Assembly (NCBI RefSeq): GCF_001424405.1
Contig: NZ_LMPS01000005.1
Location: 778,268 to 842,267, forward strand
Direction: 5' to 3'
Source: Dyadobacter sp. Leaf189
Lineage (GTDB): Bacteria > Bacteroidota > Bacteroidia > Cytophagales > Spirosomataceae
Length of the DNA stretch: 64,000 nucleotides
The notes below the pieces were generated by a model. That model saw nothing but the letters and a program-made list of their open reading frames with translations. It was not told where the DNA came from and did not search any database. Below are positions 1 through 64,000 of this stretch, one piece after another. Every line of letters begins with the position of its first letter. Positions within the stretch are counted from its first letter, which is position 1. The position numbers and the translations under genes were made by a program.

Positions 1-971
<971 letters not shown>

Positions 972-997
972 TTAATACGTTTTATGTGGATTAAACC

Positions 998-1005
998 CAA
1001 ATGTA
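998..1005 (-). promoter_or_regulatory. Candidate -7 box for metY
   Basis: On the minus strand this reads TACATTTG, matching the Bacteroidota -7 consensus TAnnTTTG, about 30 nt upstream of the metY start. No clear TTG -33 box lies at the usual 18-20 nt distance, so this is a partial match only. Confidence 0.35.
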
Positions 1006-1077
1006 TTAAAATAACGATACAACTATACTGGTTTGGTAGTCTTTTGTTTGCGGGATAATAAATTGGATAATTCCGCT

Positions 1078-1620
1078 TCAATTTACCCCGCGCAGGTTCA
1101 GCAGGCTTGTCAGGTTATTAATCAGTGCACGCAGCATATCTAACGTTTGAATATCAGTGACGTAGCCTTGTTCTATTTTGCCCTTGATGTTGGGAATGGC
1201 AGCTGAGGAGTGATCGTTCCGCAAAGTGCCTAGCGCCGCCAGTGTAAGCAGGAGGGAAGCAAGCGCCTTATCGCCGCCCGTATTCAATGGCGACGCGCTG
1301 ATTGCAGCAACCGGTTTGGCATTGAATTCACCCGTCCCAACCGTCCAGTCTAATGCATTCTTCAAAGTTCCAGGCAGCCCGAATGCGTATTCAGGAGTAG
1401 AGAAAATAACTGCGTCGGCCTGCGCGACGGCTGACTTAAATCTGGCGACAGCCTCATTGTCTTCCAGCCCCGGACTAAAATGCGGGATCAGGTCCAGGCC
1501 CTGAAAGACAGTGAGTGTCGCATTGGCAGGCAGCAATGTTTTGCAGGTATTCAGGATGATGGTGTTTGTTGAATCGGTACGAAGGCTTCCTGAAATCCCG
1601 AGAATTTTAATTTGTTCCAT
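1078..1620 (-). CDS. NADPH-dependent FMN reductase
   Basis: 180-residue flavodoxin-fold protein, a normal length for the NADPH-dependent FMN reductase/ArsH-ChrR-like family. The N-terminal GISGSLRTDSTN stretch is the phosphate-binding loop for FMN, and TPEYAFGLPGTLKNALDW (about residues 95-112) is the family's PEYN-like flavin/dimer motif. Expected role: cytoplasmic quinone, chromate or flavin reduction with NAD(P)H. It lies in a same-strand run with DinB, a WYL regulator and a luciferase-like oxidoreductase, with gaps of about 35-110 bp, so shared regulation is possible but unproven. The physiological substrate cannot be read from sequence. Confidence 0.85.
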   Translation of the reverse strand: MEQIKILGISGSLRTDSTNTIILNTCKTLLPANATLTVFQGLDLIPHFSPGLEDNEAVARFKSAVAQADAVIFSTPEYAFGLPGTLKNALDWTVGTGEFNAKPVAAISASPLNTGGDKALASLLLTLAALGTLRNDHSSAAIPNIKGKIEQGYVTDIQTLDMLRALINNLTSLLNLRGVN

Positions 1621-1668
1621 GATACAAGTTAGCGCATTTCAGGATACAAATCTATCAGCAAGCGATCG

Positions 1669-2193
1669 TCACTTAGCCATTACATTGTAGAAGTTGTAGT
1701 CTGTCATCGGCGCGTCCGTGAAACCAAGATTTCTCCCCATGGTCACAATCTGTCCGCGGTGGTAAGTGCTGTGGTTCATGCATTGCATGATGTATTCAAA
1801 CTTGGGAAAGTTGCATTCGAACCACGGATTTACTACAAGCGTTTCCTCCGACAAATCTCCGGGTAACAATGTCTCAACGTATTCTGCAAGCTCCTGAGAT
1901 TGGGCCATAACAAAGGAAAAAGTTTCGTCCAGGTCTCCATCGAATTCCTGGCCGCTGTAATCAGCATCCGGATTGATCACCGACAGCCAGTATCGCTGTG
2001 TTTCCACGATATGAATGAGCGTTTCGCGGATCGTTGGAAAGCTTGAAAGTGCCTCTCTTTCAACAACTTCACTTGGTTTTGTTTTTAACCAGTTGATCAA
2101 TGTACAGTTTGCCCAGTGGTTGTAATCCGCATAATTCTGCATCAGATAAGCCAGACTGGATTCGATTGCGGGAGTTGCAGTGAGTTGTGACAT
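1669..2193 (-). CDS. DinB family protein
   Basis: 174 residues, the usual DinB/YfiT four-helix-bundle length. The three metal-ligand histidine positions of the fold are visible: NHWAN near residue 26, HIVETQRYW near residue 61 and the closing HSTYHRGQI motif near residue 140. Family members are divalent-metal proteins linked to thiol transfer (bacillithiol or mycothiol) or stress; the reaction is unknown in Bacteroidota. It sits directly downstream of the WYL-type regulator gene on the same strand (71 bp gap), which may control it. A specific substrate cannot be assigned. Confidence 0.85.
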   Translation of the reverse strand: MSQLTATPAIESSLAYLMQNYADYNHWANCTLINWLKTKPSEVVEREALSSFPTIRETLIHIVETQRYWLSVINPDADYSGQEFDGDLDETFSFVMAQSQELAEYVETLLPGDLSEETLVVNPWFECNFPKFEYIMQCMNHSTYHRGQIVTMGRNLGFTDAPMTDYNFYNVMAK

Positions 2194-2264
2194 TTTAGCT
2201 GTTGTTTTGGTTTATGACAAAGTAAACCCAGTCAGATGACAACAGTATGTCAGCAGCTTCGACG

Positions 2265-3209
2265 TTAATCGAGGTTTTCTGAAATCTTCGCTACAAGGCC
2301 CCTTATCGTGTTTTTTAAAGATACCGGTTCTAAAATCCGTGCATTCGGCGCGATCATCAGGTACCATCTGGCGAAACCTTCAAGGGTAGGAGTGAGGAAG
2401 CTCATTTCGACTTCATCATCCTTGATTGTTTCGGAGACAAATCCGTAGTATGCGCGTTGTTCACGAATGTACCGCGCGATCTTTCTGTCCATTCTGATCC
2501 GCACCAGCCGGAGATCGGCGTGGTTGTAGGTTTCTTCGAGGAAGTCTTTCAGTGGCGCGTGCTTGTGTTCAAAAGAGCGGTCGGTCAGTTCGCAGTTCAA
2601 AATGCGGTCGGAGCGGAAATTGCGGTAATCGTTGCGAAGGTGGCAGTAGGCAATGGTGTACCAGTAGCTGTTTTCGTGATACACCCCAACCGGTTCCACG
2701 ATCCTTTCCATCGGGTCGTCGCTATTGATCGCATTGTAGTTAATCCTGGCTATCTTCTTTTCCGAGATACTTTTCAGAAGTACGTCGAGGGTGTTGCTGT
2801 TAGGCTTGTGAAATGCGTGGTGATTTTTACGGACTTCGATGTGGTTTTCCAGGTTTTCGACCATTGACTTGTCACTGCTCCGCAGTACAGCTTTCACTTT
2901 AAACATAGCCGACTGGTACTGCGATTGTGTCGAGAAATCGGTAAACTTCTCCATCAGCTTCTCGGCAGTGATGAAAGTCCGCGCCTCTTCCTTGGTAAAC
3001 ATAACGGGAGGCAGGCGATAGCCGTCCATAATGGAATAACCGACACCTGCCTCGCCTATAATCGGTACGCCCGCTTCTGCAAGCGAATTGATATCCCGGT
3101 AAACTGTCCTGAGGCTGATCTCAAAGCGCTCGGCCAAATCCTGCGCCTTGACGATTTTGCGGGATTGAAGCTGTATCAAAATGGCAGTAATGCGGTCAAA
3201 GCGGTTCAT
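2265..3209 (-). CDS. YafY-type HTH/WYL-domain transcriptional regulator
   Basis: 314 residues. An N-terminal DeoR/HTH_11 winged helix (about residues 5-60, with QDLAERFEISLRTVYRDINSL as the recognition helix region) is followed by a WYL domain (about 135-215, containing the WYTIAYCHLR and NFRSDRI signatures) and a C-terminal WCX extension. WYL proteins are ligand- or nucleic-acid-responsive regulators. It precedes the dinB-like gene and follows the luciferase-like gene on the same strand (35 bp gap), so it is likely to control these stress or redox genes. The effector is unknown. The ATG start gives the expected MNRFDRITAIL N-terminus. Confidence 0.9.
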   Translation of the reverse strand: MNRFDRITAILIQLQSRKIVKAQDLAERFEISLRTVYRDINSLAEAGVPIIGEAGVGYSIMDGYRLPPVMFTKEEARTFITAEKLMEKFTDFSTQSQYQSAMFKVKAVLRSSDKSMVENLENHIEVRKNHHAFHKPNSNTLDVLLKSISEKKIARINYNAINSDDPMERIVEPVGVYHENSYWYTIAYCHLRNDYRNFRSDRILNCELTDRSFEHKHAPLKDFLEETYNHADLRLVRIRMDRKIARYIREQRAYYGFVSETIKDDEVEMSFLTPTLEGFARWYLMIAPNARILEPVSLKNTIRGLVAKISENLD

Positions 3210-3244
3210 TTGCGTCGGTAAGAAGAGATCAGACGCAAAGATGC

Positions 3245-4258
3245 TTAAACTACCGCTTCTCTCAAATTAAATGCTTCCGAAATCAGTTCGAATGAACGCA
3301 GCCTGTTTTCAGCACTGTCCGCCATTGTAGAAATGATGATTTCATCCACTTCAAATTCATTAGCCAGCCTGGTCAGCTGCTCTTTCACATCCTCTTTGGT
3401 ACCCGAAATGAGTCGGCCGCTGTTGTATTTGATACGCTCCAATTCGCCGGCAGTAAAACGGTAATTCTTCACTGTTTCCGGATCAGGGAACGGGCCAAAC
3501 TTGCCTTTCTCAAACTCAATCAGAACGTAATCCATCATTTTGCGCATTTCTGCGGCTTTTTCCTCGGTTTCTCCGCACAATACGAATACCGACAGCAATG
3601 CATGTGGCTCCGGATATTGGTCCGACGGGCGGAAGTTACGTCTGTAAGTTTCCACCACATCCGGTCTGACGAAGCCATTGATAAACTTCGCTACTGCGAG
3701 ACCAAGACCGAATCTTGCCGCAATGTTGCTGCTGCCTCCGCTTGAACTAAGTATCCATTGCATCGGAATGGTTTCGGATTGGGGTGTTGCGTAAATAAAG
3801 CCGCGCTCCGTACCGGCTGTATCCCGGAAAAAATGCTGTAAATGCTCCAACTGCCGCAGGTAACTGCTTTCGCTGAAATCGTTTGAAGGGTTCAGGATAG
3901 ACGAAGTGATCCTGTCTGTACCAGGCGCCCTGCCCATTCCCAGGTCAATGCGACCAGGAAAGAGTGTTTCCAACATACGGAAATTCTCGGCTACCTTCAA
4001 TGCGCTGTGGTTTGGAAGCATGATCCCGCCCGAGCCGATCCGTATGTGTTTGGTTGCGTCGGCAAGCTTCACCATCAATACTTCTGGTGTGGATCCTGCA
4101 ATGAAAGTAGAATTGTGGTGTTCAGACACCCAGAAACGGCTGTATCCCAGTTCTTCGGCTACTTTGGCTGTCTCAATGGTTTCCTGAATAGCCTGCTGGA
4201 CCGTGGTGCCGGCTCTTACAACCGATTGGTCCAATACTCCCAGTTTTATATTGCTCAT
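3245..4258 (-). CDS. LLM class flavin-dependent oxidoreductase
   Basis: 337-residue TIM-barrel protein of the bacterial-luciferase-like (LLM) superfamily, probably the MsnO8/YhbW-like group. Features seen: N-terminal LGVLDQS, RFWVSEHHN near residue 42, SGGIMLPNHS near residue 77 and GRIDLGMGRAPGTD near residue 103, all typical of the FMN-binding barrel. Predicted to be a cytoplasmic flavin-dependent monooxygenase; substrate unknown. It is first in a minus-strand run with the WYL regulator, DinB and the FMN reductase. A reductase that supplies reduced FMN and an FMN-dependent monooxygenase could work together, which is inference from proximity. Confidence 0.88.
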   Translation of the reverse strand: MSNIKLGVLDQSVVRAGTTVQQAIQETIETAKVAEELGYSRFWVSEHHNSTFIAGSTPEVLMVKLADATKHIRIGSGGIMLPNHSALKVAENFRMLETLFPGRIDLGMGRAPGTDRITSSILNPSNDFSESSYLRQLEHLQHFFRDTAGTERGFIYATPQSETIPMQWILSSSGGSSNIAARFGLGLAVAKFINGFVRPDVVETYRRNFRPSDQYPEPHALLSVFVLCGETEEKAAEMRKMMDYVLIEFEKGKFGPFPDPETVKNYRFTAGELERIKYNSGRLISGTKEDVKEQLTRLANEFEVDEIIISTMADSAENRLRSFELISEAFNLREAVV

Positions 4259-4349
4259 TATGTAGTTCTGTTTATTTCAGAACAGCATAAATGTGCATTC
4301 TATTCATTTTTGGATAGAAAACGGACTATACTTCGGGAAAGTAGGGGAG

Positions 4350-4799
4350 TTACAATGCTTCTTTGAGGGCGCGTTTCCAGTAAGTGGAGCGGCCGAGTAA
4401 TGGAAACCCGATGTAGCTGCGTATTTCAAGTAGATCGTTTTTCAGACGCAGAATGCAGTTATAAGTTTTGCCGCTCTGAGGGTCGTACATTTTACCATTA
4501 TCCCAAATGCCATCGCTGTAAACGAAATCTTGCAGCAAATTCACATTGTGTAGTTCACGGGTTCGCAAATTCGTTTCTCTGTTCTGTACATCTTTCCGGG
4601 AAGTGGTACCATCTGCCTCAAAAAGATCAACCGACCACACCAGCTTGCCGAAGTATACCTGACCGGTTTTGTAGATCTCGATCCGGCTGTCTTTCTCTTC
4701 ACTGATCCAGTCTCCCAATATCTTGTCTGCAGTGCTTACCTGCGCGTTTGACAAGAAGGAAACAAAGACAAAAAATATTGTAAAAATGATTCTGTACAT
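4350..4799 (-). CDS. Secreted DUF2147 domain protein
   Basis: 149 residues. The first about 19 residues (MYRIIFTIFFVFVSFLSNA) form a signal peptide with predicted cleavage before Q20. The rest matches DUF2147: it opens with ILGDWISEEKDSRIEIYK, has the LVWSVDLFEADG stretch, then GKMYDPQSGKTYNCILRLK and a terminal GRSTYWKR. The domain is a small lipocalin-like beta fold of unknown function in the periplasm or outer membrane. It is followed at 91 bp by the luciferase-like gene on the same strand; no functional link is evident. Confidence 0.85.
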   Translation of the reverse strand: MYRIIFTIFFVFVSFLSNAQVSTADKILGDWISEEKDSRIEIYKTGQVYFGKLVWSVDLFEADGTTSRKDVQNRETNLRTRELHNVNLLQDFVYSDGIWDNGKMYDPQSGKTYNCILRLKNDLLEIRSYIGFPLLGRSTYWKRALKEAL

Positions 4800-5221
4800 C
4801 TACGGAACGATTATGATCATGGCTTAAATGAAGAAAACGGTCTTCAAAATATTCAAGATTTACAAAGCAGGCAGGAACACTGTTAAATTATTGTAAATAA
4901 CTGCAAACTGTCTTTATAGCGTGTTAACGGTATTTCCTATCAATGGTTTTTAAACTAACAACGTAAGATCATCGACTTACCACTGTTAGCTGAATTTTTA
5001 CTATAACAAGCATCGTAGATAAGTACCAACTCGTGACTGAAATGGTGAACCAATATACAACACTTTCTCATTCACGCAATACATCATTTTTCTAAGATGC
5101 TGCATTGTGTCGCCAAAGCACACTTCGAGAAAGTTGATAGCGGATATTGCGCTATATAGAATTACTTCTAAATTTGTTCATATAACACAATTCCATTCTC
5201 CAATATCAATATCTTCATATC
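4800..5221. other. 422-bp intergenic region with one promoter
   Basis: This divergent gap separates the DUF2147 gene (minus) and the histidine kinase (plus). It is AT-rich and has no credible coding frame, tRNA or repeat. The only supported signal is the kinase promoter at 5147-5176. I found no CAAAnnTA-type -7 box for the minus-strand gene. Confidence 0.6.
5147..5176 (+). promoter_or_regulatory. Bacteroidota-type promoter of the histidine kinase gene
   Basis: TTG at 5147-5149, a 19-nt spacer, then TAAATTTG at 5169-5176, an exact TAnnTTTG match. Transcription would start near 5181-5183, leaving a leader of about 40 nt before the GTG at 5222. Confidence 0.6.
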
Positions 5222-6448
5222 GTGACTTTAATTCCCGCACCCATTCCTGCAAATGAAATGGAACGATTGCTGGGCCTTTCGGATCTGGACATCGATTACA
5301 GCGATCAACAAAATACATTCAAAGATCTTGCCAAGCTTGCGGCGAAAGTCACTGGTACAAAAATCTCCCTTGTTAACCTCATCGATTCACTTACGCAGTG
5401 GACCATATCCAATCACGGGTTGGATATCGATCAGATGTTGCGGGAAGAATCTGTTTGCCAGTACACCATTATGGCAGATGAGTTTTTTGAAGTTCCCGAC
5501 CTTTCAGCCGACGAGCGTTTCAAGGACAGAACCTATGTAACAGGCGATCCTAATATCCGGTATTATTACGGCGTGCCGCTCAAAACCAGCAGCGGCGTAA
5601 ATATTGGCGCTTTGTGCGTAATGGACCAGCAGCGTGTTACATTAGATCCTGAGAAAATTGAGCTGCTGAAAATTATTGCGGATGAAATCGTCAGCCGGTT
5701 GCGAACTGCAAGGCTGATGGAAAACCTGAAAGCCAAACTGACTGAGGCTAAACAGGCACAGAAGAAGGTTGCGCACGATATCCGCGGCCCGCTGGGCGGC
5801 ATTGTAGGTCTTGCGCAGATTATCCGGGACCAGGGCGAAAGCAACCAAATGGATGAGGTACTGGAATTCATCAACCTGATCCACAGAAGCGGGAACTCCA
5901 TACTTGACCTTGCGGCGGAGATCCTGGAAACACATAGGGAAAAGCGGCTGCCTGCAACGCCGGGAGCCGCCGACAGCAGCCTGTTTGACCTTAATGTTTT
6001 TAAAGATAAGCTCGAAAAGCTTTACGGTCCGCAGGCGCGACACAAGCAGATCAATTTTGCGGTAAACATTACTCCATCAACTGCAAATATCTCATTTTCA
6101 AAGAACAAGCTGCTTCAAATTACAGGTAACCTGATTTCCAATTCGATTAAATTTACTCCGGCGGGCGCCAAAGTAACTGTGAATCTCAGCTTGTTGCTGC
6201 ATTTGGACCGTCCTACATTGCAGGTGATCGTGAGCGATGAAGGTGTAGGCATGACGCAGGAAAATATCGAAGCGATCTTGTCTGGCCAGGCTTCGTCCAC
6301 GGATGGTACCAACGGTGAGCAAGGCTATGGATTCGGACTGGCGCTGGTGAAACATCTGGTATCCTCGCTGGAAGGTGAGCTGGATATCCGCTCGGAGCTT
6401 GGTAAGGGTACTTCTTTTATCATTGATTTGCCTCAGAAATTATACTAA
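5222..6448 (+). CDS. GAF-domain sensor histidine kinase (orphan)
   Basis: 408 residues. A GAF domain spans about residues 27-160 (ending VPLKTSSGVNIGALCVMD). A dimerisation helix carries the phospho-acceptor H185 in VAHDIRGPLGG. The ATPase domain shows the N-box (ITGNLISNSIKF, N303 and N307), the G1 box DEGVGM (D339) and the GYGFGLALV G2 box. No transmembrane segment is seen, so it is a cytoplasmic sensor. The start used is GTG 5222, with an in-frame ATG at 5258 as the alternative. No response regulator is adjacent, so the partner must be elsewhere. A strong terminator follows at 6529. Confidence 0.88.
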   Translation: MTLIPAPIPANEMERLLGLSDLDIDYSDQQNTFKDLAKLAAKVTGTKISLVNLIDSLTQWTISNHGLDIDQMLREESVCQYTIMADEFFEVPDLSADERFKDRTYVTGDPNIRYYYGVPLKTSSGVNIGALCVMDQQRVTLDPEKIELLKIIADEIVSRLRTARLMENLKAKLTEAKQAQKKVAHDIRGPLGGIVGLAQIIRDQGESNQMDEVLEFINLIHRSGNSILDLAAEILETHREKRLPATPGAADSSLFDLNVFKDKLEKLYGPQARHKQINFAVNITPSTANISFSKNKLLQITGNLISNSIKFTPAGAKVTVNLSLLLHLDRPTLQVIVSDEGVGMTQENIEAILSGQASSTDGTNGEQGYGFGLALVKHLVSSLEGELDIRSELGKGTSFIIDLPQKLY

Positions 6449-6528
6449 TCCTTCCGATTTCAGAAGATCGGTGCTATCCCGATCAAAGAATTGGCAGGTT
6501 GATGAACGTGCGTTAAGCGTATTTAACG

Positions 6529-6572
6529 AAATTGCGCTGCTTCCGGCACTTTGGAGGCAGCGCAATTTTTAT
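6529..6572 (+). terminator. Rho-independent terminator after the histidine kinase
   Basis: A perfect 12-bp stem (AAATTGCGCTGC at 6529-6540 with GCAGCGCAATTT at 6557-6568) is followed by a T run. It separates the kinase from the rRNA methyltransferase gene, which begins about 25 bp later. Confidence 0.8.
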
Positions 6573-6594
6573 TTGATACCTAAAAAAATACATT

Positions 6595-7821
6595 TTGAAG
6601 ATACATCGTGGACTGGTCACAGCTGTTGTTGAGGGCTTGCAGCAGATTTTTATCAGGAACAGGCAAGCTGATCAGGTTGTGGAGCAGCTTTTAAAGTCGA
6701 ACAAAAAGTGGGGCGCGCGCGACAGGTCCTTTATCGCCGAGCATATTTATGAGATTGTGCGCTGGTGGCGGCTTGTGAAGTATGCGGCTAACATTGAAAC
6801 AGTAACAGAAACACCTGAATTCTGGAAAATTGTTGGCGCCTGGTTGCTGATCAAGCCTGTGCATTTGCATTCCGGAGAATCTAATGAACTTCCTGACTGG
6901 CCAGAATTTCAGTATTTTACGGCAGATCAGATTCTTGAAAGATATAAAGAGGGTCTGAATATCAGAAAGATAGCACAATCTATCCCTGACTGGCTTGACG
7001 AGCGCGGTTTGAAGGAACTGGGTACGCAGTGGGAAACGGAGTTGCATGCATTGAACCAGCCGGCGCCTCTATTTTTGCGTGCAAACACTTTGAAAACTAC
7101 TGCTGAGGATGTCAGAGCCTTATTTGTCGCAGAGCATACAGCGCTTGTCGATGGTGTTCCCGATGCTGTTCTGATTAATAAACGGCAGAATATATTAGGC
7201 AGCGAGGCTTTCAAAGGCGGATTTGTGGAAGTACAGGACGCAGGTTCGCAGCTGATCGCGCCTTATCTCAATGTTAAACCCGGTCTTTCGGTGATTGACG
7301 CATGCGCCGGCGCTGGCGGGAAAAGTCTGCACCTGGCTGCATTGATGCAGAATCAGGGCTCTATCTTGTCCATGGACATTATTCAGCCTAAGCTCACTGA
7401 GCTGAAAAGGCGTGCCGACCGGAATGGGGTAACTATCCTTGAAACGATGCTGATCCAGTCGGACGAGGATATTTTAAAGCTTTCTGAAACCACAGACCGG
7501 CTGTTGCTGGATGTACCTTGTTCAGGGCTGGGTGTGTTGAAGCGCAATCCCGATTCGAAATGGAAGTTGAAGCCCGATTTTCTGGAAAATATCATTAAGG
7601 TTCAATGGAACATTCTAAGTACATACAGCCGCATGGTGAAGAAAGGCGGCAAGATGGTGTATGCGACCTGCAGTTTGCTTCCTTCGGAGTCTGAAAAGCA
7701 GGTGCAGCGGTTTGTGAAGGAGCAGGGGAAAGAATGGGAATTGCTATCCGAACACAGAACATCGCCTGCCCGGGACGGTTTTGACGGCTTCTATATGGCG
7801 CTGCTGCAACGCAAAAGCTGA
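6595..7821 (+). CDS. RsmB/NOP2-family RNA (cytosine-5) methyltransferase
   Basis: 408 residues. The C-terminal Rossmann methyltransferase domain shows motif I VIDACAGAGGKSLHLA, motif IV LLLDVPCSGLGVLK with its catalytic PCSG cysteine, and motif VI YATCSLLPSESE with the second TCS cysteine, so both cysteines of the m5C mechanism are present. The N-terminal third resembles the NusB-like/ferredoxin-like RNA-binding part of RsmB. Predicted to methylate rRNA or tRNA using SAM in the cytoplasm. The start is a TTG at 6595, placed just after the preceding terminator; no in-frame ATG gives the full N-terminus. The exact target base is not established. Confidence 0.87.
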   Translation: MKIHRGLVTAVVEGLQQIFIRNRQADQVVEQLLKSNKKWGARDRSFIAEHIYEIVRWWRLVKYAANIETVTETPEFWKIVGAWLLIKPVHLHSGESNELPDWPEFQYFTADQILERYKEGLNIRKIAQSIPDWLDERGLKELGTQWETELHALNQPAPLFLRANTLKTTAEDVRALFVAEHTALVDGVPDAVLINKRQNILGSEAFKGGFVEVQDAGSQLIAPYLNVKPGLSVIDACAGAGGKSLHLAALMQNQGSILSMDIIQPKLTELKRRADRNGVTILETMLIQSDEDILKLSETTDRLLLDVPCSGLGVLKRNPDSKWKLKPDFLENIIKVQWNILSTYSRMVKKGGKMVYATCSLLPSESEKQVQRFVKEQGKEWELLSEHRTSPARDGFDGFYMALLQRKS

Positions 7822-7873
7822 CCAGTCGGCATGGTTTTTTCCCTGTGATGTTCAATCATCAAACAAAATAACC

Positions 7874-8107
7874 ATGGATTTCCTAACAAGTTATGCGTCA
7901 CCTGATATTACCAACGAAATGCCGGACAAACAGCCACCCTGGCCAGACCAGCCTTCACCTGACGAGCCGGGGCCATTGAATCCTTCGCCAAATGCGCCGG
8001 GCGCTGATGCACCGGAAGTAAGTACAGGTTCAAGAATGGACGATGATATTCCTGCTCAGGACATTGACGAAGAAGATGTCGGTGAAATTGAGTCTGAAAA
8101 TCCATAA
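7874..8107 (+). CDS. Small acidic proline-rich hypothetical protein
   Basis: 77 residues from the ATG at 7874 (preceded by an A-rich leader). The protein is strongly acidic and proline-rich: PPWPDQPSPDEPGP in the middle and DIDEEDVGEIESE at the end. It has no cysteine, no membrane segment and no recognisable domain, and is probably disordered. It lies 52 bp downstream of the RNA methyltransferase gene and ends 9 bp from the convergent ThuA-like gene. A longer frame from 7781 overlaps the methyltransferase and is not preferred. Function unknown; similar short Pro/Asp-rich proteins occur widely, so it could be real but poorly conserved. Confidence 0.6.
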   Translation: MDFLTSYASPDITNEMPDKQPPWPDQPSPDEPGPLNPSPNAPGADAPEVSTGSRMDDDIPAQDIDEEDVGEIESENP

Positions 8108-8116
8108 GTGAAATAG

Positions 8117-8959
8117 CTATTTTTCCTTTTTGCCGAGCCACATCAATGCATTGATTACGAATTCGTTCTGCGTTTCGTTCTCAAACGTAAGGGACAGATC
8201 CTTGTTTGTCTTGTTTTCGTAATCAATGTCATTGTGGCCCATATTCATGTAAATCATCCTATACTTCCTGTTCGACCAGGCTACCGGATAGTATCCGCTT
8301 TGCCAGATTTCATGCTGCTTTGGCCCCGTCCCCAGCGGAAAGCTACTCGGATCTATGGACAACAGTATCTCGATATCCGGATTGGTTTTCAGATCATTTT
8401 CCCACCTGTACCATTCATTTGGCGCCGATTTAAATACTTTTGGTAATTTCTTTGTAGCCGGACTTTTCTTGCTCTCTACTTTCAGGAATGCAGCGGTAGG
8501 CCGCCAGGTGTTGCTTTTGTACTGACCAGATCCGAGAAATTCGTTGTGGTACCAATCCCAGTTTTGCGGGTAGGCGGAGGGAGTTAAGGCAAAAGCTGAG
8601 AAGTGAAAACCCAGCCACGCGCCTCCATTCTTGATATACTTCTCAAAAGCTGCTCGCTGTTCCGGTTTTTCGGGTCGTGTATCCAGGAAAATGACCACTT
8701 CATAATTCGCCAGAAAAGCCTCATTCATGTTATCCCAGTTACTTGTTGAATCGTAGCTGAATCCCATTTTTTTGCCAGCTTCTGGAAAAAACCTGTGCGC
8801 TTCTTTTGCAAAACTGATATGTGCCTGATCGTTTTTCCCTGTAAAGAAGGCGATTGTCTTGAAACGTTTAGGCTGCTGCGCGAATGTTGCGGAGATGGCC
8901 GCAATAGAAACCAGCACAAGGATTTGTAAAACGAATGTGGCTGTCGGGCGGATTTGCAT
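8117..8959 (-). CDS. Secreted ThuA-like domain protein
   Basis: 280 residues. An N-terminal signal peptide (about residues 1-27, hydrophobic core VLQILVLVSIAAIS) is followed by a ThuA/glutamine-amidotransferase-like fold: KTIAFFTGKNDQAH near the start, VVIFLDTRPEKPEQ, then YIKNGGAWLGFHFSAFA near residues 109-125, and a terminal MGHNDIDYE/NALMWLGK region. ThuA proteins are linked to sugar (trehalose-type) metabolism, and the exported Bacteroidota versions often accompany glycan utilisation, but the reaction is unknown. It is transcribed divergently from tex and convergently to the small acidic protein. Confidence 0.82.
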   Translation of the reverse strand: MQIRPTATFVLQILVLVSIAAISATFAQQPKRFKTIAFFTGKNDQAHISFAKEAHRFFPEAGKKMGFSYDSTSNWDNMNEAFLANYEVVIFLDTRPEKPEQRAAFEKYIKNGGAWLGFHFSAFALTPSAYPQNWDWYHNEFLGSGQYKSNTWRPTAAFLKVESKKSPATKKLPKVFKSAPNEWYRWENDLKTNPDIEILLSIDPSSFPLGTGPKQHEIWQSGYYPVAWSNRKYRMIYMNMGHNDIDYENKTNKDLSLTFENETQNEFVINALMWLGKKEK

Positions 8960-9039
8960 TGAAATGACGGGTTTAGCGCGTATTTGTTTTTAAAGCTACA
9001 AAAACCCGTTTTATTTGTCGTTAACAAAGCTTTTACCAA

Positions 9040-11157
9040 ATGAATTATACACTTATCGCCCAGCAGGCGAGCATTGCTGAGAAACAGGTTAGAAGTACTA
9101 TCCAGCTTTTTGAAGAAGGCGCTACGCTGCCTTTTATTGCCAGGTACAGGAAAGAAGCAACAGGCGGGCTGGACGAAGTGCAGATCGGGGCGATACGTGA
9201 GCTGTGGCAAAAGCAACTGGACGTTGAAAAACGCCGGGAAGCGATCCTTAAAAGTATTGAGGAACAGGGTAAGCTGACGCCCGAACTCCGCAGGAAAATT
9301 GAAGGTGTTTTTACACTTACCGAGCTGGAAGACATTTACTTACCATATAAGCAAAAAAGAAAAACACGCGCCATTGCGGCTATCGAGAAAGGGCTTGAAC
9401 CACTCGCACAGGCAATTTTTTCAGGTAAGGAAAATGATCCGGAAGGAAGAGCGGGCGCATTTCTGAATGATCAGGTAGGTACTGTGGCCGACGCTTTGCA
9501 GGGTGCGCGTGATATTATGGCTGAATGGATCAATGAAAACCAGGATGCCAGGGCCAGGGTCCGGCAGGTTTTTCAGAGGGGTGCTGTAATTACCTCAAGG
9601 GTTAAAAAGAAGAAAGAAGAAGAGGGTGTCAAATACCGCGACTATTTCGATTTCAGTGAGCCGCTTTCCCGCATTCCGTCGCACAGATTGCTGGCGATCC
9701 GTCGCGGCGAGGAGGAAGGTATATTGAATGTAGATATTTCTCCGGACGAGGACCAGGCGCTCGAAACACTGGACCGGCTCTTCCTGAGAGGTTCTTCATT
9801 GTGTAAAGACCAGATTGAAGCCGCGATTTCGGATAGTTATAAAAGATTGCTGAAACCTTCCATTGAGACGGAGTTCAGTAATTTGTCTAAGGAAAAAGCC
9901 GATGTAGCCGCCATTCAGGTATTTACTGAGAACCTCAGGCAGCTGCTGCTCGCGGCTCCGCTCGGACAAAAGAATGTTCTCGCGATTGACCCGGGCTATC
10001 GCACAGGCTGCAAAGTGGTGGTGCTGGATCACCAGGGAAACCTGCTGACAGATCAGGTAATTTATCCATTTGACCGACCCGCCGACGCGCAAGCCAGAGT
10101 GACAGAGTTGATCCGGAAGTTTAAAATAGAAGCGATTGCAGTAGGGAATGGAACTGCCGGCCGGGAAACCGAAGACTTTGTTAAGAAAATTCTGGATACA
10201 TCAGGAGACTATAAAGAGATCGGTTTGTTCCTGGTAAGTGAACAGGGCGCTTCCATTTACTCTGCTTCGGAGGTGGCGCGGGAGGAGTTTCCTGACAAGG
10301 ATGTAACTGTTCGGGGCTCGGTTTCTATTGGAAGAAGGTTAATGGATCCGCTGGCCGAGCTGGTGAAGATTGATCCCAAATCTATTGGAGTAGGGCAATA
10401 TCAGCACGATGTCGACCAAAATTCATTGCGAAATGCTTTGGATACAGTCGTAGAAAGTTGCGTGAATTCCGTAGGCGTAAATCTCAACACGGCAAGCAAG
10501 CATTTATTAAGGTATATTTCTGGCCTAGGACCCGCTCTGGCGCAGAATATCGTGGATTTCAGGGCTAAAAACGGGAATTTCAAATCTCGTCAACAATTAT
10601 TGAAAGTTCCCCGATTGGGAGCCAAAGCATTCGAGCAGGCTGCCGGCTTCCTACGCATTGAAAATGGTGTTAACCCATTGGATAATAGCGCCGTACATCC
10701 TGAGCGTTATAGTCTGGTTGAGCAAATGGCGAAAGATGCAGGCTCGTCTATCAAAGACCTGATCGGCAAACCTGAAATCCGCAAGCAGATACGCCCGGAG
10801 CAGTATGTTTCTGATACTGTGGGTCTGCCAACTTTAAAAGACATTCTTGCAGAGTTGGAGAAACCGGCCCGAGATCCCCGTGATCAGATAAGGAAATTTG
10901 AATTTGACAAATCCGTAAGAAAGCCGGAAGATCTGAAAGTGGGAATGGTACTGCCTGGTATCGTCACGAATATTACAGCTTTTGGCGCGTTTGTGGATGT
11001 GGGAGTAAAGCAGGATGGACTTGTGCACGTATCTCAGATGGCAGACCGCTTTATCAAAGATCCTAATGAGATTGTCAAGTTGCAGCAGGTTGTGCAGGTG
11101 AAGGTAACTGAGGTGGATCTTTCGAGGAAGCGGATTGCACTTAGTATGAAACTTTAA
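9040..11157 (+). CDS. tex: Tex family RNA-binding transcription accessory protein
   Basis: 705 residues, slightly short of typical Tex (about 720-780). Order seen: N-terminal HTH-like Tex domain (IARYRKEATGGLDEVQ, about 35-50), a YqgF/RNase H-like domain with LAIDPGYRTGCK near residue 320, helix-hairpin-helix repeats (SGLGPALAQNIVDFR and VPRLGAKAFEQAAGFLRI), then an S1 RNA-binding domain (about 635-705, VGMVLPGIVTNITAFGAFVDVGV to SRKRIALSMKL). Tex proteins bind RNA and assist transcription or stress tolerance in the cytoplasm. The gene stands alone, divergent from the ThuA-like gene, and ends at a bidirectional terminator. Confidence 0.93.
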   Translation: MNYTLIAQQASIAEKQVRSTIQLFEEGATLPFIARYRKEATGGLDEVQIGAIRELWQKQLDVEKRREAILKSIEEQGKLTPELRRKIEGVFTLTELEDIYLPYKQKRKTRAIAAIEKGLEPLAQAIFSGKENDPEGRAGAFLNDQVGTVADALQGARDIMAEWINENQDARARVRQVFQRGAVITSRVKKKKEEEGVKYRDYFDFSEPLSRIPSHRLLAIRRGEEEGILNVDISPDEDQALETLDRLFLRGSSLCKDQIEAAISDSYKRLLKPSIETEFSNLSKEKADVAAIQVFTENLRQLLLAAPLGQKNVLAIDPGYRTGCKVVVLDHQGNLLTDQVIYPFDRPADAQARVTELIRKFKIEAIAVGNGTAGRETEDFVKKILDTSGDYKEIGLFLVSEQGASIYSASEVAREEFPDKDVTVRGSVSIGRRLMDPLAELVKIDPKSIGVGQYQHDVDQNSLRNALDTVVESCVNSVGVNLNTASKHLLRYISGLGPALAQNIVDFRAKNGNFKSRQQLLKVPRLGAKAFEQAAGFLRIENGVNPLDNSAVHPERYSLVEQMAKDAGSSIKDLIGKPEIRKQIRPEQYVSDTVGLPTLKDILAELEKPARDPRDQIRKFEFDKSVRKPEDLKVGMVLPGIVTNITAFGAFVDVGVKQDGLVHVSQMADRFIKDPNEIVKLQQVVQVKVTEVDLSRKRIALSMKL

Positions 11158-11160
11158 AAA

Positions 11161-11196
11161 ACAACCTTTCCGGGTTTCAAAGTCCGGAAAGGTTGT
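11161..11196 (-). terminator. Bidirectional terminator between tex and SRPBCC gene
   Basis: A perfect 13-bp stem (ACAACCTTTCCGG, 11161-11173, with CCGGAAAGGTTGT, 11184-11196) and a 10-nt loop. On the minus strand it is followed by a T6 run, so it best terminates the 11204-11650 gene. It can also stop tex transcripts. Confidence 0.75.
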
Positions 11197-11203
11197 AATG
11201 CAT

Positions 11204-11650
11204 TTACAGAACGTGCTTGTGCTCGTTTTCAAGAATGCGTTTGATATCCCTGGACACTTTCATCCAGTGACCTTCGGCTGTGACCACAGCATCTTCCGAA
11301 TCCAGGTTATCCTGAGTGATAGTTAGCGTGGTTTCGTCATCATATTCTGAAATGTGATAGGTAACGTGTGCGTAGTTGTCTTCGTAATCCTCAACGCCCG
11401 CCAGCGGGCTCCAGAACGAGTAACTTAAAACACGCTCGGGAATGATTTCGAGGATCGTGCCTTTGTCGACGTAAGTCCGGCCCTCAAACTGACCCGTAAA
11501 CAGGATCGGGCTTCCGACCTGCCACTCCGAATCTATTTCGGCGCCATTCATATATTTTTTTACGATCTCAGGGTCAATCAATGCCTTCCAGACATCAGAC
11601 GGACTTGCGTAGATCGACGTGGATGTTGTTGCTATCAGTTTTCTGTTCAT
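11204..11650 (-). CDS. SRPBCC/AHSA1-like protein
   Basis: 148 residues of the START/Bet v1-like (SRPBCC, Activator of Hsp90 ATPase homologue 1-like) family. Typical features: ATTSTSIYASPSDVWKALIDPEIVKKYM at the N-terminus, GSPILFTGQFEGRTYVDKGTILEI in the middle and a C-terminal helix ending RDIKRILENEH. These proteins have a hydrophobic ligand cavity; the ligand is unknown. It is divergent from a second, dissimilar SRPBCC gene about 100 bp away. A terminator follows directly. Confidence 0.85.
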   Translation of the reverse strand: MNRKLIATTSTSIYASPSDVWKALIDPEIVKKYMNGAEIDSEWQVGSPILFTGQFEGRTYVDKGTILEIIPERVLSYSFWSPLAGVEDYEDNYAHVTYHISEYDDETTLTITQDNLDSEDAVVTAEGHWMKVSRDIKRILENEHKHVL

Positions 11651-11751
11651 TGTTCCTCAGAATTTAGTCCTATCTTGATTGGGCTAAAATCGTGCCACAT
11701 CAGGTTTGTTCGCTGGCGCGGATGTTTTGGTATTTTCCTAAACAACACACA

Positions 11752-12207
11752 ATGCAAGAGCTATATTTTAAGCAAAAGTTGCCCGTCTCACTAGACGAAG
11801 CCTGGGAGTTTTTTTCCAATCCCGCCAATTTGAAAGATATTACGCCCGCTCACATGGGGTTTGTAGTGACGTCGCGACACCACGGTGAGAAAATGTACGA
11901 GGGGCAGATCATCCGGTACATTGTCAAGCCGGTGCTGGGCATTCCATTGAAATGGACAACTGAGATCACGCACGTTGTCGACAGGAAATATTTTGTGGAT
12001 GAACAGCGGTCTGGTCCGTATGCATTCTGGCACCATCAGCACCGCTTCACCGAAGTGGATGGCGGTGTTTTAATGGAAGATATCCTGAATTATAAGGTAC
12101 CTCTCGGAATTCTGGGAGATGTAGTTAATGCGGTGTTCGTACGAAATGAGGTAAATTCGATATTTACTTACCGGCAAAAGGTACTTTCCGAACGGTTCGG
12201 CAGTTAG
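11752..12207 (+). CDS. SRPBCC family ligand-binding protein
   Basis: 151 residues from the ATG at 11752, chosen because MQELYFKQKLPVSLDEAWEFFSNPANLKDITP is the exact start seen in this CoxG/cyclase-dehydrase-like SRPBCC group; a longer frame from 11692 adds an unlikely tail. Other marks are GQIIRYIVKP, KWTTEITHV, FVDEQRSGPYAFWHHQHRF and VLMEDILNYKVPLGILGDV. Predicted to be a small cytoplasmic protein that binds a hydrophobic ligand; function unknown. Its stop codon overlaps that of the convergent porin gene by 3-4 nt, an unusually tight 3' overlap. Confidence 0.85.
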   Translation: MQELYFKQKLPVSLDEAWEFFSNPANLKDITPAHMGFVVTSRHHGEKMYEGQIIRYIVKPVLGIPLKWTTEITHVVDRKYFVDEQRSGPYAFWHHQHRFTEVDGGVLMEDILNYKVPLGILGDVVNAVFVRNEVNSIFTYRQKVLSERFGS

Positions 12208-13538
12208 AAGTTGTATTGCACGCGGCAGGTAAAAAGATCGTCGGCTACATCGGTTTCAAAGCCTGCCAGTGCTGACTTTTCATTCCGGACAATGTCATAG
12301 TAAAAGGTGAATTTCAGCGATTCGTTGGCAACGTATATGTAGCCCATTCCAAAGGTGTCGTACCGTAAGTCAGCCTTACTGAAACCTTTTACATCAGATA
12401 TCTGCATTCCAGAAACGAGCTTGTTGGGATCATACCAGTCGTACTTGAAAACCAGCATGTGTTCAAGGCTCCCCAGACTTTGAAGAAAATAGAAGTACCC
12501 TCCATCAAAATTGCGAACGTACAGCGGATTTTTTATACCGTTTGTCACCGGGTAAACGCCTGGTGTCTCACTTGTGGCAAATGTGGCGGTCTGCTTTCCT
12601 TTGATGTACTCAGCTCTGAACTCCGTTTCGCCTCTTTTGTTGGGAAAGCTGATCTGGATATCTGCGCCGGCGTAATTGCGGGGAGCGGCTTTTCCGAGAT
12701 TACTCTCAGTCGAATCGCCGATCATGACGTACTCACTCCCGCGCCGCTGCGTCTTATAATATAGCTTAGACTGGTGCGTGATCCCGCCAAGGTAACTGGA
12801 CACTGCGGCTGAAAGTGTCGCGCCGCCTAATGCACGCATTTTCGTCGGTTTGAGGCTGAACCTGCCGATCACGTCTTTGTGGCTGTCGTAATCCATCGGT
12901 CCCGACATTCCCTGTCCATTGAAGACGCCCGCGTCGAGTTTCAATTTCTGCCACCATAGATCAGTGTGCCGGCTGGTGACGGTGAGCATCGCACCAATAT
13001 CGCGCTCAGTCCGCATTAGGATCTGCGACATCCGGCCGCGTTCCGGACTTTCCCGGTTAGCAGAGGAAAGGTTTACCTCGTATCCGAAAGGCCGGGCAAA
13101 CATCCCGGTGGTCAATGCAAAAAGCCGGAATTTGTTTTCGTAAAACCGGCCCCAGAAGTCCCGGATCGCGACGCCCCTTTCTGTCCCGTCAAATTGGAAT
13201 ACAAAGTAAGAAGTCGGATCGTTGTGCTCATTTAAGTGTGCGTAATCTACACGCAACCTTCCCCGCCGGAGCATAAACCGGTTGTTAGCCGCTGAACTGA
13301 AATTTCCGCCGCCGTAAGTTTCGGCGCCTTTTCGGGAGATATATTGAAACTGCGGTTGAATGTAGCCGCTGATTCGAACGCGATTGTAACGTTCATAGAT
13401 GGACAGCATACCCTTTCCCATCTGGTTGGTGGTATCAACAAGGTCCATTAAAAAACGCTGAGAGAAACCTTGACCAGCGGTCAGGCAAATAAGCAGGAGT
13501 GTGAATCCGGCATATCGAAGTATCATTAAGAAAATCAA
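12204..13538 (-). CDS. OprO/OprP-like outer membrane porin
   Basis: 444 residues. A signal peptide (about 1-26, core YAGFTLLLICLTAGQGFS) precedes a beta-barrel rich in alternating aromatic strands. Diagnostic stretches are ISGYIQPQFQYISR, NRFMLRRGRLRVDYAH, YFVFQFDGTERGVAIRDFWGRFY and a terminal LFTCRVQYNF ending in phenylalanine, the outer-membrane insertion signal. This matches the phosphate-selective porin O/P family, although ion selectivity cannot be inferred. It is the only gene of its transcript on this strand. No phosphate-regulated gene is adjacent. Confidence 0.85.
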   Translation of the reverse strand: MIFLMILRYAGFTLLLICLTAGQGFSQRFLMDLVDTTNQMGKGMLSIYERYNRVRISGYIQPQFQYISRKGAETYGGGNFSSAANNRFMLRRGRLRVDYAHLNEHNDPTSYFVFQFDGTERGVAIRDFWGRFYENKFRLFALTTGMFARPFGYEVNLSSANRESPERGRMSQILMRTERDIGAMLTVTSRHTDLWWQKLKLDAGVFNGQGMSGPMDYDSHKDVIGRFSLKPTKMRALGGATLSAAVSSYLGGITHQSKLYYKTQRRGSEYVMIGDSTESNLGKAAPRNYAGADIQISFPNKRGETEFRAEYIKGKQTATFATSETPGVYPVTNGIKNPLYVRNFDGGYFYFLQSLGSLEHMLVFKYDWYDPNKLVSGMQISDVKGFSKADLRYDTFGMGYIYVANESLKFTFYYDIVRNEKSALAGFETDVADDLFTCRVQYNF

Positions 13539-13841
13539 TTGGTGGCAGAAGTTGCAAAGAACCTCAATTTTTGGCAGATATGCGGCTGTTTGAGACTAAC
13601 TTTTACGCTTTTTAGCCTTAAAGTATTGAGCTTATAATATTTACAGTAAGGATTATTCATATTGAACATTAAGCACTTTAAATAAAGCAGTATGTACTTA
13701 AAGTATAGATTAGATATTACTTTTCATTAGTATGATTAATATTAAAAGTATATATTGGTTAATACAAAAATTAAGTTTGGATAGTTTGCGCCATTTAGGC
13801 TGTTATAAACTATCCAAATTTTTAATAATACTTACCTTATA
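13539..13841. other. 303-bp AT-rich gap
   Basis: No coding frame or RNA gene is supported here. It is AT-rich and holds the strong inverted repeat at 13776-13818, treated as a terminator. I found no consensus -7 box for the minus-strand porin gene that begins at 13538. Confidence 0.6.
13776..13818 (-). terminator. Hairpin terminator after the NAD(P)-binding protein gene
   Basis: A perfect 12-bp inverted repeat, TTTGGATAGTTT (13776-13787) and AAACTATCCAAA (13807-13818), separated by 19 nt that can pair further (GCC/GGC). It lies 24 bp past the stop of the minus-strand gene at 13842. T-rich sequence flanks it on both strands, so it may act in both directions. Confidence 0.6.
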
Positions 13842-14495
13842 CTAGTAGGCCACAGTAAAACGCTGTTTGATGTGATTGTTATTCTCAATCTCATCCACGA
13901 TTGCGAATGCCAGATCCTCTACTGAGATAATGCTCCTGTGGTTTTCATCATAGACCGGACTTTCCAGGTCTTTGCGATATGTGCCGGTTTTGGTACCGGA
14001 AGTTCCCGGATGCATTTCAATGGCAGGGCTGAGGAAGGTCCAATCCAGTTCGTTCTCTTCTTTCAATATTTCGAGGTACTCACGCGCCGCACTTGCGCCG
14101 GGCTTGTATTCTTCCGGGAAATGCGGCGTGTCGATCAGCTGAACGCCCGGCTTCACAAACAGGCTACCCGCACCGCCAACCACGAGCAATCTTTTCACAC
14201 CTGCCTGCCTTACTCCGGCCTGGATTGACTGTGCACCTGCCAGGAATTCTGCATAGATATTCGGGTTGGTCCAGCCTGGGTTATAGGCACTGATTACTGC
14301 ATCTGCTCCGGTGACAGCGCTTGCCACTTCCTGGGGTTTCAGTACATCTGCCGACACAGCCGTAACGCGTCCGCTATCTGTTGCGATTTTGTCTGTATTG
14401 CGCGCAATTGCAATTACCTCGTGACCTCTGCTAACTAGTTCCTGTAACACATGAGAGCCTACAAATCCAGTAGCTCCTATTAATGCGATTTTCAT
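13842..14495 (-). CDS. NAD(P)-binding Rossmann protein (atypical SDR, YwnB/BVR-B-like)
   Basis: 217 residues, a typical length for atypical short-chain dehydrogenases. The N-terminal IALIGATGFVGSHVLQELVSRGHEV carries the GxxGxxG dinucleotide motif; GADAVISAYNPGW and RLLVVGGAGSL follow; WTFLSPAIEMHPG lies where the family's substrate region sits. No classical YxxxK catalytic pair is evident, as usual for this NAD(P)H-binding subgroup. Predicted cytoplasmic reductase or regulator, substrate unknown. The gene is isolated between two AT-rich gaps of about 300 bp and is therefore monocistronic. Confidence 0.87.
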   Translation of the reverse strand: MKIALIGATGFVGSHVLQELVSRGHEVIAIARNTDKIATDSGRVTAVSADVLKPQEVASAVTGADAVISAYNPGWTNPNIYAEFLAGAQSIQAGVRQAGVKRLLVVGGAGSLFVKPGVQLIDTPHFPEEYKPGASAAREYLEILKEENELDWTFLSPAIEMHPGTSGTKTGTYRKDLESPVYDENHRSIISVEDLAFAIVDEIENNNHIKQRFTVAY

Positions 14496-14824
14496 TTATG
14501 TTTATTTTGATGTGAATAATTTTTGAAAGGGAGAATTGAGGAAGGAGGACGGAGGAGAAGTTGCATTCATTCTCAGCCTGTTACCTTACTTTAAACATTT
14601 TATACATATTTTATAAACTATATTTTAAATACTTTTTAAAAGTATAAAAATAAAAATATGTTAAAAATGTATTTCTAGTAATATACAATTAATTTGCTAC
14701 TTGCTTTTGATAATTATAATATACTTGCAGCTTATCATATTTTAAATATTTATTAAACAAACCAATATGAGCTCTTTGTATTGATCTAATGAAAATAACT
14801 ATACCAACTGGCCACCCCAGGTTT
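14496..14824. other. 329-bp extremely AT-rich gap
   Basis: No gene is visible. By my count 14581-14760 contains 26 G/C in 180 bases (about 14%), far below the coding sequence around it. Near its left end lies the purine-rich repeat copy at 14526-14546. No consensus promoter for the NAD(P)-binding protein gene was found. Confidence 0.6.
14526..14546 (+). repeat. Purine-rich dispersed repeat, copy 1
   Basis: AAAGGGAGAATTGAGGAAGG plus A. It matches the reverse complement of 28630-28650 at 20 of 21 positions. The surrounding purine tract continues to about 14560. Confidence 0.55.
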
Positions 14825-17032
14825 TCACTTCAGGACAGTCAATCCGCCTTTATAGGAGCGGCGGGTGTATTGGATCAGGTAGTAATAATACCCGCCTGAA
14901 ATGTTGTCCGGGCACCAGTCGTTTGGCCGGATTTTCGAGTAGTAGATCTGCTTCCCCCAGCGATTATAGATCGTGATATCCTTGAACTGGTCGTCGCATT
15001 TGTCGCGGGGCAGATCCTGGAATACGAAGCAATCGTTCTTCGAATCACCATTTGGAGTGATCACATTCGGGAACTCCGGGAAGGGTTCTTCTTCGGTATC
15101 CTTCACCGTAATCCTGACCGTTGTGGTGTCACTTGCGGAAGCGCAGCTCTTGTCGAGCGAAATGAAATCAACCATGAAAGTCTGCTCAACTTCGCCGCCC
15201 AGCAGGCCGCATTCAGGATTCCATGAGTAGGGGGAGCTTACGGTCTTCATTCCTGTTTTGCCTTCAAACAACATTCCCATTTCTTTCAGGTCAAACCCGC
15301 GCCCGGCCGCAACCAGACTGATCGCATTGGTATCAGGATCATTTCCGAACACATCGAATGAAATTCCTTCCGCAGTACCGATGGTATAGCTAACCTCCTG
15401 CACCGGGAGCGAGGTCCCGACAGTCGGCGGATTGTTCGGCGATTCGTCGACCACAAAGTACACAGGTTTTGAGACCGGCATCGGATTTCCTTCGCACCGC
15501 ATATCTTCGAGTTTAAAGTCGACTGTAAGTGTGTCTCCTTTTTTCGCATTGCAAGGCGGCGTCCAGGTGAAGTTCTGCTGTACTTTCTCCGTTCCCGAAG
15601 CAGCCAGGAAGTTCATGCCCATTGCATTCATGTTAAAGTCGCGCCCGCGGCCGGATAATGCCAGCTTATCTTTATCTGGATCTTTCCCGAAAACAGTGAA
15701 GTTGACCGGCACACCAGCAGTAACATGCACGAAGTCGCTGCCTAGCGAAGTACTCACCACAGGCGGATTGTTGCCGGAACTTTCCCGCCGAATAAAAATG
15801 CCGAGCGTGTCCATTAACGGAACCGGGCAACTTTCATCTTCCGCAATCAGCTCGATCTTGATGGGTCGGTTATCGTAGGTCACGAAACATTCGTCGAGGC
15901 ACACTTCAAATCTAAGTGTATCATTCGCGATCGTGGTGCGGAATTCAGCTGGCAGGATCGTGAAGTAATCTTTGGAATTGTTTACAGCGCGCCCGTTGAC
16001 CTTGATCAGCTGGTTTACTGTCGGGTCGGTAACAATGACTTCGAAGCAGTTAGGATCATCTTTTTTGACGGTGATAATTTCATTTTCGCTGTACCAGGTT
16101 GTTTTTCCTTTGGGTTTGTACAAAAGTTTGGGTGGGTCCATCTTGGGGCAGTCGACTACTTTTAGCTGAAAATCCCGCGTCAGAGAGCCGATTTTGACGC
16201 CATTCCTGAATTCATCTACCTGCACCGCAAATACATACAGGCCGACGCTACCAGGCGTTACGGAGAGCATTCCCGTTTTAGGATTCACTTTCAGGGGATC
16301 GGGACCGGGGATTATGTTGGCTTCCGAAACGCCATTGATCCAGCTAAGGCGCGGATAGCTGGACGAGCCACGCGCCGGAATGCTGGGGTTCGCTTTATCC
16401 GAGTAACCCTGCATGGGTGTGATGAGTTTGTAGGAAAGACTGTCACCATCTGCATCTGAACCGCCGAAATCAAAGAAAAAAGGAGAATTCACGCACGCAT
16501 AATCGCCTTTAATGGCCGGGAAAACAGGGGAGGAGTTTTTGAAATTTGCATTGTTCTTCATCAATGGCGGGAATTCCAGGTAGAACAAGCTCCCGGCGTC
16601 GCCCGGGTTCTGGATATTCGTGATTGTTCCGTTGCGGCAGCATCTGTCCCAAACCATGTAATAGCCGTCGGGATCGTTGAATTGGCCGGGTTCGAGCCGC
16701 AGTGCAGTACTGTAAGTGATCATGTAAGTCTGCAGTGTGGATATTCCGCAAAGCGGATTAGCGTAGGTGACCGATTTTCGTTCTATTTTTGGGGCTTCAA
16801 GCCAACCAATCGGTGCATTGTCGCGTTTTCGGAACACGTAAATTACTACCGAGAGATCTTCGGCGCCGGGATTACCATTCAGGGCATCAAAGTACATGGT
16901 AAGTCCCATATTGTAGTTATAGTACTCGTTGGGATTTTGCGTGATGAAAAGCTGGCCGCCGACGATGTGCGTTGCTTTGGCTTGAAAGAAAAAGAAAAGA
17001 AGAAAAACAGACCAGAGAAAACGTTTTTTCAT
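14825..17032 (-). CDS. Large secreted protein with gliding-motility-associated C-terminal domain (T9SS cargo)
   Basis: 735 residues. A signal peptide (1-20, MKKRFLWSVFLLFFFFQAKA) is followed by THIVGGQLFI, a cysteine-containing module with YYMVWDRCCRNGTITNI (residues 124-140) and YLEFPP, Ig/cadherin-like repeats (FDFGGSDADGDSLSY, NFTVFGKDPDKDKLALS, SFDVFGNDPDTNAISLV), and a C-terminal type B sorting domain (FPNVITPNGDSKND to IYNRWGKQIYYS). Expected to be exported by Sec and then by the type IX system to the cell surface; role unknown (adhesin or motility). It has a paralogue at 55585-57492 sharing the first 300 residues. No operon partner is adjacent. Confidence 0.88.
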   Translation of the reverse strand: MKKRFLWSVFLLFFFFQAKATHIVGGQLFITQNPNEYYNYNMGLTMYFDALNGNPGAEDLSVVIYVFRKRDNAPIGWLEAPKIERKSVTYANPLCGISTLQTYMITYSTALRLEPGQFNDPDGYYMVWDRCCRNGTITNIQNPGDAGSLFYLEFPPLMKNNANFKNSSPVFPAIKGDYACVNSPFFFDFGGSDADGDSLSYKLITPMQGYSDKANPSIPARGSSSYPRLSWINGVSEANIIPGPDPLKVNPKTGMLSVTPGSVGLYVFAVQVDEFRNGVKIGSLTRDFQLKVVDCPKMDPPKLLYKPKGKTTWYSENEIITVKKDDPNCFEVIVTDPTVNQLIKVNGRAVNNSKDYFTILPAEFRTTIANDTLRFEVCLDECFVTYDNRPIKIELIAEDESCPVPLMDTLGIFIRRESSGNNPPVVSTSLGSDFVHVTAGVPVNFTVFGKDPDKDKLALSGRGRDFNMNAMGMNFLAASGTEKVQQNFTWTPPCNAKKGDTLTVDFKLEDMRCEGNPMPVSKPVYFVVDESPNNPPTVGTSLPVQEVSYTIGTAEGISFDVFGNDPDTNAISLVAAGRGFDLKEMGMLFEGKTGMKTVSSPYSWNPECGLLGGEVEQTFMVDFISLDKSCASASDTTTVRITVKDTEEEPFPEFPNVITPNGDSKNDCFVFQDLPRDKCDDQFKDITIYNRWGKQIYYSKIRPNDWCPDNISGGYYYYLIQYTRRSYKGGLTVLK

Positions 17033-17094
17033 GGTTGAATGAAGCAGTAAAAATGATCCTATATGATTTGGATTAAGAATTAAAACAAGAAAGT

Positions 17095-18492
17095 ATGCTC
17101 AAAAACAATCAATATGAGTACGTTGAAATTACCGATTTTGCGGCAGAAGGCAAATGTATATTTAAGTCCGAAGACGGTGTAATTTTTGTTGAAGGAAATG
17201 TGGCTCCGGGTGACATCGTTGATTTGCAGGTTGTAAAAACCAAGAAGAAACTCAAAGAAGCTATTGTTACAAAAACACACAGGCTTTCCGAACTACGTAC
17301 CGACCCATACTGCCTGCACCACACCGTTTGCGGCGGTTGCAGGTGGCAGCACATCGACTACACGCATCAGCTTACATTCAAAAGGCAGCAGGTGATCGAT
17401 CATTTTGAACGGATCGGGAAGATCAAAAATGTTGACATTAACCAGATTATCGCTGCACCGAGGACGGAATATTACCGTAATAAGTTGGAATTTACTTTTT
17501 CAAACTGGCGCTGGCTTACAAAGGAGCAAATGGATTCGGGACAGCATTTTTCTAAAAATGCCCTCGGTTTTCACGTTCCAAAGCGTTTTGACAAGATTTT
17601 CACGGTTGACCACTGCCATTTGCAGCCGGACCCTTCCAATACGATCCGCAACTCCCTGCACCACTTCGCTGATCTGAAGAACATTCCTTACTATGATGTT
17701 AAGTTCAACGTCGGTATTATGCGCAACCTGGTTGTGCGGACTGCGAATACGGGAGACGTGATGGTGATCGTGCAGTTTGGTGCCGATAATCAGGAGGCGA
17801 TCAGCGAGGTAATGGAGTATATGCACAAAACGCATCCTGAGATCACTTCGCTCAACTATATCATTAACCTGAAAGGAAACGATTCTTACCAGGATCAGGA
17901 AGTAATCAATTTTGCGGGCGAGAATTTTATCCGTGAAACCATGGAAGACCTGACCTTCCTGGTTGGTCCGAAATCATTTTATCAGACTAATTCGGAACAG
18001 GCTTACCAGCTTTTCAGCGTCGCGCGCGAGTATGCCGGCCTGACAGGTAATGAGTCTGTGTACGACCTTTACACCGGAACAGGTACGATTGCCAATTTCG
18101 TTGCGCGTAGGGCCAGGAAGGTTGTTGGAGTGGAGTATGTGGAGGCAGCCGTGCAGGATGCGCGCAGGAACTCGGAACTGAACGGAATTACAAACACTTC
18201 CTTTTTTGCGGGAGATATGCGTGGCATTATGAACGAAGGTTTTCTAAACAAGCACGGAAGACCAGATGTAATCATCACCGATCCGCCCCGAGCCGGAATG
18301 GACGTACCTGTTATAGAAACAATCCTGAAAGCCGCACCGGACCGCATTGTATATGTAAGCTGCAACACAGCTACACAAGCCAGGGATATTGCATTGATGT
18401 CGGAAGCTTACGAGGTTACCAAAGTACAACCAGTAGATATGTTCCCCAACACGCACCACGTTGAGAATGTGGCTTTGCTGGTGAGGAAGTAG
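17095..18492 (+). CDS. rlmD: 23S rRNA (uracil-C5)-methyltransferase RlmD-type
   Basis: 465 residues. An N-terminal TRAM domain (1-60) is followed by the iron-sulfur cysteines C73, C79 and C82 (PYCLHHTVCGGC) with a fourth in VDHCHLQP, and by the SAM domain: DLYTGTGTIANFVA (motif I), ITDPPRAGMD (motif IV) and VSCNTATQARDI with the catalytic cysteine. The fold modifies U to m5U using SAM. RlmD (U1939) versus RlmCD/TrmA cannot be separated from sequence alone, although four Fe-S cysteines are typical of RlmD. The ATG 17095 start is firm. A long inverted repeat and the convergent dnaB follow. Confidence 0.9.
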   Translation: MLKNNQYEYVEITDFAAEGKCIFKSEDGVIFVEGNVAPGDIVDLQVVKTKKKLKEAIVTKTHRLSELRTDPYCLHHTVCGGCRWQHIDYTHQLTFKRQQVIDHFERIGKIKNVDINQIIAAPRTEYYRNKLEFTFSNWRWLTKEQMDSGQHFSKNALGFHVPKRFDKIFTVDHCHLQPDPSNTIRNSLHHFADLKNIPYYDVKFNVGIMRNLVVRTANTGDVMVIVQFGADNQEAISEVMEYMHKTHPEITSLNYIINLKGNDSYQDQEVINFAGENFIRETMEDLTFLVGPKSFYQTNSEQAYQLFSVAREYAGLTGNESVYDLYTGTGTIANFVARRARKVVGVEYVEAAVQDARRNSELNGITNTSFFAGDMRGIMNEGFLNKHGRPDVIITDPPRAGMDVPVIETILKAAPDRIVYVSCNTATQARDIALMSEAYEVTKVQPVDMFPNTHHVENVALLVRK

Positions 18493-18493
18493 C

Positions 18494-18561
18494 CCCCCTA
18501 AATCCCCCGACGGGGGGACTTTTGCAATCTGCATAGTCCCCCGTCCGGGGGATTTAGGGGG
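18494..18561. repeat. GC-rich palindromic intergenic repeat between rlmD and dnaB
   Basis: Two 27-nt arms, 18494-18520 and 18535-18561 (CCCCCTAAATCCCCC... and ...GGGGGATTTAGGGGG), are near-perfect reverse complements around a 14-nt loop. It fills the 81-bp gap between two convergent stop codons and could form a stable bidirectional hairpin terminator. The CCCCTAAATCCCC core resembles dispersed palindromic elements I know from other Bacteroidota genomes (recollection, not checked). No second copy is in this window. Confidence 0.8.
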
Positions 18562-18573
18562 TAAATGGTGGGA

Positions 18574-20187
18574 TCAAAACGGTGGCTCGCTGTCGGGGCC
18601 TTTGTAGTCGAAGTTGCTGAGATCGTTGGCGCGGCTTCTTAGTGTGCCGCCTGCTGATGATGGGTTTGCCTGGCTCTCGAATGAACCGATCGGGTTTGTG
18701 GTTTGAATCGGCCGGTCTACCGAGAAGGGCGCTGGACTGTAAGCGGAATCAAGGTCGGCGAACTTCGTGTACTTACCGATAAACCGTAGCTGTATGGTAT
18801 CCAGTGAACCAGCCCGGTTTTTTGCCAGAATTACCTCGCCGATACCTGCAACCGAATTACCAGCTTCATCTTCGGTAATACCATAATATTCAGGACGATA
18901 AAGGAAGATAACCATATCGGCATCCTGCTCAATCGATCCCGATTCACGCAAATCCGAAAGCTGCGGGCGTTTTTCTCCGCCGCGCGTTTCTACTGCCCGG
19001 CTAAGCTGAGATAGTGCAATCACCGGCACGTCAAGTTCTTTCGCCAGGTTTTTTAAAGACCGCGAAATCATTGCAATTTCCTGCTCGCGGTTACCTGCAC
19101 CTTTGCCGCCGGTATCGCCGGTCATCAGCTGCAAGTAGTCAATCACGATCATCTGGATATCGTGCTGCGCCTTCAAACGGCGACATTTGGCACGCAATTC
19201 GAGAATGGATAGGGCGGGAGTATCGTCGATAAAAATCGGCGCATTTGTCAGCCGATGAATGCGGTGATGCAGCTGCTCCCACTCGTGCGGGGCCAGGCTT
19301 CCTTTTCTGATCTTTTCACTGTCAATTTCAGCTTCTGCCGAAATAAGCCTGTTCACAAGTTGAACAGAGGACATTTCAAGCGAGAAAATGGCGACCGGCA
19401 TGTTGAAATCCACAGCCGCGTTTCGGAGCGAAGAAACGACGAATGCCGTTTTTCCCATACCAGGACGTGCCGCCAGGATCATCAATTCAGTCTTCTGCCA
19501 GCCGGAAGTAAGTCTGTCCAGGGCACTGAAACCCGATGGAACCCCAGTAAGACCGTCTTTATTGTTTTTCTTCTGGTCGAGCTCGGCCAATGCCTGTCGC
19601 ATCAGCGCGCCCATATCCGCGTAGTTCTTCTTAATGTTGGATTCCGATATCTGAAACAGGTTCTGTTCCATTTTATCTAGAAGCATGAAAACGTCTGTGG
19701 TATCTTCAAATGCTTCCCGCTGGATCTCGGAGGATATTTTAATCAGCTCCCGCTTGATATAGGCCTGCGAAATGATCCGTGCGTGATATTCGATGTTGGC
19801 AGCGGAGTTGACCTTATTGGTCAGCTGCATGATGTATGGAGCACCGCCGATCATTTCCAGCTCGCCGGTACTTCGCAACTTGGCGGTAACCGTCAACATA
19901 TCAATCGGCTCGGAATCGGCGAAAAGGGTGATGATCGCGCTGTAAATCCGTACGTGAGCTTCTTTGTAAAAACTGTCGGGACGGAGGATGTCAGCCACGG
20001 CCGTCAAAGCATCTTTTTCAATCATCAGAGCGCCGAGCACAGCCTCCTCCATATCCACGGCCTGAGGAGGCAATTTACTGAGAGTCTGATCGATAGATGG
20101 TGTCCTCGCCCCGTAAGGCTTTTTAGCGAAAGCCCCTGATTTGGAGCCTTGTCTGAAAGAATTATTGGGTGCCTTTTCGTTTTCCAT
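18574..20187 (-). CDS. dnaB: Replicative DNA helicase DnaB
   Basis: 537 residues from the ATG at 20187; a TTG at 20196 would add three. The N-terminal DnaB domain begins LPPQAVDMEEAVLGALMIEKDA. The C-terminal RecA-like domain shows Walker A AARPGMGKTAF, Walker B MIVIDYLQLM and the SQLSRAVETRGGEKRPQLSDLRESGSIEQDAD helicase signature. Role: hexameric 5'-3' helicase that unwinds the replication fork. There is no intein insertion. The gene has a strong promoter so close to ATG 20187 that the mRNA would be almost leaderless. Confidence 0.96.
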   Translation of the reverse strand: MENEKAPNNSFRQGSKSGAFAKKPYGARTPSIDQTLSKLPPQAVDMEEAVLGALMIEKDALTAVADILRPDSFYKEAHVRIYSAIITLFADSEPIDMLTVTAKLRSTGELEMIGGAPYIMQLTNKVNSAANIEYHARIISQAYIKRELIKISSEIQREAFEDTTDVFMLLDKMEQNLFQISESNIKKNYADMGALMRQALAELDQKKNNKDGLTGVPSGFSALDRLTSGWQKTELMILAARPGMGKTAFVVSSLRNAAVDFNMPVAIFSLEMSSVQLVNRLISAEAEIDSEKIRKGSLAPHEWEQLHHRIHRLTNAPIFIDDTPALSILELRAKCRRLKAQHDIQMIVIDYLQLMTGDTGGKGAGNREQEIAMISRSLKNLAKELDVPVIALSQLSRAVETRGGEKRPQLSDLRESGSIEQDADMVIFLYRPEYYGITEDEAGNSVAGIGEVILAKNRAGSLDTIQLRFIGKYTKFADLDSAYSPAPFSVDRPIQTTNPIGSFESQANPSSAGGTLRSRANDLSNFDYKGPDSEPPF

Positions 20188-20193
20188 AGAAGA

Positions 20194-20222
20194 CAAAGTT
20201 ACGCAATGCAGGGCGCGATCAA
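20194..20222 (-). promoter_or_regulatory. dnaB promoter
   Basis: On the minus strand: TTG (20222-20220), an 18-nt spacer, then TAACTTTG (20201-20194), an exact -7 consensus. Transcription would start about 4-7 nt past the box, at or next to the ATG at 20187. Confidence 0.6.
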
Positions 20223-20422
20223 AAGAAAGGATCTTGAAGTTGGGCCTTTATTTTTTTGGAAAAAAACTTCATTTTCCTGCCAATCTGATAATGAAATAGT
20301 TGGTCGGAAAACAGGCGTTTTTGCATTATTTTTTCGTGTGCGGAATAGGATTTTGTAATTCTTTGTTTTATAAATGTTGGTATTATTACTAAATTTTAGA
20401 ACAAATAGGTAAACACTAAACT

Positions 20423-21379
20423 TTGATTCATTTGCTGGAAAAAATCATCACGCTCGAAGACGTTTCAATGGTTGACTTTTTGGGTATTCACAATTCGAAT
20501 ATTAAGGAGGTCGCCGCCGCTTTCCCGGAAAGCAAGATCATTTCACGCGGTAACGAGATCCGCATTCAGGGCACGGCGCCCGAGATTATCAGGATCACAG
20601 ATGTAATGGACTCGCTTCTGGCACACTACCAGAAATATGGTAAAATCACCAATGACAATGTAAAAGGCTACCTCAACGGTGTTTCCAAAACGCCGGTGCC
20701 AAGTGGCGAAGACGATGACGATGTGATCCTTTACGGAAATAAAGGCCTCGTTATCAAAGCAAAAACAACTAACCAAAGGCTGCTGGTCGAGCAGGCGGCC
20801 AAGTTTGACCTGGTATTCGCAATTGGTCCCGCGGGAACGGGTAAAACATATACAGCAGTGGCCATTGCGGTACGCGCTCTCAAAAACAAGGAAGTCAAAA
20901 AGATCATCATCACACGGCCAGCGGTGGAAGCAGGGGAGAACCTGGGCTTTTTGCCGGGCGATCTGAAAGAAAAAATCGATCCGTACCTGCGCCCGATCTA
21001 CGACGCGCTGGACGATATGATCGCGCCGGAGAAGTTGAAGTTATACCTCGAAAGCAGGACGATCGAAATCGCGCCGCTTGCCTATATGCGCGGACGGACG
21101 CTGAACAATGCATTCATATTGCTGGACGAAGCGCAGAATACCACGCCAATGCAGATGAAAATGTTCCTGACAAGGATGGGCCCGAGTTCCAAGGCAATTA
21201 TTACAGGTGATAAATCACAGATCGATTTGCCGAAAAATCTTAAATCAGGTCTTACTGACTCTATTATGGTTTTGAAAGGGATCAAAGGGATCAGCTTTGT
21301 TGAATTGGACGGATCAGATGTGGTGCGTCACCGCTTGGTTAAGGATATTCTGGCTGCTTATGAAAAATCGGAGCAATAG
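20423..21379 (+). CDS. phoH: PhoH family ATPase
   Basis: 318 residues, the usual PhoH/YbeZ length. The N-terminal segment ITLEDVSMVDFLGIHNSNI is the KH-like region; the ATPase domain follows with Walker A AIGPAGTGKTYTA, ITRPAVEAGENLGFLPGDLKEKIDPYLRPIYDAL (family signature), and Walker B ILLDEAQNTTPMQMKMFLTRMG. Predicted cytoplasmic NTPase tied to RNA metabolism or stress. The start is TTG 20423; the ATG at 20468 in the same frame would cut into the conserved N-terminus. It overlaps the next gene by 20 bp. Confidence 0.92.
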   Translation: MIHLLEKIITLEDVSMVDFLGIHNSNIKEVAAAFPESKIISRGNEIRIQGTAPEIIRITDVMDSLLAHYQKYGKITNDNVKGYLNGVSKTPVPSGEDDDDVILYGNKGLVIKAKTTNQRLLVEQAAKFDLVFAIGPAGTGKTYTAVAIAVRALKNKEVKKIIITRPAVEAGENLGFLPGDLKEKIDPYLRPIYDALDDMIAPEKLKLYLESRTIEIAPLAYMRGRTLNNAFILLDEAQNTTPMQMKMFLTRMGPSSKAIITGDKSQIDLPKNLKSGLTDSIMVLKGIKGISFVELDGSDVVRHRLVKDILAAYEKSEQ

Positions 21380-22646
21380 GTTACTGGCATTGTTGCTGAT
21401 GGTGTTGGGCACTGCTGCTATCTCGATAGCGCAGGTACCCGACGCTGAATTAACCCGTTGCGCGAGCACCGAGCGGGATTCTTTGAGAGTATTGAAGAAT
21501 CCCGCGCTGCTCAGGCTGCGCCAGCATTCGGAAGAATTGATTCAGAACCAGGTTCGTTTAAGAAAAGCCAGCCGGATCAATGCGGATGAAATTATTACAA
21601 TACCTGTCGTCGTGCATTTGATCCACGGACAGGAAAACCAGCGCATCGGTGGGGCCAACAATGCGAACATTACCGACGCGCAAGTCGCCAGCCAGATTGA
21701 AGTACTTAATGAAGATTACGGCAATACGTCAGGCTACAAGGGTTTTTATACCGATTCCCTGGGTGTAGATACCGGCATTCGCTTCAAGCTCGTAACCATT
21801 GTTCGCACCTACAATGCAAAATCGCAATTCAGTCCGGTCAGTGATGCCGACGAGCTTGCCGAAATTTCGCCGGCCTGGTCAACTAACCGCTACCTGAATA
21901 TCTGGGTATGCCGCCTGAACGACAGGTACCTGGGCACTTCCCAATTCCCCATTGTTACGAAAATAACGAGCCAGACTGCCGGTCTCGGTACCGAAGAAGA
22001 TGAAGCGAAAGACGCATTAACAGACGGTGTGATTATCGATTTCAGGTATTTTGGCAGAAATTCAGATGCGATCACCAGCAGAATTTACAATCTGGGCCGC
22101 ACCACTACGCACGAAGTTGGACACTGGCTTGGATTGATCCACATTTGGGGCGACCAGAATTGCGGTACCGACTATTGCGCAGACACGCCGACTGCATTTA
22201 CCAAAAATGAAACGACCGATACGGACTGCACACCCGTTTTCTCCAATTGCCGGGGTGTGAACACGCGTAACATGATCGAGAATTATATGGACTACTCGCC
22301 GGATATCTGCATGAGTATGTTCACCAATGATCAAAAGGAGCGAATGCACGCCGTGATGGAGCTGAGCAAGCGACGAGCCAAGCTGGTGGAGTTATCTAAA
22401 ATTACCACAGAAGAGCTAATAGTGAATCTGTACCCGAACCCGGTTCAGGAAGTACTTTTTTCAGACGTTTACACGCCTAACTTTGAAGTATTTACTGCAA
22501 GCGTTTATAATCAAAAAGGGCAAAAAGTGATCGGTGAAGCTTTAAACCGAACTTCTCTCAACGTAAAAAATCTACCCAGCGGAATCTACTTTTATAAGGT
22601 ACAAACCGCTTCCAGGACATTGACCAAACGGTTTTATGTTCGCTAA
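21360..22646 (+). CDS. Secreted M43-type zinc metalloprotease with T9SS type A sorting domain
   Basis: 428 residues from the ATG at 21360, inside the 3' end of phoH. A signal peptide (1-25, LLALLLMVLGTAAISIAQ) is followed by a pappalysin-like (M43) metallopeptidase domain: TIPVVVHLIHG, NEDYGNTSGY, NIWVCRLN, the zinc motif HEVGHWLGLIH (H251, E252, H255 and H261) and the Met-turn ENYMDYS. The C-terminal about 75 residues (LYPNPVQEVLF, ASVYNQKGQKV, LPSGIYFYKVQT) are a Por secretion (type A) tail that directs T9SS export and surface anchoring. The catalytic residues are intact. Likely an extracellular protease; substrate unknown. Confidence 0.9.
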   Translation: MKNRSNRLLALLLMVLGTAAISIAQVPDAELTRCASTERDSLRVLKNPALLRLRQHSEELIQNQVRLRKASRINADEIITIPVVVHLIHGQENQRIGGANNANITDAQVASQIEVLNEDYGNTSGYKGFYTDSLGVDTGIRFKLVTIVRTYNAKSQFSPVSDADELAEISPAWSTNRYLNIWVCRLNDRYLGTSQFPIVTKITSQTAGLGTEEDEAKDALTDGVIIDFRYFGRNSDAITSRIYNLGRTTTHEVGHWLGLIHIWGDQNCGTDYCADTPTAFTKNETTDTDCTPVFSNCRGVNTRNMIENYMDYSPDICMSMFTNDQKERMHAVMELSKRRAKLVELSKITTEELIVNLYPNPVQEVLFSDVYTPNFEVFTASVYNQKGQKVIGEALNRTSLNVKNLPSGIYFYKVQTASRTLTKRFYVR

Positions 22647-22648
22647 CT

Positions 22649-24427
22649 ATGCTGTCAAGAGCTCCATTTGTCGGCATTGTTTTGCTTTTTATGGCGGGAA
22701 TACTTTGCGGAGACTTTCTTGCAGATCTTACAGCTGACTGGCTTCTTCATGGTATTCTTCTCATTACAGCAGCAAGCTGTTTGCTCTGCTACCAATTCAA
22801 ATCTTCAAAGCTCTTTACTGCCGCATTCTGGCTTTTTCTGATTGTATCAGGTGCATTTTGCCGGATTACTGCTGAGCAGAAAAAGGATCAACAAATCGCC
22901 TATCTGGCGCAAGCTGACTATCGCGCCTATGAAGCCACAGTAACCAGTTTGCCTGAAAAGCGCGACAAGATGGTAAGACTGGAAGCCAATGTAACCCGCA
23001 TTTTAGCTCACGGCCAATGGAGTGGTATACATACCAAAGTCTTGCTGAACCTGCCCGCTAATGCCGCCGAAATTCCTCAGCCAGGCGATGTACTTGTCGT
23101 GAATGGGCGGCTTGAACTTCCTGCGCCTGCACTCAATCCCGAACAATTTGACTATCGTAAATATCTTAGGAACAAAGGGATATTGTGGACCGGGCAGCTT
23201 TGGGAGGGTACGTTTCAGAGTGTTAAAAAACCGATCGATCACTGGTCGCCAAGGTACTGGCTGGCGGCTACTTCTGAGTGGGCGGACCTAAAATTTCGGG
23301 AGAATATTGTTGATAATGCGTCTTACGGTCTGGTTAAGGCAATGTTGCTGGGAAGGCGTGACGATCTGCAAGCCGGGCAGACCGACGATTATGTTGCATC
23401 CGGAACTGTTCACATTTTGTCGGTATCGGGAATGCACGTGGCGATCATCTTTCTGGCGATCAGTGCAATGCTGGGCTGGCTAAAACGCTGGCCGATCGGG
23501 AAGCTGCTTTATGTCGGGATAATGATCCTGCTTCTTTGTTTTTATGCGATGGTAACCGGCTTTTCGCCTTCTGTTCAGCGGGCAACTATCATGTGCATTG
23601 TTTTTGTGCTCGCGGAAGTTTCGGGCCGCAAGCAGCATTCCATGAACACCCTGGCGATTTCTGCATTGCTGATCCTGCTGTTCGATAATGCCGCTTTGTT
23701 TGACGTCGGTTTTCAGCTTTCTTACCTTGCCATGAGCGGGATTTTTCTGTTTTATGAACCGATTTACCGCATTTTCACGCCCAAAAGCAGGGTACTCGGC
23801 TTTGCCTGGCAGGTAACCGCACTTGCTTTTGCTGCGCAGCTTGCCACATTTCCACTGAGCCTCTACTATTTTCATCAATTCCCGACGTACTTCTGGCTGG
23901 TAAATCCATTTGTCATCGCATTCACAAACGTGTTGCTTCCGGCGGCGTTGGTTTTGCTGCTGGTAAGTGCCACTGGTATGTTTTGGCTGCAATGGCTGGC
24001 GAACCAGGTGGTGGAGTTTTCGGCTTACCTTACCAATGTAGCAGCCGGTATTCCGAAGCACTTTCCCGGGTATCTTGTGGAACAGGTTAACCTGGGCGCC
24101 ATTGAAGTTGTAATGCTCTATTGCATTCTCTTTTTGATCTGGTACGCCTACGAGAACCGCGCGTATCACTCGTTGAAATACAGCTTCGCACTGGTGTTTC
24201 TGCTTACCAGTTTTTCTGTTTCAAAAAGCATTCAGCTGCACTTATCCGGGGAGCGGATATCTTACGTTATTCCAAAACACTCAGCAGGAAGTTACAGGCA
24301 CGGCAATGTGCTCTATGTTGTCAGCGACAACGCGTTCAGATCCGACCAACGTGCATTCGATTTTTATGTCAAAAATTACGCAGTAAGCCGGGAAGTGAGC
24401 GAGGTTGTTTTTGTGAAATCGAAATAG
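22649..24427 (+). CDS. comEC: ComEC/Rec2 family DNA-uptake channel protein
   Basis: 592 residues starting 2 bp after the protease stop, so probably cotranscribed. A short N-terminal two-helix part and DUF4131-like soluble region (about 60-190, with VLVVNGRLELPAPALNPEQFDYRKYLRNKG) is followed by the polytopic competence domain (about 225-515, with ILSVSGMHVAIIFLAIS and FSPSVQRATIMC). Family role: inner-membrane channel carrying single-stranded DNA into the cytoplasm. It lacks a metallo-beta-lactamase domain and is shorter than many relatives I know (650-700 aa), ending soon after the last helix. No other competence gene is adjacent. Confidence 0.85.
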   Translation: MLSRAPFVGIVLLFMAGILCGDFLADLTADWLLHGILLITAASCLLCYQFKSSKLFTAAFWLFLIVSGAFCRITAEQKKDQQIAYLAQADYRAYEATVTSLPEKRDKMVRLEANVTRILAHGQWSGIHTKVLLNLPANAAEIPQPGDVLVVNGRLELPAPALNPEQFDYRKYLRNKGILWTGQLWEGTFQSVKKPIDHWSPRYWLAATSEWADLKFRENIVDNASYGLVKAMLLGRRDDLQAGQTDDYVASGTVHILSVSGMHVAIIFLAISAMLGWLKRWPIGKLLYVGIMILLLCFYAMVTGFSPSVQRATIMCIVFVLAEVSGRKQHSMNTLAISALLILLFDNAALFDVGFQLSYLAMSGIFLFYEPIYRIFTPKSRVLGFAWQVTALAFAAQLATFPLSLYYFHQFPTYFWLVNPFVIAFTNVLLPAALVLLLVSATGMFWLQWLANQVVEFSAYLTNVAAGIPKHFPGYLVEQVNLGAIEVVMLYCILFLIWYAYENRAYHSLKYSFALVFLLTSFSVSKSIQLHLSGERISYVIPKHSAGSYRHGNVLYVVSDNAFRSDQRAFDFYVKNYAVSREVSEVVFVKSK

Positions 24428-24459
24428 ACTGCCTCGCATTTACGTATTCACACGTCTGC

Positions 24460-24475
24460 AAACCTTGCCAGGTTT
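24460..24475. repeat. Short palindrome AAACCTTGCCAGGTTT
   Basis: A 6-bp perfect stem (AAACCT/AGGTTT) with a TGCC loop, 33 bp after the comEC stop. It could be a weak terminator or a copy of a short intergenic palindrome. No second copy was seen in the window. Confidence 0.45.
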
Positions 24476-24571
24476 CATGCTTCATTAAATTTATTTCAAA
24501 TATTTTCCAGTATCAGGCAACCGAAGTAGCTGTGAGTTCATTATAGCTGCGATTTTATTCAATAAGCGATT

Positions 24572-25126
24572 TTGATCACACCATCCATTATTTACAAAGC
24601 GCAAAAGAAGAATGCTGTGGCACAGCGGATGCTCTTTGATTTTTACGGACGGATTTTGTTCAGGCTAGCCAAAAGGTATCTTGTAGATCAGGCGAAAACA
24701 GAGGATGCGGTATCCGAATCGTTTTACATTATTTTCAAGAAAATAGGATCCTGCAATTTTATAGCTGTACCTCCATTTGAATCGTGGATTAAAAGGATTG
24801 TTGTTAACGAATGTCTGCAAGTTTTGCGGAAAGAAAAGCGGTTTGAGACGTATGACAATGATGAGAATAATGTAAATGAAGTTGATGATAGTACAGTCGA
24901 GAAGTTAACTGCCGAACAAATTTTTCATTTGATTGAAAACCTGCCAACCGGATACCGGACTGTTTTCAATTTGTATGAAATCGAGGGCTACTCACATGCA
25001 GAGATCGCGGGTTTACTGGGTATAAGCATCGGCACGTCCAAGTCTCAGTTGAGTAAAGCAAAAAACATTTTGCAACAGAAGTTAATTGAATTAGATCCGG
25101 CTTATGCAAAACGAAAACTTGTTTGA
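24572..25126 (+). CDS. ECF-type RNA polymerase sigma-70 factor
   Basis: 184 residues. Region 2 spans about residues 25-90 (AKRYLVDQAKTEDAVSESFYIIFKK, then FESWIKRIVVNECLQVLRKEKR). Region 4 spans about 118-175 (LPTGYRTVFNLYEIEGYSHAEIAGLLGISIGTSKSQLSKAK). There is no region 3, as in ECF factors. Starts at TTG 24572. It overlaps the next gene by 23 bp, which suggests translational coupling with a membrane-anchored anti-sigma candidate, and a secreted protein follows: a compact sigma/anti-sigma/target cassette. Trigger and regulon are unknown. Confidence 0.88.
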   Translation: MITPSIIYKAQKKNAVAQRMLFDFYGRILFRLAKRYLVDQAKTEDAVSESFYIIFKKIGSCNFIAVPPFESWIKRIVVNECLQVLRKEKRFETYDNDENNVNEVDDSTVEKLTAEQIFHLIENLPTGYRTVFNLYEIEGYSHAEIAGLLGISIGTSKSQLSKAKNILQQKLIELDPAYAKRKLV

Positions 25127-25844
25127 CAAAATAAAGGAAACCGCCCTGCACGACCTTTCAGGTACAGATGATTTTGACCCCGAAAGAATTTGGGTAAAAT
25201 CAAGAAGAAAAGAACAACGCAGTAAGGTTTGGCTATGGAAGTTCCCTGTGGCAGCGAGTGTCCTTTTTGTTCTTGGATTGGCGTTTTGGATTTCAGCAAG
25301 GCAAAATATTGACCTACCTGCCGGTTCCGTTACGAAAATTGCAAAAGTGCCGGACAATGCTGACACAAAGCCTAAGAAGGAATTTGCCAGGCAGTTTGAA
25401 GCCGACAAGAGATTACCTGTACAGCCTGCTTTACATTCCAATGTTTCAAAACAAATCGGCGGTAATAGGGATTATTCCTACGCATTGAAAGACAGCTTAA
25501 TTACAAATGCACCTGTTGCAAAGGCTGTTCACATTGATACTGCTAGCGTAACATCGCGGTTAGCTGATATGGAAAATTTACGTCCACAAAATGCTGATTT
25601 AAGCGATACGGCTACATCTGCAAATCCGTTGGCACCAGTTAGGGAAAGAGTATTAACTGCCGATATTTCCCTGCCATCAGATAAGACAGAGCACGTTTCT
25701 ACATTAACACAAATATTTGAACAGGTTAAAATAGATCGTATGATGCGCAAGAAGCGCCTGCAATTCAGCCGGCATTATCCTAAGAATGGCTTGTGGTCAT
25801 TTGTTCACCACAGTTTTAAAGAATACCCTTCGCCTCGCAATTAA
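25104..25844 (+). CDS. Membrane-anchored anti-sigma factor candidate
   Basis: 246 residues. Residues 1-42 are charged and cytoplasmic (ENLFDKIKETALHDLSGTDDFDPERIWVK); one transmembrane helix covers about 45-62 (FPVAASVLFVLGLAFWIS); the remainder is a low-complexity periplasmic stretch ending in a basic patch (KIDRMMRKKRLQFSRHYPK). The order N-terminal cytoplasmic domain, single helix, periplasmic tail, and the overlap with the ECF sigma gene fit an anti-sigma factor. No zinc-binding HxxxCxxC motif and no FecR domain are visible, so the family is not recognised and the role is inferred from context. Confidence 0.6.
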   Translation: MQNENLFDKIKETALHDLSGTDDFDPERIWVKSRRKEQRSKVWLWKFPVAASVLFVLGLAFWISARQNIDLPAGSVTKIAKVPDNADTKPKKEFARQFEADKRLPVQPALHSNVSKQIGGNRDYSYALKDSLITNAPVAKAVHIDTASVTSRLADMENLRPQNADLSDTATSANPLAPVRERVLTADISLPSDKTEHVSTLTQIFEQVKIDRMMRKKRLQFSRHYPKNGLWSFVHHSFKEYPSPRN

Positions 25845-25863
25845 CAAGCTTCATTTTTTAACC

Positions 25864-26925
25864 ATGAACACGATTATTTTTCTCCTCGGGACAATGTTGA
25901 ATTTGTCCCCCGCTAATGCATTGCCCGATACCATCATTTTGCGCGTCGGCAATAGTAGTAAAGTTATTTTTTACGGGAAGTCGCCGCAGGATTTGAAAAA
26001 GCTCGAACAACTGGATTTAAATCTGATTCTAAAAGATTTGAACCAAAAGCAAAGCATGACAGATACTTCGCAATTGCAACACATTGTTCTGGAAAATAGC
26101 GCATTCGAAAGCAAGAATGCAGCATTACCGGAGGGCTCGAAATATTGGAAAAATACTTTCTTGAACCTTCATGTCGGAACAGGTTACCATGTCAACCGTT
26201 ACACGTTTTTCCAGCCGCCAACGTCAGTGCTTAACCATCCGACTGCACGATTATCCAGTGATATTGTCATGGAAAATCTGTTAACAACGAGCCTGTCTGT
26301 TGCGCATGATGCAAAATTGCTGGACCGTGACCGTTATGCATTTGCACTTCGATATGGGGTCGGCTTGGGGCTCAATATTCAGAGATACCTTCACTGGAAT
26401 TCCATGCAATCAGTGCCATCGGAAGATATTGCGGAGATGAAGGAACGGGGAGAGGCGGTGTTGCAGGCTGAGAAGATCACGCCTCTACAATCTGACTTTA
26501 ATGCTTTTCAGACTTATATCCAGCTCTCTCCCAAGATATCGCTCAAAAATGCGAATGGATTATCTACTTTCTATCTGGATCTGGGGATCAGGTTAAACTA
26601 TAACCGGCTTTTCCCGAATGCAAGTCCCTCCATTTATTCTTCCTCCATACTCATTAATAATCCGTCAGGGCCGACAGCTGCCGGTGAAGGTCCTGTTATA
26701 CGCGGTGGCGGATATGAAGTGACTGCCAGGAAACATACATTCGCTCCCAGCTATGTGGCGGAGATAGGATACAAATGGATAGGAGTTTTTGTTGTCTACT
26801 ATCCTGACTACGTGCCGCTTACAACCAGGCTGGTCGAGGGGCCAGACAGAGCAGGTGCCGGATTTACAAACAACAAGAAAGGAAACCTTGGCTATGTATC
26901 CTTCGGGCTTCGGCTCGGGCGCTAG
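25864..26925 (+). CDS. Exported, probably outer-membrane, hypothetical protein
   Basis: 353 residues from the ATG at 25864, chosen because it begins with a signal peptide (MNTIIFLLGTMLNLSPANA, about residues 1-19); an upstream frame from 25786 adds no signal. The mature region has alternating hydrophobic stretches and aromatic residues (FLNLHVGTGYHVNRY, YAFALRYGVGLGLNIQRY, FYLDLGIRLNYNRLF, SYVAEIGYKWIGVFVVYY, LGYVSFGLRLGR), suggesting a beta-barrel or membrane-associated protein. I do not recognise the family. Position 20 bp after the anti-sigma gene makes it the likely regulated output or sensor partner of the cassette. Confidence 0.65.
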   Translation: MNTIIFLLGTMLNLSPANALPDTIILRVGNSSKVIFYGKSPQDLKKLEQLDLNLILKDLNQKQSMTDTSQLQHIVLENSAFESKNAALPEGSKYWKNTFLNLHVGTGYHVNRYTFFQPPTSVLNHPTARLSSDIVMENLLTTSLSVAHDAKLLDRDRYAFALRYGVGLGLNIQRYLHWNSMQSVPSEDIAEMKERGEAVLQAEKITPLQSDFNAFQTYIQLSPKISLKNANGLSTFYLDLGIRLNYNRLFPNASPSIYSSSILINNPSGPTAAGEGPVIRGGGYEVTARKHTFAPSYVAEIGYKWIGVFVVYYPDYVPLTTRLVEGPDRAGAGFTNNKKGNLGYVSFGLRLGR

Positions 26926-26942
26926 ATTTTCGACTCCCGGGA

Positions 26943-28028
26943 TCACTGTACCGAATACAGTTCGGCGATTTGCGCTGCTACTTTCTTGTCCCAGGCAGCC
27001 TGAACGCCAGCATTCAGCCCGTGGCCCGTTTCACCGTCGTATTGTTCCTGGTCACGGTTCATTTCCCTGAATGCTTCCAGGAACTGGTACTGGATCTCGC
27101 TGTCGTAATCTTCAATGGTGAGCTCCGCTTTTCTGAGACGCTCTTTGAATTTCTCTACAACCAGTCGCGTAATGTCAAAGTGGATCTGCTCGTGGCGCAG
27201 TGTACCTGCATTCCGCGATTCAGGCCGGCCCCAGGACATGCTTTTTACCATGAACGTTTTCAAACCGATTTCAACGACCAGATCATTGCCTTTCGGATAG
27301 GAGCGACCTTCGTAGCCGAAGCTTGTAAAAACAGCCGCTGCATAACGGCTGCCTGGTTTCGCACTTCTTACTTTGAAATCGTCCCAGATCAGCGGCCTTT
27401 TAGGAGAATAGAATACGGTGTCATCGTCTGCGGCAGTATTAATCTCCTTGAACACCAGCAACAAATTGCGGGCAAGCGCAGGATTTTTCCCGGCATTGCT
27501 TGACATCCATTTCTGAAAATGTACGAGAGATTGATCCAGCAGCTGTTTAACCAGCTTTTCGTAATCATATTTCGTTTCCGGGCGCGTGTAAGTTGCAGAG
27601 GTTTGATAACCTGTCAGCTCCACCGGCTGCATATCCCGGTACCACCTGAATTTGAGACTCAGCTTCACCTCACCGGTGACCTTATTGGGCCCGACACGTT
27701 TTTCGTTTAGCGACAAATCCTTGACAGTAATGTAAAGCGGGAGGTAAGCCTGTTCCTTTTTCGGCGCAGCAAACGACCAGTAATTGAACAGCTCTTTTTC
27801 CGCATTGCCCGGGAGTGCAGCGGGGATTTCCTTTCCAAATGCAATCACTTTGCCCAGCGCCGCCCCCGGGTTTGTGCGTTTGTCTTCTACTTCCTGAATG
27901 AAAAACTGGTAAGATTTAAACAGCGCCGCGGGCTCCTTAGATAAAGCCAGTACAACCCGATCCTGCTGTGCATGAGCTGCGAGCGGTAAAATGAATAATA
28001 GCAGATAATGCAAAACCCCTCTGATCAT
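26943..28028 (-). CDS. Exported DUF922-like protein with HExxH motif
   Basis: 361 residues. A signal peptide (1-20, GVLHYLLLFILPLAAHA) precedes an N-terminal region rich in beta strands (PLYITVKDLSL, VKLSLKFRWYRD) and a C-terminal domain resembling DUF922: LIWDDFKVRSAKPGSRYAAAVFTS, then TLRHEQIHFDITRLVVEKFKERL. HEQIH (about residues 285-289) is a gluzincin-type HExxH, so metal-dependent peptidase activity is plausible but unproven. Predicted periplasmic or outer-membrane-associated. Convergent with the hypothetical protein gene at 25864. Confidence 0.75.
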   Translation of the reverse strand: MIRGVLHYLLLFILPLAAHAQQDRVVLALSKEPAALFKSYQFFIQEVEDKRTNPGAALGKVIAFGKEIPAALPGNAEKELFNYWSFAAPKKEQAYLPLYITVKDLSLNEKRVGPNKVTGEVKLSLKFRWYRDMQPVELTGYQTSATYTRPETKYDYEKLVKQLLDQSLVHFQKWMSSNAGKNPALARNLLLVFKEINTAADDDTVFYSPKRPLIWDDFKVRSAKPGSRYAAAVFTSFGYEGRSYPKGNDLVVEIGLKTFMVKSMSWGRPESRNAGTLRHEQIHFDITRLVVEKFKERLRKAELTIEDYDSEIQYQFLEAFREMNRDQEQYDGETGHGLNAGVQAAWDKKVAAQIAELYSVQ

Positions 28029-28043
28029 AGTCCTAAATCCATA

Positions 28044-28073
28044 TTGAATCCAACTGCCATTTATCTAAGTTTG
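28044..28073 (+). promoter_or_regulatory. Promoter of the dCMP deaminase gene
   Basis: TTG (28044-28046), a 19-nt spacer and TAAGTTTG (28066-28073), an exact TAnnTTTG match. It predicts a start near 28079 and a leader of about 15 nt before ATG 28095. Confidence 0.6.
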
Positions 28074-28094
28074 TAAAAAAATACAGTAAAACGA

Positions 28095-28571
28095 ATGACA
28101 TTACCTACAACGAATTTGCGGCCGGAATTTGATGACATTTTCATGGAGTTGGCAAAAAATCTTGCCAAACGCTCTCACTGCATCAAAGCCCAGGTAGGTG
28201 CGGTGCTTACAAAAGACACAAGGATTATTTCAATCGGATACAATGGACCGCCGGCGGGAACGCACAACTGTGATGAAGAATTTCCGGGAGTAGGCTGTCC
28301 GCGAGACGCAAAAGGAAGCTGCTCGCTGGCCCTTCACGCAGAACAGAATGCGATCCTGTTCGCAGTCAAAAACGGTTCAAACATTGAGGGATCGACACTT
28401 TTCGTAACCCTGGCGCCCTGCATAGCCTGTGCGAGGGTAATTTACACAATGAAGATCCGGAAGGTTATATTTCTGCATTCCTACGCAGCATACAAGGGAA
28501 TAGCCGTAGAAGAAGGCGTAGAGTTTCTGAAAAGATTCGGCGTGGAAGTGGAGCAGTATAAGACGGAGTAA
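28095..28571 (+). CDS. Deoxycytidylate (dCMP) deaminase family protein
   Basis: 158 residues, the normal length. The cytidine-deaminase fold shows the zinc/catalytic pair HAEQNAI (His ligand and catalytic Glu, near residue 82) and PCIACARVI (two cysteine ligands near 106-109). An additional RDAKGSCSLALHAEQ stretch precedes it, as in ComEB/dCMP deaminases. Role: convert dCMP to dUMP for thymidylate supply, probably allosterically controlled by dCTP/dTTP. It is monocistronic and has its own strong promoter. Confidence 0.9.
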   Translation: MTLPTTNLRPEFDDIFMELAKNLAKRSHCIKAQVGAVLTKDTRIISIGYNGPPAGTHNCDEEFPGVGCPRDAKGSCSLALHAEQNAILFAVKNGSNIEGSTLFVTLAPCIACARVIYTMKIRKVIFLHSYAAYKGIAVEEGVEFLKRFGVEVEQYKTE

Positions 28572-28572
28572 A

Positions 28573-28601
28573 GGGAAGAAAGGGACGAGGGAAGAAAGGG
28601 A
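28573..28601 (+). repeat. Tandem purine repeat after dCMP deaminase
   Basis: GGGAAGAAAGGGA occurs twice (28573-28585 and 28589-28601) separated by CGA. Together with the pyrimidine repeats at 28633-28662 it forms an imperfect long inverted repeat between convergent genes. Confidence 0.65.
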
Positions 28602-28629
28602 AAGATTAACTAAGACTAGCTGATATATT

Positions 28630-28662
28630 TCCTTCCTCCATTCTCCCTTTCCTCCATTCTCC
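28630..28662 (-). repeat. Tandem pyrimidine repeat, includes dispersed-repeat copy 2
   Basis: TTCCTCCATTCTCC occurs twice (28633-28646 and 28649-28662). On the minus strand 28650-28630 reads AAAGGGAGAATGGAGGAAGG plus A, which matches 14526-14546 at 20 of 21 positions. Confidence 0.6.
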
Positions 28663-28669
28663 TTAAGAA

Positions 28670-29185
28670 TCAATGATGATGCACACCACCTGCTCCGTGC
28701 ACGTGGCCGTGGCTGATTTCCTCGGGAGTTGCAGGGCGTACTGAAAGGATCTGGCCGGAGAAATGCATTTGTTTACCTGCCAATGGGTGATTGAAGTTCA
28801 TGAGAACGATATCTTCCTTGATCTCTACCACCTGGCCGTGCATTCTCTCACCGTCTTCGTTGGTCATCGGGATAATGTTACCTATCTGAAGCAGCTCGTC
28901 CTGATCTACATCTTCCATTTGGAAAACGGCCTTAGGAAGCTCTACGATAGCTTCTTCGTCGTATTCGCCGTAACCTTCTTCGGGCTCAACAGTAAATTCG
29001 AAAGTGTCACCTGCTGACAAACCTTCGATCTGCGATTCGAATCCTTCGGGCAGCCCGCTGATGCCCTGGATGAAGTACATTGGATCGTCTTCGCTGACTA
29101 CCTCAACAACATCCATTTCTCCATCGGAGTCAGGAATTTGTAAGCTATATGTCAACGCGACAACGTTATTTTTTTCGACTTTCAT
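28670..29185 (-). CDS. SlyD-like FKBP-type peptidyl-prolyl isomerase
   Basis: 171 residues. FKBP domain with an inserted chaperone flap: VEKNNVVALTYSL at the start, MYFIQGISGLPEGFESQIEGLSAGDTFEFTVEPEEGYGEYDEEAIVELP in the middle, and a flap followed by FNHPLAGKQMHFSGQILSVRPATPEEISHGH. The C-terminus HGHVHGAGGVHHH is a short histidine tail that resembles, in miniature, the metal-binding tail of SlyD. Predicted cytoplasmic folding helper with metal affinity. The -7 box at 29247 may drive it. Confidence 0.9.
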   Translation of the reverse strand: MKVEKNNVVALTYSLQIPDSDGEMDVVEVVSEDDPMYFIQGISGLPEGFESQIEGLSAGDTFEFTVEPEEGYGEYDEEAIVELPKAVFQMEDVDQDELLQIGNIIPMTNEDGERMHGQVVEIKEDIVLMNFNHPLAGKQMHFSGQILSVRPATPEEISHGHVHGAGGVHHH

Positions 29186-29246
29186 TTGCTCGTTTGATTA
29201 AAATGAATGTTGTTGTAAAAGAATTGTTCCATAATAGGAATGATGG

Positions 29247-29254
29247 CAAACGTA
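29247..29254 (-). promoter_or_regulatory. Candidate -7 box for the FKBP gene
   Basis: Minus-strand TACGTTTG matches TAnnTTTG exactly, about 60 nt upstream of the FKBP start. No TTG is seen at the expected distance, so it is a half match. Confidence 0.35.
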
Positions 29255-29281
29255 CGGGATTTTTGTTAAAATGTAATTGCT

Positions 29282-29887
29282 ATGAACTTTTTAGCCCATA
29301 TTTTGCTGTCAGGTGAAAGTGAAGGAATCATGATGGGAAATTATGTGGGCGATTTTGTAAAAGGGCGCCTGACACCCGAAAAAACGGCAAATTGGAACCC
29401 GGAGTACGTAGTTGGTTTGAAGCTGCACCGCTTCATTGATTCGTTTACAGATACCCATTCCGAGGTGCACGACGCCAAACAGCTCGCCGCCTTGACGCAG
29501 GGGAAACTCGCCGGGATTGTCATGGATATTTACTTCGATTATTTTCTTGCAAAGCATTTTGAGGATTACCATTATGAATCGCTGCAAGTGTATGTACACG
29601 GAAAATATTCGGAGATTGAAAAAAACGAATACCTGATCCCTGAAAGTATGATTCCGATGGTGCGGTCGATGATCCGGCAGGACTGGCTGACCGGCTACGC
29701 GACGCTCGAAGGCATTGACACTACATTTCACAGGCTCTCCCGCCGCGCAGATTACCTGCATCCCATTAAATTTGCAGCAAAGGAGCTGGAAGCGAACGAG
29801 GCATTTTATTACGAGAAATTCCTGAAGTTCTTTCCCGACCTCCAAGCTAACGCGGCGACGTTCATTACAAACAATGCAACCCGCTGA
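29282..29887 (+). CDS. Acyl carrier protein phosphodiesterase (AcpH-like)
   Basis: 201 residues of the AcpH/DUF479 family. The start MNFLAHILLSGESEGIMMGNYVGDFVKGR is the family's opening and GLKLHRFIDSFTDTH near residue 48 carries its invariant HRxID metal-binding element; a later MDIYFDYFLAKHFEDYH is also typical. Members remove the 4'-phosphopantetheine arm from ACP in E. coli; the function in Bacteroidota is less certain. It lies 62 bp upstream of holA on the same strand and may be cotranscribed. Confidence 0.88.
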   Translation: MNFLAHILLSGESEGIMMGNYVGDFVKGRLTPEKTANWNPEYVVGLKLHRFIDSFTDTHSEVHDAKQLAALTQGKLAGIVMDIYFDYFLAKHFEDYHYESLQVYVHGKYSEIEKNEYLIPESMIPMVRSMIRQDWLTGYATLEGIDTTFHRLSRRADYLHPIKFAAKELEANEAFYYEKFLKFFPDLQANAATFITNNATR

Positions 29888-29948
29888 CTTCCTTTTAAAT
29901 ATTAAGCATTCATATAATTGACATAGCCCGGCTTACCGGGTACCCGAA

Positions 29949-30968
29949 ATGGCGCATACTCCTGAAAGCATTCTTAAAGACATTCGAAATAAAAGATACC
30001 TGCCGATCTATTTTCTGCACGGCGATGAACCTTATTATATTGATTCCATTGCTGAGGAGCTGGAAAAGCGGATTGTTCCAGAGTCAGAGAAAGGGTTTAA
30101 TCAGTTTGTGCTTTACGGAAAGGATACGGATGTTGCCGGGGTGCTGAGCTATGCGCGCCGCTTTCCATTTATGTCGGAGCGGCAATTGGTTTTGGTTAAA
30201 GACGCAAACAAGCTGGGCGGGATCGAACAGAAAGATCAGCTGGCGCGACTGGAAGATTACGCGCAAAATCCGCTTTCAAGTACCGTGCTGGTATTTTGCT
30301 TTCATGCAAATGCCGATGAGCGCCGCGCCTACATCAAGGCAATCCATGCGAAAGGCGCGGTGGTGCAATCAAAAAAGATGTACGATAACAAGCTGCCCGA
30401 CTGGGTTTCGTCATTTTGTCAGCAGGAGGGTGTCAAGATCAGCCCGAAGGCGGTGTTGATGCTGGTGGATAATATAGGTAACGATCTGAAGCGCCTGACT
30501 AATGAGATCAGAAAGGTGATGGTTAACCTGAAAGTAGGTGAGGGGATAGACGCGGGTGCGGTGGAGCGTTTTGTGGGTATCAGTAAAGAATATAATGTAT
30601 TCGAGTTTCAGAAAGCGCTGATGTCGCGTGATGTGATGAAGGCCAACCAGATCGCGCACCACTTTTCGGCAAATACAAAGGATAACCCTCTGGCGCCCAT
30701 TCTGATCATTTTATATAATTTTTACTCCAAGCTGCTGCTGGCGCACAAGTCGCCCGATAAGAGTGAAAAAGGCCTGGCGGCGGAGTTGGGGGTCAATCCG
30801 TATTTTGTTAAAGATTACCTGCTTGCCTGCCGGAATTACCCGCTGCCTAAGGTGGCCAGTATCATCCATTATCTCCGTGAATGCGACGGCAGGATGAAGG
30901 GACTTGACGGGGTTACGGTATCGGAAGGCGAGTTGCTGAGGGAGCTGGTTTTCAAAATCCTGCATTAA
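29949..30968 (+). CDS. holA: DNA polymerase III subunit delta
   Basis: 339 residues, matching HolA length. The N-terminal AAA+-like domain opens YLPIYFLHGDEPYYIDSIAEEL and has the conserved FPFMSERQLVLVKDA stretch; the domain keeps no functional Walker A, as expected for delta. The C-terminal collar region contains NPYFVKDYLLACRNYPLPKVASIIHYLRECDGRMKG. Role: the clamp-loader wrench that opens the beta clamp at the replication fork. It precedes the alkA gene by 54 bp. Confidence 0.93.
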   Translation: MAHTPESILKDIRNKRYLPIYFLHGDEPYYIDSIAEELEKRIVPESEKGFNQFVLYGKDTDVAGVLSYARRFPFMSERQLVLVKDANKLGGIEQKDQLARLEDYAQNPLSSTVLVFCFHANADERRAYIKAIHAKGAVVQSKKMYDNKLPDWVSSFCQQEGVKISPKAVLMLVDNIGNDLKRLTNEIRKVMVNLKVGEGIDAGAVERFVGISKEYNVFEFQKALMSRDVMKANQIAHHFSANTKDNPLAPILIILYNFYSKLLLAHKSPDKSEKGLAAELGVNPYFVKDYLLACRNYPLPKVASIIHYLRECDGRMKGLDGVTVSEGELLRELVFKILH

Positions 30969-31022
30969 GATAAATAGCAAGAAACAGCTTTCAACGATAT
31001 TCCAATTGACATATCTTCGATC

Positions 31023-31928
31023 ATGGAAGAAGGAAACAGCATACTTATACCCACACCTGCGCTTTTCAGTTTTGAGGAATGTATGTGGTTTTTAAACCGC
31101 AACTACGACGACTGCCTGCATGAAATTCGCGATAACAGCATTTACAAGGCTTTGGAAATTAACGGACAGCTTGTGCTCGTCAGGATAGTTGAAAATGGGA
31201 ACTTCCTTGAAGTTGAGCTGCTGAAAGGTGAAATGGATCAGGAGGGCGAAGCATTTTTAATCGGGTATATCCGCGAATGGTTTGATATGGATACCCAAAT
31301 CCAGCCTTTTTATGATCTGTTGAAAAAAGATACGCGGCTGTCTTACATGGCAGAAGCATTCAAAGGTTTGCGACTGGTGAGCATTGCCAACTTATATGAG
31401 ACAATTTGCTGGTCGATTATCGGCCAACAGATCAATCTATCTTTTGCATATAAGGTAAAGCGCGCGCTTGTGGAGCGGTTTGGCAAGCGGATATCGTACG
31501 AAGGTCGCAGCTATTTTGTGTTCCCGGATCCCGAAGTTCTGGCGGCGGTGAGTATGGAGGAGTTGAAGGCCATGCAATTCTCTACCCAGAAAGCGGATTA
31601 TACGATCGGTATCTCAAAAGCATTTGCCTCCGGGGCGCTGAGCCGCGAAATGCTGGAAGCTTTGCCCGATTTTAGTTCGAAAATGAAGGCGCTTACTGCT
31701 CATAAAGGTATAGGTGTGTGGACCGCCAATTATGCATTGATGAAGTCACTGCGCGAACCGGAAAGTATTCCACATGGCGATATCGGACTGCTGAATGCAT
31801 TGGCCAATCATGACATTATCCGTGACAGGAAGGAAACAGATCGTATAGCTGCGCTTTTCTCGCTGTACAAAGGTTGGGAGAGCTACCTCGTTTTTTATCT
31901 ATGGCGGAGTCTGACCTTTAAACAATAA
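31023..31928 (+). CDS. alkA: DNA-3-methyladenine glycosylase II (AlkA-like)
   Basis: 301 residues. The N-terminal part is a beta-rich domain; the central HhH-GPD domain contains SIIGQQINLSFAYKVKRALVERFG (about residues 133-156, GQQI motif), a helix-hairpin-helix around LTAHKGIGVWTANYALM, and the catalytic-aspartate region IPHGDIGLLNALA. Role: excision of alkylated bases, notably 3-methyladenine. It ends 2 bp from the convergent Ada-domain/2OG-oxygenase operon, forming an alkylation-repair cluster. Upstream holA may be cotranscribed. Confidence 0.92.
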   Translation: MEEGNSILIPTPALFSFEECMWFLNRNYDDCLHEIRDNSIYKALEINGQLVLVRIVENGNFLEVELLKGEMDQEGEAFLIGYIREWFDMDTQIQPFYDLLKKDTRLSYMAEAFKGLRLVSIANLYETICWSIIGQQINLSFAYKVKRALVERFGKRISYEGRSYFVFPDPEVLAAVSMEELKAMQFSTQKADYTIGISKAFASGALSREMLEALPDFSSKMKALTAHKGIGVWTANYALMKSLREPESIPHGDIGLLNALANHDIIRDRKETDRIAALFSLYKGWESYLVFYLWRSLTFKQ

Positions 31929-31930
31929 GA

Positions 31931-32188
31931 TCAAACCCTTTTCCATTGCAGGTACGCTTGGCGCATGCAATGTGCGCAGGGCCGGTAGCCGTTTTCACGT
32001 GCTTCTGCTTCGGAGCTGAAAAATATCCTGTTTTGCTGTTTCATTCTTCTGCCGGAGCGGCAGTTCAACAAACCATAAATACGCAGCTTACTATTTCCAG
32101 CGAATCTGATTTCACCGCTTTGTATAAGCCCGAAAAGAAACCGGCTTGTGCGAAAAGAAAGTGGACGGAGTTCTGAGTGCAACAGCAT
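31931..32188 (-). CDS. Stand-alone Ada metal-binding-domain protein
   Basis: 85 residues. IRFAGNSKLRIYGLLNCRSGRRMKQQNRIFFSSEAEA followed by GYRPCAHC matches the Ada N-terminal zinc domain (the equivalent stretch in E. coli Ada ends GFRPCKRC). Cysteines C43, C71 and C74 are visible. The position of Ada Cys38, the methyl acceptor, is occupied by G39, so phosphotriester repair is unlikely; it probably binds metal and DNA or acts as a regulator or scaffold. It begins 2 bp after the stop of the 2OG-oxygenase gene, so they form one transcript. Confidence 0.8.
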   Translation of the reverse strand: MLLHSELRPLSFRTSRFLFGLIQSGEIRFAGNSKLRIYGLLNCRSGRRMKQQNRIFFSSEAEARENGYRPCAHCMRQAYLQWKRV

Positions 32189-32190
32189 AG

Positions 32191-32892
32191 CTAGCTCAAT
32201 GCATCATGAAAAATAATCCCGAGCGTGTAGCGGCTGCCCGTATGTACCTGGCTTACGCCGTGCTTCATATTTGCACGAAAGTAGCCCCTTGTTCCTTTTA
32301 TCGGCCGGAAGTTGGTCGTGAAAACGAGTATATCTCCCAAATTGGGTTGCACTACGATTGCTTTTGATTGCGCTCTCGGGATTTGCTGCGTAAGTACAAA
32401 TTCTCCGCCGGTATAGTCCTGTCCTGCCTGATTCAGAAACAGGACCATTTGAATTGGGAAGAATACATCACCGTATAAATCCTGGTGCAATGTGTTGTGG
32501 CCGCCTTCGCCATATTTGAGGATCAATGCGGTAGGTTTTATTTGTCCGTGAGCGCTGCATTGTTCCAGGAACTCCGCAAAATCATTTGGGTAATGCTGCG
32601 AAATTCCAAGCTGCTGCATCCAGTTGTTCGCCACTGGAACAAGGTTTGGATAGTAGTTTTCCCGCAGTGCGCCAATCAATGCGGGCAGGGGATAGTTGAA
32701 GTATTTGTATTCACCTAAACCGAACCGGTAACGTTCCATCACGACCGTTTTGCGGTATAGGTCCGCGTTTCCGTACTGGCTGATCAGCTGGCTACATTCA
32801 TCAGCATCAATGGCTTGCCTCACCAGCGCGGAACCGTTATTGTTGAGACTGTTCGCTAAAGTTTGCCATTCCGTGTTCTGTATTGCTCTCAT
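32191..32892 (-). CDS. 2-oxoglutarate/Fe(II)-dependent oxygenase
   Basis: 233 residues from the ATG at 32892 (a TTG at 32925 would put the start inside a large inverted repeat and is not preferred). The C-terminal double-stranded beta-helix shows the facial triad H136, D138 (TLHQDLYGD) and H211 (MKHGVSQV) with R221 (SRYTLGIIFHD) for 2-oxoglutarate. The fold is of the prolyl-hydroxylase type rather than typical AlkB. The operon with an Ada domain and alkA next door suggests oxidative dealkylation or a stress modification. Substrate unproven. Confidence 0.82.
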   Translation of the reverse strand: MRAIQNTEWQTLANSLNNNGSALVRQAIDADECSQLISQYGNADLYRKTVVMERYRFGLGEYKYFNYPLPALIGALRENYYPNLVPVANNWMQQLGISQHYPNDFAEFLEQCSAHGQIKPTALILKYGEGGHNTLHQDLYGDVFFPIQMVLFLNQAGQDYTGGEFVLTQQIPRAQSKAIVVQPNLGDILVFTTNFRPIKGTRGYFRANMKHGVSQVHTGSRYTLGIIFHDALS

Positions 32893-32893
32893 T

Positions 32894-32936
32894 GCAGGAT
32901 AATTTGTCAGAATCAAGTTTGACAAATGTATCCTGC
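32894..32936 (-). promoter_or_regulatory. Inverted repeat overlapping the 2OG-oxygenase/Ada promoter
   Basis: Left arm GCAGGATAATTTGTCA (32894-32909) and right arm TGACAAAT-G-TATCCTGC (32920-32936) pair over 16 bp with a single extra G and a 10-nt loop. The right arm contains a -7-like CAAATGTA (32923-32930, minus-strand TACATTTG). The repeat ends 2 nt from ATG 32892, so it could be an operator or an mRNA hairpin that hides the start. Confidence 0.65.
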
Positions 32937-32980
32937 GAAAGGAGTAGGGAAAACCCGAAACTTGCGGGATTTAACCTTAC

Positions 32981-34759
32981 CTACACTGAAACCACCTGCT
33001 CGTCTTTCCGCTCGCCGATCTGCTGGCGCCACATGGCATAGTACAGCCCTTTTTCGTCCAGCAGCGAGTTGTGCGTACCCACTTCGATAATCCGGCCTTT
33101 TTCAAGTACGTAAATGCGATCTGCATGCATGACAGTTGACAACCGGTGGGCGATCATCACAGTAATATGCTGCCGCTGATCGGTAATGGTCCGGATTGTG
33201 TTGGATATCTCCTCTTCCGTAAGCGAGTCGAGTGCCGAGGTTGCTTCGTCAAAAATGATGAGGTTGGGGTTACGGAGCAATGCGCGTGCAATGGACAGTC
33301 GCTGCCGCTCGCCACCTGAAAGCTTCAATCCACCTTCGCCAATGACGGTGTAAATGCCGTTCTCAGCCCGTGAAAGCAGATTGTAGCATGCAGCTTTGAG
33401 CAACACATCATTAATCATTTCATCCGTCGCATCGGGGTTGACGAAGAGCAGGTTTTCTTTGATAGTACCTGAGAAAAGCTGCGTATCCTGCGTTACAAAG
33501 CCGATTTTGTTCCTTATTTCATCAAAATCAATAGTATTTCCATTGAAGTTGTTGTAATAAACATTCCCTTCAATGGGGGGGTATAGTCCAACCAGCAACT
33601 TAACCAAGGTGGTTTTGCCCGAGCCAGACGGACCAACAAATGCGATCGTTTCGCCTCTTTCCACGCGGAATGAGATGTTTTCCAATGCGGGCCGCGTAGC
33701 TGACTGGTGCTGGAATTTGACTTGTTGGAATTCAAGAACTTCAATTTCCCCTATCTTTTCCGGCAGCAAAGGTTTCTTTTCAATGGGCCGGGCCAGAAGC
33801 GTTTGCAGGTTGTTCAGCGAAGCTTCGGCCTCGCGATACGAAAGGATTACGTTACCTAACTCTTGCAATGGGCCAAAAATGAAGAAGGAGTAAAACTGCA
33901 TCATCATCATCTGTCCCACGGTAATCTGGTCGCGGAAGACAAAGAACAGCAGCGCGAACATGATGCATTGCTGCAGAAAGTTAACGAACGTTCCTTGTAT
34001 AAAGCTGATTGAACGAATGCTTTTTACCTTTTTCAGTTCCAGTTTCAGGATCTTGAAAGTAGTAGTATTCAGCCTGCTGATCTCCTGTTGCGTCAGTCCG
34101 AGGCTTTTTACAAGTTCTATATTTCTTAATGACTCGGTTGTGGAACCGGCAAGGGCGGTTGTTTCGGAGACAATGTTCTTTTGTATTGCTTTGATCCTGC
34201 GGCTGAGGATGCTTGTCAGAATTGCGAGTACCACGGAGCCTACCAGGTAGATCAGCGGCAGCATCGGACTGAGCTTAAATGCGACAATCACAACGAACAC
34301 GATACCGATCAGCGTCGTAAAGAGTACATTGACAAAGTTCATGATGAACTTCTCACAATCTGCCCGCACTTTTTGCAGGACTGACAATGTTTCCCCGCTT
34401 CGCTGGTCTTCAAAATCCTGGAAAGGCAGCCGCAATGCATGGCGAAGTCCGTCCGTATACAGGTTAGCGCCAAATTTCTGGATCACCACATTCACCAGGT
34501 AATCCTGGAAAGCTTTGGCAATGCGGGAGACCATGGCAGTACCGATAATCAGCAGCAGACCGGTGAGTACGCCTTTGAAAAATTCATCTTTGAGCCCGTT
34601 GTTACGGAAGTGCGCTGCCTTGTTCGCATAAGGGTCGATAAGCAGGTTACCTAATATGTAAGGGTTAAGAAGCGAAAAAACCTGGTTAATTGCTGCCATC
34701 AGGAGAGCCAGCAATATCAGCCATTTGTAGCGGCTGAGATATTGTAATAATAATTTCAT
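32981..34759 (-). CDS. ABC transporter, fused permease and ATPase (MsbA-like exporter)
   Basis: 592 residues from ATG 34759; the longer 34864 frame adds a non-conserved N-terminus. Six transmembrane helices span about residues 1-320 (first LILLALLMAAINQVFSLL), followed by the ATPase with Walker A GPSGSGKTTL, signature LSGGERQRLSIARAL, Walker B LIIFDEATSALD and the H-loop MIAHRLSTV. A half transporter that dimerises in the inner membrane. The substrate (lipid, peptide or drug) cannot be determined; an MsbA-type lipid export role is possible. tRNA-Met lies 131 bp upstream on the same strand. Confidence 0.88.
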   Translation of the reverse strand: MKLLLQYLSRYKWLILLALLMAAINQVFSLLNPYILGNLLIDPYANKAAHFRNNGLKDEFFKGVLTGLLLIIGTAMVSRIAKAFQDYLVNVVIQKFGANLYTDGLRHALRLPFQDFEDQRSGETLSVLQKVRADCEKFIMNFVNVLFTTLIGIVFVVIVAFKLSPMLPLIYLVGSVVLAILTSILSRRIKAIQKNIVSETTALAGSTTESLRNIELVKSLGLTQQEISRLNTTTFKILKLELKKVKSIRSISFIQGTFVNFLQQCIMFALLFFVFRDQITVGQMMMMQFYSFFIFGPLQELGNVILSYREAEASLNNLQTLLARPIEKKPLLPEKIGEIEVLEFQQVKFQHQSATRPALENISFRVERGETIAFVGPSGSGKTTLVKLLVGLYPPIEGNVYYNNFNGNTIDFDEIRNKIGFVTQDTQLFSGTIKENLLFVNPDATDEMINDVLLKAACYNLLSRAENGIYTVIGEGGLKLSGGERQRLSIARALLRNPNLIIFDEATSALDSLTEEEISNTIRTITDQRQHITVMIAHRLSTVMHADRIYVLEKGRIIEVGTHNSLLDEKGLYYAMWRQQIGERKDEQVVSV

Positions 34760-34890
34760 ACAGTAGCAGGGTGAAATAGGTGATTTACCTAGACTGATAA
34801 ACTGAAAGCGGGAAAATTTAATTCTCTGCGAAGCCTTAAAATGCAGAAACAATAAAAAAGACATCCTGGAATGGGATGTCTGAAATCGGG

Positions 34891-34964
34891 TAGCGGGGAG
34901 CAGAATCGAACTGCCGACCTTAGGGTTATGAATCCTACGCTCTAACCATCTGAGCTACCCCGCC
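34891..34964 (-). tRNA. tRNA-Met (CAT), elongator type
   Basis: 74-nt cloverleaf read on the minus strand, beginning GGCGGGGTAGCTCAGATGG. The acceptor stem GGCGGGG (34964-34958) pairs with CCCCGCT (34898-34892; one G-U at 1-72), the discriminator is A, and CCA is not encoded. The anticodon loop TTCATAA gives anticodon CAT. The TpsiC arm carries GTTCGATTC. The first base pair is intact, so it is not an initiator. A lysidine tRNA-Ile (CAT) cannot be fully ruled out. Confidence 0.9.
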
Positions 34965-35062
34965 GTGTTATTGTGGTGCAAAAGTATGTTAAATATTTTT
35001 ACGGCACAACTCGTTTTTTCTAAAATTGATGGGGAAAATCTGTTTGAGGGTTCATTCAATTT

Positions 35063-35070
35063 TAAGTTTG
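35063..35070 (+). promoter_or_regulatory. Candidate -7 box before the START-like gene
   Basis: TAAGTTTG is an exact TAnnTTTG match. A TTTG (35043-35046) lies 16 nt upstream, slightly short of the usual spacing. It predicts a leader of about 85-90 nt before ATG 35164. Confidence 0.4.
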
Positions 35071-35163
35071 CAGACTTTTATAACTGATTTATGCTATATT
35101 ACAACTTTTAAATCAGCGAGTAAGGCAGGAACTGTTAAGGGTATCGTTTTAATAGAAGTTCAT

Positions 35164-35556
35164 ATGGAAAAATATAAATTTATTACCGAGTTTGAATTGC
35201 GTTCCTCTCCCAAAGTGCTTTTTCCATATATATCGACCCCGTCCGGACTGGAACAGTGGTTTGCCGAGAAAGTGATGGTACTGCCTGATCACCGATTCGA
35301 TTTTCAATGGGACGGCGACAGCCATATTGCGCGTCAAACCGGTCTCCGTATCAACAAAGCAGTGCGTTTTGACTTTGAAAACACGAGTGACGATAATCTC
35401 GACAACAACCATTTGGAACTAAAATTAGAAGTGAGTGAGTTAACTCAGACAACTTTCCTGCGGGTAATCGACTACTCGTCGAACCGCGATCAGGACGAGC
35501 TAGCGTCATTGTGGGAAGGCTTTATTGATAATCTCAGAGAAATAGTTGGTAGTTGA
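35164..35556 (+). CDS. START-like domain protein
   Basis: 130 residues from the ATG at 35164 (the upstream frame from 35026 is not preferred). MEKYKFITEFELRSSPKVLFPYISTPSGLEQWFAEKVMVLPDHRFDFQWDG matches the Bacteroidota START-like/SRPBCC group; the C-terminal helix is ELASLWEGFIDNLREIVGS. It is the third SRPBCC-type gene in this window, but not similar in detail to the two at 11.2-12.2 kb. Its stop codon overlaps the start of the LptF/LptG permease gene (TGATG), so the two are translationally coupled. Function unknown. Confidence 0.82.
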   Translation: MEKYKFITEFELRSSPKVLFPYISTPSGLEQWFAEKVMVLPDHRFDFQWDGDSHIARQTGLRINKAVRFDFENTSDDNLDNNHLELKLEVSELTQTTFLRVIDYSSNRDQDELASLWEGFIDNLREIVGS

Positions 35557-37049
35557 TGAAAAAGCTGGATAAGCTTGTTTTGATGTCTTTTTGGGGGCCG
35601 TTTATCATTACAATGTCGGTCGTTGTATTCGTGTTCCTGATGCGGATCATGATTTTTTACATTGACGATTTTGTGTCAAAAGACCTCGGTATTACTGATT
35701 ACGCGCAGCTTTTCTTCTTTTTTAGTCTCATCACGGTTCCTACAGCGCTGCCACTGGCTACATTGCTGTCGTCGCTGATGGCATTTGGTAACCTGGGCGA
35801 ATTCTTTGAGCTCACCGCCATTAAAAGCGCAGGTATCTCGGTCACGAGGGCAATGTTGCCGCTGTTTATAGTTACGTTCGGGATCAGCGTGTTTTCATTT
35901 TTTTTCAACGACAGAGTGTCACCCTGGGCCAATTTGAAGGGGTATAGTCTTTTATATGATATCAAGACTACCAAGGCTACATTGAAAATCAAGGATGGTA
36001 TCTTCTATAATGATCTGCCGGGATATAGTATTAAGGTGGATAAGAAGGAGGAAAACGGCAGGCTTAAAGGAATGGTAATTTACAAGCACAGCAACCGTTC
36101 CTACGAATTTGGCAACACCGAAGTGATACTTGCGGATTCAGGAAGAATGTATTCCATTAATGATAACCGATACCTGGTAATCGAGCTTTACAACGGAACA
36201 AGGTATACGGACGAAGCAAATTCGTCGACTTCGCGACCGGTGTACATTTCTTCGGGCGGAGCTATGACGCGGGGTTTCTCTAATTTCAGCCGCAACTCAT
36301 TCAAGCATTACCGGCTTACCGAAAGTCTGGCGTCGTTTGGAATGAAGCGGACGGACGAAGGCCAGTTCAAGTACCACGAGTTCATGAAAAATATAACGGA
36401 TCTGACGAAAACGGCAGATTCGCTGCGTACTTCTTATGTAGAAACGCGTAAAAACCTGGTGCCCGGAAGTCAGCAGTATTATTCCTACAATTACCGCGAA
36501 GGGACCGATAAGACTTTGAAAAAAGGAGCGTGGGTTGATTCCTTACTGGCAAAACCGGTTTCGGACAGTTTGAAAAAAGATATCCTGGAAAATGCAAAAG
36601 GTGCCGCAGGCAGCATGCTAAGCTATACCAAATCCCAGTACGATTATTTGCAAACCAAGCTCAAAGATGCGAACCGCTATGAATTGGAAAAACACCACAA
36701 GTATACCAATGCAATTTCCTGCCTGATTATGTTTTTAATCGGTGCGCCGTTGGGCGCTATCATCAAAAAGGGAGGATTTGGCGTACCGGTATTAGTATCA
36801 ATCCTGTTCTTTATACTTTTATATGTATTGACTAATCAGGGTGACAAATGGGTGAAAGAAGGGTTGCTCGCAGTGCCTCTGGGCGCCTGGCTGGCCAATA
36901 CTGTGCTGCTGCTGGCGGGTTTGTATTTCATCAGTAAGGCAAGAAGCGACTCGCGGTTATTTGAAAAAGATGTTTATCAAATGCAGTATAAGAGAATTAA
37001 AGCGTGGCTGACAAGTAGATTTAGGAAAAGTCAGCTTATCCAATCATAG
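35556..37049 (+). CDS. LptF/LptG-family LPS export permease
   Basis: 497 residues from ATG 35556; a TTG at 35553 is the only other choice. The N-terminal helices (LVLMSFWGPFIITMSVVVFVFLMRIMIF, then YAQLFFFFSLITVPTALPLATLLSSLMAFGNLGEFFELTAIKSAGIS) form the YjgP/YjgQ signature. A soluble periplasmic region follows (about 130-350) and terminal helices (CLIMFLIGAPLGAIIKKGGFG, VPVLVSILFFILLYV). Role: inner-membrane component that extracts lipopolysaccharide. Only one such gene is here; a second subunit would be elsewhere. Coupled to the START-like gene. Confidence 0.9.
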   Translation: MKKLDKLVLMSFWGPFIITMSVVVFVFLMRIMIFYIDDFVSKDLGITDYAQLFFFFSLITVPTALPLATLLSSLMAFGNLGEFFELTAIKSAGISVTRAMLPLFIVTFGISVFSFFFNDRVSPWANLKGYSLLYDIKTTKATLKIKDGIFYNDLPGYSIKVDKKEENGRLKGMVIYKHSNRSYEFGNTEVILADSGRMYSINDNRYLVIELYNGTRYTDEANSSTSRPVYISSGGAMTRGFSNFSRNSFKHYRLTESLASFGMKRTDEGQFKYHEFMKNITDLTKTADSLRTSYVETRKNLVPGSQQYYSYNYREGTDKTLKKGAWVDSLLAKPVSDSLKKDILENAKGAAGSMLSYTKSQYDYLQTKLKDANRYELEKHHKYTNAISCLIMFLIGAPLGAIIKKGGFGVPVLVSILFFILLYVLTNQGDKWVKEGLLAVPLGAWLANTVLLLAGLYFISKARSDSRLFEKDVYQMQYKRIKAWLTSRFRKSQLIQS

Positions 37050-37082
37050 TAAAATTATATTTTTTAAATCGCTGTAAAATCG

Positions 37083-37090
37083 TACTTTTG
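37083..37090 (+). promoter_or_regulatory. rpsO -7 box
   Basis: TACTTTTG is an exact TAnnTTTG match, 65 nt before ATG 37155. No TTG is visible 18-20 nt upstream. A leader of about 60 nt would allow S15 autoregulation, which is known in other bacteria. Confidence 0.55.
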
Positions 37091-37154
37091 CAACCTTATT
37101 TACGGCAAGGTGCTGTAAAATACTTCTCATACAATTTAATCTGTTGTTACAATC

Positions 37155-37430
37155 ATGTATTTAACCGCGGAAAAGAAGAGCGAGATCTTCGAATCGAAAG
37201 GTTTTAAAAAAGAGAGCGGAGACACTGGCTCAGCTGAATCACAAATTGCTTTATTTACGTACCGCATCAACTATTTGAATGAGCACTTAAAGACGCACAA
37301 GAAAGACAATGATACGCGTCTTGGTTTGCTTAAAATGGTAGGAAAGCGCAGAAGATTGTTAGACTATCTTTACAAAAAGGACATTAACCGCTACCGTGCG
37401 ATTATTGCCGAATTGAACATACGTAAGTAA
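37155..37430 (+). CDS. rpsO: 30S ribosomal protein S15
   Basis: 91 residues, near the canonical 88-90. The family signature is present: [58 protein letters not shown]. Role: binds 16S rRNA in the small subunit's central domain and primes assembly. It precedes pnp, the same order as in many bacteria, but an efficient terminator separates them here. It has its own promoter at 37083. Confidence 0.97.
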
Positions 37431-37433
37431 TTT

Positions 37434-37476
37434 AAAATCAGGGAACTTCAATCACATGTAAGTTCCCTGATTTTTT
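37434..37476 (+). terminator. rpsO terminator
   Basis: A 15-bp perfect stem (AAAATCAGGGAACTT, 37434-37448, with AAGTTCCCTGATTTT, 37460-37474) followed by T residues. It lies 4 nt past the rpsO stop. Confidence 0.9.
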
Positions 37477-37540
37477 GCGGAATTAGAAAAATCATCGGAA
37501 TGTCAGGACGGCATTCCAAAGCTACAAAAATCACTATTCT

Positions 37541-39682
37541 ATGCTTTTTAATATAGTTAACAAGACTATACCCTTACCTGATGGCAGGGAAATCACTATT
37601 GAAACAGGAAAATTAGCAAAACAAGCCGACGGTTCGGTAGTTGTCAGACTGGGTAACACCATGTTGCTGGCGACAGTTGTGGCTAATAAAGATATTAGAG
37701 AAGGCTTGGACTTTTTACCATTATCGGTTGATTACCAGGAGAAATTCGCTTCTGCCGGTCGTATTCCGGGAAGCTTTCAGAGGCGCGAGGGAAAACTATC
37801 TGACCACGAAGTACTGATCAGCCGCCTGGTTGACAGGGTTCTTCGTCCATTGTTTCCGGAGGACTATCACGCAGAAGTACAGGTTAACATTCTTTTGATT
37901 TCTGCTGATCCAACTGCATTGCCTGACGCACTTGCTGCATTGGCGGCATCTGCTGCACTGGCGGCTTCTGATATTCCATTTAACGGACCAGTTTCTGAGG
38001 TACGCGTAGCTAAAATCGACGGACAGTATGTAGTTAACCCGGGATCAGTTGAGCTTGAAAAAGCAACACTTGACCTGATGGTTGGCGCGACTTACAACGA
38101 TATCGCTATGGTGGAGGGCGAAATGAGCGAAGTTTCTGAGGAAGAAATTATCGAAGCATTGAAAGTTGCCCACGCTGTTATCAAAGAACAATGCCTTGCA
38201 TTGAAAGAATTTGAAGCTGCTGTCGGTAAAACGGAGAAGAGAGAATACGTAGGTGACGATGCTGACGCAGAACTGGAAGCGCGTGTTCGCTCTTTTGCTT
38301 ACGACAAAATATATGCTGTTACGCAGCAAGGTTCTACCAACAAGCAAGTTCGTAAAGACGGATTTAAAGCAGTTTGGGAAGAATTTAAAACTACAATCAC
38401 AGAAGAAGAATCGCCTGAGTTCAAAGAAGGTTTGGCGAAACGTTACTTCAATGACCTGGTTTGGGAAGCATCACGCCGCCTTGTTCTGGACGAAAGGATC
38501 CGTCTGGACGGTCGCCGTCTAGACGAAGTTAGACCGATCGCGTCAGAAGTTGATTTTCTTCCGAACGCACACGGTTCTGCACTGTTCACAAGAGGTGAAA
38601 CACAGTCTCTGACTACCGTTACTTTGGGTACGAAGAATGACGAGCAAATCGTTGATACCACTTTGAAATATGGGTACAGCAAATTCATGCTGCACTACAA
38701 CTTCCCTGGATTTTCAACAGGTGAGGTAAAACCAAACCGTGGACCTGGTCGCCGCGAGGTGGGTCATGGAAATCTTGCATTACGTGCATTGAAAAAGGTG
38801 TTGCCACAGCTTGAAGACAATCCTTACACGATCCGTATCGTATCAGATATCCTTGAATCAAACGGATCTTCGTCTATGGCTACCGTTTGCGCAGGCTCAC
38901 TGGCGTTAATGGATTCAGGTTTGAAAATCAAGGCACCTGTATCAGGGATTGCAATGGGACTTATCTCCGATGAAGCAACCGGTAAATACGCTGTTCTTTC
39001 TGACATTCTTGGGGATGAAGATCACCTGGGGGATATGGATTTTAAAGTGACAGGAACAGAGGCTGGTATCACAGCTTGTCAAATGGATATGAAGGTAAAT
39101 GGTCTTTCATTTGAAGTATTGACAGAAGCTTTAATGCAAGCCAAAGCGGGCAGATTGCACATTTTGGGTGAAATGAACAAGACTATCCGTGAAAGTCGTC
39201 CAGACCTTAAACCGCATACACCTCGCGCAGTTGTCATTAAAATTGATCGTGAGATGATCGGCGCTGTAATCGGGCCTGGTGGTAAGGTTGTTCAGGATAT
39301 CCAGAAAGAATCCGGAGCTACTGTGTCTATTGAAGAAAAGGATGGAGCAGGGTTTGTAAGTATATTCTCAGCTGACAAGACTTCAATGGATAAGGCCGTA
39401 GCACGTATTAAAGGAATTATCCTTGTGCCGGAAATCGGAGAAGTATATACTGGTAAAGTGAAGTCCATTATGCCTTTCGGCGCATTTGTTGAGTTCCTGC
39501 CTGGTAAAGACGGTTTGTTGCACATTTCCGAGATCAAGTGGGAAAGACTTGAACAAATGGAAGGTGTTCTGGAAGTTGGAGAAGAGATCCAGGTTAAATT
39601 GGTAGAGATCGATAAGAAAACCGGGAAATACAGACTTTCGCGTAAAGTGTTGCTACCAAAGCCAGAGAACAAAAATGCATAA
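37541..39682 (+). CDS. pnp: Polyribonucleotide nucleotidyltransferase
   Basis: 713 residues, the normal PNPase length. Two RNase PH-like domains (first about 1-220 with [23 protein letters not shown]; second about 300-550 with [14 protein letters not shown] and [19 protein letters not shown]), a KH domain ([24 protein letters not shown], about 565-620) and an S1 domain ([28 protein letters not shown]). Role: phosphate-dependent 3'-5' RNA degradation and tailing. It lies between rpsO and the primary sigma gene, all on the same strand. Confidence 0.97.
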
Positions 39683-39748
39683 AATAGTGTTTCCTTAATT
39701 GGAGACAGTATTGACGTCGTTACATTACATACTTAATAAAAGACATAG

Positions 39749-40612
39749 ATGAGACAGCTAAAGATCAGTAAGCAAATCACCAACCGTGAAAGTCAGTCGT
39801 TAGACAAATATTTGCAGGAGATCGGAAAGGTAGATTTGTTAACGCCGGATGAGGAGGTGACCTTAGCGCAAAAGATCAGGGACGGGGACCAGCTGGCTTT
39901 GGAAAGATTAACCAAAGCAAACCTCAGGTTCGTTGTTTCCGTGGCAAAACAATACCAAAACCAGGGTCTATCTCTGGGGGACTTGATAAACGAAGGTAAT
40001 TTAGGACTTATCAAAGCTGCACAGCGTTTTGATGAGACTCGTGGTTTTAAATTTATCTCATACGCAGTTTGGTGGATCCGTCAGTCGATTCTTCAGGCGC
40101 TGGCCGAGCAGTCCCGTATTGTTCGTCTGCCTTTGAATAGGGTTGGTTCGCTGAACAAGATTTCTAAAACGTTTTCTGAACTGGAGCAGCGTTTTGAGCG
40201 CGAGCCTTCGCCAGAGGAACTTGCGGAAGTTCTTGAAATATCATCTTCGGAAGTAGTAGATACCATGAAAATTTCGGGTCGTCACGTATCGATGGACGCT
40301 CCGTTTGTTCAGGGTGAAGAAAACAGCCTTCTGGATGTTTTGGAGAACGATCTCGAAGACAAACCTGATTCAGGACTTGTAAATGAGTCTTTGCGTAAGG
40401 AAGTTCAGAGAGCACTTTGCACATTGACACAGCGCGAAGCTGACGTGATAGCATTGTATTTCGGTCTGAATGGAGAGCATGCGATGACTTTGGAAGAGAT
40501 AGGGGAGAAGTTTAACCTTACCCGTGAGCGCGTGCGCCAGATCAAAGAAAAAGCGATCAGAAGATTGCGCCATGTATCAAGAAGCAAAGCACTTAAAACT
40601 TATCTTGGTTAA
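39749..40612 (+). CDS. rpoD: Primary RNA polymerase sigma factor RpoD
   Basis: 287 residues. Region 1.2 begins [20 protein letters not shown]; region 2 has [57 protein letters not shown]; region 3 follows; region 4 has [29 protein letters not shown] (first residue is M in the sequence). Region 1.1 is absent, as is usual for the Bacteroidota primary sigma, which recognises TTG/TAnnTTTG promoters. It follows pnp by 66 bp and ends in a terminator. Confidence 0.95.
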
Positions 40613-40644
40613 GCTTTCGATCCATTCCTAGTGAATATTTATTT

Positions 40645-40676
40645 AAATAGCCTCCGCAAGAGGCTATTTTCTTTTA
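40645..40676 (+). terminator. rpoD terminator
   Basis: A 10-bp perfect stem (AAATAGCCTC, 40645-40654, with GAGGCTATTT, 40660-40669) and a CGCAA loop, followed by a T-rich run. It ends 4 nt before menD. Confidence 0.85.
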
Positions 40677-40679
40677 CAT

Positions 40680-42389
40680 ATGGCCATTTTACAACCTTTG
40701 ATTGACATTCCGGCAATTTGCTATGCGCACGGAAGCAGGCACGCGGTAGTTTCACCAGGATCGCGAAGCGCTGCGCTCACACTTGCTTTTGCGAGGCACG
40801 GCGGATTTCAGATGCATGTGTGCATGGACGAACGTTCCGCAGCTTTTATAGGACTGGGCATAGCGCAGCAAACAACCTCTGTGGTCGTATTAATCTGTAC
40901 CTCCGGGAGTGCAGCTTATAACTTCGCTCCTGGTGTTGCAGAGGCCTTTTTTCAGCAGATTCCCTTGCTGATCCTTACAGCAGACCGACCCAAGGATTGG
41001 TTGCACCAGTACGACGGTCAAACCATTTATCAGAATGAAATATATGGTAAGCATGTAAAACGATCTTTCGAACTTCCTTCTGACTATGGACACAAGGATG
41101 CGGTGTGGGCCATTAACCGGATCGTGAATGAAGCAGTTGGATTGAGCGATACCAAGCCAAACGGGCCAGTGCATATTAATATTCCTATCCGTGAGCCGTT
41201 CTACCCTTCTCCGGAAGAAGAATTCGTGCAATCAGAAAATGTGCGCATTATAAACAGAGAAGTTTCTGATAGAACCATTCCGGCTGACAAGTGGAATATG
41301 TTACTGGATGAGCTGGACTCAGCCAAACGCATATTGATTGTAGGAGGACAGCATAATCCTGACCCGGAATTGGGTAGGGTACTTGCGCAAATAGCAGAAG
41401 AATGGAATGTGCCGGTTGTAGGAGATTGTATAAGCAATTTGCCTGGAAGCGAGCTCTTCGTTCGTCATCACGATCTATTTTTGAGGAGTGCAGAAGATGA
41501 AAATCTAGCTCCCGATTTGCTGATTACATTTGGATTATCGCTTGTATCAAAAGAATTAAAGCTCTTCCTGCGAAAAAATGCACCTTCGCAGCACTGGCAC
41601 ATAGGGCAAGACTCCTTTTTAGCCGATCCAATGCAATCCTTGACCCGACAAATACCTGTTGAACCTCTTTATTTCTTCACATCTTTATTCGAGAAGGTTG
41701 ACTATCAGCTATTTGTGGAAAACTCGGATTTTCAGAATGATAGTGGCTATGGTGCTTTGTGGCAGCGAAAAGAGAATGAGGCGAGACGCTATAAGCAGAA
41801 ACTTATCACGAATTTAAGTTCGTTAAATGATTTAACATCGTTAGAATCTTTATTTGAAGCGACAAATGGACGCTACCAGCTGCATGTAGGCAATAGCATG
41901 GCTATAAGATATGCCAATGCGCTGAGTTTTGAGAGTAGCCTTGGACTTTATTGCAACAGAGGGACCAGCGGAATTGACGGGTGTGTGAGCACAGCAGTTG
42001 GTGCGGCACTCGTAAACAATCAACCTACGCTCCTGATTGTTGGAGACGTGAGTTTCCTGTATGATAGAAATGGTTTACTGATCCGACATTTGCCCGACAA
42101 CTTGAAGATAGTAGTAGTCAATAATGCAGGAGGTAGTATTTTTAGAATGATCGATGGCCCTGCCGGTCTGCCTGAACTTGGCGAGTATTTTGAAACCAGA
42201 CATTCATTTACAGCAAAGCGGACGTGCGAAGATTCTAATATTACGTATTTTGAATTGCGCGACATTGCATCAATGCATTCGACAATAACAGATTTCCTTG
42301 CATCGAACAAGATCAGTTTATTAGAAATCTTTACAGATCCGGAAGAAAATCGCCAGACCTGGAAAGCTTTGAAGTCAATGCAGGTTTAG
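40680..42389 (+). CDS. menD: Menaquinone biosynthesis thiamine-diphosphate enzyme MenD
   Basis: 569 residues, the MenD size. N-terminal VVSPGSRSAALTLAFARHGG and CMDERSAAFIGLGIAQ carry the substrate and thiamine-diphosphate glutamate region; TSGSAAYNFAPGVAEA and LTADRPKDWLHQYDGQTIYQ follow; the C-terminal LGLYCNRGTSGIDGCVSTAVGAAL and IVGDVSFLYDRNGL hold the metal/ThDP site, then VVVNNAGGSIF. Role: adds the succinyl semialdehyde unit to isochorismate (SEPHCHC synthase) for menaquinone. No other men gene is nearby. It ends 2 bp before the convergent TPR lipoprotein gene. Confidence 0.93.
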   Translation: MAILQPLIDIPAICYAHGSRHAVVSPGSRSAALTLAFARHGGFQMHVCMDERSAAFIGLGIAQQTTSVVVLICTSGSAAYNFAPGVAEAFFQQIPLLILTADRPKDWLHQYDGQTIYQNEIYGKHVKRSFELPSDYGHKDAVWAINRIVNEAVGLSDTKPNGPVHINIPIREPFYPSPEEEFVQSENVRIINREVSDRTIPADKWNMLLDELDSAKRILIVGGQHNPDPELGRVLAQIAEEWNVPVVGDCISNLPGSELFVRHHDLFLRSAEDENLAPDLLITFGLSLVSKELKLFLRKNAPSQHWHIGQDSFLADPMQSLTRQIPVEPLYFFTSLFEKVDYQLFVENSDFQNDSGYGALWQRKENEARRYKQKLITNLSSLNDLTSLESLFEATNGRYQLHVGNSMAIRYANALSFESSLGLYCNRGTSGIDGCVSTAVGAALVNNQPTLLIVGDVSFLYDRNGLLIRHLPDNLKIVVVNNAGGSIFRMIDGPAGLPELGEYFETRHSFTAKRTCEDSNITYFELRDIASMHSTITDFLASNKISLLEIFTDPEENRQTWKALKSMQV

Positions 42390-42391
42390 GG

Positions 42392-43450
42392 TTACTGACA
42401 ATACTGAGCAGCGAGTTCAGTAGCGAGAGCGTCTTTCAGTACAATTCCCTGCTTCCAGATCCTGCAAGCTTCGGGCAACTGCTTCAATCCAAAATACGCA
42501 TTGCCGGTGAGCCCGTAGAGCATTTCTACGGGCTCTGCTATTTCAATGGCTTTGGAATAATATTTCAATGCTTCTCCGAATTCGTTTTTTTGAGAATAAT
42601 AAATACCCAGGTTGCGTAGTGCATACCCGTTAGCCGGTAACTTTTCAAGCGATCGCTCGATCAATGCCTTTCCTTTGTCAGCCAAACCTGTATTCAACAA
42701 TACATATCCTTTGTTATTTAACGCAAACGCATCATCAGGTTGCCGGTCCAGCACCTTGTCAAAACAAGCCAGGGCTGCGTTCCAGTTTTTCTCGCGGGAA
42801 AGTATCAGTCCAAGGTTATTGAGTGCCTGAGGATGCGCAGCGTCAAGAGCAAGCGCATTCTCGAAGTCAGCTTTGGCAGCAGGGTAGGACCTCATGCGAT
42901 AATAAAGCGCGCCCCGATTCACATATGCTTCTACGTTATCCTTTTCCAGAGAAATCGTTTTATCATAATCGGAGATTGCGGCAACATCATTTCCCTGTGC
43001 TGCGAGCACGTCTCCTTTAATCAAAAAGAAGCGGGCAGAATCCTTGTACTCTTTTTCAATTGCCTTCAAATGCTCCACAGCATCGGTTAGCCGGCCCAGT
43101 TGGAGGGCAGCTTCACTCTTTACGAGATTTGCCTGTACGAGTGTAGGATCAATGCGGGTAGCTTCTGCCAAAATCTCATAGGCTTCTTCCGCCTTGCCCA
43201 TTTTCAATAAAGTTATTCCTTTATTGAGGTATGCGTCTGAAAAATCTGCATTTTTGGAGATTGCTTCATCATATAGCCTGATTGCCTCGGCATAGTTCTT
43301 TTGAGTCAAAGCCTGATTTGCTTTCAGGAAAAAATCAGCAGCATCTTTCTTGTTCTGACTCGTACAATGAAGAAAGAGGACAGCTAAAATTATTAGTGCT
43401 AATGAATATTGAAGCTTAGCAAAGGCTTTTTCGGGCTTTTTAAATAACAT
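42392..43450 (-). CDS. TPR-repeat lipoprotein
   Basis: 352 residues. An N-terminal lipoprotein signal (hydrophobic LALIILAVLFLHC with Cys29) is followed by eight or so tetratricopeptide repeats starting about residue 40 (DFFLKANQALTQKNYAEAIRLYDEAI and similar, with the final NEFGEALKYYSKAIEIAEPVEMLYGLTGNAYFG). Predicted to be an outer- or inner-membrane-anchored periplasmic scaffold; partner unknown. Start is ATG 43450; the next Met is too far downstream. Its start codon abuts that of the divergent small gene (CATATG), so promoter and ribosome-binding signals must lie inside the neighbouring coding sequence. Confidence 0.85.
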   Translation of the reverse strand: MLFKKPEKAFAKLQYSLALIILAVLFLHCTSQNKKDAADFFLKANQALTQKNYAEAIRLYDEAISKNADFSDAYLNKGITLLKMGKAEEAYEILAEATRIDPTLVQANLVKSEAALQLGRLTDAVEHLKAIEKEYKDSARFFLIKGDVLAAQGNDVAAISDYDKTISLEKDNVEAYVNRGALYYRMRSYPAAKADFENALALDAAHPQALNNLGLILSREKNWNAALACFDKVLDRQPDDAFALNNKGYVLLNTGLADKGKALIERSLEKLPANGYALRNLGIYYSQKNEFGEALKYYSKAIEIAEPVEMLYGLTGNAYFGLKQLPEACRIWKQGIVLKDALATELAAQYCQ

Positions 43451-43702
43451 ATGAGATATATAAAGGAAATTCTAAATCCGGAGTTCAAAATTGGGCTTTA
43501 TCAGTGGAACAACAAATACATTATTAAAATTGAGTCTGGTCTTTTTGAGCAGACTTACAAGATTGACGAATATGAAGTGGAACGTGCAGACGAGCTGGAG
43601 GCAGGTTTGGATAAGGTTTTCATGGATTCGGTCAGGTCCAAATTTGATGCCATGCAGGAGGATTTTTTCGCGTCCCTACGGCGTAATAATGTAGTATTTT
43701 AG
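43451..43702 (+). CDS. Small conserved-looking hypothetical protein
   Basis: 83 residues: MRYIKEILNPEFKIGLYQWNNKYIIKIESGLFEQTYKIDEYEVERADELEAGLDKVFMDSV... with no signal peptide or membrane helix, so cytoplasmic. It has the compact alpha-beta character of Bacteroidota-restricted small proteins, but I do not recognise a family. Its ATG immediately follows the CAT of the divergent TPR gene. The TPR-rich gene at 43864 follows after 113 bp (from the stop) on the same strand. Function unknown. Confidence 0.75.
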   Translation: MRYIKEILNPEFKIGLYQWNNKYIIKIESGLFEQTYKIDEYEVERADELEAGLDKVFMDSVRSKFDAMQEDFFASLRRNNVVF

Positions 43703-43863
43703 CGTACTGTAACCCCGTCAACACCTGTTCACGTATACGCTTTTAATGTGCTTTTCGTTAGATAGCAAACAATTTCAGGCGGTATTTGTGCGCTCAGGTA
43801 ATCTTATATAAAGATATGGTCCATCGCATTAAATTCATTCAAAACTCCACCAACTCAGCTTCT

Positions 43864-46800
43864 ATGGTATTAAAACGCAGCGCCTCGGCGTTCGGATTGC
43901 TTTTATGTGCAGGCACAACTTATGTGTCAGCGCAGAATACATTAACTATAACAGAGCCGGAAGCTCACTTCCGGAATGGTCTGGAATATTATGAAAAGTC
44001 GAACTATGTGGCTGCACGCCAGGAGTTTGGCCAATTCCTGAGCTCACAGAACAAATTGCTGAGCACCAGTGATTACAACAAAGTAACTGCGGAATATTAC
44101 GTCGCAGTCACGGGACTTTATCTGAACTACCCGGAAGCAGAAATTCAGGTAGACCGGTTTGTAAAAAATCACGCAGAACATCCCAAAGCACAGCGGGTTT
44201 ATGGAGATTTGGGACGCTACTATTTTAATTCAGGGAATTATGACAAGGCAATAACTTACCTTGAAAAGGCGGTCGAAGCGCCAACTGGCGGTGGAATGAA
44301 GACGGAAAGCATGTACCAGCTTGCTATGTCGTACTATAACACGCAACAGCCCGATCTTGCATTGCCTCTTTTTAATCAGGTAAAAATGGATGCGTCTTTC
44401 GCAAATGCAGGAGATGCCTCATTTTACGCCGGGGTAATTAACTATCAGAAAAACAACTTTGATGTTGCTCTGGAAGATTTCCGGCGTGTAGAGACACATC
44501 CTTACTACAAAAACGAGGCGCCCAATTGGATTATCTCTTCTCTTTATCAACTGAAAGAGTTCGACCAGCTCACACAGTATGGAGAAAAGATTCTTGCTCA
44601 ACAAAGAGGTAATACGAAGTTGGACGATGTTGCTCTTTACGTTGCAGAAGTTTACTATGAAAAAGGCGACTATGCTGCGGCTGTCAAAGCATACGACCGG
44701 TACAAAAGAATGAGAGCTGGTACTATGCCACCGGCGGTTGCTCTGCATTACGGACACTCGCAGTTCAGGACCAATAACTATGAGGCTACAATAACTACCT
44801 TAAAGCCCGTAAGTTCCGGCAAAGATTTTGTTTCGCAGTACTCCTCATATTTATTGGGAATCAGTTACTTAAAGACGAATGCTTTAAGTAATGCTTTAAC
44901 AGCCTTCGGGAATGCAGCAGGGTTAGATCACAATGACATCGTAAAAGAAGAGGCTTCTTATAACCACGCGAAAGTGCAGCTTGAAACAGGCAACAATGCA
45001 GAAGCGGTTAAAGAGTTTACCAATTTTCTTGCTAAGTTCCCAAATAGCAAACACAAGGAAGAAACTACTGAGCTGATCGCAGAAGGTTATGCGAATGCAA
45101 GCAACAGTCAGGGTGCTATTAAATATATTGAAGGGCTGTCTTCCCGCAATGCTAAAATCAATGGCACCTATCAGAGGCTTACTTTTAATCAGGGAGTGAC
45201 CGATTTCAATCAGGAGAAGTTTGATCAGGCGATTGCCATGTTTGACAAATCCCTGAAAGTACCTATCGATCCAGAGATCTCTAATTCTGCATTGTTTTAC
45301 AAAGCGGAGTCAGTATATGCATTGAAAAGAGTGGATGAAGCAGCTGCGCTTTACACTCAGATTTCAAAAAATCCCAAAGCTGGTATATACGCGCGAAAGA
45401 GCTTGTATGCATTGGGATACATTTATTATAATCAGAAAAAATACAGCCAGGCGCTACCCTACTTCAAGGAGTTCACTTCCAATATCGAGGGAATGGACGT
45501 GCAGATGATCGAAGATGCGCATTCAAGATTAGCGGATTGCTACCTGGCCGCGAAGAACTACAATGAGGCAATACGGACTTATGAGCAGGTTGCTTCAAAA
45601 GGAAAGGTCGACAAAGACTATGCGATGTTCCAGAAGGGACGGGCTTATGTATATATGAACCGCGAAGCCGAGGCGCGCAAGCAATTTGAATTGCTGATCA
45701 GCCAATATCCTTCATCACGTTACCTGGATGATGCGTACTTCCAAATGGCGGATATTGATTTTCAAAACCAGAGTTACTCAGCGGCTGTGAAAGGCTTCAC
45801 ACGCATGATCAACGAGCAGCCTAAAAGTTTGATGATCCCTGCTGCATTGCTGCGCCGGGCTCAGTCTTACTATAACCTGCAGGTATACGAACAGGCAATT
45901 GTCGATTTCCGTAAGATCCTCACCGAACATCCCGAGTCTCCTTCTGCAAGCAGCGCGCTGGAAGGTATTCAGGAAAGTTACACGGCCGTGGGCAGACCTG
46001 AGGAGTTTACACAGGTACTTGGTGTGGTGCGGAAAAACAATCCTGGCAATGAGAAGCTCGAAGAAGTTGAGTTCGATAACGTACGTAACCTGTACTATGC
46101 AGAGAAGTACGACAATGCGATCCAGGCCCTGAAAGGATTTTTGTCGAGCTACCCGGCAAGCAAGCACAAGTTTGACGCGAACTACTTTATCGCTTCATCT
46201 TATGACAAGCTTGGCCAGGTAAATGAGGCATTGCAAGGGTACAGACAAGTGGTTCAGGATAATAAATCAACTTTCGTGGCTGCTTCCGCGCAACGTTCGG
46301 CTGAGTTGGAGATTGGACGGGGTAATTACAACAATGCAGTTACCAATTTCAGGATCCTGTTGCGGAACTCGGAAAATAAGAAAGAGCAGACACAGGCCTG
46401 GATTGGTTTGATGGATACCTACTATACCCTGAAAAGCTACGATTCAACACTTTATTATGCCAAAGAGGTGATTAACGTAGGAAATGTAGTTCCTGGTGGG
46501 CTTGGTAAGGCGCAGCTGTACCTGGGTAAAGTTCCTTATGAGAAAGGTGATCTGACGAAAGCAGCAGAGGAGTTCCGGAAATTTTCCAAATCCTCTAAGG
46601 ATGAATTTGGCGCAGAGGCAAGCTACTGGGGAGCAATGATCCTTTTCAAGGAGAAGAAGTATAAGGAGGCTGAGACTGCCATTATTGAGATGGGTAAATC
46701 CTTTGAAGGCTACGATTACTGGCGTGCACGGTCATTCATCCTGCTGGCAGATGTATACGCCGGTTTGAATGAAGTTGGTCAGGCAAAAGCGACACTGAAT

Positions 46801-46881
46801 TCTATCATTGAAAATTCAGATGATAAAGAAGCAGTAGAGCTGGCTAAAGAAAAGCTAACCCAAATTGAGAAACTGAAATAG
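43864..46881 (+). CDS. Large exported TPR-repeat protein
   Basis: 1005 residues from ATG 43864; alternatives are ATG 43816 and TTG 43786. The preferred start gives a clean signal peptide (MVLKRSASAFGLLLCAGTTYVSA). The rest is tetratricopeptide repeats from about residue 32 to the end (YYEKSNYVAARQEFGQFL, LAMSYYNTQQPDLALPLFNQV, ASYWGAMILFKEKKYKEAETAI). Predicted periplasmic solenoid scaffold. It is followed by an outer-membrane barrel gene after 33 bp, an HU/SPOR protein and TonB, suggesting a shared envelope complex. It lacks a lipobox, so it is soluble or membrane-associated through partners. Confidence 0.85.
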   Translation: MVLKRSASAFGLLLCAGTTYVSAQNTLTITEPEAHFRNGLEYYEKSNYVAARQEFGQFLSSQNKLLSTSDYNKVTAEYYVAVTGLYLNYPEAEIQVDRFVKNHAEHPKAQRVYGDLGRYYFNSGNYDKAITYLEKAVEAPTGGGMKTESMYQLAMSYYNTQQPDLALPLFNQVKMDASFANAGDASFYAGVINYQKNNFDVALEDFRRVETHPYYKNEAPNWIISSLYQLKEFDQLTQYGEKILAQQRGNTKLDDVALYVAEVYYEKGDYAAAVKAYDRYKRMRAGTMPPAVALHYGHSQFRTNNYEATITTLKPVSSGKDFVSQYSSYLLGISYLKTNALSNALTAFGNAAGLDHNDIVKEEASYNHAKVQLETGNNAEAVKEFTNFLAKFPNSKHKEETTELIAEGYANASNSQGAIKYIEGLSSRNAKINGTYQRLTFNQGVTDFNQEKFDQAIAMFDKSLKVPIDPEISNSALFYKAESVYALKRVDEAAALYTQISKNPKAGIYARKSLYALGYIYYNQKKYSQALPYFKEFTSNIEGMDVQMIEDAHSRLADCYLAAKNYNEAIRTYEQVASKGKVDKDYAMFQKGRAYVYMNREAEARKQFELLISQYPSSRYLDDAYFQMADIDFQNQSYSAAVKGFTRMINEQPKSLMIPAALLRRAQSYYNLQVYEQAIVDFRKILTEHPESPSASSALEGIQESYTAVGRPEEFTQVLGVVRKNNPGNEKLEEVEFDNVRNLYYAEKYDNAIQALKGFLSSYPASKHKFDANYFIASSYDKLGQVNEALQGYRQVVQDNKSTFVAASAQRSAELEIGRGNYNNAVTNFRILLRNSENKKEQTQAWIGLMDTYYTLKSYDSTLYYAKEVINVGNVVPGGLGKAQLYLGKVPYEKGDLTKAAEEFRKFSKSSKDEFGAEASYWGAMILFKEKKYKEAETAIIEMGKSFEGYDYWRARSFILLADVYAGLNEVGQAKATLNSIIENSDDKEAVELAKEKLTQIEKLK

Positions 46882-46914
46882 TCCACTCCGGTCGAACAAA
46901 AAATATTGGTACAA

Positions 46915-48585
46915 ATGATTAAAACGCAAGCATCGCGAATTGTTATCGCAGGTATAGCTTCGGCTTTCACGTTCTCTCAGGCACTTGCCCAGCGCGGTGA
47001 GATTGAAAGTCAGACCTATGAGATTGTAAAAGAGAAAAGCATTGAATTTGCTCCGGCCAACCGGGTGTTTGATAAAGTACAACCCGTAAAAGGTGAAACG
47101 GGAAAGAAGAAAGTGTCTTACGAGATCATTGATCCGCAGATAAACATTTCTTCCCCTAAACTTACTCCCGCCGTTGCCGCCACGTCCGATCAGAAGGAGA
47201 AAGATGAAAAGGACGTATTGAATAACTACGTGAAGCTGGGCGCGGGTAACTACGGCCGTTTTCTCGGGGAAGCTTTTGTAGGCGGCCGGCCAGCGGAGGA
47301 TCTTGCATTTACGACACAGTTGAAGCATTTGTCAGCAGCAAACGGACCGGTAGATGGTAAGAATTCCGGTAATGCATCCACAAACATCAAGATCGGTGGA
47401 AAGTATATCCGGAGTAAATATAAAATGGATGCCGGTTTGGAATATGATCGCAAGAATTATTATTTCTACGGTTATCAGCCGCAACCGGAAGGGATTGTTG
47501 TAGACCGTGACACGATCAGGCAAACTGTTAACCAGTTTGGTGTAAACCTCGGTTTTGAAAATACCGATGCTTCTGTTCTTGTCGATTATTCGGTTAAAAC
47601 GAGTCTGAATACATTGCGCGACCGATACAGCGCGTCCGAGCTGGACTGGGGAACAAAACTGAATGCATCCGTGCCGATCAGTGAGAGTTTCTACGCTTTG
47701 CTTGAAGCAGACGCATTCGTTTCGCAGCGGGTTGATCAGCTTACCTATAACAGGAACCTGTTCAGGGTACAGCCTACATTCAAGTATGTGACGGATATCT
47801 ATTCCGTTTCGGCCGGACTTAACGTTGTTAATGAAACAGACGAGGAGCTGAATATCAACAAAACAAAAGCCTTTCCCGCTGTGAACCTGGACGTGACTCC
47901 ATTTACGGGTTTGCATATCTTTGCTGGCTGGAATGGCGACATTGTCAGAAATACTTTAAGAAGTATGCTGGCAGAAAATCAGTGGCTTGGTCCGAATGTG
48001 CTTATTGTGAATACAGAGAAAACATCTGAGATAAGCGCCGGCGTAAAAGGCGAAGTGAGCGGTGGCTTTAACTATGAAGGTAAAGTAGCGTATACCAGCT
48101 ATCGCAACTTCTACAACTTTAACAACTCCCTGGCGGATACTTCCAGGTTCTCGATCATTTATGATCCGGGAAAAACGAAGGTGCTGACGATATCGGCGCA
48201 GGCGGGTTACAATTTCAATGATGTATTTAAAACCTCGTTAAAAGCTAACTTCTTCGACTATGCAATGTCGTCGAAAGTGGAGGATGCGTGGCATCGGCCT
48301 GATCTTACCATAAACTGGTTCAATGCGCTTACAATAAGTAAAAAGCTGTTCGTTACCTCCGATTTTTACGTTTTGAGGGGTTTAAAAGCGAAAAATTTTC
48401 AAAGCGGTGTTGTAACAAAATTGCCGGTTATTGCTGATCTGAATTTCAAGATTGACTACCTGTTAACCAAGAACTTCTCTGCTTTTGTGGCGCTGAACAA
48501 TGTGTTGGGCAAGCAGTACCAGCGTTATCAGTACTACCCTCAGCAGGGCCTGAACTTTATTGGAGGATTGTCATTTTCTTTTTAA
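46915..48585 (+). CDS. Outer-membrane beta-barrel protein (TonB-receptor-like barrel)
   Basis: 556 residues from ATG 46915. A signal peptide (about 1-26, IVIAGIASAFTFSQALA) is followed by a charged spacer (about 27-105) without a recognisable plug, then a barrel-like C-terminus with repeated amphipathic strands (NYVKLGAGNYGRFLGEAFVGG, YKMDAGLEYDRKNYYFYGY, FSAFVALNNVLGKQYQRYQYYP) ending FIGGLSFSF. It resembles the barrel part of TonB-dependent receptors, but I cannot see a TonB box or plug. Gene order (TPR protein, barrel, HU-SPOR, TonB) suggests a functional set. Ligand unknown. Confidence 0.75.
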   Translation: MIKTQASRIVIAGIASAFTFSQALAQRGEIESQTYEIVKEKSIEFAPANRVFDKVQPVKGETGKKKVSYEIIDPQINISSPKLTPAVAATSDQKEKDEKDVLNNYVKLGAGNYGRFLGEAFVGGRPAEDLAFTTQLKHLSAANGPVDGKNSGNASTNIKIGGKYIRSKYKMDAGLEYDRKNYYFYGYQPQPEGIVVDRDTIRQTVNQFGVNLGFENTDASVLVDYSVKTSLNTLRDRYSASELDWGTKLNASVPISESFYALLEADAFVSQRVDQLTYNRNLFRVQPTFKYVTDIYSVSAGLNVVNETDEELNINKTKAFPAVNLDVTPFTGLHIFAGWNGDIVRNTLRSMLAENQWLGPNVLIVNTEKTSEISAGVKGEVSGGFNYEGKVAYTSYRNFYNFNNSLADTSRFSIIYDPGKTKVLTISAQAGYNFNDVFKTSLKANFFDYAMSSKVEDAWHRPDLTINWFNALTISKKLFVTSDFYVLRGLKAKNFQSGVVTKLPVIADLNFKIDYLLTKNFSAFVALNNVLGKQYQRYQYYPQQGLNFIGGLSFSF

Positions 48586-48615
48586 CTTCGTCGGGTTAAC
48601 TCCAATAAGAGCTTC

Positions 48616-49683
48616 ATGATCGCAGTTGAAACCGTATTAAGAAAACTTATCAGCGAATACGAATTTGTAATCATCCCTGGTTTCGGTGCGCTTTTGTCTC
48701 ACCACATCCCGGCTGCTTACGACAGTAATTCGGGCTTCTTTTCGCCTCCGGCCAAGAAGCTTGCTTTCAATGAATATCTTAAACTGGACGACGGTTTACT
48801 TGCCAACTACATTTCGCGGCAGGAAAAGTGCACCCACACCGAGGCAGTTGATTACGTTAAAGGTTACACCGACCAATTACGGCAGGAGCTCGACGCTCGT
48901 GGACAGGCTGTTATAGCAGGAGTTGGAGAGTTCGGAAGGAATGTGGAAGGAAAGCTTGTATTTGAGCCAAAAACGGAGAAGTACTTTAAAGATGAGTGGT
49001 ACGGCTTCGAGAAGGTTAAAGTAAAGCACTTTAACAAGCAGGTTGCAACGAAAACAGCTGCGCAGGCCTTTGCCACAGCACATGAAGTTGAAGTAATCGA
49101 GTTCGAAGACGAAAAGGTTAGGTCAATTAATTGGAGACGTTGGGCTGCGGCCGCAGTGGTTACATTGCTTTGCGGACTCAGCTTCTTCTTCGTTAACTCA
49201 CAGAATTCGGACATTCAAAGTACATTAAACCCGTTCAAGGAGATGTTTTCCAGGAGCGAGGTACCACAGGAGCAGCAAACGACTGTTGAAGAGCCGGCAC
49301 CTGTTGAGAACAATGAGACAGTAGTTGTTAAAGAAGATTCAGGCAAGCTGGAATTGGAAGATAATGCAGTAACCAAGGTTGATTCGTCAGCCATTGCTGT
49401 GCCTTCACCTGCACCTGTTGAGGCTGTTCATATTGCATCACCTAAATTCTATGTGATCGCAGGCGCATTCAAAGGTCCAAGACAAGCAAATGTGCTGCTA
49501 GCTGATTTGAAGGAGAAGGGATTTGAAAATGCATTGATTATACCCGGTAACAGATACAGCACCAAAGTAAAGGTTGCGATCGACAGCTTCGAAAGCGAAA
49601 AGGATGCCTACCGCGCATCTGTGCGCCTGAAATCGGTTATAGGTCAGGAAGGCTGGGTCTTTAAGCCTAAAACAAACAAATAA
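48616..49683 (+). CDS. CCDC81-HU / SPOR membrane protein
   Basis: 355 residues. Residues 1 to about 135 form a CCDC81-type HU domain pair (LRKLISEYEFVIIPGFGALLSHHIPAAYDSNSGFFSPPAKKLAFNEYLKLDDGLLANYIS). One membrane helix lies at about 175-195 (WAAAAVVTLLCGLSFFFVN), followed by an acidic, Pro/Glu-rich linker (QEQQTTVEEPAPVENNETV) and a SPOR domain at about 275-350 (PKFYVIAGAFKGPRQANVLLADLKEKGF). Predicted topology: HU part cytoplasmic, SPOR part periplasmic. SPOR domains bind denuded peptidoglycan, often at the septum; the HU-like part could bind DNA or protein. A terminator follows. Confidence 0.85.
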   Translation: MIAVETVLRKLISEYEFVIIPGFGALLSHHIPAAYDSNSGFFSPPAKKLAFNEYLKLDDGLLANYISRQEKCTHTEAVDYVKGYTDQLRQELDARGQAVIAGVGEFGRNVEGKLVFEPKTEKYFKDEWYGFEKVKVKHFNKQVATKTAAQAFATAHEVEVIEFEDEKVRSINWRRWAAAAVVTLLCGLSFFFVNSQNSDIQSTLNPFKEMFSRSEVPQEQQTTVEEPAPVENNETVVVKEDSGKLELEDNAVTKVDSSAIAVPSPAPVEAVHIASPKFYVIAGAFKGPRQANVLLADLKEKGFENALIIPGNRYSTKVKVAIDSFESEKDAYRASVRLKSVIGQEGWVFKPKTNK

Positions 49684-49686
49684 TTG

Positions 49687-49715
49687 AAAAAGGAAGCTTC
49701 TGGCTTCCTTTTTTG
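49687..49715 (+). terminator. Terminator after the HU-SPOR gene
   Basis: An 11-bp stem, AAAAAGGAAGC (49687-49697) with GCTTCCTTTTT (49703-49713), a 5-nt loop and a T run. It separates this gene from tonB. Confidence 0.85.
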
Positions 49716-49769
49716 TTGCATACGAATTTTCCTAAATTTACGTTTTCGAGGAAATAACTATTAGCGTCA

Positions 49770-50696
49770 ATGATTACATTACAAGCTGAGGATCGTCAGA
49801 GAATTGCGGTTTCATGGGCCTGGTCCTTTGGAATAACCGCAGCCATGCTAGGCTTATTCTTCTTTATCCGGCTGAACAGTTCCATGCCCAAGGTAGAGCC
49901 GATGGAGTTGTTTGTAGAAGTTAACTACGGCACCGACAAGGTTGGGAAAGGCGATATACAAACTTTCAACAAGCCGAACGACAGCAAGGTAGCGCAGAAC
50001 ATGCGCGCAGATGCCGACGAGGTGAAGAAGGTAAAATCTGTCGCTACTCCGAAGCCGACGCCACCGACACCTCCTAAAATAGAATCACCGAAGCCAACAA
50101 AAACGGTCGCAGAAAAGCCTGTAATTGCATCTAAGGTCGAGAGCCCAGTGGAGGCGCCTGAAAAGACTGACGTTAAGAAATCAACTGGAAGCGAAAATTC
50201 ATCTGCGCCTGCTGCCAAGCCTGCTCCTGAAAAAGCAATCAACAGAGATGCATTGTTTTCAAAATCATCAGGAAGCAAATCCGGAAGTAATGGTACCAAT
50301 GGAACGCAGAGCGGGGTTGGAGGAAATAATAATGGAGACGATGCCGATGGAATTGGTGATAAAGGTTCAAAGAGCGGAAGCCTGTTTGCCAAGACCTATA
50401 AAGGTGAAGGCGGCGGAGGCGGCACGGCGGTGGGCCTTAACCTCTCAGGCTGGGGCTGGGCAAGAAGACCTGTTGTAGACGATAATTCGGATGCTACCGG
50501 CGATATTACCTTCAAGATTACTGTTGACAAAAACGGCAGGGTTAAAAATATCGTGACAGCGAGTACGACAGTAACCGACTATTCGGTAGTTAACAAGTAC
50601 AAAAGCGCAGTTAGAGATCTAACATTTATTCCAAAATCGTCTAATGTACCTGATGAATCAGTCGGTACGATCACGTTTAAAATTCGTTCTAGATAA
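49770..50696 (+). CDS. tonB: Energy-transducing TonB protein
   Basis: 308 residues. An N-terminal membrane anchor (about 15-35, WSFGITAAMLGLFFFIRLN) is followed by a proline/lysine-rich periplasmic spacer (KPTPPTPPKIESPKPTKTV), a Gly/Ser-rich low-complexity part and a C-terminal TonB domain (about 225-308, ITFKITVDKNGRVKNIVTASTTVTDYSVVNKYKSAVRDLTF). Role: transfers proton-motive energy from ExbBD to outer-membrane receptors. No exbB/exbD genes are adjacent. It starts just past a terminator and is followed at 6 bp by folC. Confidence 0.88.
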   Translation: MITLQAEDRQRIAVSWAWSFGITAAMLGLFFFIRLNSSMPKVEPMELFVEVNYGTDKVGKGDIQTFNKPNDSKVAQNMRADADEVKKVKSVATPKPTPPTPPKIESPKPTKTVAEKPVIASKVESPVEAPEKTDVKKSTGSENSSAPAAKPAPEKAINRDALFSKSSGSKSGSNGTNGTQSGVGGNNNGDDADGIGDKGSKSGSLFAKTYKGEGGGGGTAVGLNLSGWGWARRPVVDDNSDATGDITFKITVDKNGRVKNIVTASTTVTDYSVVNKYKSAVRDLTFIPKSSNVPDESVGTITFKIRSR

Positions 50697-50702
50697 TAAG
50701 TA

Positions 50703-51998
50703 ATGGACTATCAGGAGACGCTGGACTTCCTTTACAGCAAACTACCGGTTTTTCAGAACATTGGGGCCCGTGCTTTTAAGCCGGGCCTTCGTACTACTCA
50801 GGAGCTCTGTAAATCATTGGGTGACCCTCAGACTAAGTATCCAACTATTCATGTAGGCGGTACCAATGGGAAAGGGAGTACTTCCCACATGCTGGCAGCA
50901 GTACTGCAGCAAGCCGGGTACAAGGTCGGTTTATATACTTCTCCTCATTTGAAGGACTTCCGAGAGCGAATCAGAATTAATGGCGCTTGTGTCAGTGAGC
51001 AATTTGTTGTTGATTTTACTAGTGACATAAAATCTAACATCGATAGATTAAGTCCTTCTTTCTTTGAAGTTACTGTTGCAATGGCATTTTCCTATTTTGC
51101 GCAGCAACATGTAGATGTTGCTGTGATTGAGGTAGGAATGGGCGGGAGGCTGGATTCTACGAACATCATTACGCCTGTCGTCTCTGTGATTACAAATGTG
51201 AGTCTTGATCATACGCAATTCCTTGGGAATACGCTTGTGGAGATTGCCGGTGAAAAGGCGGGTATTATCAAGAACAATGTGCCTGTGGTGATCAGTGAGT
51301 ACCAGGAAGAGGGTGTCAGTAATGTGTTTCTAAAACAAGCCGAAGCACTGCAAGCTCCTGTCTGTTTTGGAGAAAAGGAATTTGTTGTCAAAGGCGCTGG
51401 ACTTGTCGATGGAAAACTGGCTGTAAGCGTGAAGCATCGTGGCGAAGATCAATCAGACAGCTTGCGTTTAGACCTTACCGGCTCTTATCAGGTCAAGAAC
51501 CTGGCAGGAGTTCTGACTACATTGAAAGTTCTGAACGAAAACGGTTTTTCCGTTAGTCAGGAAGCAATTGCGTCTGCATTAAGCTCAGTGGTAAACCTCA
51601 CAGGACTTAAAGGACGCTGGCAGCAACTTGGAACGGAACCGGCGGTTTTCTGCGATACCGCTCACAACATCGGCGGACTTGAAAATACAATCCGGCAGTT
51701 TGAATCTCTTCCACATGCGCAAATGCGCTTTGTAGTTGGCTTTGTAAAGGACAAAGATATTTCTGCAATGCTGTCACTTTTCCCTAAAACCGCTACATAC
51801 TACTTCTGCGCTCCGTCGAATTTGCGTGCGTTGAATGCAGCGGAATTAAGAGAAACGGCCGCCGGCTTCGGGTTGGTCGGCGCATATTACAGTGATGTTA
51901 ACCAGGCTTTGAAGGCCGCACAGGACGCTTCCTCAAAAGAAGATATTATTTACGTGGGAGGCAGCACTTTTGTGGTAGCCGATCTGGATCAATTATAG
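50703..51998 (+). CDS. folC: Folylpolyglutamate / dihydrofolate synthase
   Basis: 431 residues, the normal FolC size. The Mur-ligase-like fold shows the ATP loop HVGGTNGKGSTSHMLAAVLQQAGYKVGLYTSPHLKDFRERIRIN near residues 48-92, the VDVAVIEVGMGGRLDSTNIITPVVSVITNVSLDHTQFLG metal/ATP region, and the C-terminal DTAHNIGGLENTIRQF. Role: adds glutamate to dihydropteroate and folates. It sits 6 bp after tonB and 10 bp before trmB, so it is probably cotranscribed with both. Confidence 0.93.
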   Translation: MDYQETLDFLYSKLPVFQNIGARAFKPGLRTTQELCKSLGDPQTKYPTIHVGGTNGKGSTSHMLAAVLQQAGYKVGLYTSPHLKDFRERIRINGACVSEQFVVDFTSDIKSNIDRLSPSFFEVTVAMAFSYFAQQHVDVAVIEVGMGGRLDSTNIITPVVSVITNVSLDHTQFLGNTLVEIAGEKAGIIKNNVPVVISEYQEEGVSNVFLKQAEALQAPVCFGEKEFVVKGAGLVDGKLAVSVKHRGEDQSDSLRLDLTGSYQVKNLAGVLTTLKVLNENGFSVSQEAIASALSSVVNLTGLKGRWQQLGTEPAVFCDTAHNIGGLENTIRQFESLPHAQMRFVVGFVKDKDISAMLSLFPKTATYYFCAPSNLRALNAAELRETAAGFGLVGAYYSDVNQALKAAQDASSKEDIIYVGGSTFVVADLDQL

Positions 51999-52008
51999 TT
52001 TAAATTAA

Positions 52009-52671
52009 ATGACAAGAAGGAAATTATATCATTACAATTTTAGTGCGCAGGCCGATAATGTAATAGAATCAGGCAAACCGCTTTACCAGGAAGTAAAAGG
52101 TAATTGGAACAAACGCTACTTTAAGAATGAAAACCCGATCGTCGTGGAGCTGGCTTGTGGAAAAGGCGAGTATACGGTAGGACTTGGAAGGAAATTCCCG
52201 GACAAAAACTTCATAGGAATGGACATCAAAGGTGACCGCATTGCGAGAGGAAGTGCAATGGCCACCGAGTTTAATCTGGCAAATGTGGCTTTTCTTCGTG
52301 GCGGGATCCAGTATTCGCATGAATTCTTTGAAGAAAACGAATTAAGTGAGATCTGGTTGATCCACCCCGACCCGCAGGTTCGCGAGAGGGACGAGCATAA
52401 GAGATTGACCAACCCAAATTTCCTGGAAAAGTATGCCGGATTTATCAGGCCGGGTGGATTGTTTTGCCTGAAAACAGACAGTACTTTCCTTTATGAGTAT
52501 AGTGTCGAAACATTAAAGGACTCTCCCAGGTATAAAATCCTGGAACATACCGACGACTTGTACCAATCTACTTTGCTGGATGATCATCATGGAGTAAAGA
52601 CGCATTACGAGACGATCTTTACAGGCAAAGGTTACACGATCAAATACATTAAAGCCGAAGTATTACATTAA
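52009..52671 (+). CDS. trmB: tRNA (guanine-N7)-methyltransferase
   Basis: 220 residues. Motif I VVELACGKGEYTVGLGRKFPDKNFIGMDIKGDRIARG lies near residues 46-82, and IWLIHPDPQVRERDEHKRLTNPNFLEKYAGFIRPGG follows, typical of TrmB (DPWPKKRH is its usual form, here PDPQVRERDEHKR). Role: m7G46 modification of tRNAs using SAM. It follows folC by 10 bp and ends at a terminator hairpin shared with the convergent gap gene. Confidence 0.92.
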   Translation: MTRRKLYHYNFSAQADNVIESGKPLYQEVKGNWNKRYFKNENPIVVELACGKGEYTVGLGRKFPDKNFIGMDIKGDRIARGSAMATEFNLANVAFLRGGIQYSHEFFEENELSEIWLIHPDPQVRERDEHKRLTNPNFLEKYAGFIRPGGLFCLKTDSTFLYEYSVETLKDSPRYKILEHTDDLYQSTLLDDHHGVKTHYETIFTGKGYTIKYIKAEVLH

Positions 52672-52700
52672 AAAGGCCCGCCGGAATGTTCCAGCGGGCC
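52671..52700 (-). terminator. Bidirectional terminator between trmB and gap
   Basis: GGCCCGC (52675-52681) pairs with GCGGGCC (52694-52700), with an inner GGAA/TTCC pair and one C-A mismatch. On the minus strand a T run follows (AAAAA on the plus strand), so it terminates gap; trmB ends directly before it. Confidence 0.8.
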
Positions 52701-52723
52701 TCAAAGCTTATTATTTGATCAGA

Positions 52724-53737
52724 CTATTTGTTGATCAATCCAGCGAAGTATTTAACTGTTCTTACCAGCTGAGAAACGTATGACATTTCATTGTCGTACC
52801 ATGCTACTGTTCTTACCAGCTGCGTATCGCCCACTTTTTGAACTCTTGTTTGAGTCGCATCGAAAAGTGAACCGTAGTTGATACCGATGATATCGCTGCT
52901 CACGATTTCATCTTCTGTGTAGCCGTAGCTTTCGTTTGCTGCCGCTTTCATAGCTGCATTCACTTCTTCAACACTTGTTTCTTTTCCAAGAACCACTGTC
53001 AATTCAGTTAAAGAACCTGTCAGTGTAGGAACGCGTTGTGCTGAACCATCCAGTTTGCCTTTCAATGAAGGCAATACAAGACCGATCGCTTTTGCCGCAC
53101 CTGTGCTGTTTGGAACGATGTTCTGAGCAGCAGCTCTCGCTCTTCTCAAATCTCCTTTTGGATGTGGTGCATCCTGCGTATTCTGGTCGTTGGTATAAGC
53201 GTGGATTGTTGTCATTAAGCCATTAACGATACCGAATTTCTCTTCCAAAACCTGCGCCATCGGAGCAAGACAGTTGGTAGTACAAGAAGCACCGCTGATG
53301 ATGGTTTCAGAACCGTCCAGAATATCGTGGTTTACATTGAAAACAATAGTTTTCAGATCACCTGTAGCAGGAGCTGAGATAACTACTTTTTTCGCGCCAG
53401 CCTTGATGTGAGCGCTTGCTGACTCCTGGCTTGTGAAGAAGCCGGTACATTCAAGAACCACGTCTACATCATGCGATCCCCAGGGAATTTGAGCCGGGTC
53501 ACGTTGTGCGTAGATCACGATATTTTCGCCGTTAACAACTACTGAGTTATCTGTTGATTTAACTTCTGCGTCAAACCGTCCTTGTGCTGTATCGTATTTA
53601 AGTAGATGTGCTAGAACCTTTGGGCTGGTAAGGTCATTTATGGCGACAATTTCGATACCCTCCATATTGTAGATCTGGCGGTATACGAGGCGACCGATTC
53701 GGCCAAAACCATTGATTGCGACTTTAACTGTAGACAT
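52724..53737 (-). CDS. gap: Glyceraldehyde-3-phosphate dehydrogenase, type I
   Basis: 337 residues. The NAD domain starts [19 protein letters not shown] with GxGxxG; the catalytic cysteine is in [12 protein letters not shown] (about C155) with the partner histidine in [13 protein letters not shown]; the C-terminus has [22 protein letters not shown]. Role: NAD-linked oxidation and phosphorylation of glyceraldehyde-3-phosphate in glycolysis. It is monocistronic, with a -7 box close to its start and a terminator behind it. Confidence 0.96.
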
Positions 53738-54138
53738 ATCTTATTTGATTGGTTAATTATGGGCAAAAATACGAAAAATGGCGTGTATTTAAAGGATAAT
53801 GGCCGAAAATTGAGGTTAAATAAGCATTAACACTGCGCTATCTCATAACTGTTTATACTACTGATATTAGTAAATTTGGATCACGCTAACCATTCATTTT
53901 AGTATGTTTGAGTTTTTATTTACTAATTATAGTAGCATCCAATCAGTTTTGTTCTTGTTTTAAAATGATTACTTTCGTTAAGCCTTTCAATGTAGGCCTT
54001 GATGAGAATTGGTTATTTATCTGTTTAAGTTAAAACTTTTAAATATAGTGCGGGGCGGCAAAAATAGAATTACGCTTTTTCTCATAACTGAGTGATTATC
54101 AAATTGTTTATTATATTATATTAATCTATTACTTTAAC
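53738..54138. other. 401-bp AT-rich divergent gap between gap and dapD
   Basis: It holds the gap -7 box (53764-53771) and two plus-strand TAnnTTTG boxes, TAAATTTG (53871-53878) and TATGTTTG (53903-53910), neither with a TTG at the expected distance. The 11-mer TCTCATAACTG is repeated at 53841-53851 and 54080-54090. No coding frame or RNA gene is supported. Confidence 0.5.
53764..53771 (-). promoter_or_regulatory. gap -7 box
   Basis: Minus-strand TATTTTTG matches TAnnTTTG, 27 nt upstream of the gap ATG. No clear -33 TTG is seen. Confidence 0.45.
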
Positions 54139-54954
54139 ATGACAGTTGCTGAGACTATTGAGAATTACTGGCAGAACAGAGAACTTTTGAAAGAGGAGAG
54201 CGCAAAGGGTTTTATTAAGGACCTTATAGAAGAAGTTGACAAGGGAAGGCTTCGCGTAGCAGAGCCACAGCCTGACGGTTCATGGACGGTTAACCAAGCG
54301 CTAAAAAAAGCAATCATTCTTTATTTCCCAATTCAACAAATGCAGACAACAGAATTGGGAATTTTCGAATACCATGACAAGATGAAGTTAAAGACCGGAT
54401 ACGAGCAACTCGGAGTGCGCGTGGTTCCGCCAGCTGTTGCCCGCTACGGAGCATACATTTCCAGGGGAGTTGTACTAATGCCTTCTTACGTCAACATTGG
54501 CGCATATATAGATGAAGGAACAATGGTCGACACCTGGGCGACTGTGGGAAGCTGCGCGCAGATCGGAAAAAACGTTCACCTCAGCGGTGGCGTCGGAATA
54601 GGAGGGGTGTTGGAGCCGGTACAAGCTTCACCAGTAATTATTGAAGATGGGGCATTCATTGGCTCACGTTGTATTGTGGTAGAAGGCGCGCACGTGGGTA
54701 AGAGAGCTGTACTGGGTGCTGGTGTGACAATTACCGGCAGCTCGAAGATCATCGACGTTACTGGCAGCGAACCAGTTGAATATAAAGGATTTGTTCCCGA
54801 AGACTCTGTTGTAATTCCCGGAACATTGCCGAAAGAGTTTGCAGCAGGTACCTATCACGTTCCATGTGCATTGATCATTGGAAAGAGAAAGGCCAGCACA
54901 GACTTGAAAACGTCTCTGAACGACGCATTAAGAGAAAATCAGGTAGCTATCTAA
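54139..54954 (+). CDS. dapD: 2,3,4,5-tetrahydropyridine-2,6-dicarboxylate N-succinyltransferase
   Basis: 271 residues, the DapD length. A helical N-terminal domain is followed by the left-handed beta-helix of hexapeptide repeats (VRVVPPAVARYGAYISRGVVLMPSYVNIGAYIDEGTMVDTWATVGSCAQIGKNVHLSGGVGIGGVLEPVQA) and the closing motif PCALIIGKRKASTDLKTSLNDALRE. Role: succinyl-CoA-dependent step of the diaminopimelate pathway, needed for lysine and peptidoglycan. It is monocistronic with a terminator behind it. Confidence 0.94.
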   Translation: MTVAETIENYWQNRELLKEESAKGFIKDLIEEVDKGRLRVAEPQPDGSWTVNQALKKAIILYFPIQQMQTTELGIFEYHDKMKLKTGYEQLGVRVVPPAVARYGAYISRGVVLMPSYVNIGAYIDEGTMVDTWATVGSCAQIGKNVHLSGGVGIGGVLEPVQASPVIIEDGAFIGSRCIVVEGAHVGKRAVLGAGVTITGSSKIIDVTGSEPVEYKGFVPEDSVVIPGTLPKEFAAGTYHVPCALIIGKRKASTDLKTSLNDALRENQVAI

Positions 54955-54976
54955 CTGAACTTACCAGACGAATATG

Positions 54977-55009
54977 AAATACGGTGCCGCCACGGTGCCG
55001 TATTTTTTT
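54977..55009 (+). terminator. dapD terminator
   Basis: A 13-bp stem with two G-U pairs (AAATACGGTGCCG, 54977-54989, and CGGTGCCGTATTT, 54993-55005), a 3-nt loop and a T run, 23 nt after the dapD stop. Confidence 0.85.
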
Positions 55010-55101
55010 GTGTTCACACTTCAAAGATGTTCGCGTTACTATCACTATTGCTCAGTCTATATTTGTGAATCACAGGATTTACAATATTAATACCGATAAT
55101 T

Positions 55102-55188
55102 TACATTTGTATTATTTAGTTTAGTTGTAGAGTTGCGGCTTGTAAATTACATTTGTAACAGTTAAGCTTTTAGCCGATTTTACAAATG
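55102..55188 (+). promoter_or_regulatory. Promoter and candidate operators of the HTH gene
   Basis: TTG (55125-55127), a 20-nt spacer and TACATTTG (55148-55155) form a good promoter about 30 bp before ATG 55186. The box lies within the palindrome TTACATTTGTAA (55147-55158). TTACATTTGTA recurs at 55101-55111, and TTACAAATG, its inverse, overlaps the start codon (55180-55188). Confidence 0.55.
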
Positions 55189-55569
55189 ACATTAAGCGAT
55201 AAGATTAAAAAAATACTTGCCGACAAGGCACTCTCACCCTCCATATTCGCAGATGAAATTGGGGTACAGCGTTCCAGCATGTCGCATATACTGGCCGGAC
55301 GCAATAAACCGAGTCTGGAAATGGTACAGAAGATTGTTAAACGATATCCTGACTTAGGATTAGAGTGGATTCTCGATGAAAATGAGCTGCCACAATCAGC
55401 ACCTGAACAACCTGCACCAAGGATAAAGAAAGAGACTGCTGTTTCAGCGCAGCCTCAGGAGAGAATGGTAGAAGAGCCGAAAACAATAGCTGCTCTATCT
55501 GAAAAACGCGTGGATCGGATTATAATTTTTTACACGGACGGGACATTCAAGGAGTTCCAAGAGAAGTAA
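55186..55569 (+). CDS. HTH (XRE-like) transcriptional regulator
   Basis: 127 residues. The N-terminal half is a Cro/CI-type helix-turn-helix (about 5-60): KIKKILADKALSPSIFADEIGVQRSSMSHILAGRNKPSLEMVQKIVKRYPDLGLEWILDE. The C-terminal half is a linker rich in Pro, Glu and Lys plus a short strand (VDRIIIFYTDGTFKEFQEK). Such two-part regulators are common in Bacteroidota. The palindromes over its own promoter and start codon suggest autoregulation. It does not share an operon with a neighbour: dapD is upstream behind a terminator and the downstream gene is convergent. Confidence 0.87.
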   Translation: MTLSDKIKKILADKALSPSIFADEIGVQRSSMSHILAGRNKPSLEMVQKIVKRYPDLGLEWILDENELPQSAPEQPAPRIKKETAVSAQPQERMVEEPKTIAALSEKRVDRIIIFYTDGTFKEFQEK

Positions 55570-55584
55570 GTCAGAGGTTTACTG

Positions 55585-57492
55585 TCATTTCAGCAGAAGT
55601 ACGGTACCTTCTACCTCCTGATCGAAAGTCTTGATTACATAAGGATAGCTGCCGGAAGGAGCGGCGGCACCCTTGTACTGACCATTCCAGGGTTTTTCGT
55701 AGCCTTTTGACAGGTGGATCACCTCGCCCCATCTGTTGTAAATGCGGACTTCAACGATCTGATCGCGCGCATTCTTAATCTCGAAAGTATCATTGTTACC
55801 GTCTCCGTCCGGCGAGAATGCAGTTGGAATGTACATTTGTTCGATTACATTGATGTACGTACTGGCCTGGTAAGTACAGCCCGAAGCACTGGTTACCGTA
55901 ACGGTATAAGTTGTATCTACAAGTGGCGAAACAATCGCTGTCTCATCGCTATTTCCCGAGAGTATTTCGTAGGCTGGTCCCCACTCAAAAGTAGCGCCAG
56001 GCTGCGGTGGCGAGATTACGGGACGCAGGTTTGACCGTGACCCTTTCGTCATCATTTTGGAAGCCGGCATCGTCACTTTAACTTCCTCCTGCGTTACCAT
56101 CATCGTATCCCTTCCCCGACAACCTTTAATCCCATTCGTTATCTCAACAGAATAGGTACCCGGCTCTGAAATCTCAATGGTTGCATTGGTTCCGGCGAGA
56201 GGCGCATTTTCTTTTCTCCACGCAAGCACCTGATCCGCGGCCACATTCCCTCCATTGGCATACATAGAGATGGAAGAGCCCTTACAGAAAGTCGGCGCAT
56301 CTGCCGTAAGTTTGGCTTCAATAGGTGCAGCATAACGAACCCTGACCGCAAGCGAGCTGGTATCCCTGGAACAAATGCGGGTATAGCTTTTCACAACGGT
56401 GTAGTTTCCTGAATCTCTTACCATCATGCTCGGCCCGGTAGCGCCGGGAATGTTGAGCCCGTTCAGCTGCCATTGATACGACCAATCCGCCGAACTTTCG
56501 GTATTCAGCTCGATAGGCCCGTCAGGACAAAACAAGACTTCTTCCACCGGAGCAGATCCCATTGTAATCACCGGCGGTGTTGGTAGATCATTGTTGCAGT
56601 CGATCACCAGTAGCTGAAAATCCCTTCTTACCAGACCAATCCGCTTGCCATTTCTGTACTCTTCGCACTGTATTGCAAAAACGTACAGCCCGGTACGGTT
56701 GGCGTTCACCGTCAGCTTGCCCGCATTGTCGATGTGCAGTGGCTGCGGCCCGGGAATAACATTGGAAAGCGAAATGCCGTCGACCCAGGTTACAGGCGGG
56801 TAGGGGCTCCTCGCAGCAGCATTTCCGAAAGGCGAACTTCCCGTGGTAGAGCCGCGCCAGGGCACTACCAGCGAAAACCGGAGCTCGTCGCCTTCCTTGT
56901 CGATTGCGCTCATGTTCATACTGAATGGCGCGTTGGCGCAAATGTACTGCCCGTTCGGTTCAACGAAAGCAGGAGCGGAGTTGGTGATTTGCAAGGGTGG
57001 AAATTCAAGATAAAATACCATCCCATTATCTCCCGGCCCCACTATATTATTGATATCGCCATTTCTGCAACAGCGTTCCCACGCGATGTAGTAACCTTCA
57101 TCGTCGCTGTACTGGTTGGGATCAAGCGTTATTTGTCCGCTGTAAACGCCCACGCTGGTGTTAAGCGATCGGCTGCTTGCACAGGCTTTATTTTGGTAGG
57201 CAATTGCATTGGTGGATTGAAGCCGCACTTTAAGACTGCCCATAAGCTGGTTCGTGCGTTTCTCGTAGAAGTAAATGTCGGCTGATTCGTCCCGGTTACC
57301 ACCTGTATTCACAGTAGGGATAACAAGATTGTTGCTGTCCCAAAATTGGATCAGCCGGATCTGGTAAGTGTTGGTATTTCCCACCCGGAGCATCTGCAAC
57401 TCCCCGCCGACAATATGATTGGCTCTGACTAACGGCGTTAGCCCAAGTAGCAGTGTTAATATCAACCAAAATATTGGTAAAGTTCGTCCCAT
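55585..57492 (-). CDS. Secreted protein with gliding-motility-associated C-terminal domain (T9SS cargo)
   Basis: 635 residues. A signal peptide (1-24, LPIFWLILTLLLGLTPLVRA) is followed by NHIVGGELQML, a cysteine module (GYYIAWERCCRNGDINNI near 133-150, then VFYLEFPP), Ig-like repeats (PVEEVLFCPDGPIELNTESSADWSYQWQLNGLNIPG and others) and a C-terminal type B sorting domain (IPTAFSPDGDGNNDTFEIKN to IYNRWGEVIHL). It is a paralogue of 14825-17032 over the first about 300 residues; the middle differs (Ig/PKD-like here, cadherin-like there). Expected to be secreted by T9SS and cell-surface attached. It ends 15 bp after the stop of the convergent HTH gene. Confidence 0.88.
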   Translation of the reverse strand: MGRTLPIFWLILTLLLGLTPLVRANHIVGGELQMLRVGNTNTYQIRLIQFWDSNNLVIPTVNTGGNRDESADIYFYEKRTNQLMGSLKVRLQSTNAIAYQNKACASSRSLNTSVGVYSGQITLDPNQYSDDEGYYIAWERCCRNGDINNIVGPGDNGMVFYLEFPPLQITNSAPAFVEPNGQYICANAPFSMNMSAIDKEGDELRFSLVVPWRGSTTGSSPFGNAAARSPYPPVTWVDGISLSNVIPGPQPLHIDNAGKLTVNANRTGLYVFAIQCEEYRNGKRIGLVRRDFQLLVIDCNNDLPTPPVITMGSAPVEEVLFCPDGPIELNTESSADWSYQWQLNGLNIPGATGPSMMVRDSGNYTVVKSYTRICSRDTSSLAVRVRYAAPIEAKLTADAPTFCKGSSISMYANGGNVAADQVLAWRKENAPLAGTNATIEISEPGTYSVEITNGIKGCRGRDTMMVTQEEVKVTMPASKMMTKGSRSNLRPVISPPQPGATFEWGPAYEILSGNSDETAIVSPLVDTTYTVTVTSASGCTYQASTYINVIEQMYIPTAFSPDGDGNNDTFEIKNARDQIVEVRIYNRWGEVIHLSKGYEKPWNGQYKGAAAPSGSYPYVIKTFDQEVEGTVLLLK

Positions 57493-57879
57493 ACGCCTTA
57501 ATTTCCAACGGTTACCTTTCCTTAAAGTTAGTCACTACCAGCAATATACTGCACCAGATTCAGCGGTATTTCCAGGTCATATTATATTAATTGTTCCTTT
57601 CATACACTTTTTGGTCTTTACCGGACAGAACAGGACAGTGACCGGTCCAAACCGAGATACTATTGTAGGATTAAAGTACAATTCGAATCAAAAATTGCAT
57701 TTATTAAGTACAAATCATCTTCATCATCACCCGCTGTTTTTGCTCCCGCTTATCCGGAGGCATTAACAGGTTTTTCTTTTTTCATTATCCACTAAACCTG
57801 TTTCCTATGCTTAAAAGCATTTACAAATGCATTCGTGTTAAAACAAACCCAACAGTTCAACCAACCCCAATCCTAAACT
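57493..57879. other. 387-bp regulatory region upstream of susC
   Basis: No coding frame is supported. It contains the bipartite promoter-like element at 57624-57666, an inverted repeat AACAGGTTT...AAACCTGTT at 57765-57802 and the palindrome GCATTTACAAATGC at 57817-57830. No consensus promoter for the minus-strand T9SS gene was found. Confidence 0.6.
57624..57666 (+). promoter_or_regulatory. Bipartite promoter-like element upstream of susC
   Basis: GACAGAACAGGA-CAG (57624-57638), a 19-nt spacer and TACTATTGT (57658-57666). It is repeated with identical spacing at 62796-62838. The second box is one base off the TAnnTTTG consensus (A for the first T of TTTG), while no TTG -33 is present. The predicted leader to ATG 57880 is about 205 nt. 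Confidence 0.6.
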
Positions 57880-60800
57880 ATGCATCTACCTCGACTATTG
57901 AATCGTGACACCTGCCTGAAAGTGCTTCCGAGAGTACTGTTACCGCAAGTGTTCATGGGAATCCTGTTTACCGGTGTGACAAATGCCGAAACCAATGCAC
58001 CTGCCGGTCTAAACCCGGCGATCCACGCGACCGTCGACAGAACGATCACGGGTAAAGTAACTGACGACAAAGGTCTCTCGCTGCCCGGCGTAAGTGTGAT
58101 TATCAAAGGTTCGAGCTCAGGAACTGTATCCGACGCTGACGGCCGCTACTCGCTCAATGTACCTGAAACGGGCAACAGCGTGTTAGTTTTCTCTTTCGTA
58201 GGCTACCTGACGAAAGATGTTACGGTGGGAAATCAAAGTGCGATTGATGTGCAGCTGGCAGTTGATACCAAAGCATTGGAAGAAGTGGTCGTGGTCGGCT
58301 ACGGTACCCAGCGCAAGCGCGACATTACTTCTGCGCTTTCCGTGATCAATATCCAGGACATCGGTGAAGTTCCCAAATCCAATGTGACCAGGATGATCCA
58401 GGGACAGGCACCGGGGGTGATTATCAAGCAAAAGAGCGGTACACCGGGTCAGCAGTTCGAGGTAAAGGTCCGCGGTATCAGCTCACTTGGAGCCGGTAGC
58501 GATCCATTGTACGTAATCGACGGGTTCCCGGTAGGTATCTCAGCAGGACAAAACCTGAACCCGAATGATATTGAAACCATATCGGTGTTAAAAGATGCAG
58601 CCTCAACTGCCATTTACGGTGCACGTGGTTCCAACGGGGTGGTTTTGATTACCACCAAATCGGCCAAGGAAGGGAAAACTTCACTTAATATATCTGTCGA
58701 TTATGGTGTGCAGAATGTACCTGAGTCGCGCAAAACAAAGGTTTTGAACGGACAGGATTTTGCGCAGTTCAAAAAGGAGGTTTTTGAAGGAAGATTTTTG
58801 CTCGCCAATAAGCGTAACCCGACAATTGAGGAGATCCCTATGGACTTTCGCTATCCGGACCAGACTAAATACTCAACCAACTGGTTTGACCTGATCCTGC
58901 ATAACAATGCACCCTATACGGATGTGAACGTAACGCTTTCGTCCGGCTCAGGCCCGATCAAGTCCGTGATTTCAGCGGGTTATTATAAAGAAGCAGGTGC
59001 ATTGAAATACACAGATTACGACCGGGCTTCAATACGTACCAACCTGATGGGCAAGGTAAACAAGTTCATCACAATGGGCGTGAACATCGCGGGTAGCTAT
59101 TCCAGGTCCAGCCTGGCAAGTACCGACGGACGTAATGCACAAGTTGGCCTCACCCTGATCGCCGACCCGCGCTACCCTGCTTACGATGAAAAAGGAGACC
59201 TGATCCCTTTCTATAATGGAGTGGGCGATGTATTCGGTTTCCCCAATCCATTATATATGTTAAAGAATATCAACCGTGACAGGAATATTGCAGATGTACT
59301 TTCCAACGGGTACATAGAGCTGAATATCCTGCCGGGTTTGAAGTTCAGGTCTTCATTGAATGCAAAGATCAATTATAACAGGTACAAGGAATTCGTCCCT
59401 TCCACGATTGGTCTGCCAGTATCGACAGGCAGCAACGGCGCGCCTCCGCGGATTGCCACAGAACGTGACGATTCGGAAGAACTGCGTAACTACGCTGCTG
59501 ACCAGTTGCTGACCTACGATCTCAACATTGGCGAAAATCACCATTTTGACGCATTGCTGGGTTATACTGCACAGCAGGAAACAGTGAAAGGATTATACGG
59601 AAGTGGCAACACCTTCCCGGATGACCTGGCTCCATTCCTGGGCAATGCGACGATCCGCTCTTCCAATTCTATGGAAAGAACCTGGACAATGCTTGCTTAC
59701 ATGGCGCGTGCCAACTATTCGTTCAAAGACAAGTACCTGCTTTCAGCTTCAATCCGTCGTGAAGGTAGCTCCCGGTTCAGCGAGGGACACCAGTTTGGTA
59801 ACTTCCCTGCGGCCTCTGTGGGTTGGAGAATTTCAGAAGAACGTTTTATCCCGAAAGCGGCCTGGCTGACTGACCTTAAACTCCGCGCCAGCTGGGGTAT
59901 GACAGGTAACAACAGCTATGCAGTGAGCGCCAACAACAACTTTGGTGTCGGACAAAATGCAGGCGATGATGGTAACTACGCGAGTCTGGCATTCCTTGGA
60001 ATCAACAACTACGTACTCGGCAACTCCCTTGCTTCCGGTAAAACAGTGACGCGCTTTGCTAACTCGGAGCTTTCGTGGGAAAAATCCAACCAGCTGAATG
60101 TAGGCTTGGATCTTGCCACATTTAACAACAAACTGGTCTTTACATTAGAATACTATAAGAAGATCACCGATGACATGCTGCTTGGTTACAGCATTCCGGC
60201 GGTATCGGGCTTTACATCTACTCTCAAAAATTTGGGTAAAGTTCAAAACCAGGGTTTTGAGTTTGCTGCCAATTACCGGATCAAACTGGGACGAGTTAAC
60301 CTTCGTACCAATGCGAACGTGACCGTTAACCGCAACAAAGTACTTGCGATCAGAGGCCAGAACGACTTCATTCTGCAGGGTAGCCAATATGGCGGCTACA
60401 ATATCCAGCAGGTTGGACAACCTATCGGTATGATCTTCGGCTATCGCAAGCTGGGTATCTTCAATACGCAGGATGAGATCAACAAGGCGCCATTGCAGGA
60501 AGGTGCTGTACCAGGCGCGATGATATTCGCCGATTTGCACGGTGCACCCGACGGCGGCCCTGACGGAATTGTTTCCTACGATACCAAGGATATGACCATT
60601 ATCGGGAACCCGAATCCCAAGTTTAACTGGGCGTGGACTGTCAATGGAGACTACAAAGGTTTTGATTTCAGTGTATTGTTAATGGGCGCTTACGATTTTG
60701 ACATTTACAGAAACATTGAGGCATCTACCATGAATATGGATGGTGTGTTCAATGTACTCGATAAAGCAAAAGACCGGTGGAGATCGCCGCAAAACCCTGG

Positions 60801-61116
60801 CTCAAATCCTGCTGACAAGCATTCACAAGGCGGTACTGACTACTTCAAATGGTCACGCGAGAGCAGCGAACGTTACGTGTACGACGGTACCCACACCTGG
60901 ATCAAAAACGTAACAATCGGCTATACAATCCCGAGAGTAAAGGGCGTATTGTCCGACGCGCGCATTTTCATCAATGCAGCCAACTTGTTCCTGATCACGA
61001 AATATCCTGGAAATAACCCTGATGCCGGTGTGCGCGGCGGGACGGAGCTCAATAACGATGACGAGTCGTATCCTGTCCCAAGAACTTACTCTGCCGGTAT
61101 AAAAGTGAACTTCTAA
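57880..61116 (+). CDS. SusC/RagA-type TonB-linked outer-membrane receptor
   Basis: 1078 residues. The N-terminal region is a signal segment (about 1-30), a carboxypeptidase-D-regulatory-like domain (about 48-130, ITGKVTDDKGLSLPGVSVIIKGSSSGTVSDADGRYSLNVP), the TonB-box-like EEVVVVGYGTQRKRDIT, a plug domain (about 140-260, PGVIIKQKSGTPGQQFEVKVRGISS; SVLKDAASTAIYGARGSNGVVLITTKSA) and a long barrel ending AGIKVNF. It imports oligomeric ligands (glycans, peptides or cofactors) with the SusD partner 12 bp downstream. Substrate unknown; no adjacent glycosidase is in view. Confidence 0.94.
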   Translation: MHLPRLLNRDTCLKVLPRVLLPQVFMGILFTGVTNAETNAPAGLNPAIHATVDRTITGKVTDDKGLSLPGVSVIIKGSSSGTVSDADGRYSLNVPETGNSVLVFSFVGYLTKDVTVGNQSAIDVQLAVDTKALEEVVVVGYGTQRKRDITSALSVINIQDIGEVPKSNVTRMIQGQAPGVIIKQKSGTPGQQFEVKVRGISSLGAGSDPLYVIDGFPVGISAGQNLNPNDIETISVLKDAASTAIYGARGSNGVVLITTKSAKEGKTSLNISVDYGVQNVPESRKTKVLNGQDFAQFKKEVFEGRFLLANKRNPTIEEIPMDFRYPDQTKYSTNWFDLILHNNAPYTDVNVTLSSGSGPIKSVISAGYYKEAGALKYTDYDRASIRTNLMGKVNKFITMGVNIAGSYSRSSLASTDGRNAQVGLTLIADPRYPAYDEKGDLIPFYNGVGDVFGFPNPLYMLKNINRDRNIADVLSNGYIELNILPGLKFRSSLNAKINYNRYKEFVPSTIGLPVSTGSNGAPPRIATERDDSEELRNYAADQLLTYDLNIGENHHFDALLGYTAQQETVKGLYGSGNTFPDDLAPFLGNATIRSSNSMERTWTMLAYMARANYSFKDKYLLSASIRREGSSRFSEGHQFGNFPAASVGWRISEERFIPKAAWLTDLKLRASWGMTGNNSYAVSANNNFGVGQNAGDDGNYASLAFLGINNYVLGNSLASGKTVTRFANSELSWEKSNQLNVGLDLATFNNKLVFTLEYYKKITDDMLLGYSIPAVSGFTSTLKNLGKVQNQGFEFAANYRIKLGRVNLRTNANVTVNRNKVLAIRGQNDFILQGSQYGGYNIQQVGQPIGMIFGYRKLGIFNTQDEINKAPLQEGAVPGAMIFADLHGAPDGGPDGIVSYDTKDMTIIGNPNPKFNWAWTVNGDYKGFDFSVLLMGAYDFDIYRNIEASTMNMDGVFNVLDKAKDRWRSPQNPGSNPADKHSQGGTDYFKWSRESSERYVYDGTHTWIKNVTIGYTIPRVKGVLSDARIFINAANLFLITKYPGNNPDAGVRGGTELNNDDESYPVPRTYSAGIKVNF

Positions 61117-61127
61117 CAACATTTGTA

Positions 61128-62636
61128 ATGAAAAGTAAAATCATAATCGGAATCATAGCACTCGGGCTCCTGCAATCGTCCTGCAGTGAAGACTTTCTGA
61201 ACCAGACCGACCCGACGAAAGTGGGCGTGGATGTATTCTATAAGAATGAAGCGCAGGTAAAACAGGCATTGAATGGCGTTTACGGGCAAGTTCAGAGCTT
61301 GACAAACACCGGCTATCTCTTTGGTGAGTTTTATACCGATAATACGACAATCGACCTGAATCCCTCGGACAGAGGTGGCGCGGGCGGCTGGGAAGCATTC
61401 GAGTACGGCACAGTCAACTCTGGCAATGGGGAAATAGCAGCGCTTTGGAACAGCTACTACGCGACCCTCTACAATCTCAACCTGACACTTGAAAAAATGG
61501 CGGACGCGACTATAGACGAAGGTCCGCGGAAGGAAATCGAGGGCCAGTTGAAGTTTCTGAGAGGTTATCTGTATTTCAACCTGGTGCAGTACTTCGGAGA
61601 TGTGGTGATCGTCACATCTACATTGGCTACCCCTGATCCTGCATTTGACCTGGTAAGATCACCTCAGGCGGAAGTATGGGCGCAGATTGAGAAAGACCTC
61701 AAAGAAGCGGCTGCTTCATTGCCTGCCAGGTATGCAAATGCAGCAGACAAGGGACGTGTGACCAAAGGAGCCGCATTGAGTCTTTTGGGTAAATCATATC
61801 TCACGCTGAAAAGATATGCCGACGCCGTTACCACTTTGAAAGAAGTGACCACGATGGGATATGCATTGAATGCAAACTATGCAGATAACTTCGATCCGGC
61901 GCCTGCCAAGAAGAACGGGATTGAATCTATTTTCGAGATCCAGTACCAGGGAGATAATGACCTCGGTGAATGGAGCAGCTTCCAGTATGTGTTTGCTCCA
62001 AGGGTATCCAAAGGCGCGGTGACGGGTTATGCAGCTGGTGGAAACGGAGGCCGAAATTCTCCAACCAACGATATCATAGAAGCCTACGAAACGGGCGACC
62101 TGAGAAAAGATATCTCTCTTAAAACGAGTTTTACGCTCGACGGCAAAGTCTATCCTGTTCCTTACGTAGCGAAATACAATTATCCGCATACCATTATTGG
62201 ACGGACCAACACCAACTGGCCGGTACTCCGCTACGCCGACGTGCTGCTGATGCTCGCCGAAGCTATTAATGAACAAAGCGGCCCCACAGCGGAAGCTTAT
62301 GATTTCTTAAATCAGGTTCGCAAACGTGCCGGTTTGGCCGCATTGACAGGTTTGGACAAGAACACATTCAGGACAGCTGTACTGAAAGAACGCAGGCTGG
62401 AACTCGCATTCGAGAATCAGCGCTGGTTTGACCTGAAAAGAACCATGACACCTGCACAATGGGCTGCATTCATGAATGCTCACGGCGCACGCGAAAGAGC
62501 GAAGCCTACCATCGACAGGGGGAATGTTCCGTTCAACTCGACTGACTATGTGTATACTGAAAATGAGTACGTGCTGCCGATCCCTGCACCGCAGATCCTG
62601 ATCAATGCAAAACTGACTCAGAACCCGGGATACTAA
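61128..62636 (+). CDS. SusD/RagB family surface lipoprotein
   Basis: 502 residues. A lipoprotein signal (IIGIIALGLLQSSC, Cys19) is followed by the SusD-like N-terminal domain (DFLNQTDPTKVGVDVFYKNEAQVKQALNGVYGQVQSL), TPR-like helices (QLKFLRGYLYFNLVQYFGDVVIV; RVTKGAALSLLGKSYLTLKRYADAV) and the RagB C-terminus (WPVLRYADVLLMLAEAINE, VLKERRLELAFENQRWFDLKRT). It forms the lid of the SusC channel and binds the ligand at the surface. Operon partner of the upstream gene, 11-bp spacing. A hairpin follows at 62644. Confidence 0.94.
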   Translation: MKSKIIIGIIALGLLQSSCSEDFLNQTDPTKVGVDVFYKNEAQVKQALNGVYGQVQSLTNTGYLFGEFYTDNTTIDLNPSDRGGAGGWEAFEYGTVNSGNGEIAALWNSYYATLYNLNLTLEKMADATIDEGPRKEIEGQLKFLRGYLYFNLVQYFGDVVIVTSTLATPDPAFDLVRSPQAEVWAQIEKDLKEAAASLPARYANAADKGRVTKGAALSLLGKSYLTLKRYADAVTTLKEVTTMGYALNANYADNFDPAPAKKNGIESIFEIQYQGDNDLGEWSSFQYVFAPRVSKGAVTGYAAGGNGGRNSPTNDIIEAYETGDLRKDISLKTSFTLDGKVYPVPYVAKYNYPHTIIGRTNTNWPVLRYADVLLMLAEAINEQSGPTAEAYDFLNQVRKRAGLAALTGLDKNTFRTAVLKERRLELAFENQRWFDLKRTMTPAQWAAFMNAHGARERAKPTIDRGNVPFNSTDYVYTENEYVLPIPAPQILINAKLTQNPGY

Positions 62637-62643
62637 ACAATGC

Positions 62644-62677
62644 ATCGGGGAAACACTAGCAATTGTGTTTCCCCGAT
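62644..62677 (+). terminator. Hairpin after the SusC/SusD operon
   Basis: A perfect 13-bp stem (ATCGGGGAAACAC, 62644-62656, with GTGTTTCCCCGAT, 62665-62677) and an 8-nt loop, 7 nt past the SusD stop. It lacks a T run, so it may be a terminator or an RNA 3'-end stabiliser. Confidence 0.65.
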
Positions 62678-62795
62678 AAAAACTATAACTTATATGAGCT
62701 ATATTCGTTAACTTACTAATAATGTCCTTACTAAGTTGCGATACTTACACACCCCGGATTTCATTCAATAACTATATAGCATAAAAGCTTCACAA

Positions 62796-62838
62796 GACAG
62801 AACAGGATAGAAAATAGCAGTCAACGTTCTAGTATTGT
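62796..62838 (+). promoter_or_regulatory. Bipartite promoter-like element upstream of the cytochrome gene
   Basis: GACAGAACAGGA-TAG (62796-62810), a 19-nt spacer and TAGTATTGT (62830-62838); identical layout to 57624-57666. It predicts a start near 62843 and a leader of about 45 nt before GTG 62890. Confidence 0.6.
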
Positions 62839-62889
62839 GTATTCTACGTCAAACTCCCGATTATTCCTGAACCCCTAATTTTTTAGATT

Positions 62890-64000
62890 GTGTTACTTCA
62901 AGCAAACGAAACATTCTGGCTGTGGCAGTTTTTAGGCCGGTTGCACCCTTTGATGGTCCATTTCCCAATCGGATTACTGCTGGTTGCCCTTTTACTTGAG
63001 TTAATGGACTGGCGGCGTAAGTCGGCTGCATTGCGCGACGCTACTGCTATCGTGACGTGGGTCGGCGCAGGAAGTGCATTGCTCGCTGTTGTTTTCGGAT
63101 TATTGCTGGCCGATTCGGAAGATGCGAGCGGTACCAGCTTCGAAATCCATAAATGGTCTGGGATAGCAACCATGACACTTGCGGTTGCAGCTACCTTTGC
63201 ATTAAGATCAAGAAACCGCTCCCTTTTCCGCTCCCTGCTTTTCGTTACAGTTTTCGGCGTATCGTTCGCCGGACACTACGGAGCAATGCTTACCCACGGC
63301 GACGATTACCTGTCCAGCGTGTTACCATCCTCGTCCGAACCGAAAGAACCTGCGGGTACTGATGAAGCTGATTTTGTACTTACCAACACAGGCGCATTGA
63401 GTCCCGAGCAGGTGCAAAACCTGAATGTGGAAGTACGCACCATTCTTGCACACAACTGTTACAGCTGCCACAGCGAAACCAAAACAAAAGGCGACCTGCG
63501 GCTCGATAGCAAAGAAGCCATTATGAAAGGAGGCGAAGGCGGCCCTGTGGTTGTCCCCAATCATCCTGACAAAAGTGAGATCATCCGTCGCATTACTCTA
63601 CCCAAAGGCGACAAGGAAGCAATGCCGACCAAAGGCAAAAGGCTGACGGAACGTGAAGTGAATGTCCTGAAATTCTGGATTGAAAAAGGGGCATTATGGC
63701 CGGATGGACAGCAAAAAAGCATTTACCGCGTTGCAGCCCTTGAACCAAGAACACCGGCGGTTCCGGCTGCTACCGCGGAGTTGAATAAACCCGTCGACCT
63801 GTTTGTCAATGCATACTTCAAAAAGAATAATGTGACGTGGAAGTCAGCTGTTGATGATCGGCTCTATATCCGTCGCGTTTACCTCGACATTATCGGACTT
63901 TTGCCGCCGCCAGAGAAAGTTGACGCATTCGTTGCAGATACCCGGCCGGACAAGCGTGAAGTACTTGCGAGAGAGCTTTTGAACCGCAATGATGATTACG
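62890..64000 (+). CDS. Membrane protein with cytochrome c (PSCyt1) and DUF1549 domains, 3' end outside window
   Basis: The open frame from GTG 62890 runs past the right edge (370 codons here). The start was chosen because it is the only one keeping the first membrane helix intact (LHPLMVHFPIGLLLVALLLELMDW, DUF2231-like); ATG 62953 would cut it. About three more helices follow (VTWVGAGSALLAVVFGLLLADS, IATMTLAVAATFAL, SLLFVTVFGVSFAGHYG). Next comes a planctomycete-type cytochrome domain with CYSCH (C190, C193, H194; covalent heme) and a DUF1549 start (RLYIRRVYLDIIGLLPPPEKVDAF). Predicted to be membrane-bound and periplasmic in its cytochrome part, probably redox-linked. It shares a bipartite upstream element with susC. 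Confidence 0.82.
   Translation, partial: MLLQANETFWLWQFLGRLHPLMVHFPIGLLLVALLLELMDWRRKSAALRDATAIVTWVGAGSALLAVVFGLLLADSEDASGTSFEIHKWSGIATMTLAVAATFALRSRNRSLFRSLLFVTVFGVSFAGHYGAMLTHGDDYLSSVLPSSSEPKEPAGTDEADFVLTNTGALSPEQVQNLNVEVRTILAHNCYSCHSETKTKGDLRLDSKEAIMKGGEGGPVVVPNHPDKSEIIRRITLPKGDKEAMPTKGKRLTEREVNVLKFWIEKGALWPDGQQKSIYRVAALEPRTPAVPAATAELNKPVDLFVNAYFKKNNVTWKSAVDDRLYIRRVYLDIIGLLPPPEKVDAFVADTRPDKREVLARELLNRNDDY

Follow-up and report, generated by a model that had tools for sequence, protein, structure and literature searches.

Hairpins at translation starts that form only in transcripts arriving from upstream have been described in phage and in bacteria. For phage T4 gene e and the I-TevI gene, the parts of the reports dealing with these hairpins describe upstream transcripts as poorly translated and transcripts from the proximal promoter as lacking the hairpin (PMC3014915, PMC2988022). 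In Bacillus subtilis, a hairpin of 20 or more base pairs has been proposed to block translation of sigG read-through from the upstream operon, and transcripts from the sigG promoter itself are described as unable to form it (PMC5942855). Among the matches listed by a literature search for which most subscription journals were outside scope, there was no report of a read-through-blocking hairpin in the Bacteroidetes or in an alkylation operon.

A second point of comparison is the Cada2 regulon of Caulobacter, in which, according to the sections of PMC10957082 concerned with it, a 2OG oxygenase gene and an Ada-domain protein gene share one operon, and Cada2, a helix-turn-helix (HTH)–methyltransferase without the Ada zinc domain, is autoregulated and acts through a box of GCAA, an AT-rich spacer and CGG. 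Promoters of the Bacteroidetes are reported to have the -33/-7 consensus TTTG/TAnnTTTG (PMC6847099); the Flavobacterium -7 box, with consensus TAnnTTTG, spans -12 to -5, and F. johnsoniae promoters with 4–5 nt between box and start are taken as probable (PMC9723704, PMC6847099). The phylum of F. johnsoniae is described as lacking Shine-Dalgarno sequences, with mRNA structure among the features that tune initiation (PMC6847099). Here we describe a repair operon of Dyadobacter sp. Leaf189 that, by analogy with T4 e, I-TevI and sigG, would join the known read-through-blocking start-site hairpins.

An inverted repeat that overlaps a predicted promoter

The features of the locus lie within a 64,000-nt stretch of DNA, the whole of which is called the window below.

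32981..34864, minus strand: ABC transporter gene, co-directional and upstream (PF00005, PF00664); proposed source of read-through
32951..32965, minus strand: conserved upstream box GCAAGTTTCGGGTTT, resembling the Cada2 site (B-box GCAA ... X-box CGG) and overlapping the -33 region
32950..32953, minus strand: putative -33 element TTTT, 19 nt before the -7 box, from the sequence and the Bacteroidetes consensus
32936-32920, minus strand: 5' arm of the repeat, GCAGGATA-C-ATTTGTCA, containing the -7 box and coevolving with the 3' arm
32923..32930, minus strand: -7 box TACATTTG, inside the 5' arm, from the sequence and the consensus TAnnTTTG
32919-32910, minus strand: 10-nt loop, with the operon's own transcription start predicted at ~32918
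32909-32894, minus strand: 3' arm TGACAAATTATCCTGC, separated from the ATG by 1 nt and making up most of the leader predicted for the operon's own transcripts
32191..32892, minus strand: 2OG-Fe(II) oxygenase gene, 233 aa (PF09859, Oxygenase-NA, E 4.2e-79)
31931..32188, minus strand: second operon gene, a stand-alone Ada metal-binding domain protein, 85 aa (PF02805, E 7.1e-9)
31023..31928, plus strand: AlkA-like HhH-GPD glycosylase gene (PF00730, PF07934), convergent with the operon and near-leaderless
30977..30991, plus strand: alkA box GCAAGAAACAGCTTT, related to the box above, 20 nt before TATCTTCG, which is followed by ATC-ATG; no hairpin

The repeat occupies 32936-32894 of the minus strand and, as the preliminary description had read it, consists of 16 bp with one bulge and a 10-nt loop; the bulged base is the C at 32928 in the 5' arm, a G on the plus strand, and because of it a simple repeat search splits the repeat into two perfect 8-bp pairs. 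The leader pairs with a stretch that runs from the end of the promoter spacer through the -7 box to the next few bases; the 3' arm is followed by a single A and then the ATG (32892-32890). Homologues of the oxygenase support this ATG and align from it, and an in-frame TTG at 32925 was rejected as the start.

With loops of 3–20 nt and one bulge or mismatch allowed, this is the longest inverted repeat of the window, and 16 pairs were reached in none of 60 dinucleotide shuffles of the window (the best, 15 pairs, arose in 2/60). An 81-nt RNA spanning it folds at -22.4 kcal/mol (z -4.1; equally stable shuffles 0/200), and shorter stretches around the repeat gave z of -5.4 and -6.6. In a scan that kept 51 window ORFs, 7 had a TAnnTTTG box no more than 75 nt from their start; the oxygenase gene alone among these seven has a structured leader, the next having a z of -0.57. 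Reading the repeat as a terminator was rejected, there being no terminator-like site between the ABC and oxygenase genes (32850-33060). Elsewhere in the window, a 15-bp perfect inverted repeat at 37433-37474 lies just 3' of a 91-aa ORF, presumably ribosomal protein S15, and is probably a terminator.

On the minus strand the order is box GCAAGTTTCGGGTTT, a 20-nt spacer, the -7 box TACATTTG, 30 nt and the ATG. Applying the box-to-start distance of Flavobacterium, we predict that the operon's own start falls in the loop, so that its own transcripts would carry the 3' arm only and both arms would be present only in transcripts from upstream. As in T4 e, I-TevI and sigG, the last also a chromosomal gene, the operon's own promoter, through its -7 box, lies in the 5' arm and, given the predicted start, its transcripts would lack that arm. 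The 3' arm covers the translation start, and the pairing is kept in relatives.

The preliminary description was right that no such repeat precedes alkA, yet the upstream box also stands before alkA, with the same spacing. Its -7 box and ATG are 3 nt apart, a near-leaderless layout common to many of the 23 box-bearing Dyadobacter alkA regions. The stop codons of alkA (ending at 31928, plus strand) and of the Ada-domain gene (ending at 31931, minus strand) are 2 nt apart, and the alkA and oxygenase/Ada transcripts may run antisense into each other.

Conservation of layout and coevolution of the arms

The oxygenase is present in 40 of the 48 Dyadobacter genomes examined; D. crusticola is among the named near relatives, at 82% identity. 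At 38 of these 40 loci the gene is preceded by the box, 20 nt, a -7 box and a leader able to pair back onto spacer and -7 box, with 22-48 nt from the -7 box to the start; the other two (L028, L029) lie directly behind a methyltransferase gene, without such a promoter, and were outside the pairing tests. The box consensus GCAAGWWWCRGGTTT fits 35/38 loci, and L007, L020 and L024, one base off, were missed by the search expression, as was L030. The -7 boxes of L009 and L034 (TTATTTTG) and of L026 (TAATTTTA) are one base off. The -7 search preferred a 20-nt spacing by design, and the constancy of the spacing rests on the good -7 matches behind all the Dyadobacter boxes listed. In seven relatives (L004, L005, L008, L014, L016, L033, L039), near-repeats of TTCACTCATTCAATCATT or its complement form intergenic stretches upstream of the box. 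The oxygenase gene seems broken in L030 (G019), with two partial matches, one of them with an internal stop, and one internal stop was reported in the match at L017 (G004).

Hairpin strength varies: z is below -2 in 25/38 Dyadobacter loci and weaker in 13/38. Strong hairpins (z below -3) are scattered over most deep Dyadobacter branches of the oxygenase tree, from which we infer that the common ancestor of the genus probably already had the hairpin.

For the pairing test, the spacer and -7 box of each locus, its 5' side, were matched computationally against the 3' side of that locus and of every other locus. The initial set held 42 regions, 34 from Dyadobacter, 7 from other genera and L069, which has the box without a -7 box and was dropped; L007, L020, L024 and L030 were absent from the resulting 41-region test and were added by hand for the later 38-locus analyses. 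Across the 41 regions self-pairing averaged -13.9 kcal/mol versus -9.3 (sd 0.48) in permutations, none of 20,000 of which was as low; across the 38 Dyadobacter regions the values were -16.0 and -10.2 kcal/mol (sd 0.54), again with 0/20,000. Once eight loci behind a strong upstream terminator are set aside, the remaining thirty Dyadobacter regions gave -17.7 versus -11.2 (0/20,000); the eight alone gave -9.4 versus -7.6 (586/20,000). As a control, 23 box-bearing Dyadobacter alkA regions showed no excess (-8.0 self versus -8.9), a further 6 regions having no box.

Eleven lineage representatives gave self-pairing of -23.5 versus -12.2; these were picked from strong-hairpin loci, the 41- and 38-region permutations being the unselected tests. 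Their mean identity is 87% in the box and 85% in the -7 box, 28% in the 20-nt spacer and 38% in the 8 nt after the -7 box. Self-pairing stronger than cross-pairing, together with 28% spacer identity, means that the pairing has been kept and the sequence has not. The preliminary description had proposed looking for covariation of the arms among relatives, and both the permutations and the lineage comparison find it.

These data bear on the two options that the preliminary description had left standing, a repressor operator or, given transcription from further upstream, an RNA hairpin that masks the start codon. A dimeric repressor binding the palindrome and blocking the promoter would account for a long, near-perfect dyad over the -7 box, but the lineages have no common arm sequence beyond the -7 box (the 28% spacer), and the -7 part, which they do share, is promoter. 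Across 26 loci, moreover, the distance between the dyad centre and the start of the -7 box ranges between 10.5 and 25 nt, no second copy of the exact core palindrome is present as a regulon site in the 6.07-Mb genome, and activation via the conserved upstream box could by itself account for the regulation. An operator for a single protein is thus unlikely, and the RNA hairpin, whose arms covary, has become the better supported option.

In the stems, G·U pairs were not enriched relative to A·C mismatches (45:37 in self-pairings versus 34.8:28.7 in cross-pairings), and embedded pairs showed no difference (22:16 versus 18.5:15.0). Because this ratio is unchanged, the test does not separate selection on RNA from selection on DNA, and it counts in favour of an operator and of a DNA-level structure alike. 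The stem edges vary alike relative to the -7 box and the ATG (sd 3.2 and 3.7 nt, 26 loci), which favours neither as the anchor of the stem. A structure of the DNA itself, either a cruciform or a hairpin in one strand, with an effect on promoter opening would explain why pairing is kept while sequence changes. We consider it very unlikely, since it leaves unexplained a 3' arm that reaches the start codon and the absence of a hairpin where the upstream gene is divergent (below), and since the bulges and internal loops at several loci should disfavour extrusion.

Start-codon pairing and transcription from upstream

Pairing of the 5' side extends over the translation start. Across the 38 loci, the region from -12 to +3 around the start pairs with the 5' side with a mean probability of 0.65, versus 0.45 in permutations (0/20,000), and around the start codon itself the values are 0.53 and 0.41 (2/20,000); in L019 and L036 the 3' arm of the stem extends through the ATG. 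For a transcript beginning just after the -7 box, mean start-region pairing is 0.23, and at 106 homologous loci where no such box was found, mostly in other genera, start pairing is 0.37 versus the 0.65 above.

Coverage of the start codon region would also be expected of a hairpin with a regulatory role in the mRNA of the operon itself, whether a thermosensor, an attenuator or a protein-bound leader, with transcription starting upstream of the 5' arm. We think this quite unlikely: the -7 box is part of the 5' arm and, in the Dyadobacter loci, follows the conserved box by 20 nt, a position from which transcription would begin in the loop; a search of 30900-33100 gave no Rfam family match, and identity is low in the spacer and in the bases after the -7 box.

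The proposed source of an RNA with both arms is the upstream gene. The ABC transporter gene is co-directional in all 38 Dyadobacter loci and ends 76-525 nt before the oxygenase start. In other genera, a stable hairpin is absent from the four box-bearing loci whose upstream gene is divergent (-0.4 to -6.5 kcal/mol). Three loci of one other genus (L175, L178, L183) have a co-directional upstream gene and a hairpin of only -8 to -10 kcal/mol with z near 0, and do not fit a read-through model well. Such a model predicts weaker hairpins behind strong terminators, and the hairpins at the eight strong-terminator loci are weaker (-11.8 versus -19.1, p 0.004), with a Spearman correlation of -0.30 for this trade-off (p 0.047, 45 loci); the strong-terminator loci cluster on the tree, so that the trade-off may be one evolutionary event and gives the model weak support.

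We therefore favour, as the probable explanation, a repeat that acts as a lock on read-through, combined with a promoter of the operon's own that is activated by damage. Read-through RNA from the ABC gene would carry both arms, fold over the leader and AUG, and be poorly translated. Transcripts from the operon's own promoter would begin in the loop and lack the 5' arm, which serves there as promoter DNA, leaving the start codon exposed. A methylation-responsive, Cada2-like activator would bind the GCAAG...CGG box beside the -33 element and turn the promoter on, so that both proteins, the oxygenase and the one with the Ada domain, would be produced chiefly in response to alkylation damage. The operon is thus probably kept silent by the read-through hairpin until damage turns on its own promoter.

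This arrangement resembles T4 gene e and I-TevI, as portrayed in the reports cited above, in that read-through would be locked by a hairpin that proximal-promoter transcripts cannot form. Unlike those phage late genes, with their early/late timing, this is a bacterial repair operon whose promoter is probably damage-responsive; it belongs to a phylum without Shine-Dalgarno sequences, and its arms diverge between species. It differs from sigG, which encodes a sporulation sigma factor in another phylum and, in the account cited, has an extra small hairpin in its own mRNA.

A bolder idea, and in our judgement a long shot, is that the hairpin itself senses alkylation: A or C methylated in the read-through RNA would no longer base-pair, the lock would open, and pre-made messages would yield oxygenase before new transcription. 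A milder version, in which promoter and leader form one element selected for structure and free in sequence, of a class maybe common in Bacteroidota, we hold to be just as speculative.

The shared box and a candidate regulator

The preliminary description had found no regulator obvious from the gene content; a candidate, a Cada2-like AraC-type methyltransferase, is encoded elsewhere in the genome. We propose a Cada2-like regulator because the box resembles the Cada2 site and precedes both alkA and a regulator gene. The motif GCAAGTTTCGG is present, with 4 nt from GCAA to CGG here versus 3 bp for Cada2, and CAG replaces CGG in many relatives. The regulator gene, on another contig (C6), encodes an AraC-HTH–methyltransferase and has GCAAGTTTCAGGTTG, a near copy of the box, then 20 nt and GAGATTTG upstream; its start was chosen by likeness to the protein P0001 of a relative, which has HTH_18, a methyltransferase domain and RLHD. 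The C6 protein carries SQFHFQR, and RVYD where Cada2 has RLHD; it scores above the cut-off with the ogt model and below the cut-off with the E. coli Ada model, where the match covers positions 80-350. Like Cada2, it is an HTH–methyltransferase without the Ada zinc domain and lies itself behind the box. Judged from these sequences, the missing regulator is probably this candidate.

The likeness to the Cada2 regulon extends to the pairing of oxygenase and Ada-domain genes in one operon, with differences. The second operon gene of that regulon also has a methyltransferase domain, unlike the 85-aa protein here, and the portions of PMC10957082 on the regulon do not mention a start-codon hairpin. 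The sequence GCAAGATTGTTGGTTT before ada in E. coli resembles GCAAGATTCRGGTTT. E. coli is described as combining an A-box with full-length Ada; here the sole Ada zinc domain is that of the 85-aa protein, the only PF02805 match in the genome at E <= 0.001.

Elsewhere in Dyadobacter the box precedes a stand-alone Ada zinc-domain gene, an AraC-HTH–methyltransferase gene, flavin-reductase genes and a gene that by visual inspection is SDR-like. At 10 of 21 sites in the 20 stretches examined, the box had no gene start behind it; these include the two remaining exact copies in the genome of the window (L214, L215), which showed no -7 box either and count against the proposed activator. At L219, L225 and L226 the box lies before flavin-reductase-like genes (by Pfam on a piece of one), possibly a further regulon member. 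Ada itself looks divided between two proteins, one with the zinc domain alone and the other an AraC-HTH–methyltransferase, each preceded by such a box in Dyadobacter genomes (L213:1652-3555, L233, window 31931-32188).

If the proposed lock on read-through is correct, bacteria without Shine-Dalgarno sequences also silence read-through by means of promoter-overlapping hairpins, and in doing so keep a DNA-repair operon damage-inducible. The Dyadobacter loci offer a natural series, 38 species in all, with pairing that persists as the sequences of promoter spacer and leader drift apart. The shared box and the candidate regulator point to a Cada2-type adaptive response in Dyadobacter, with the Ada domains split between two proteins.
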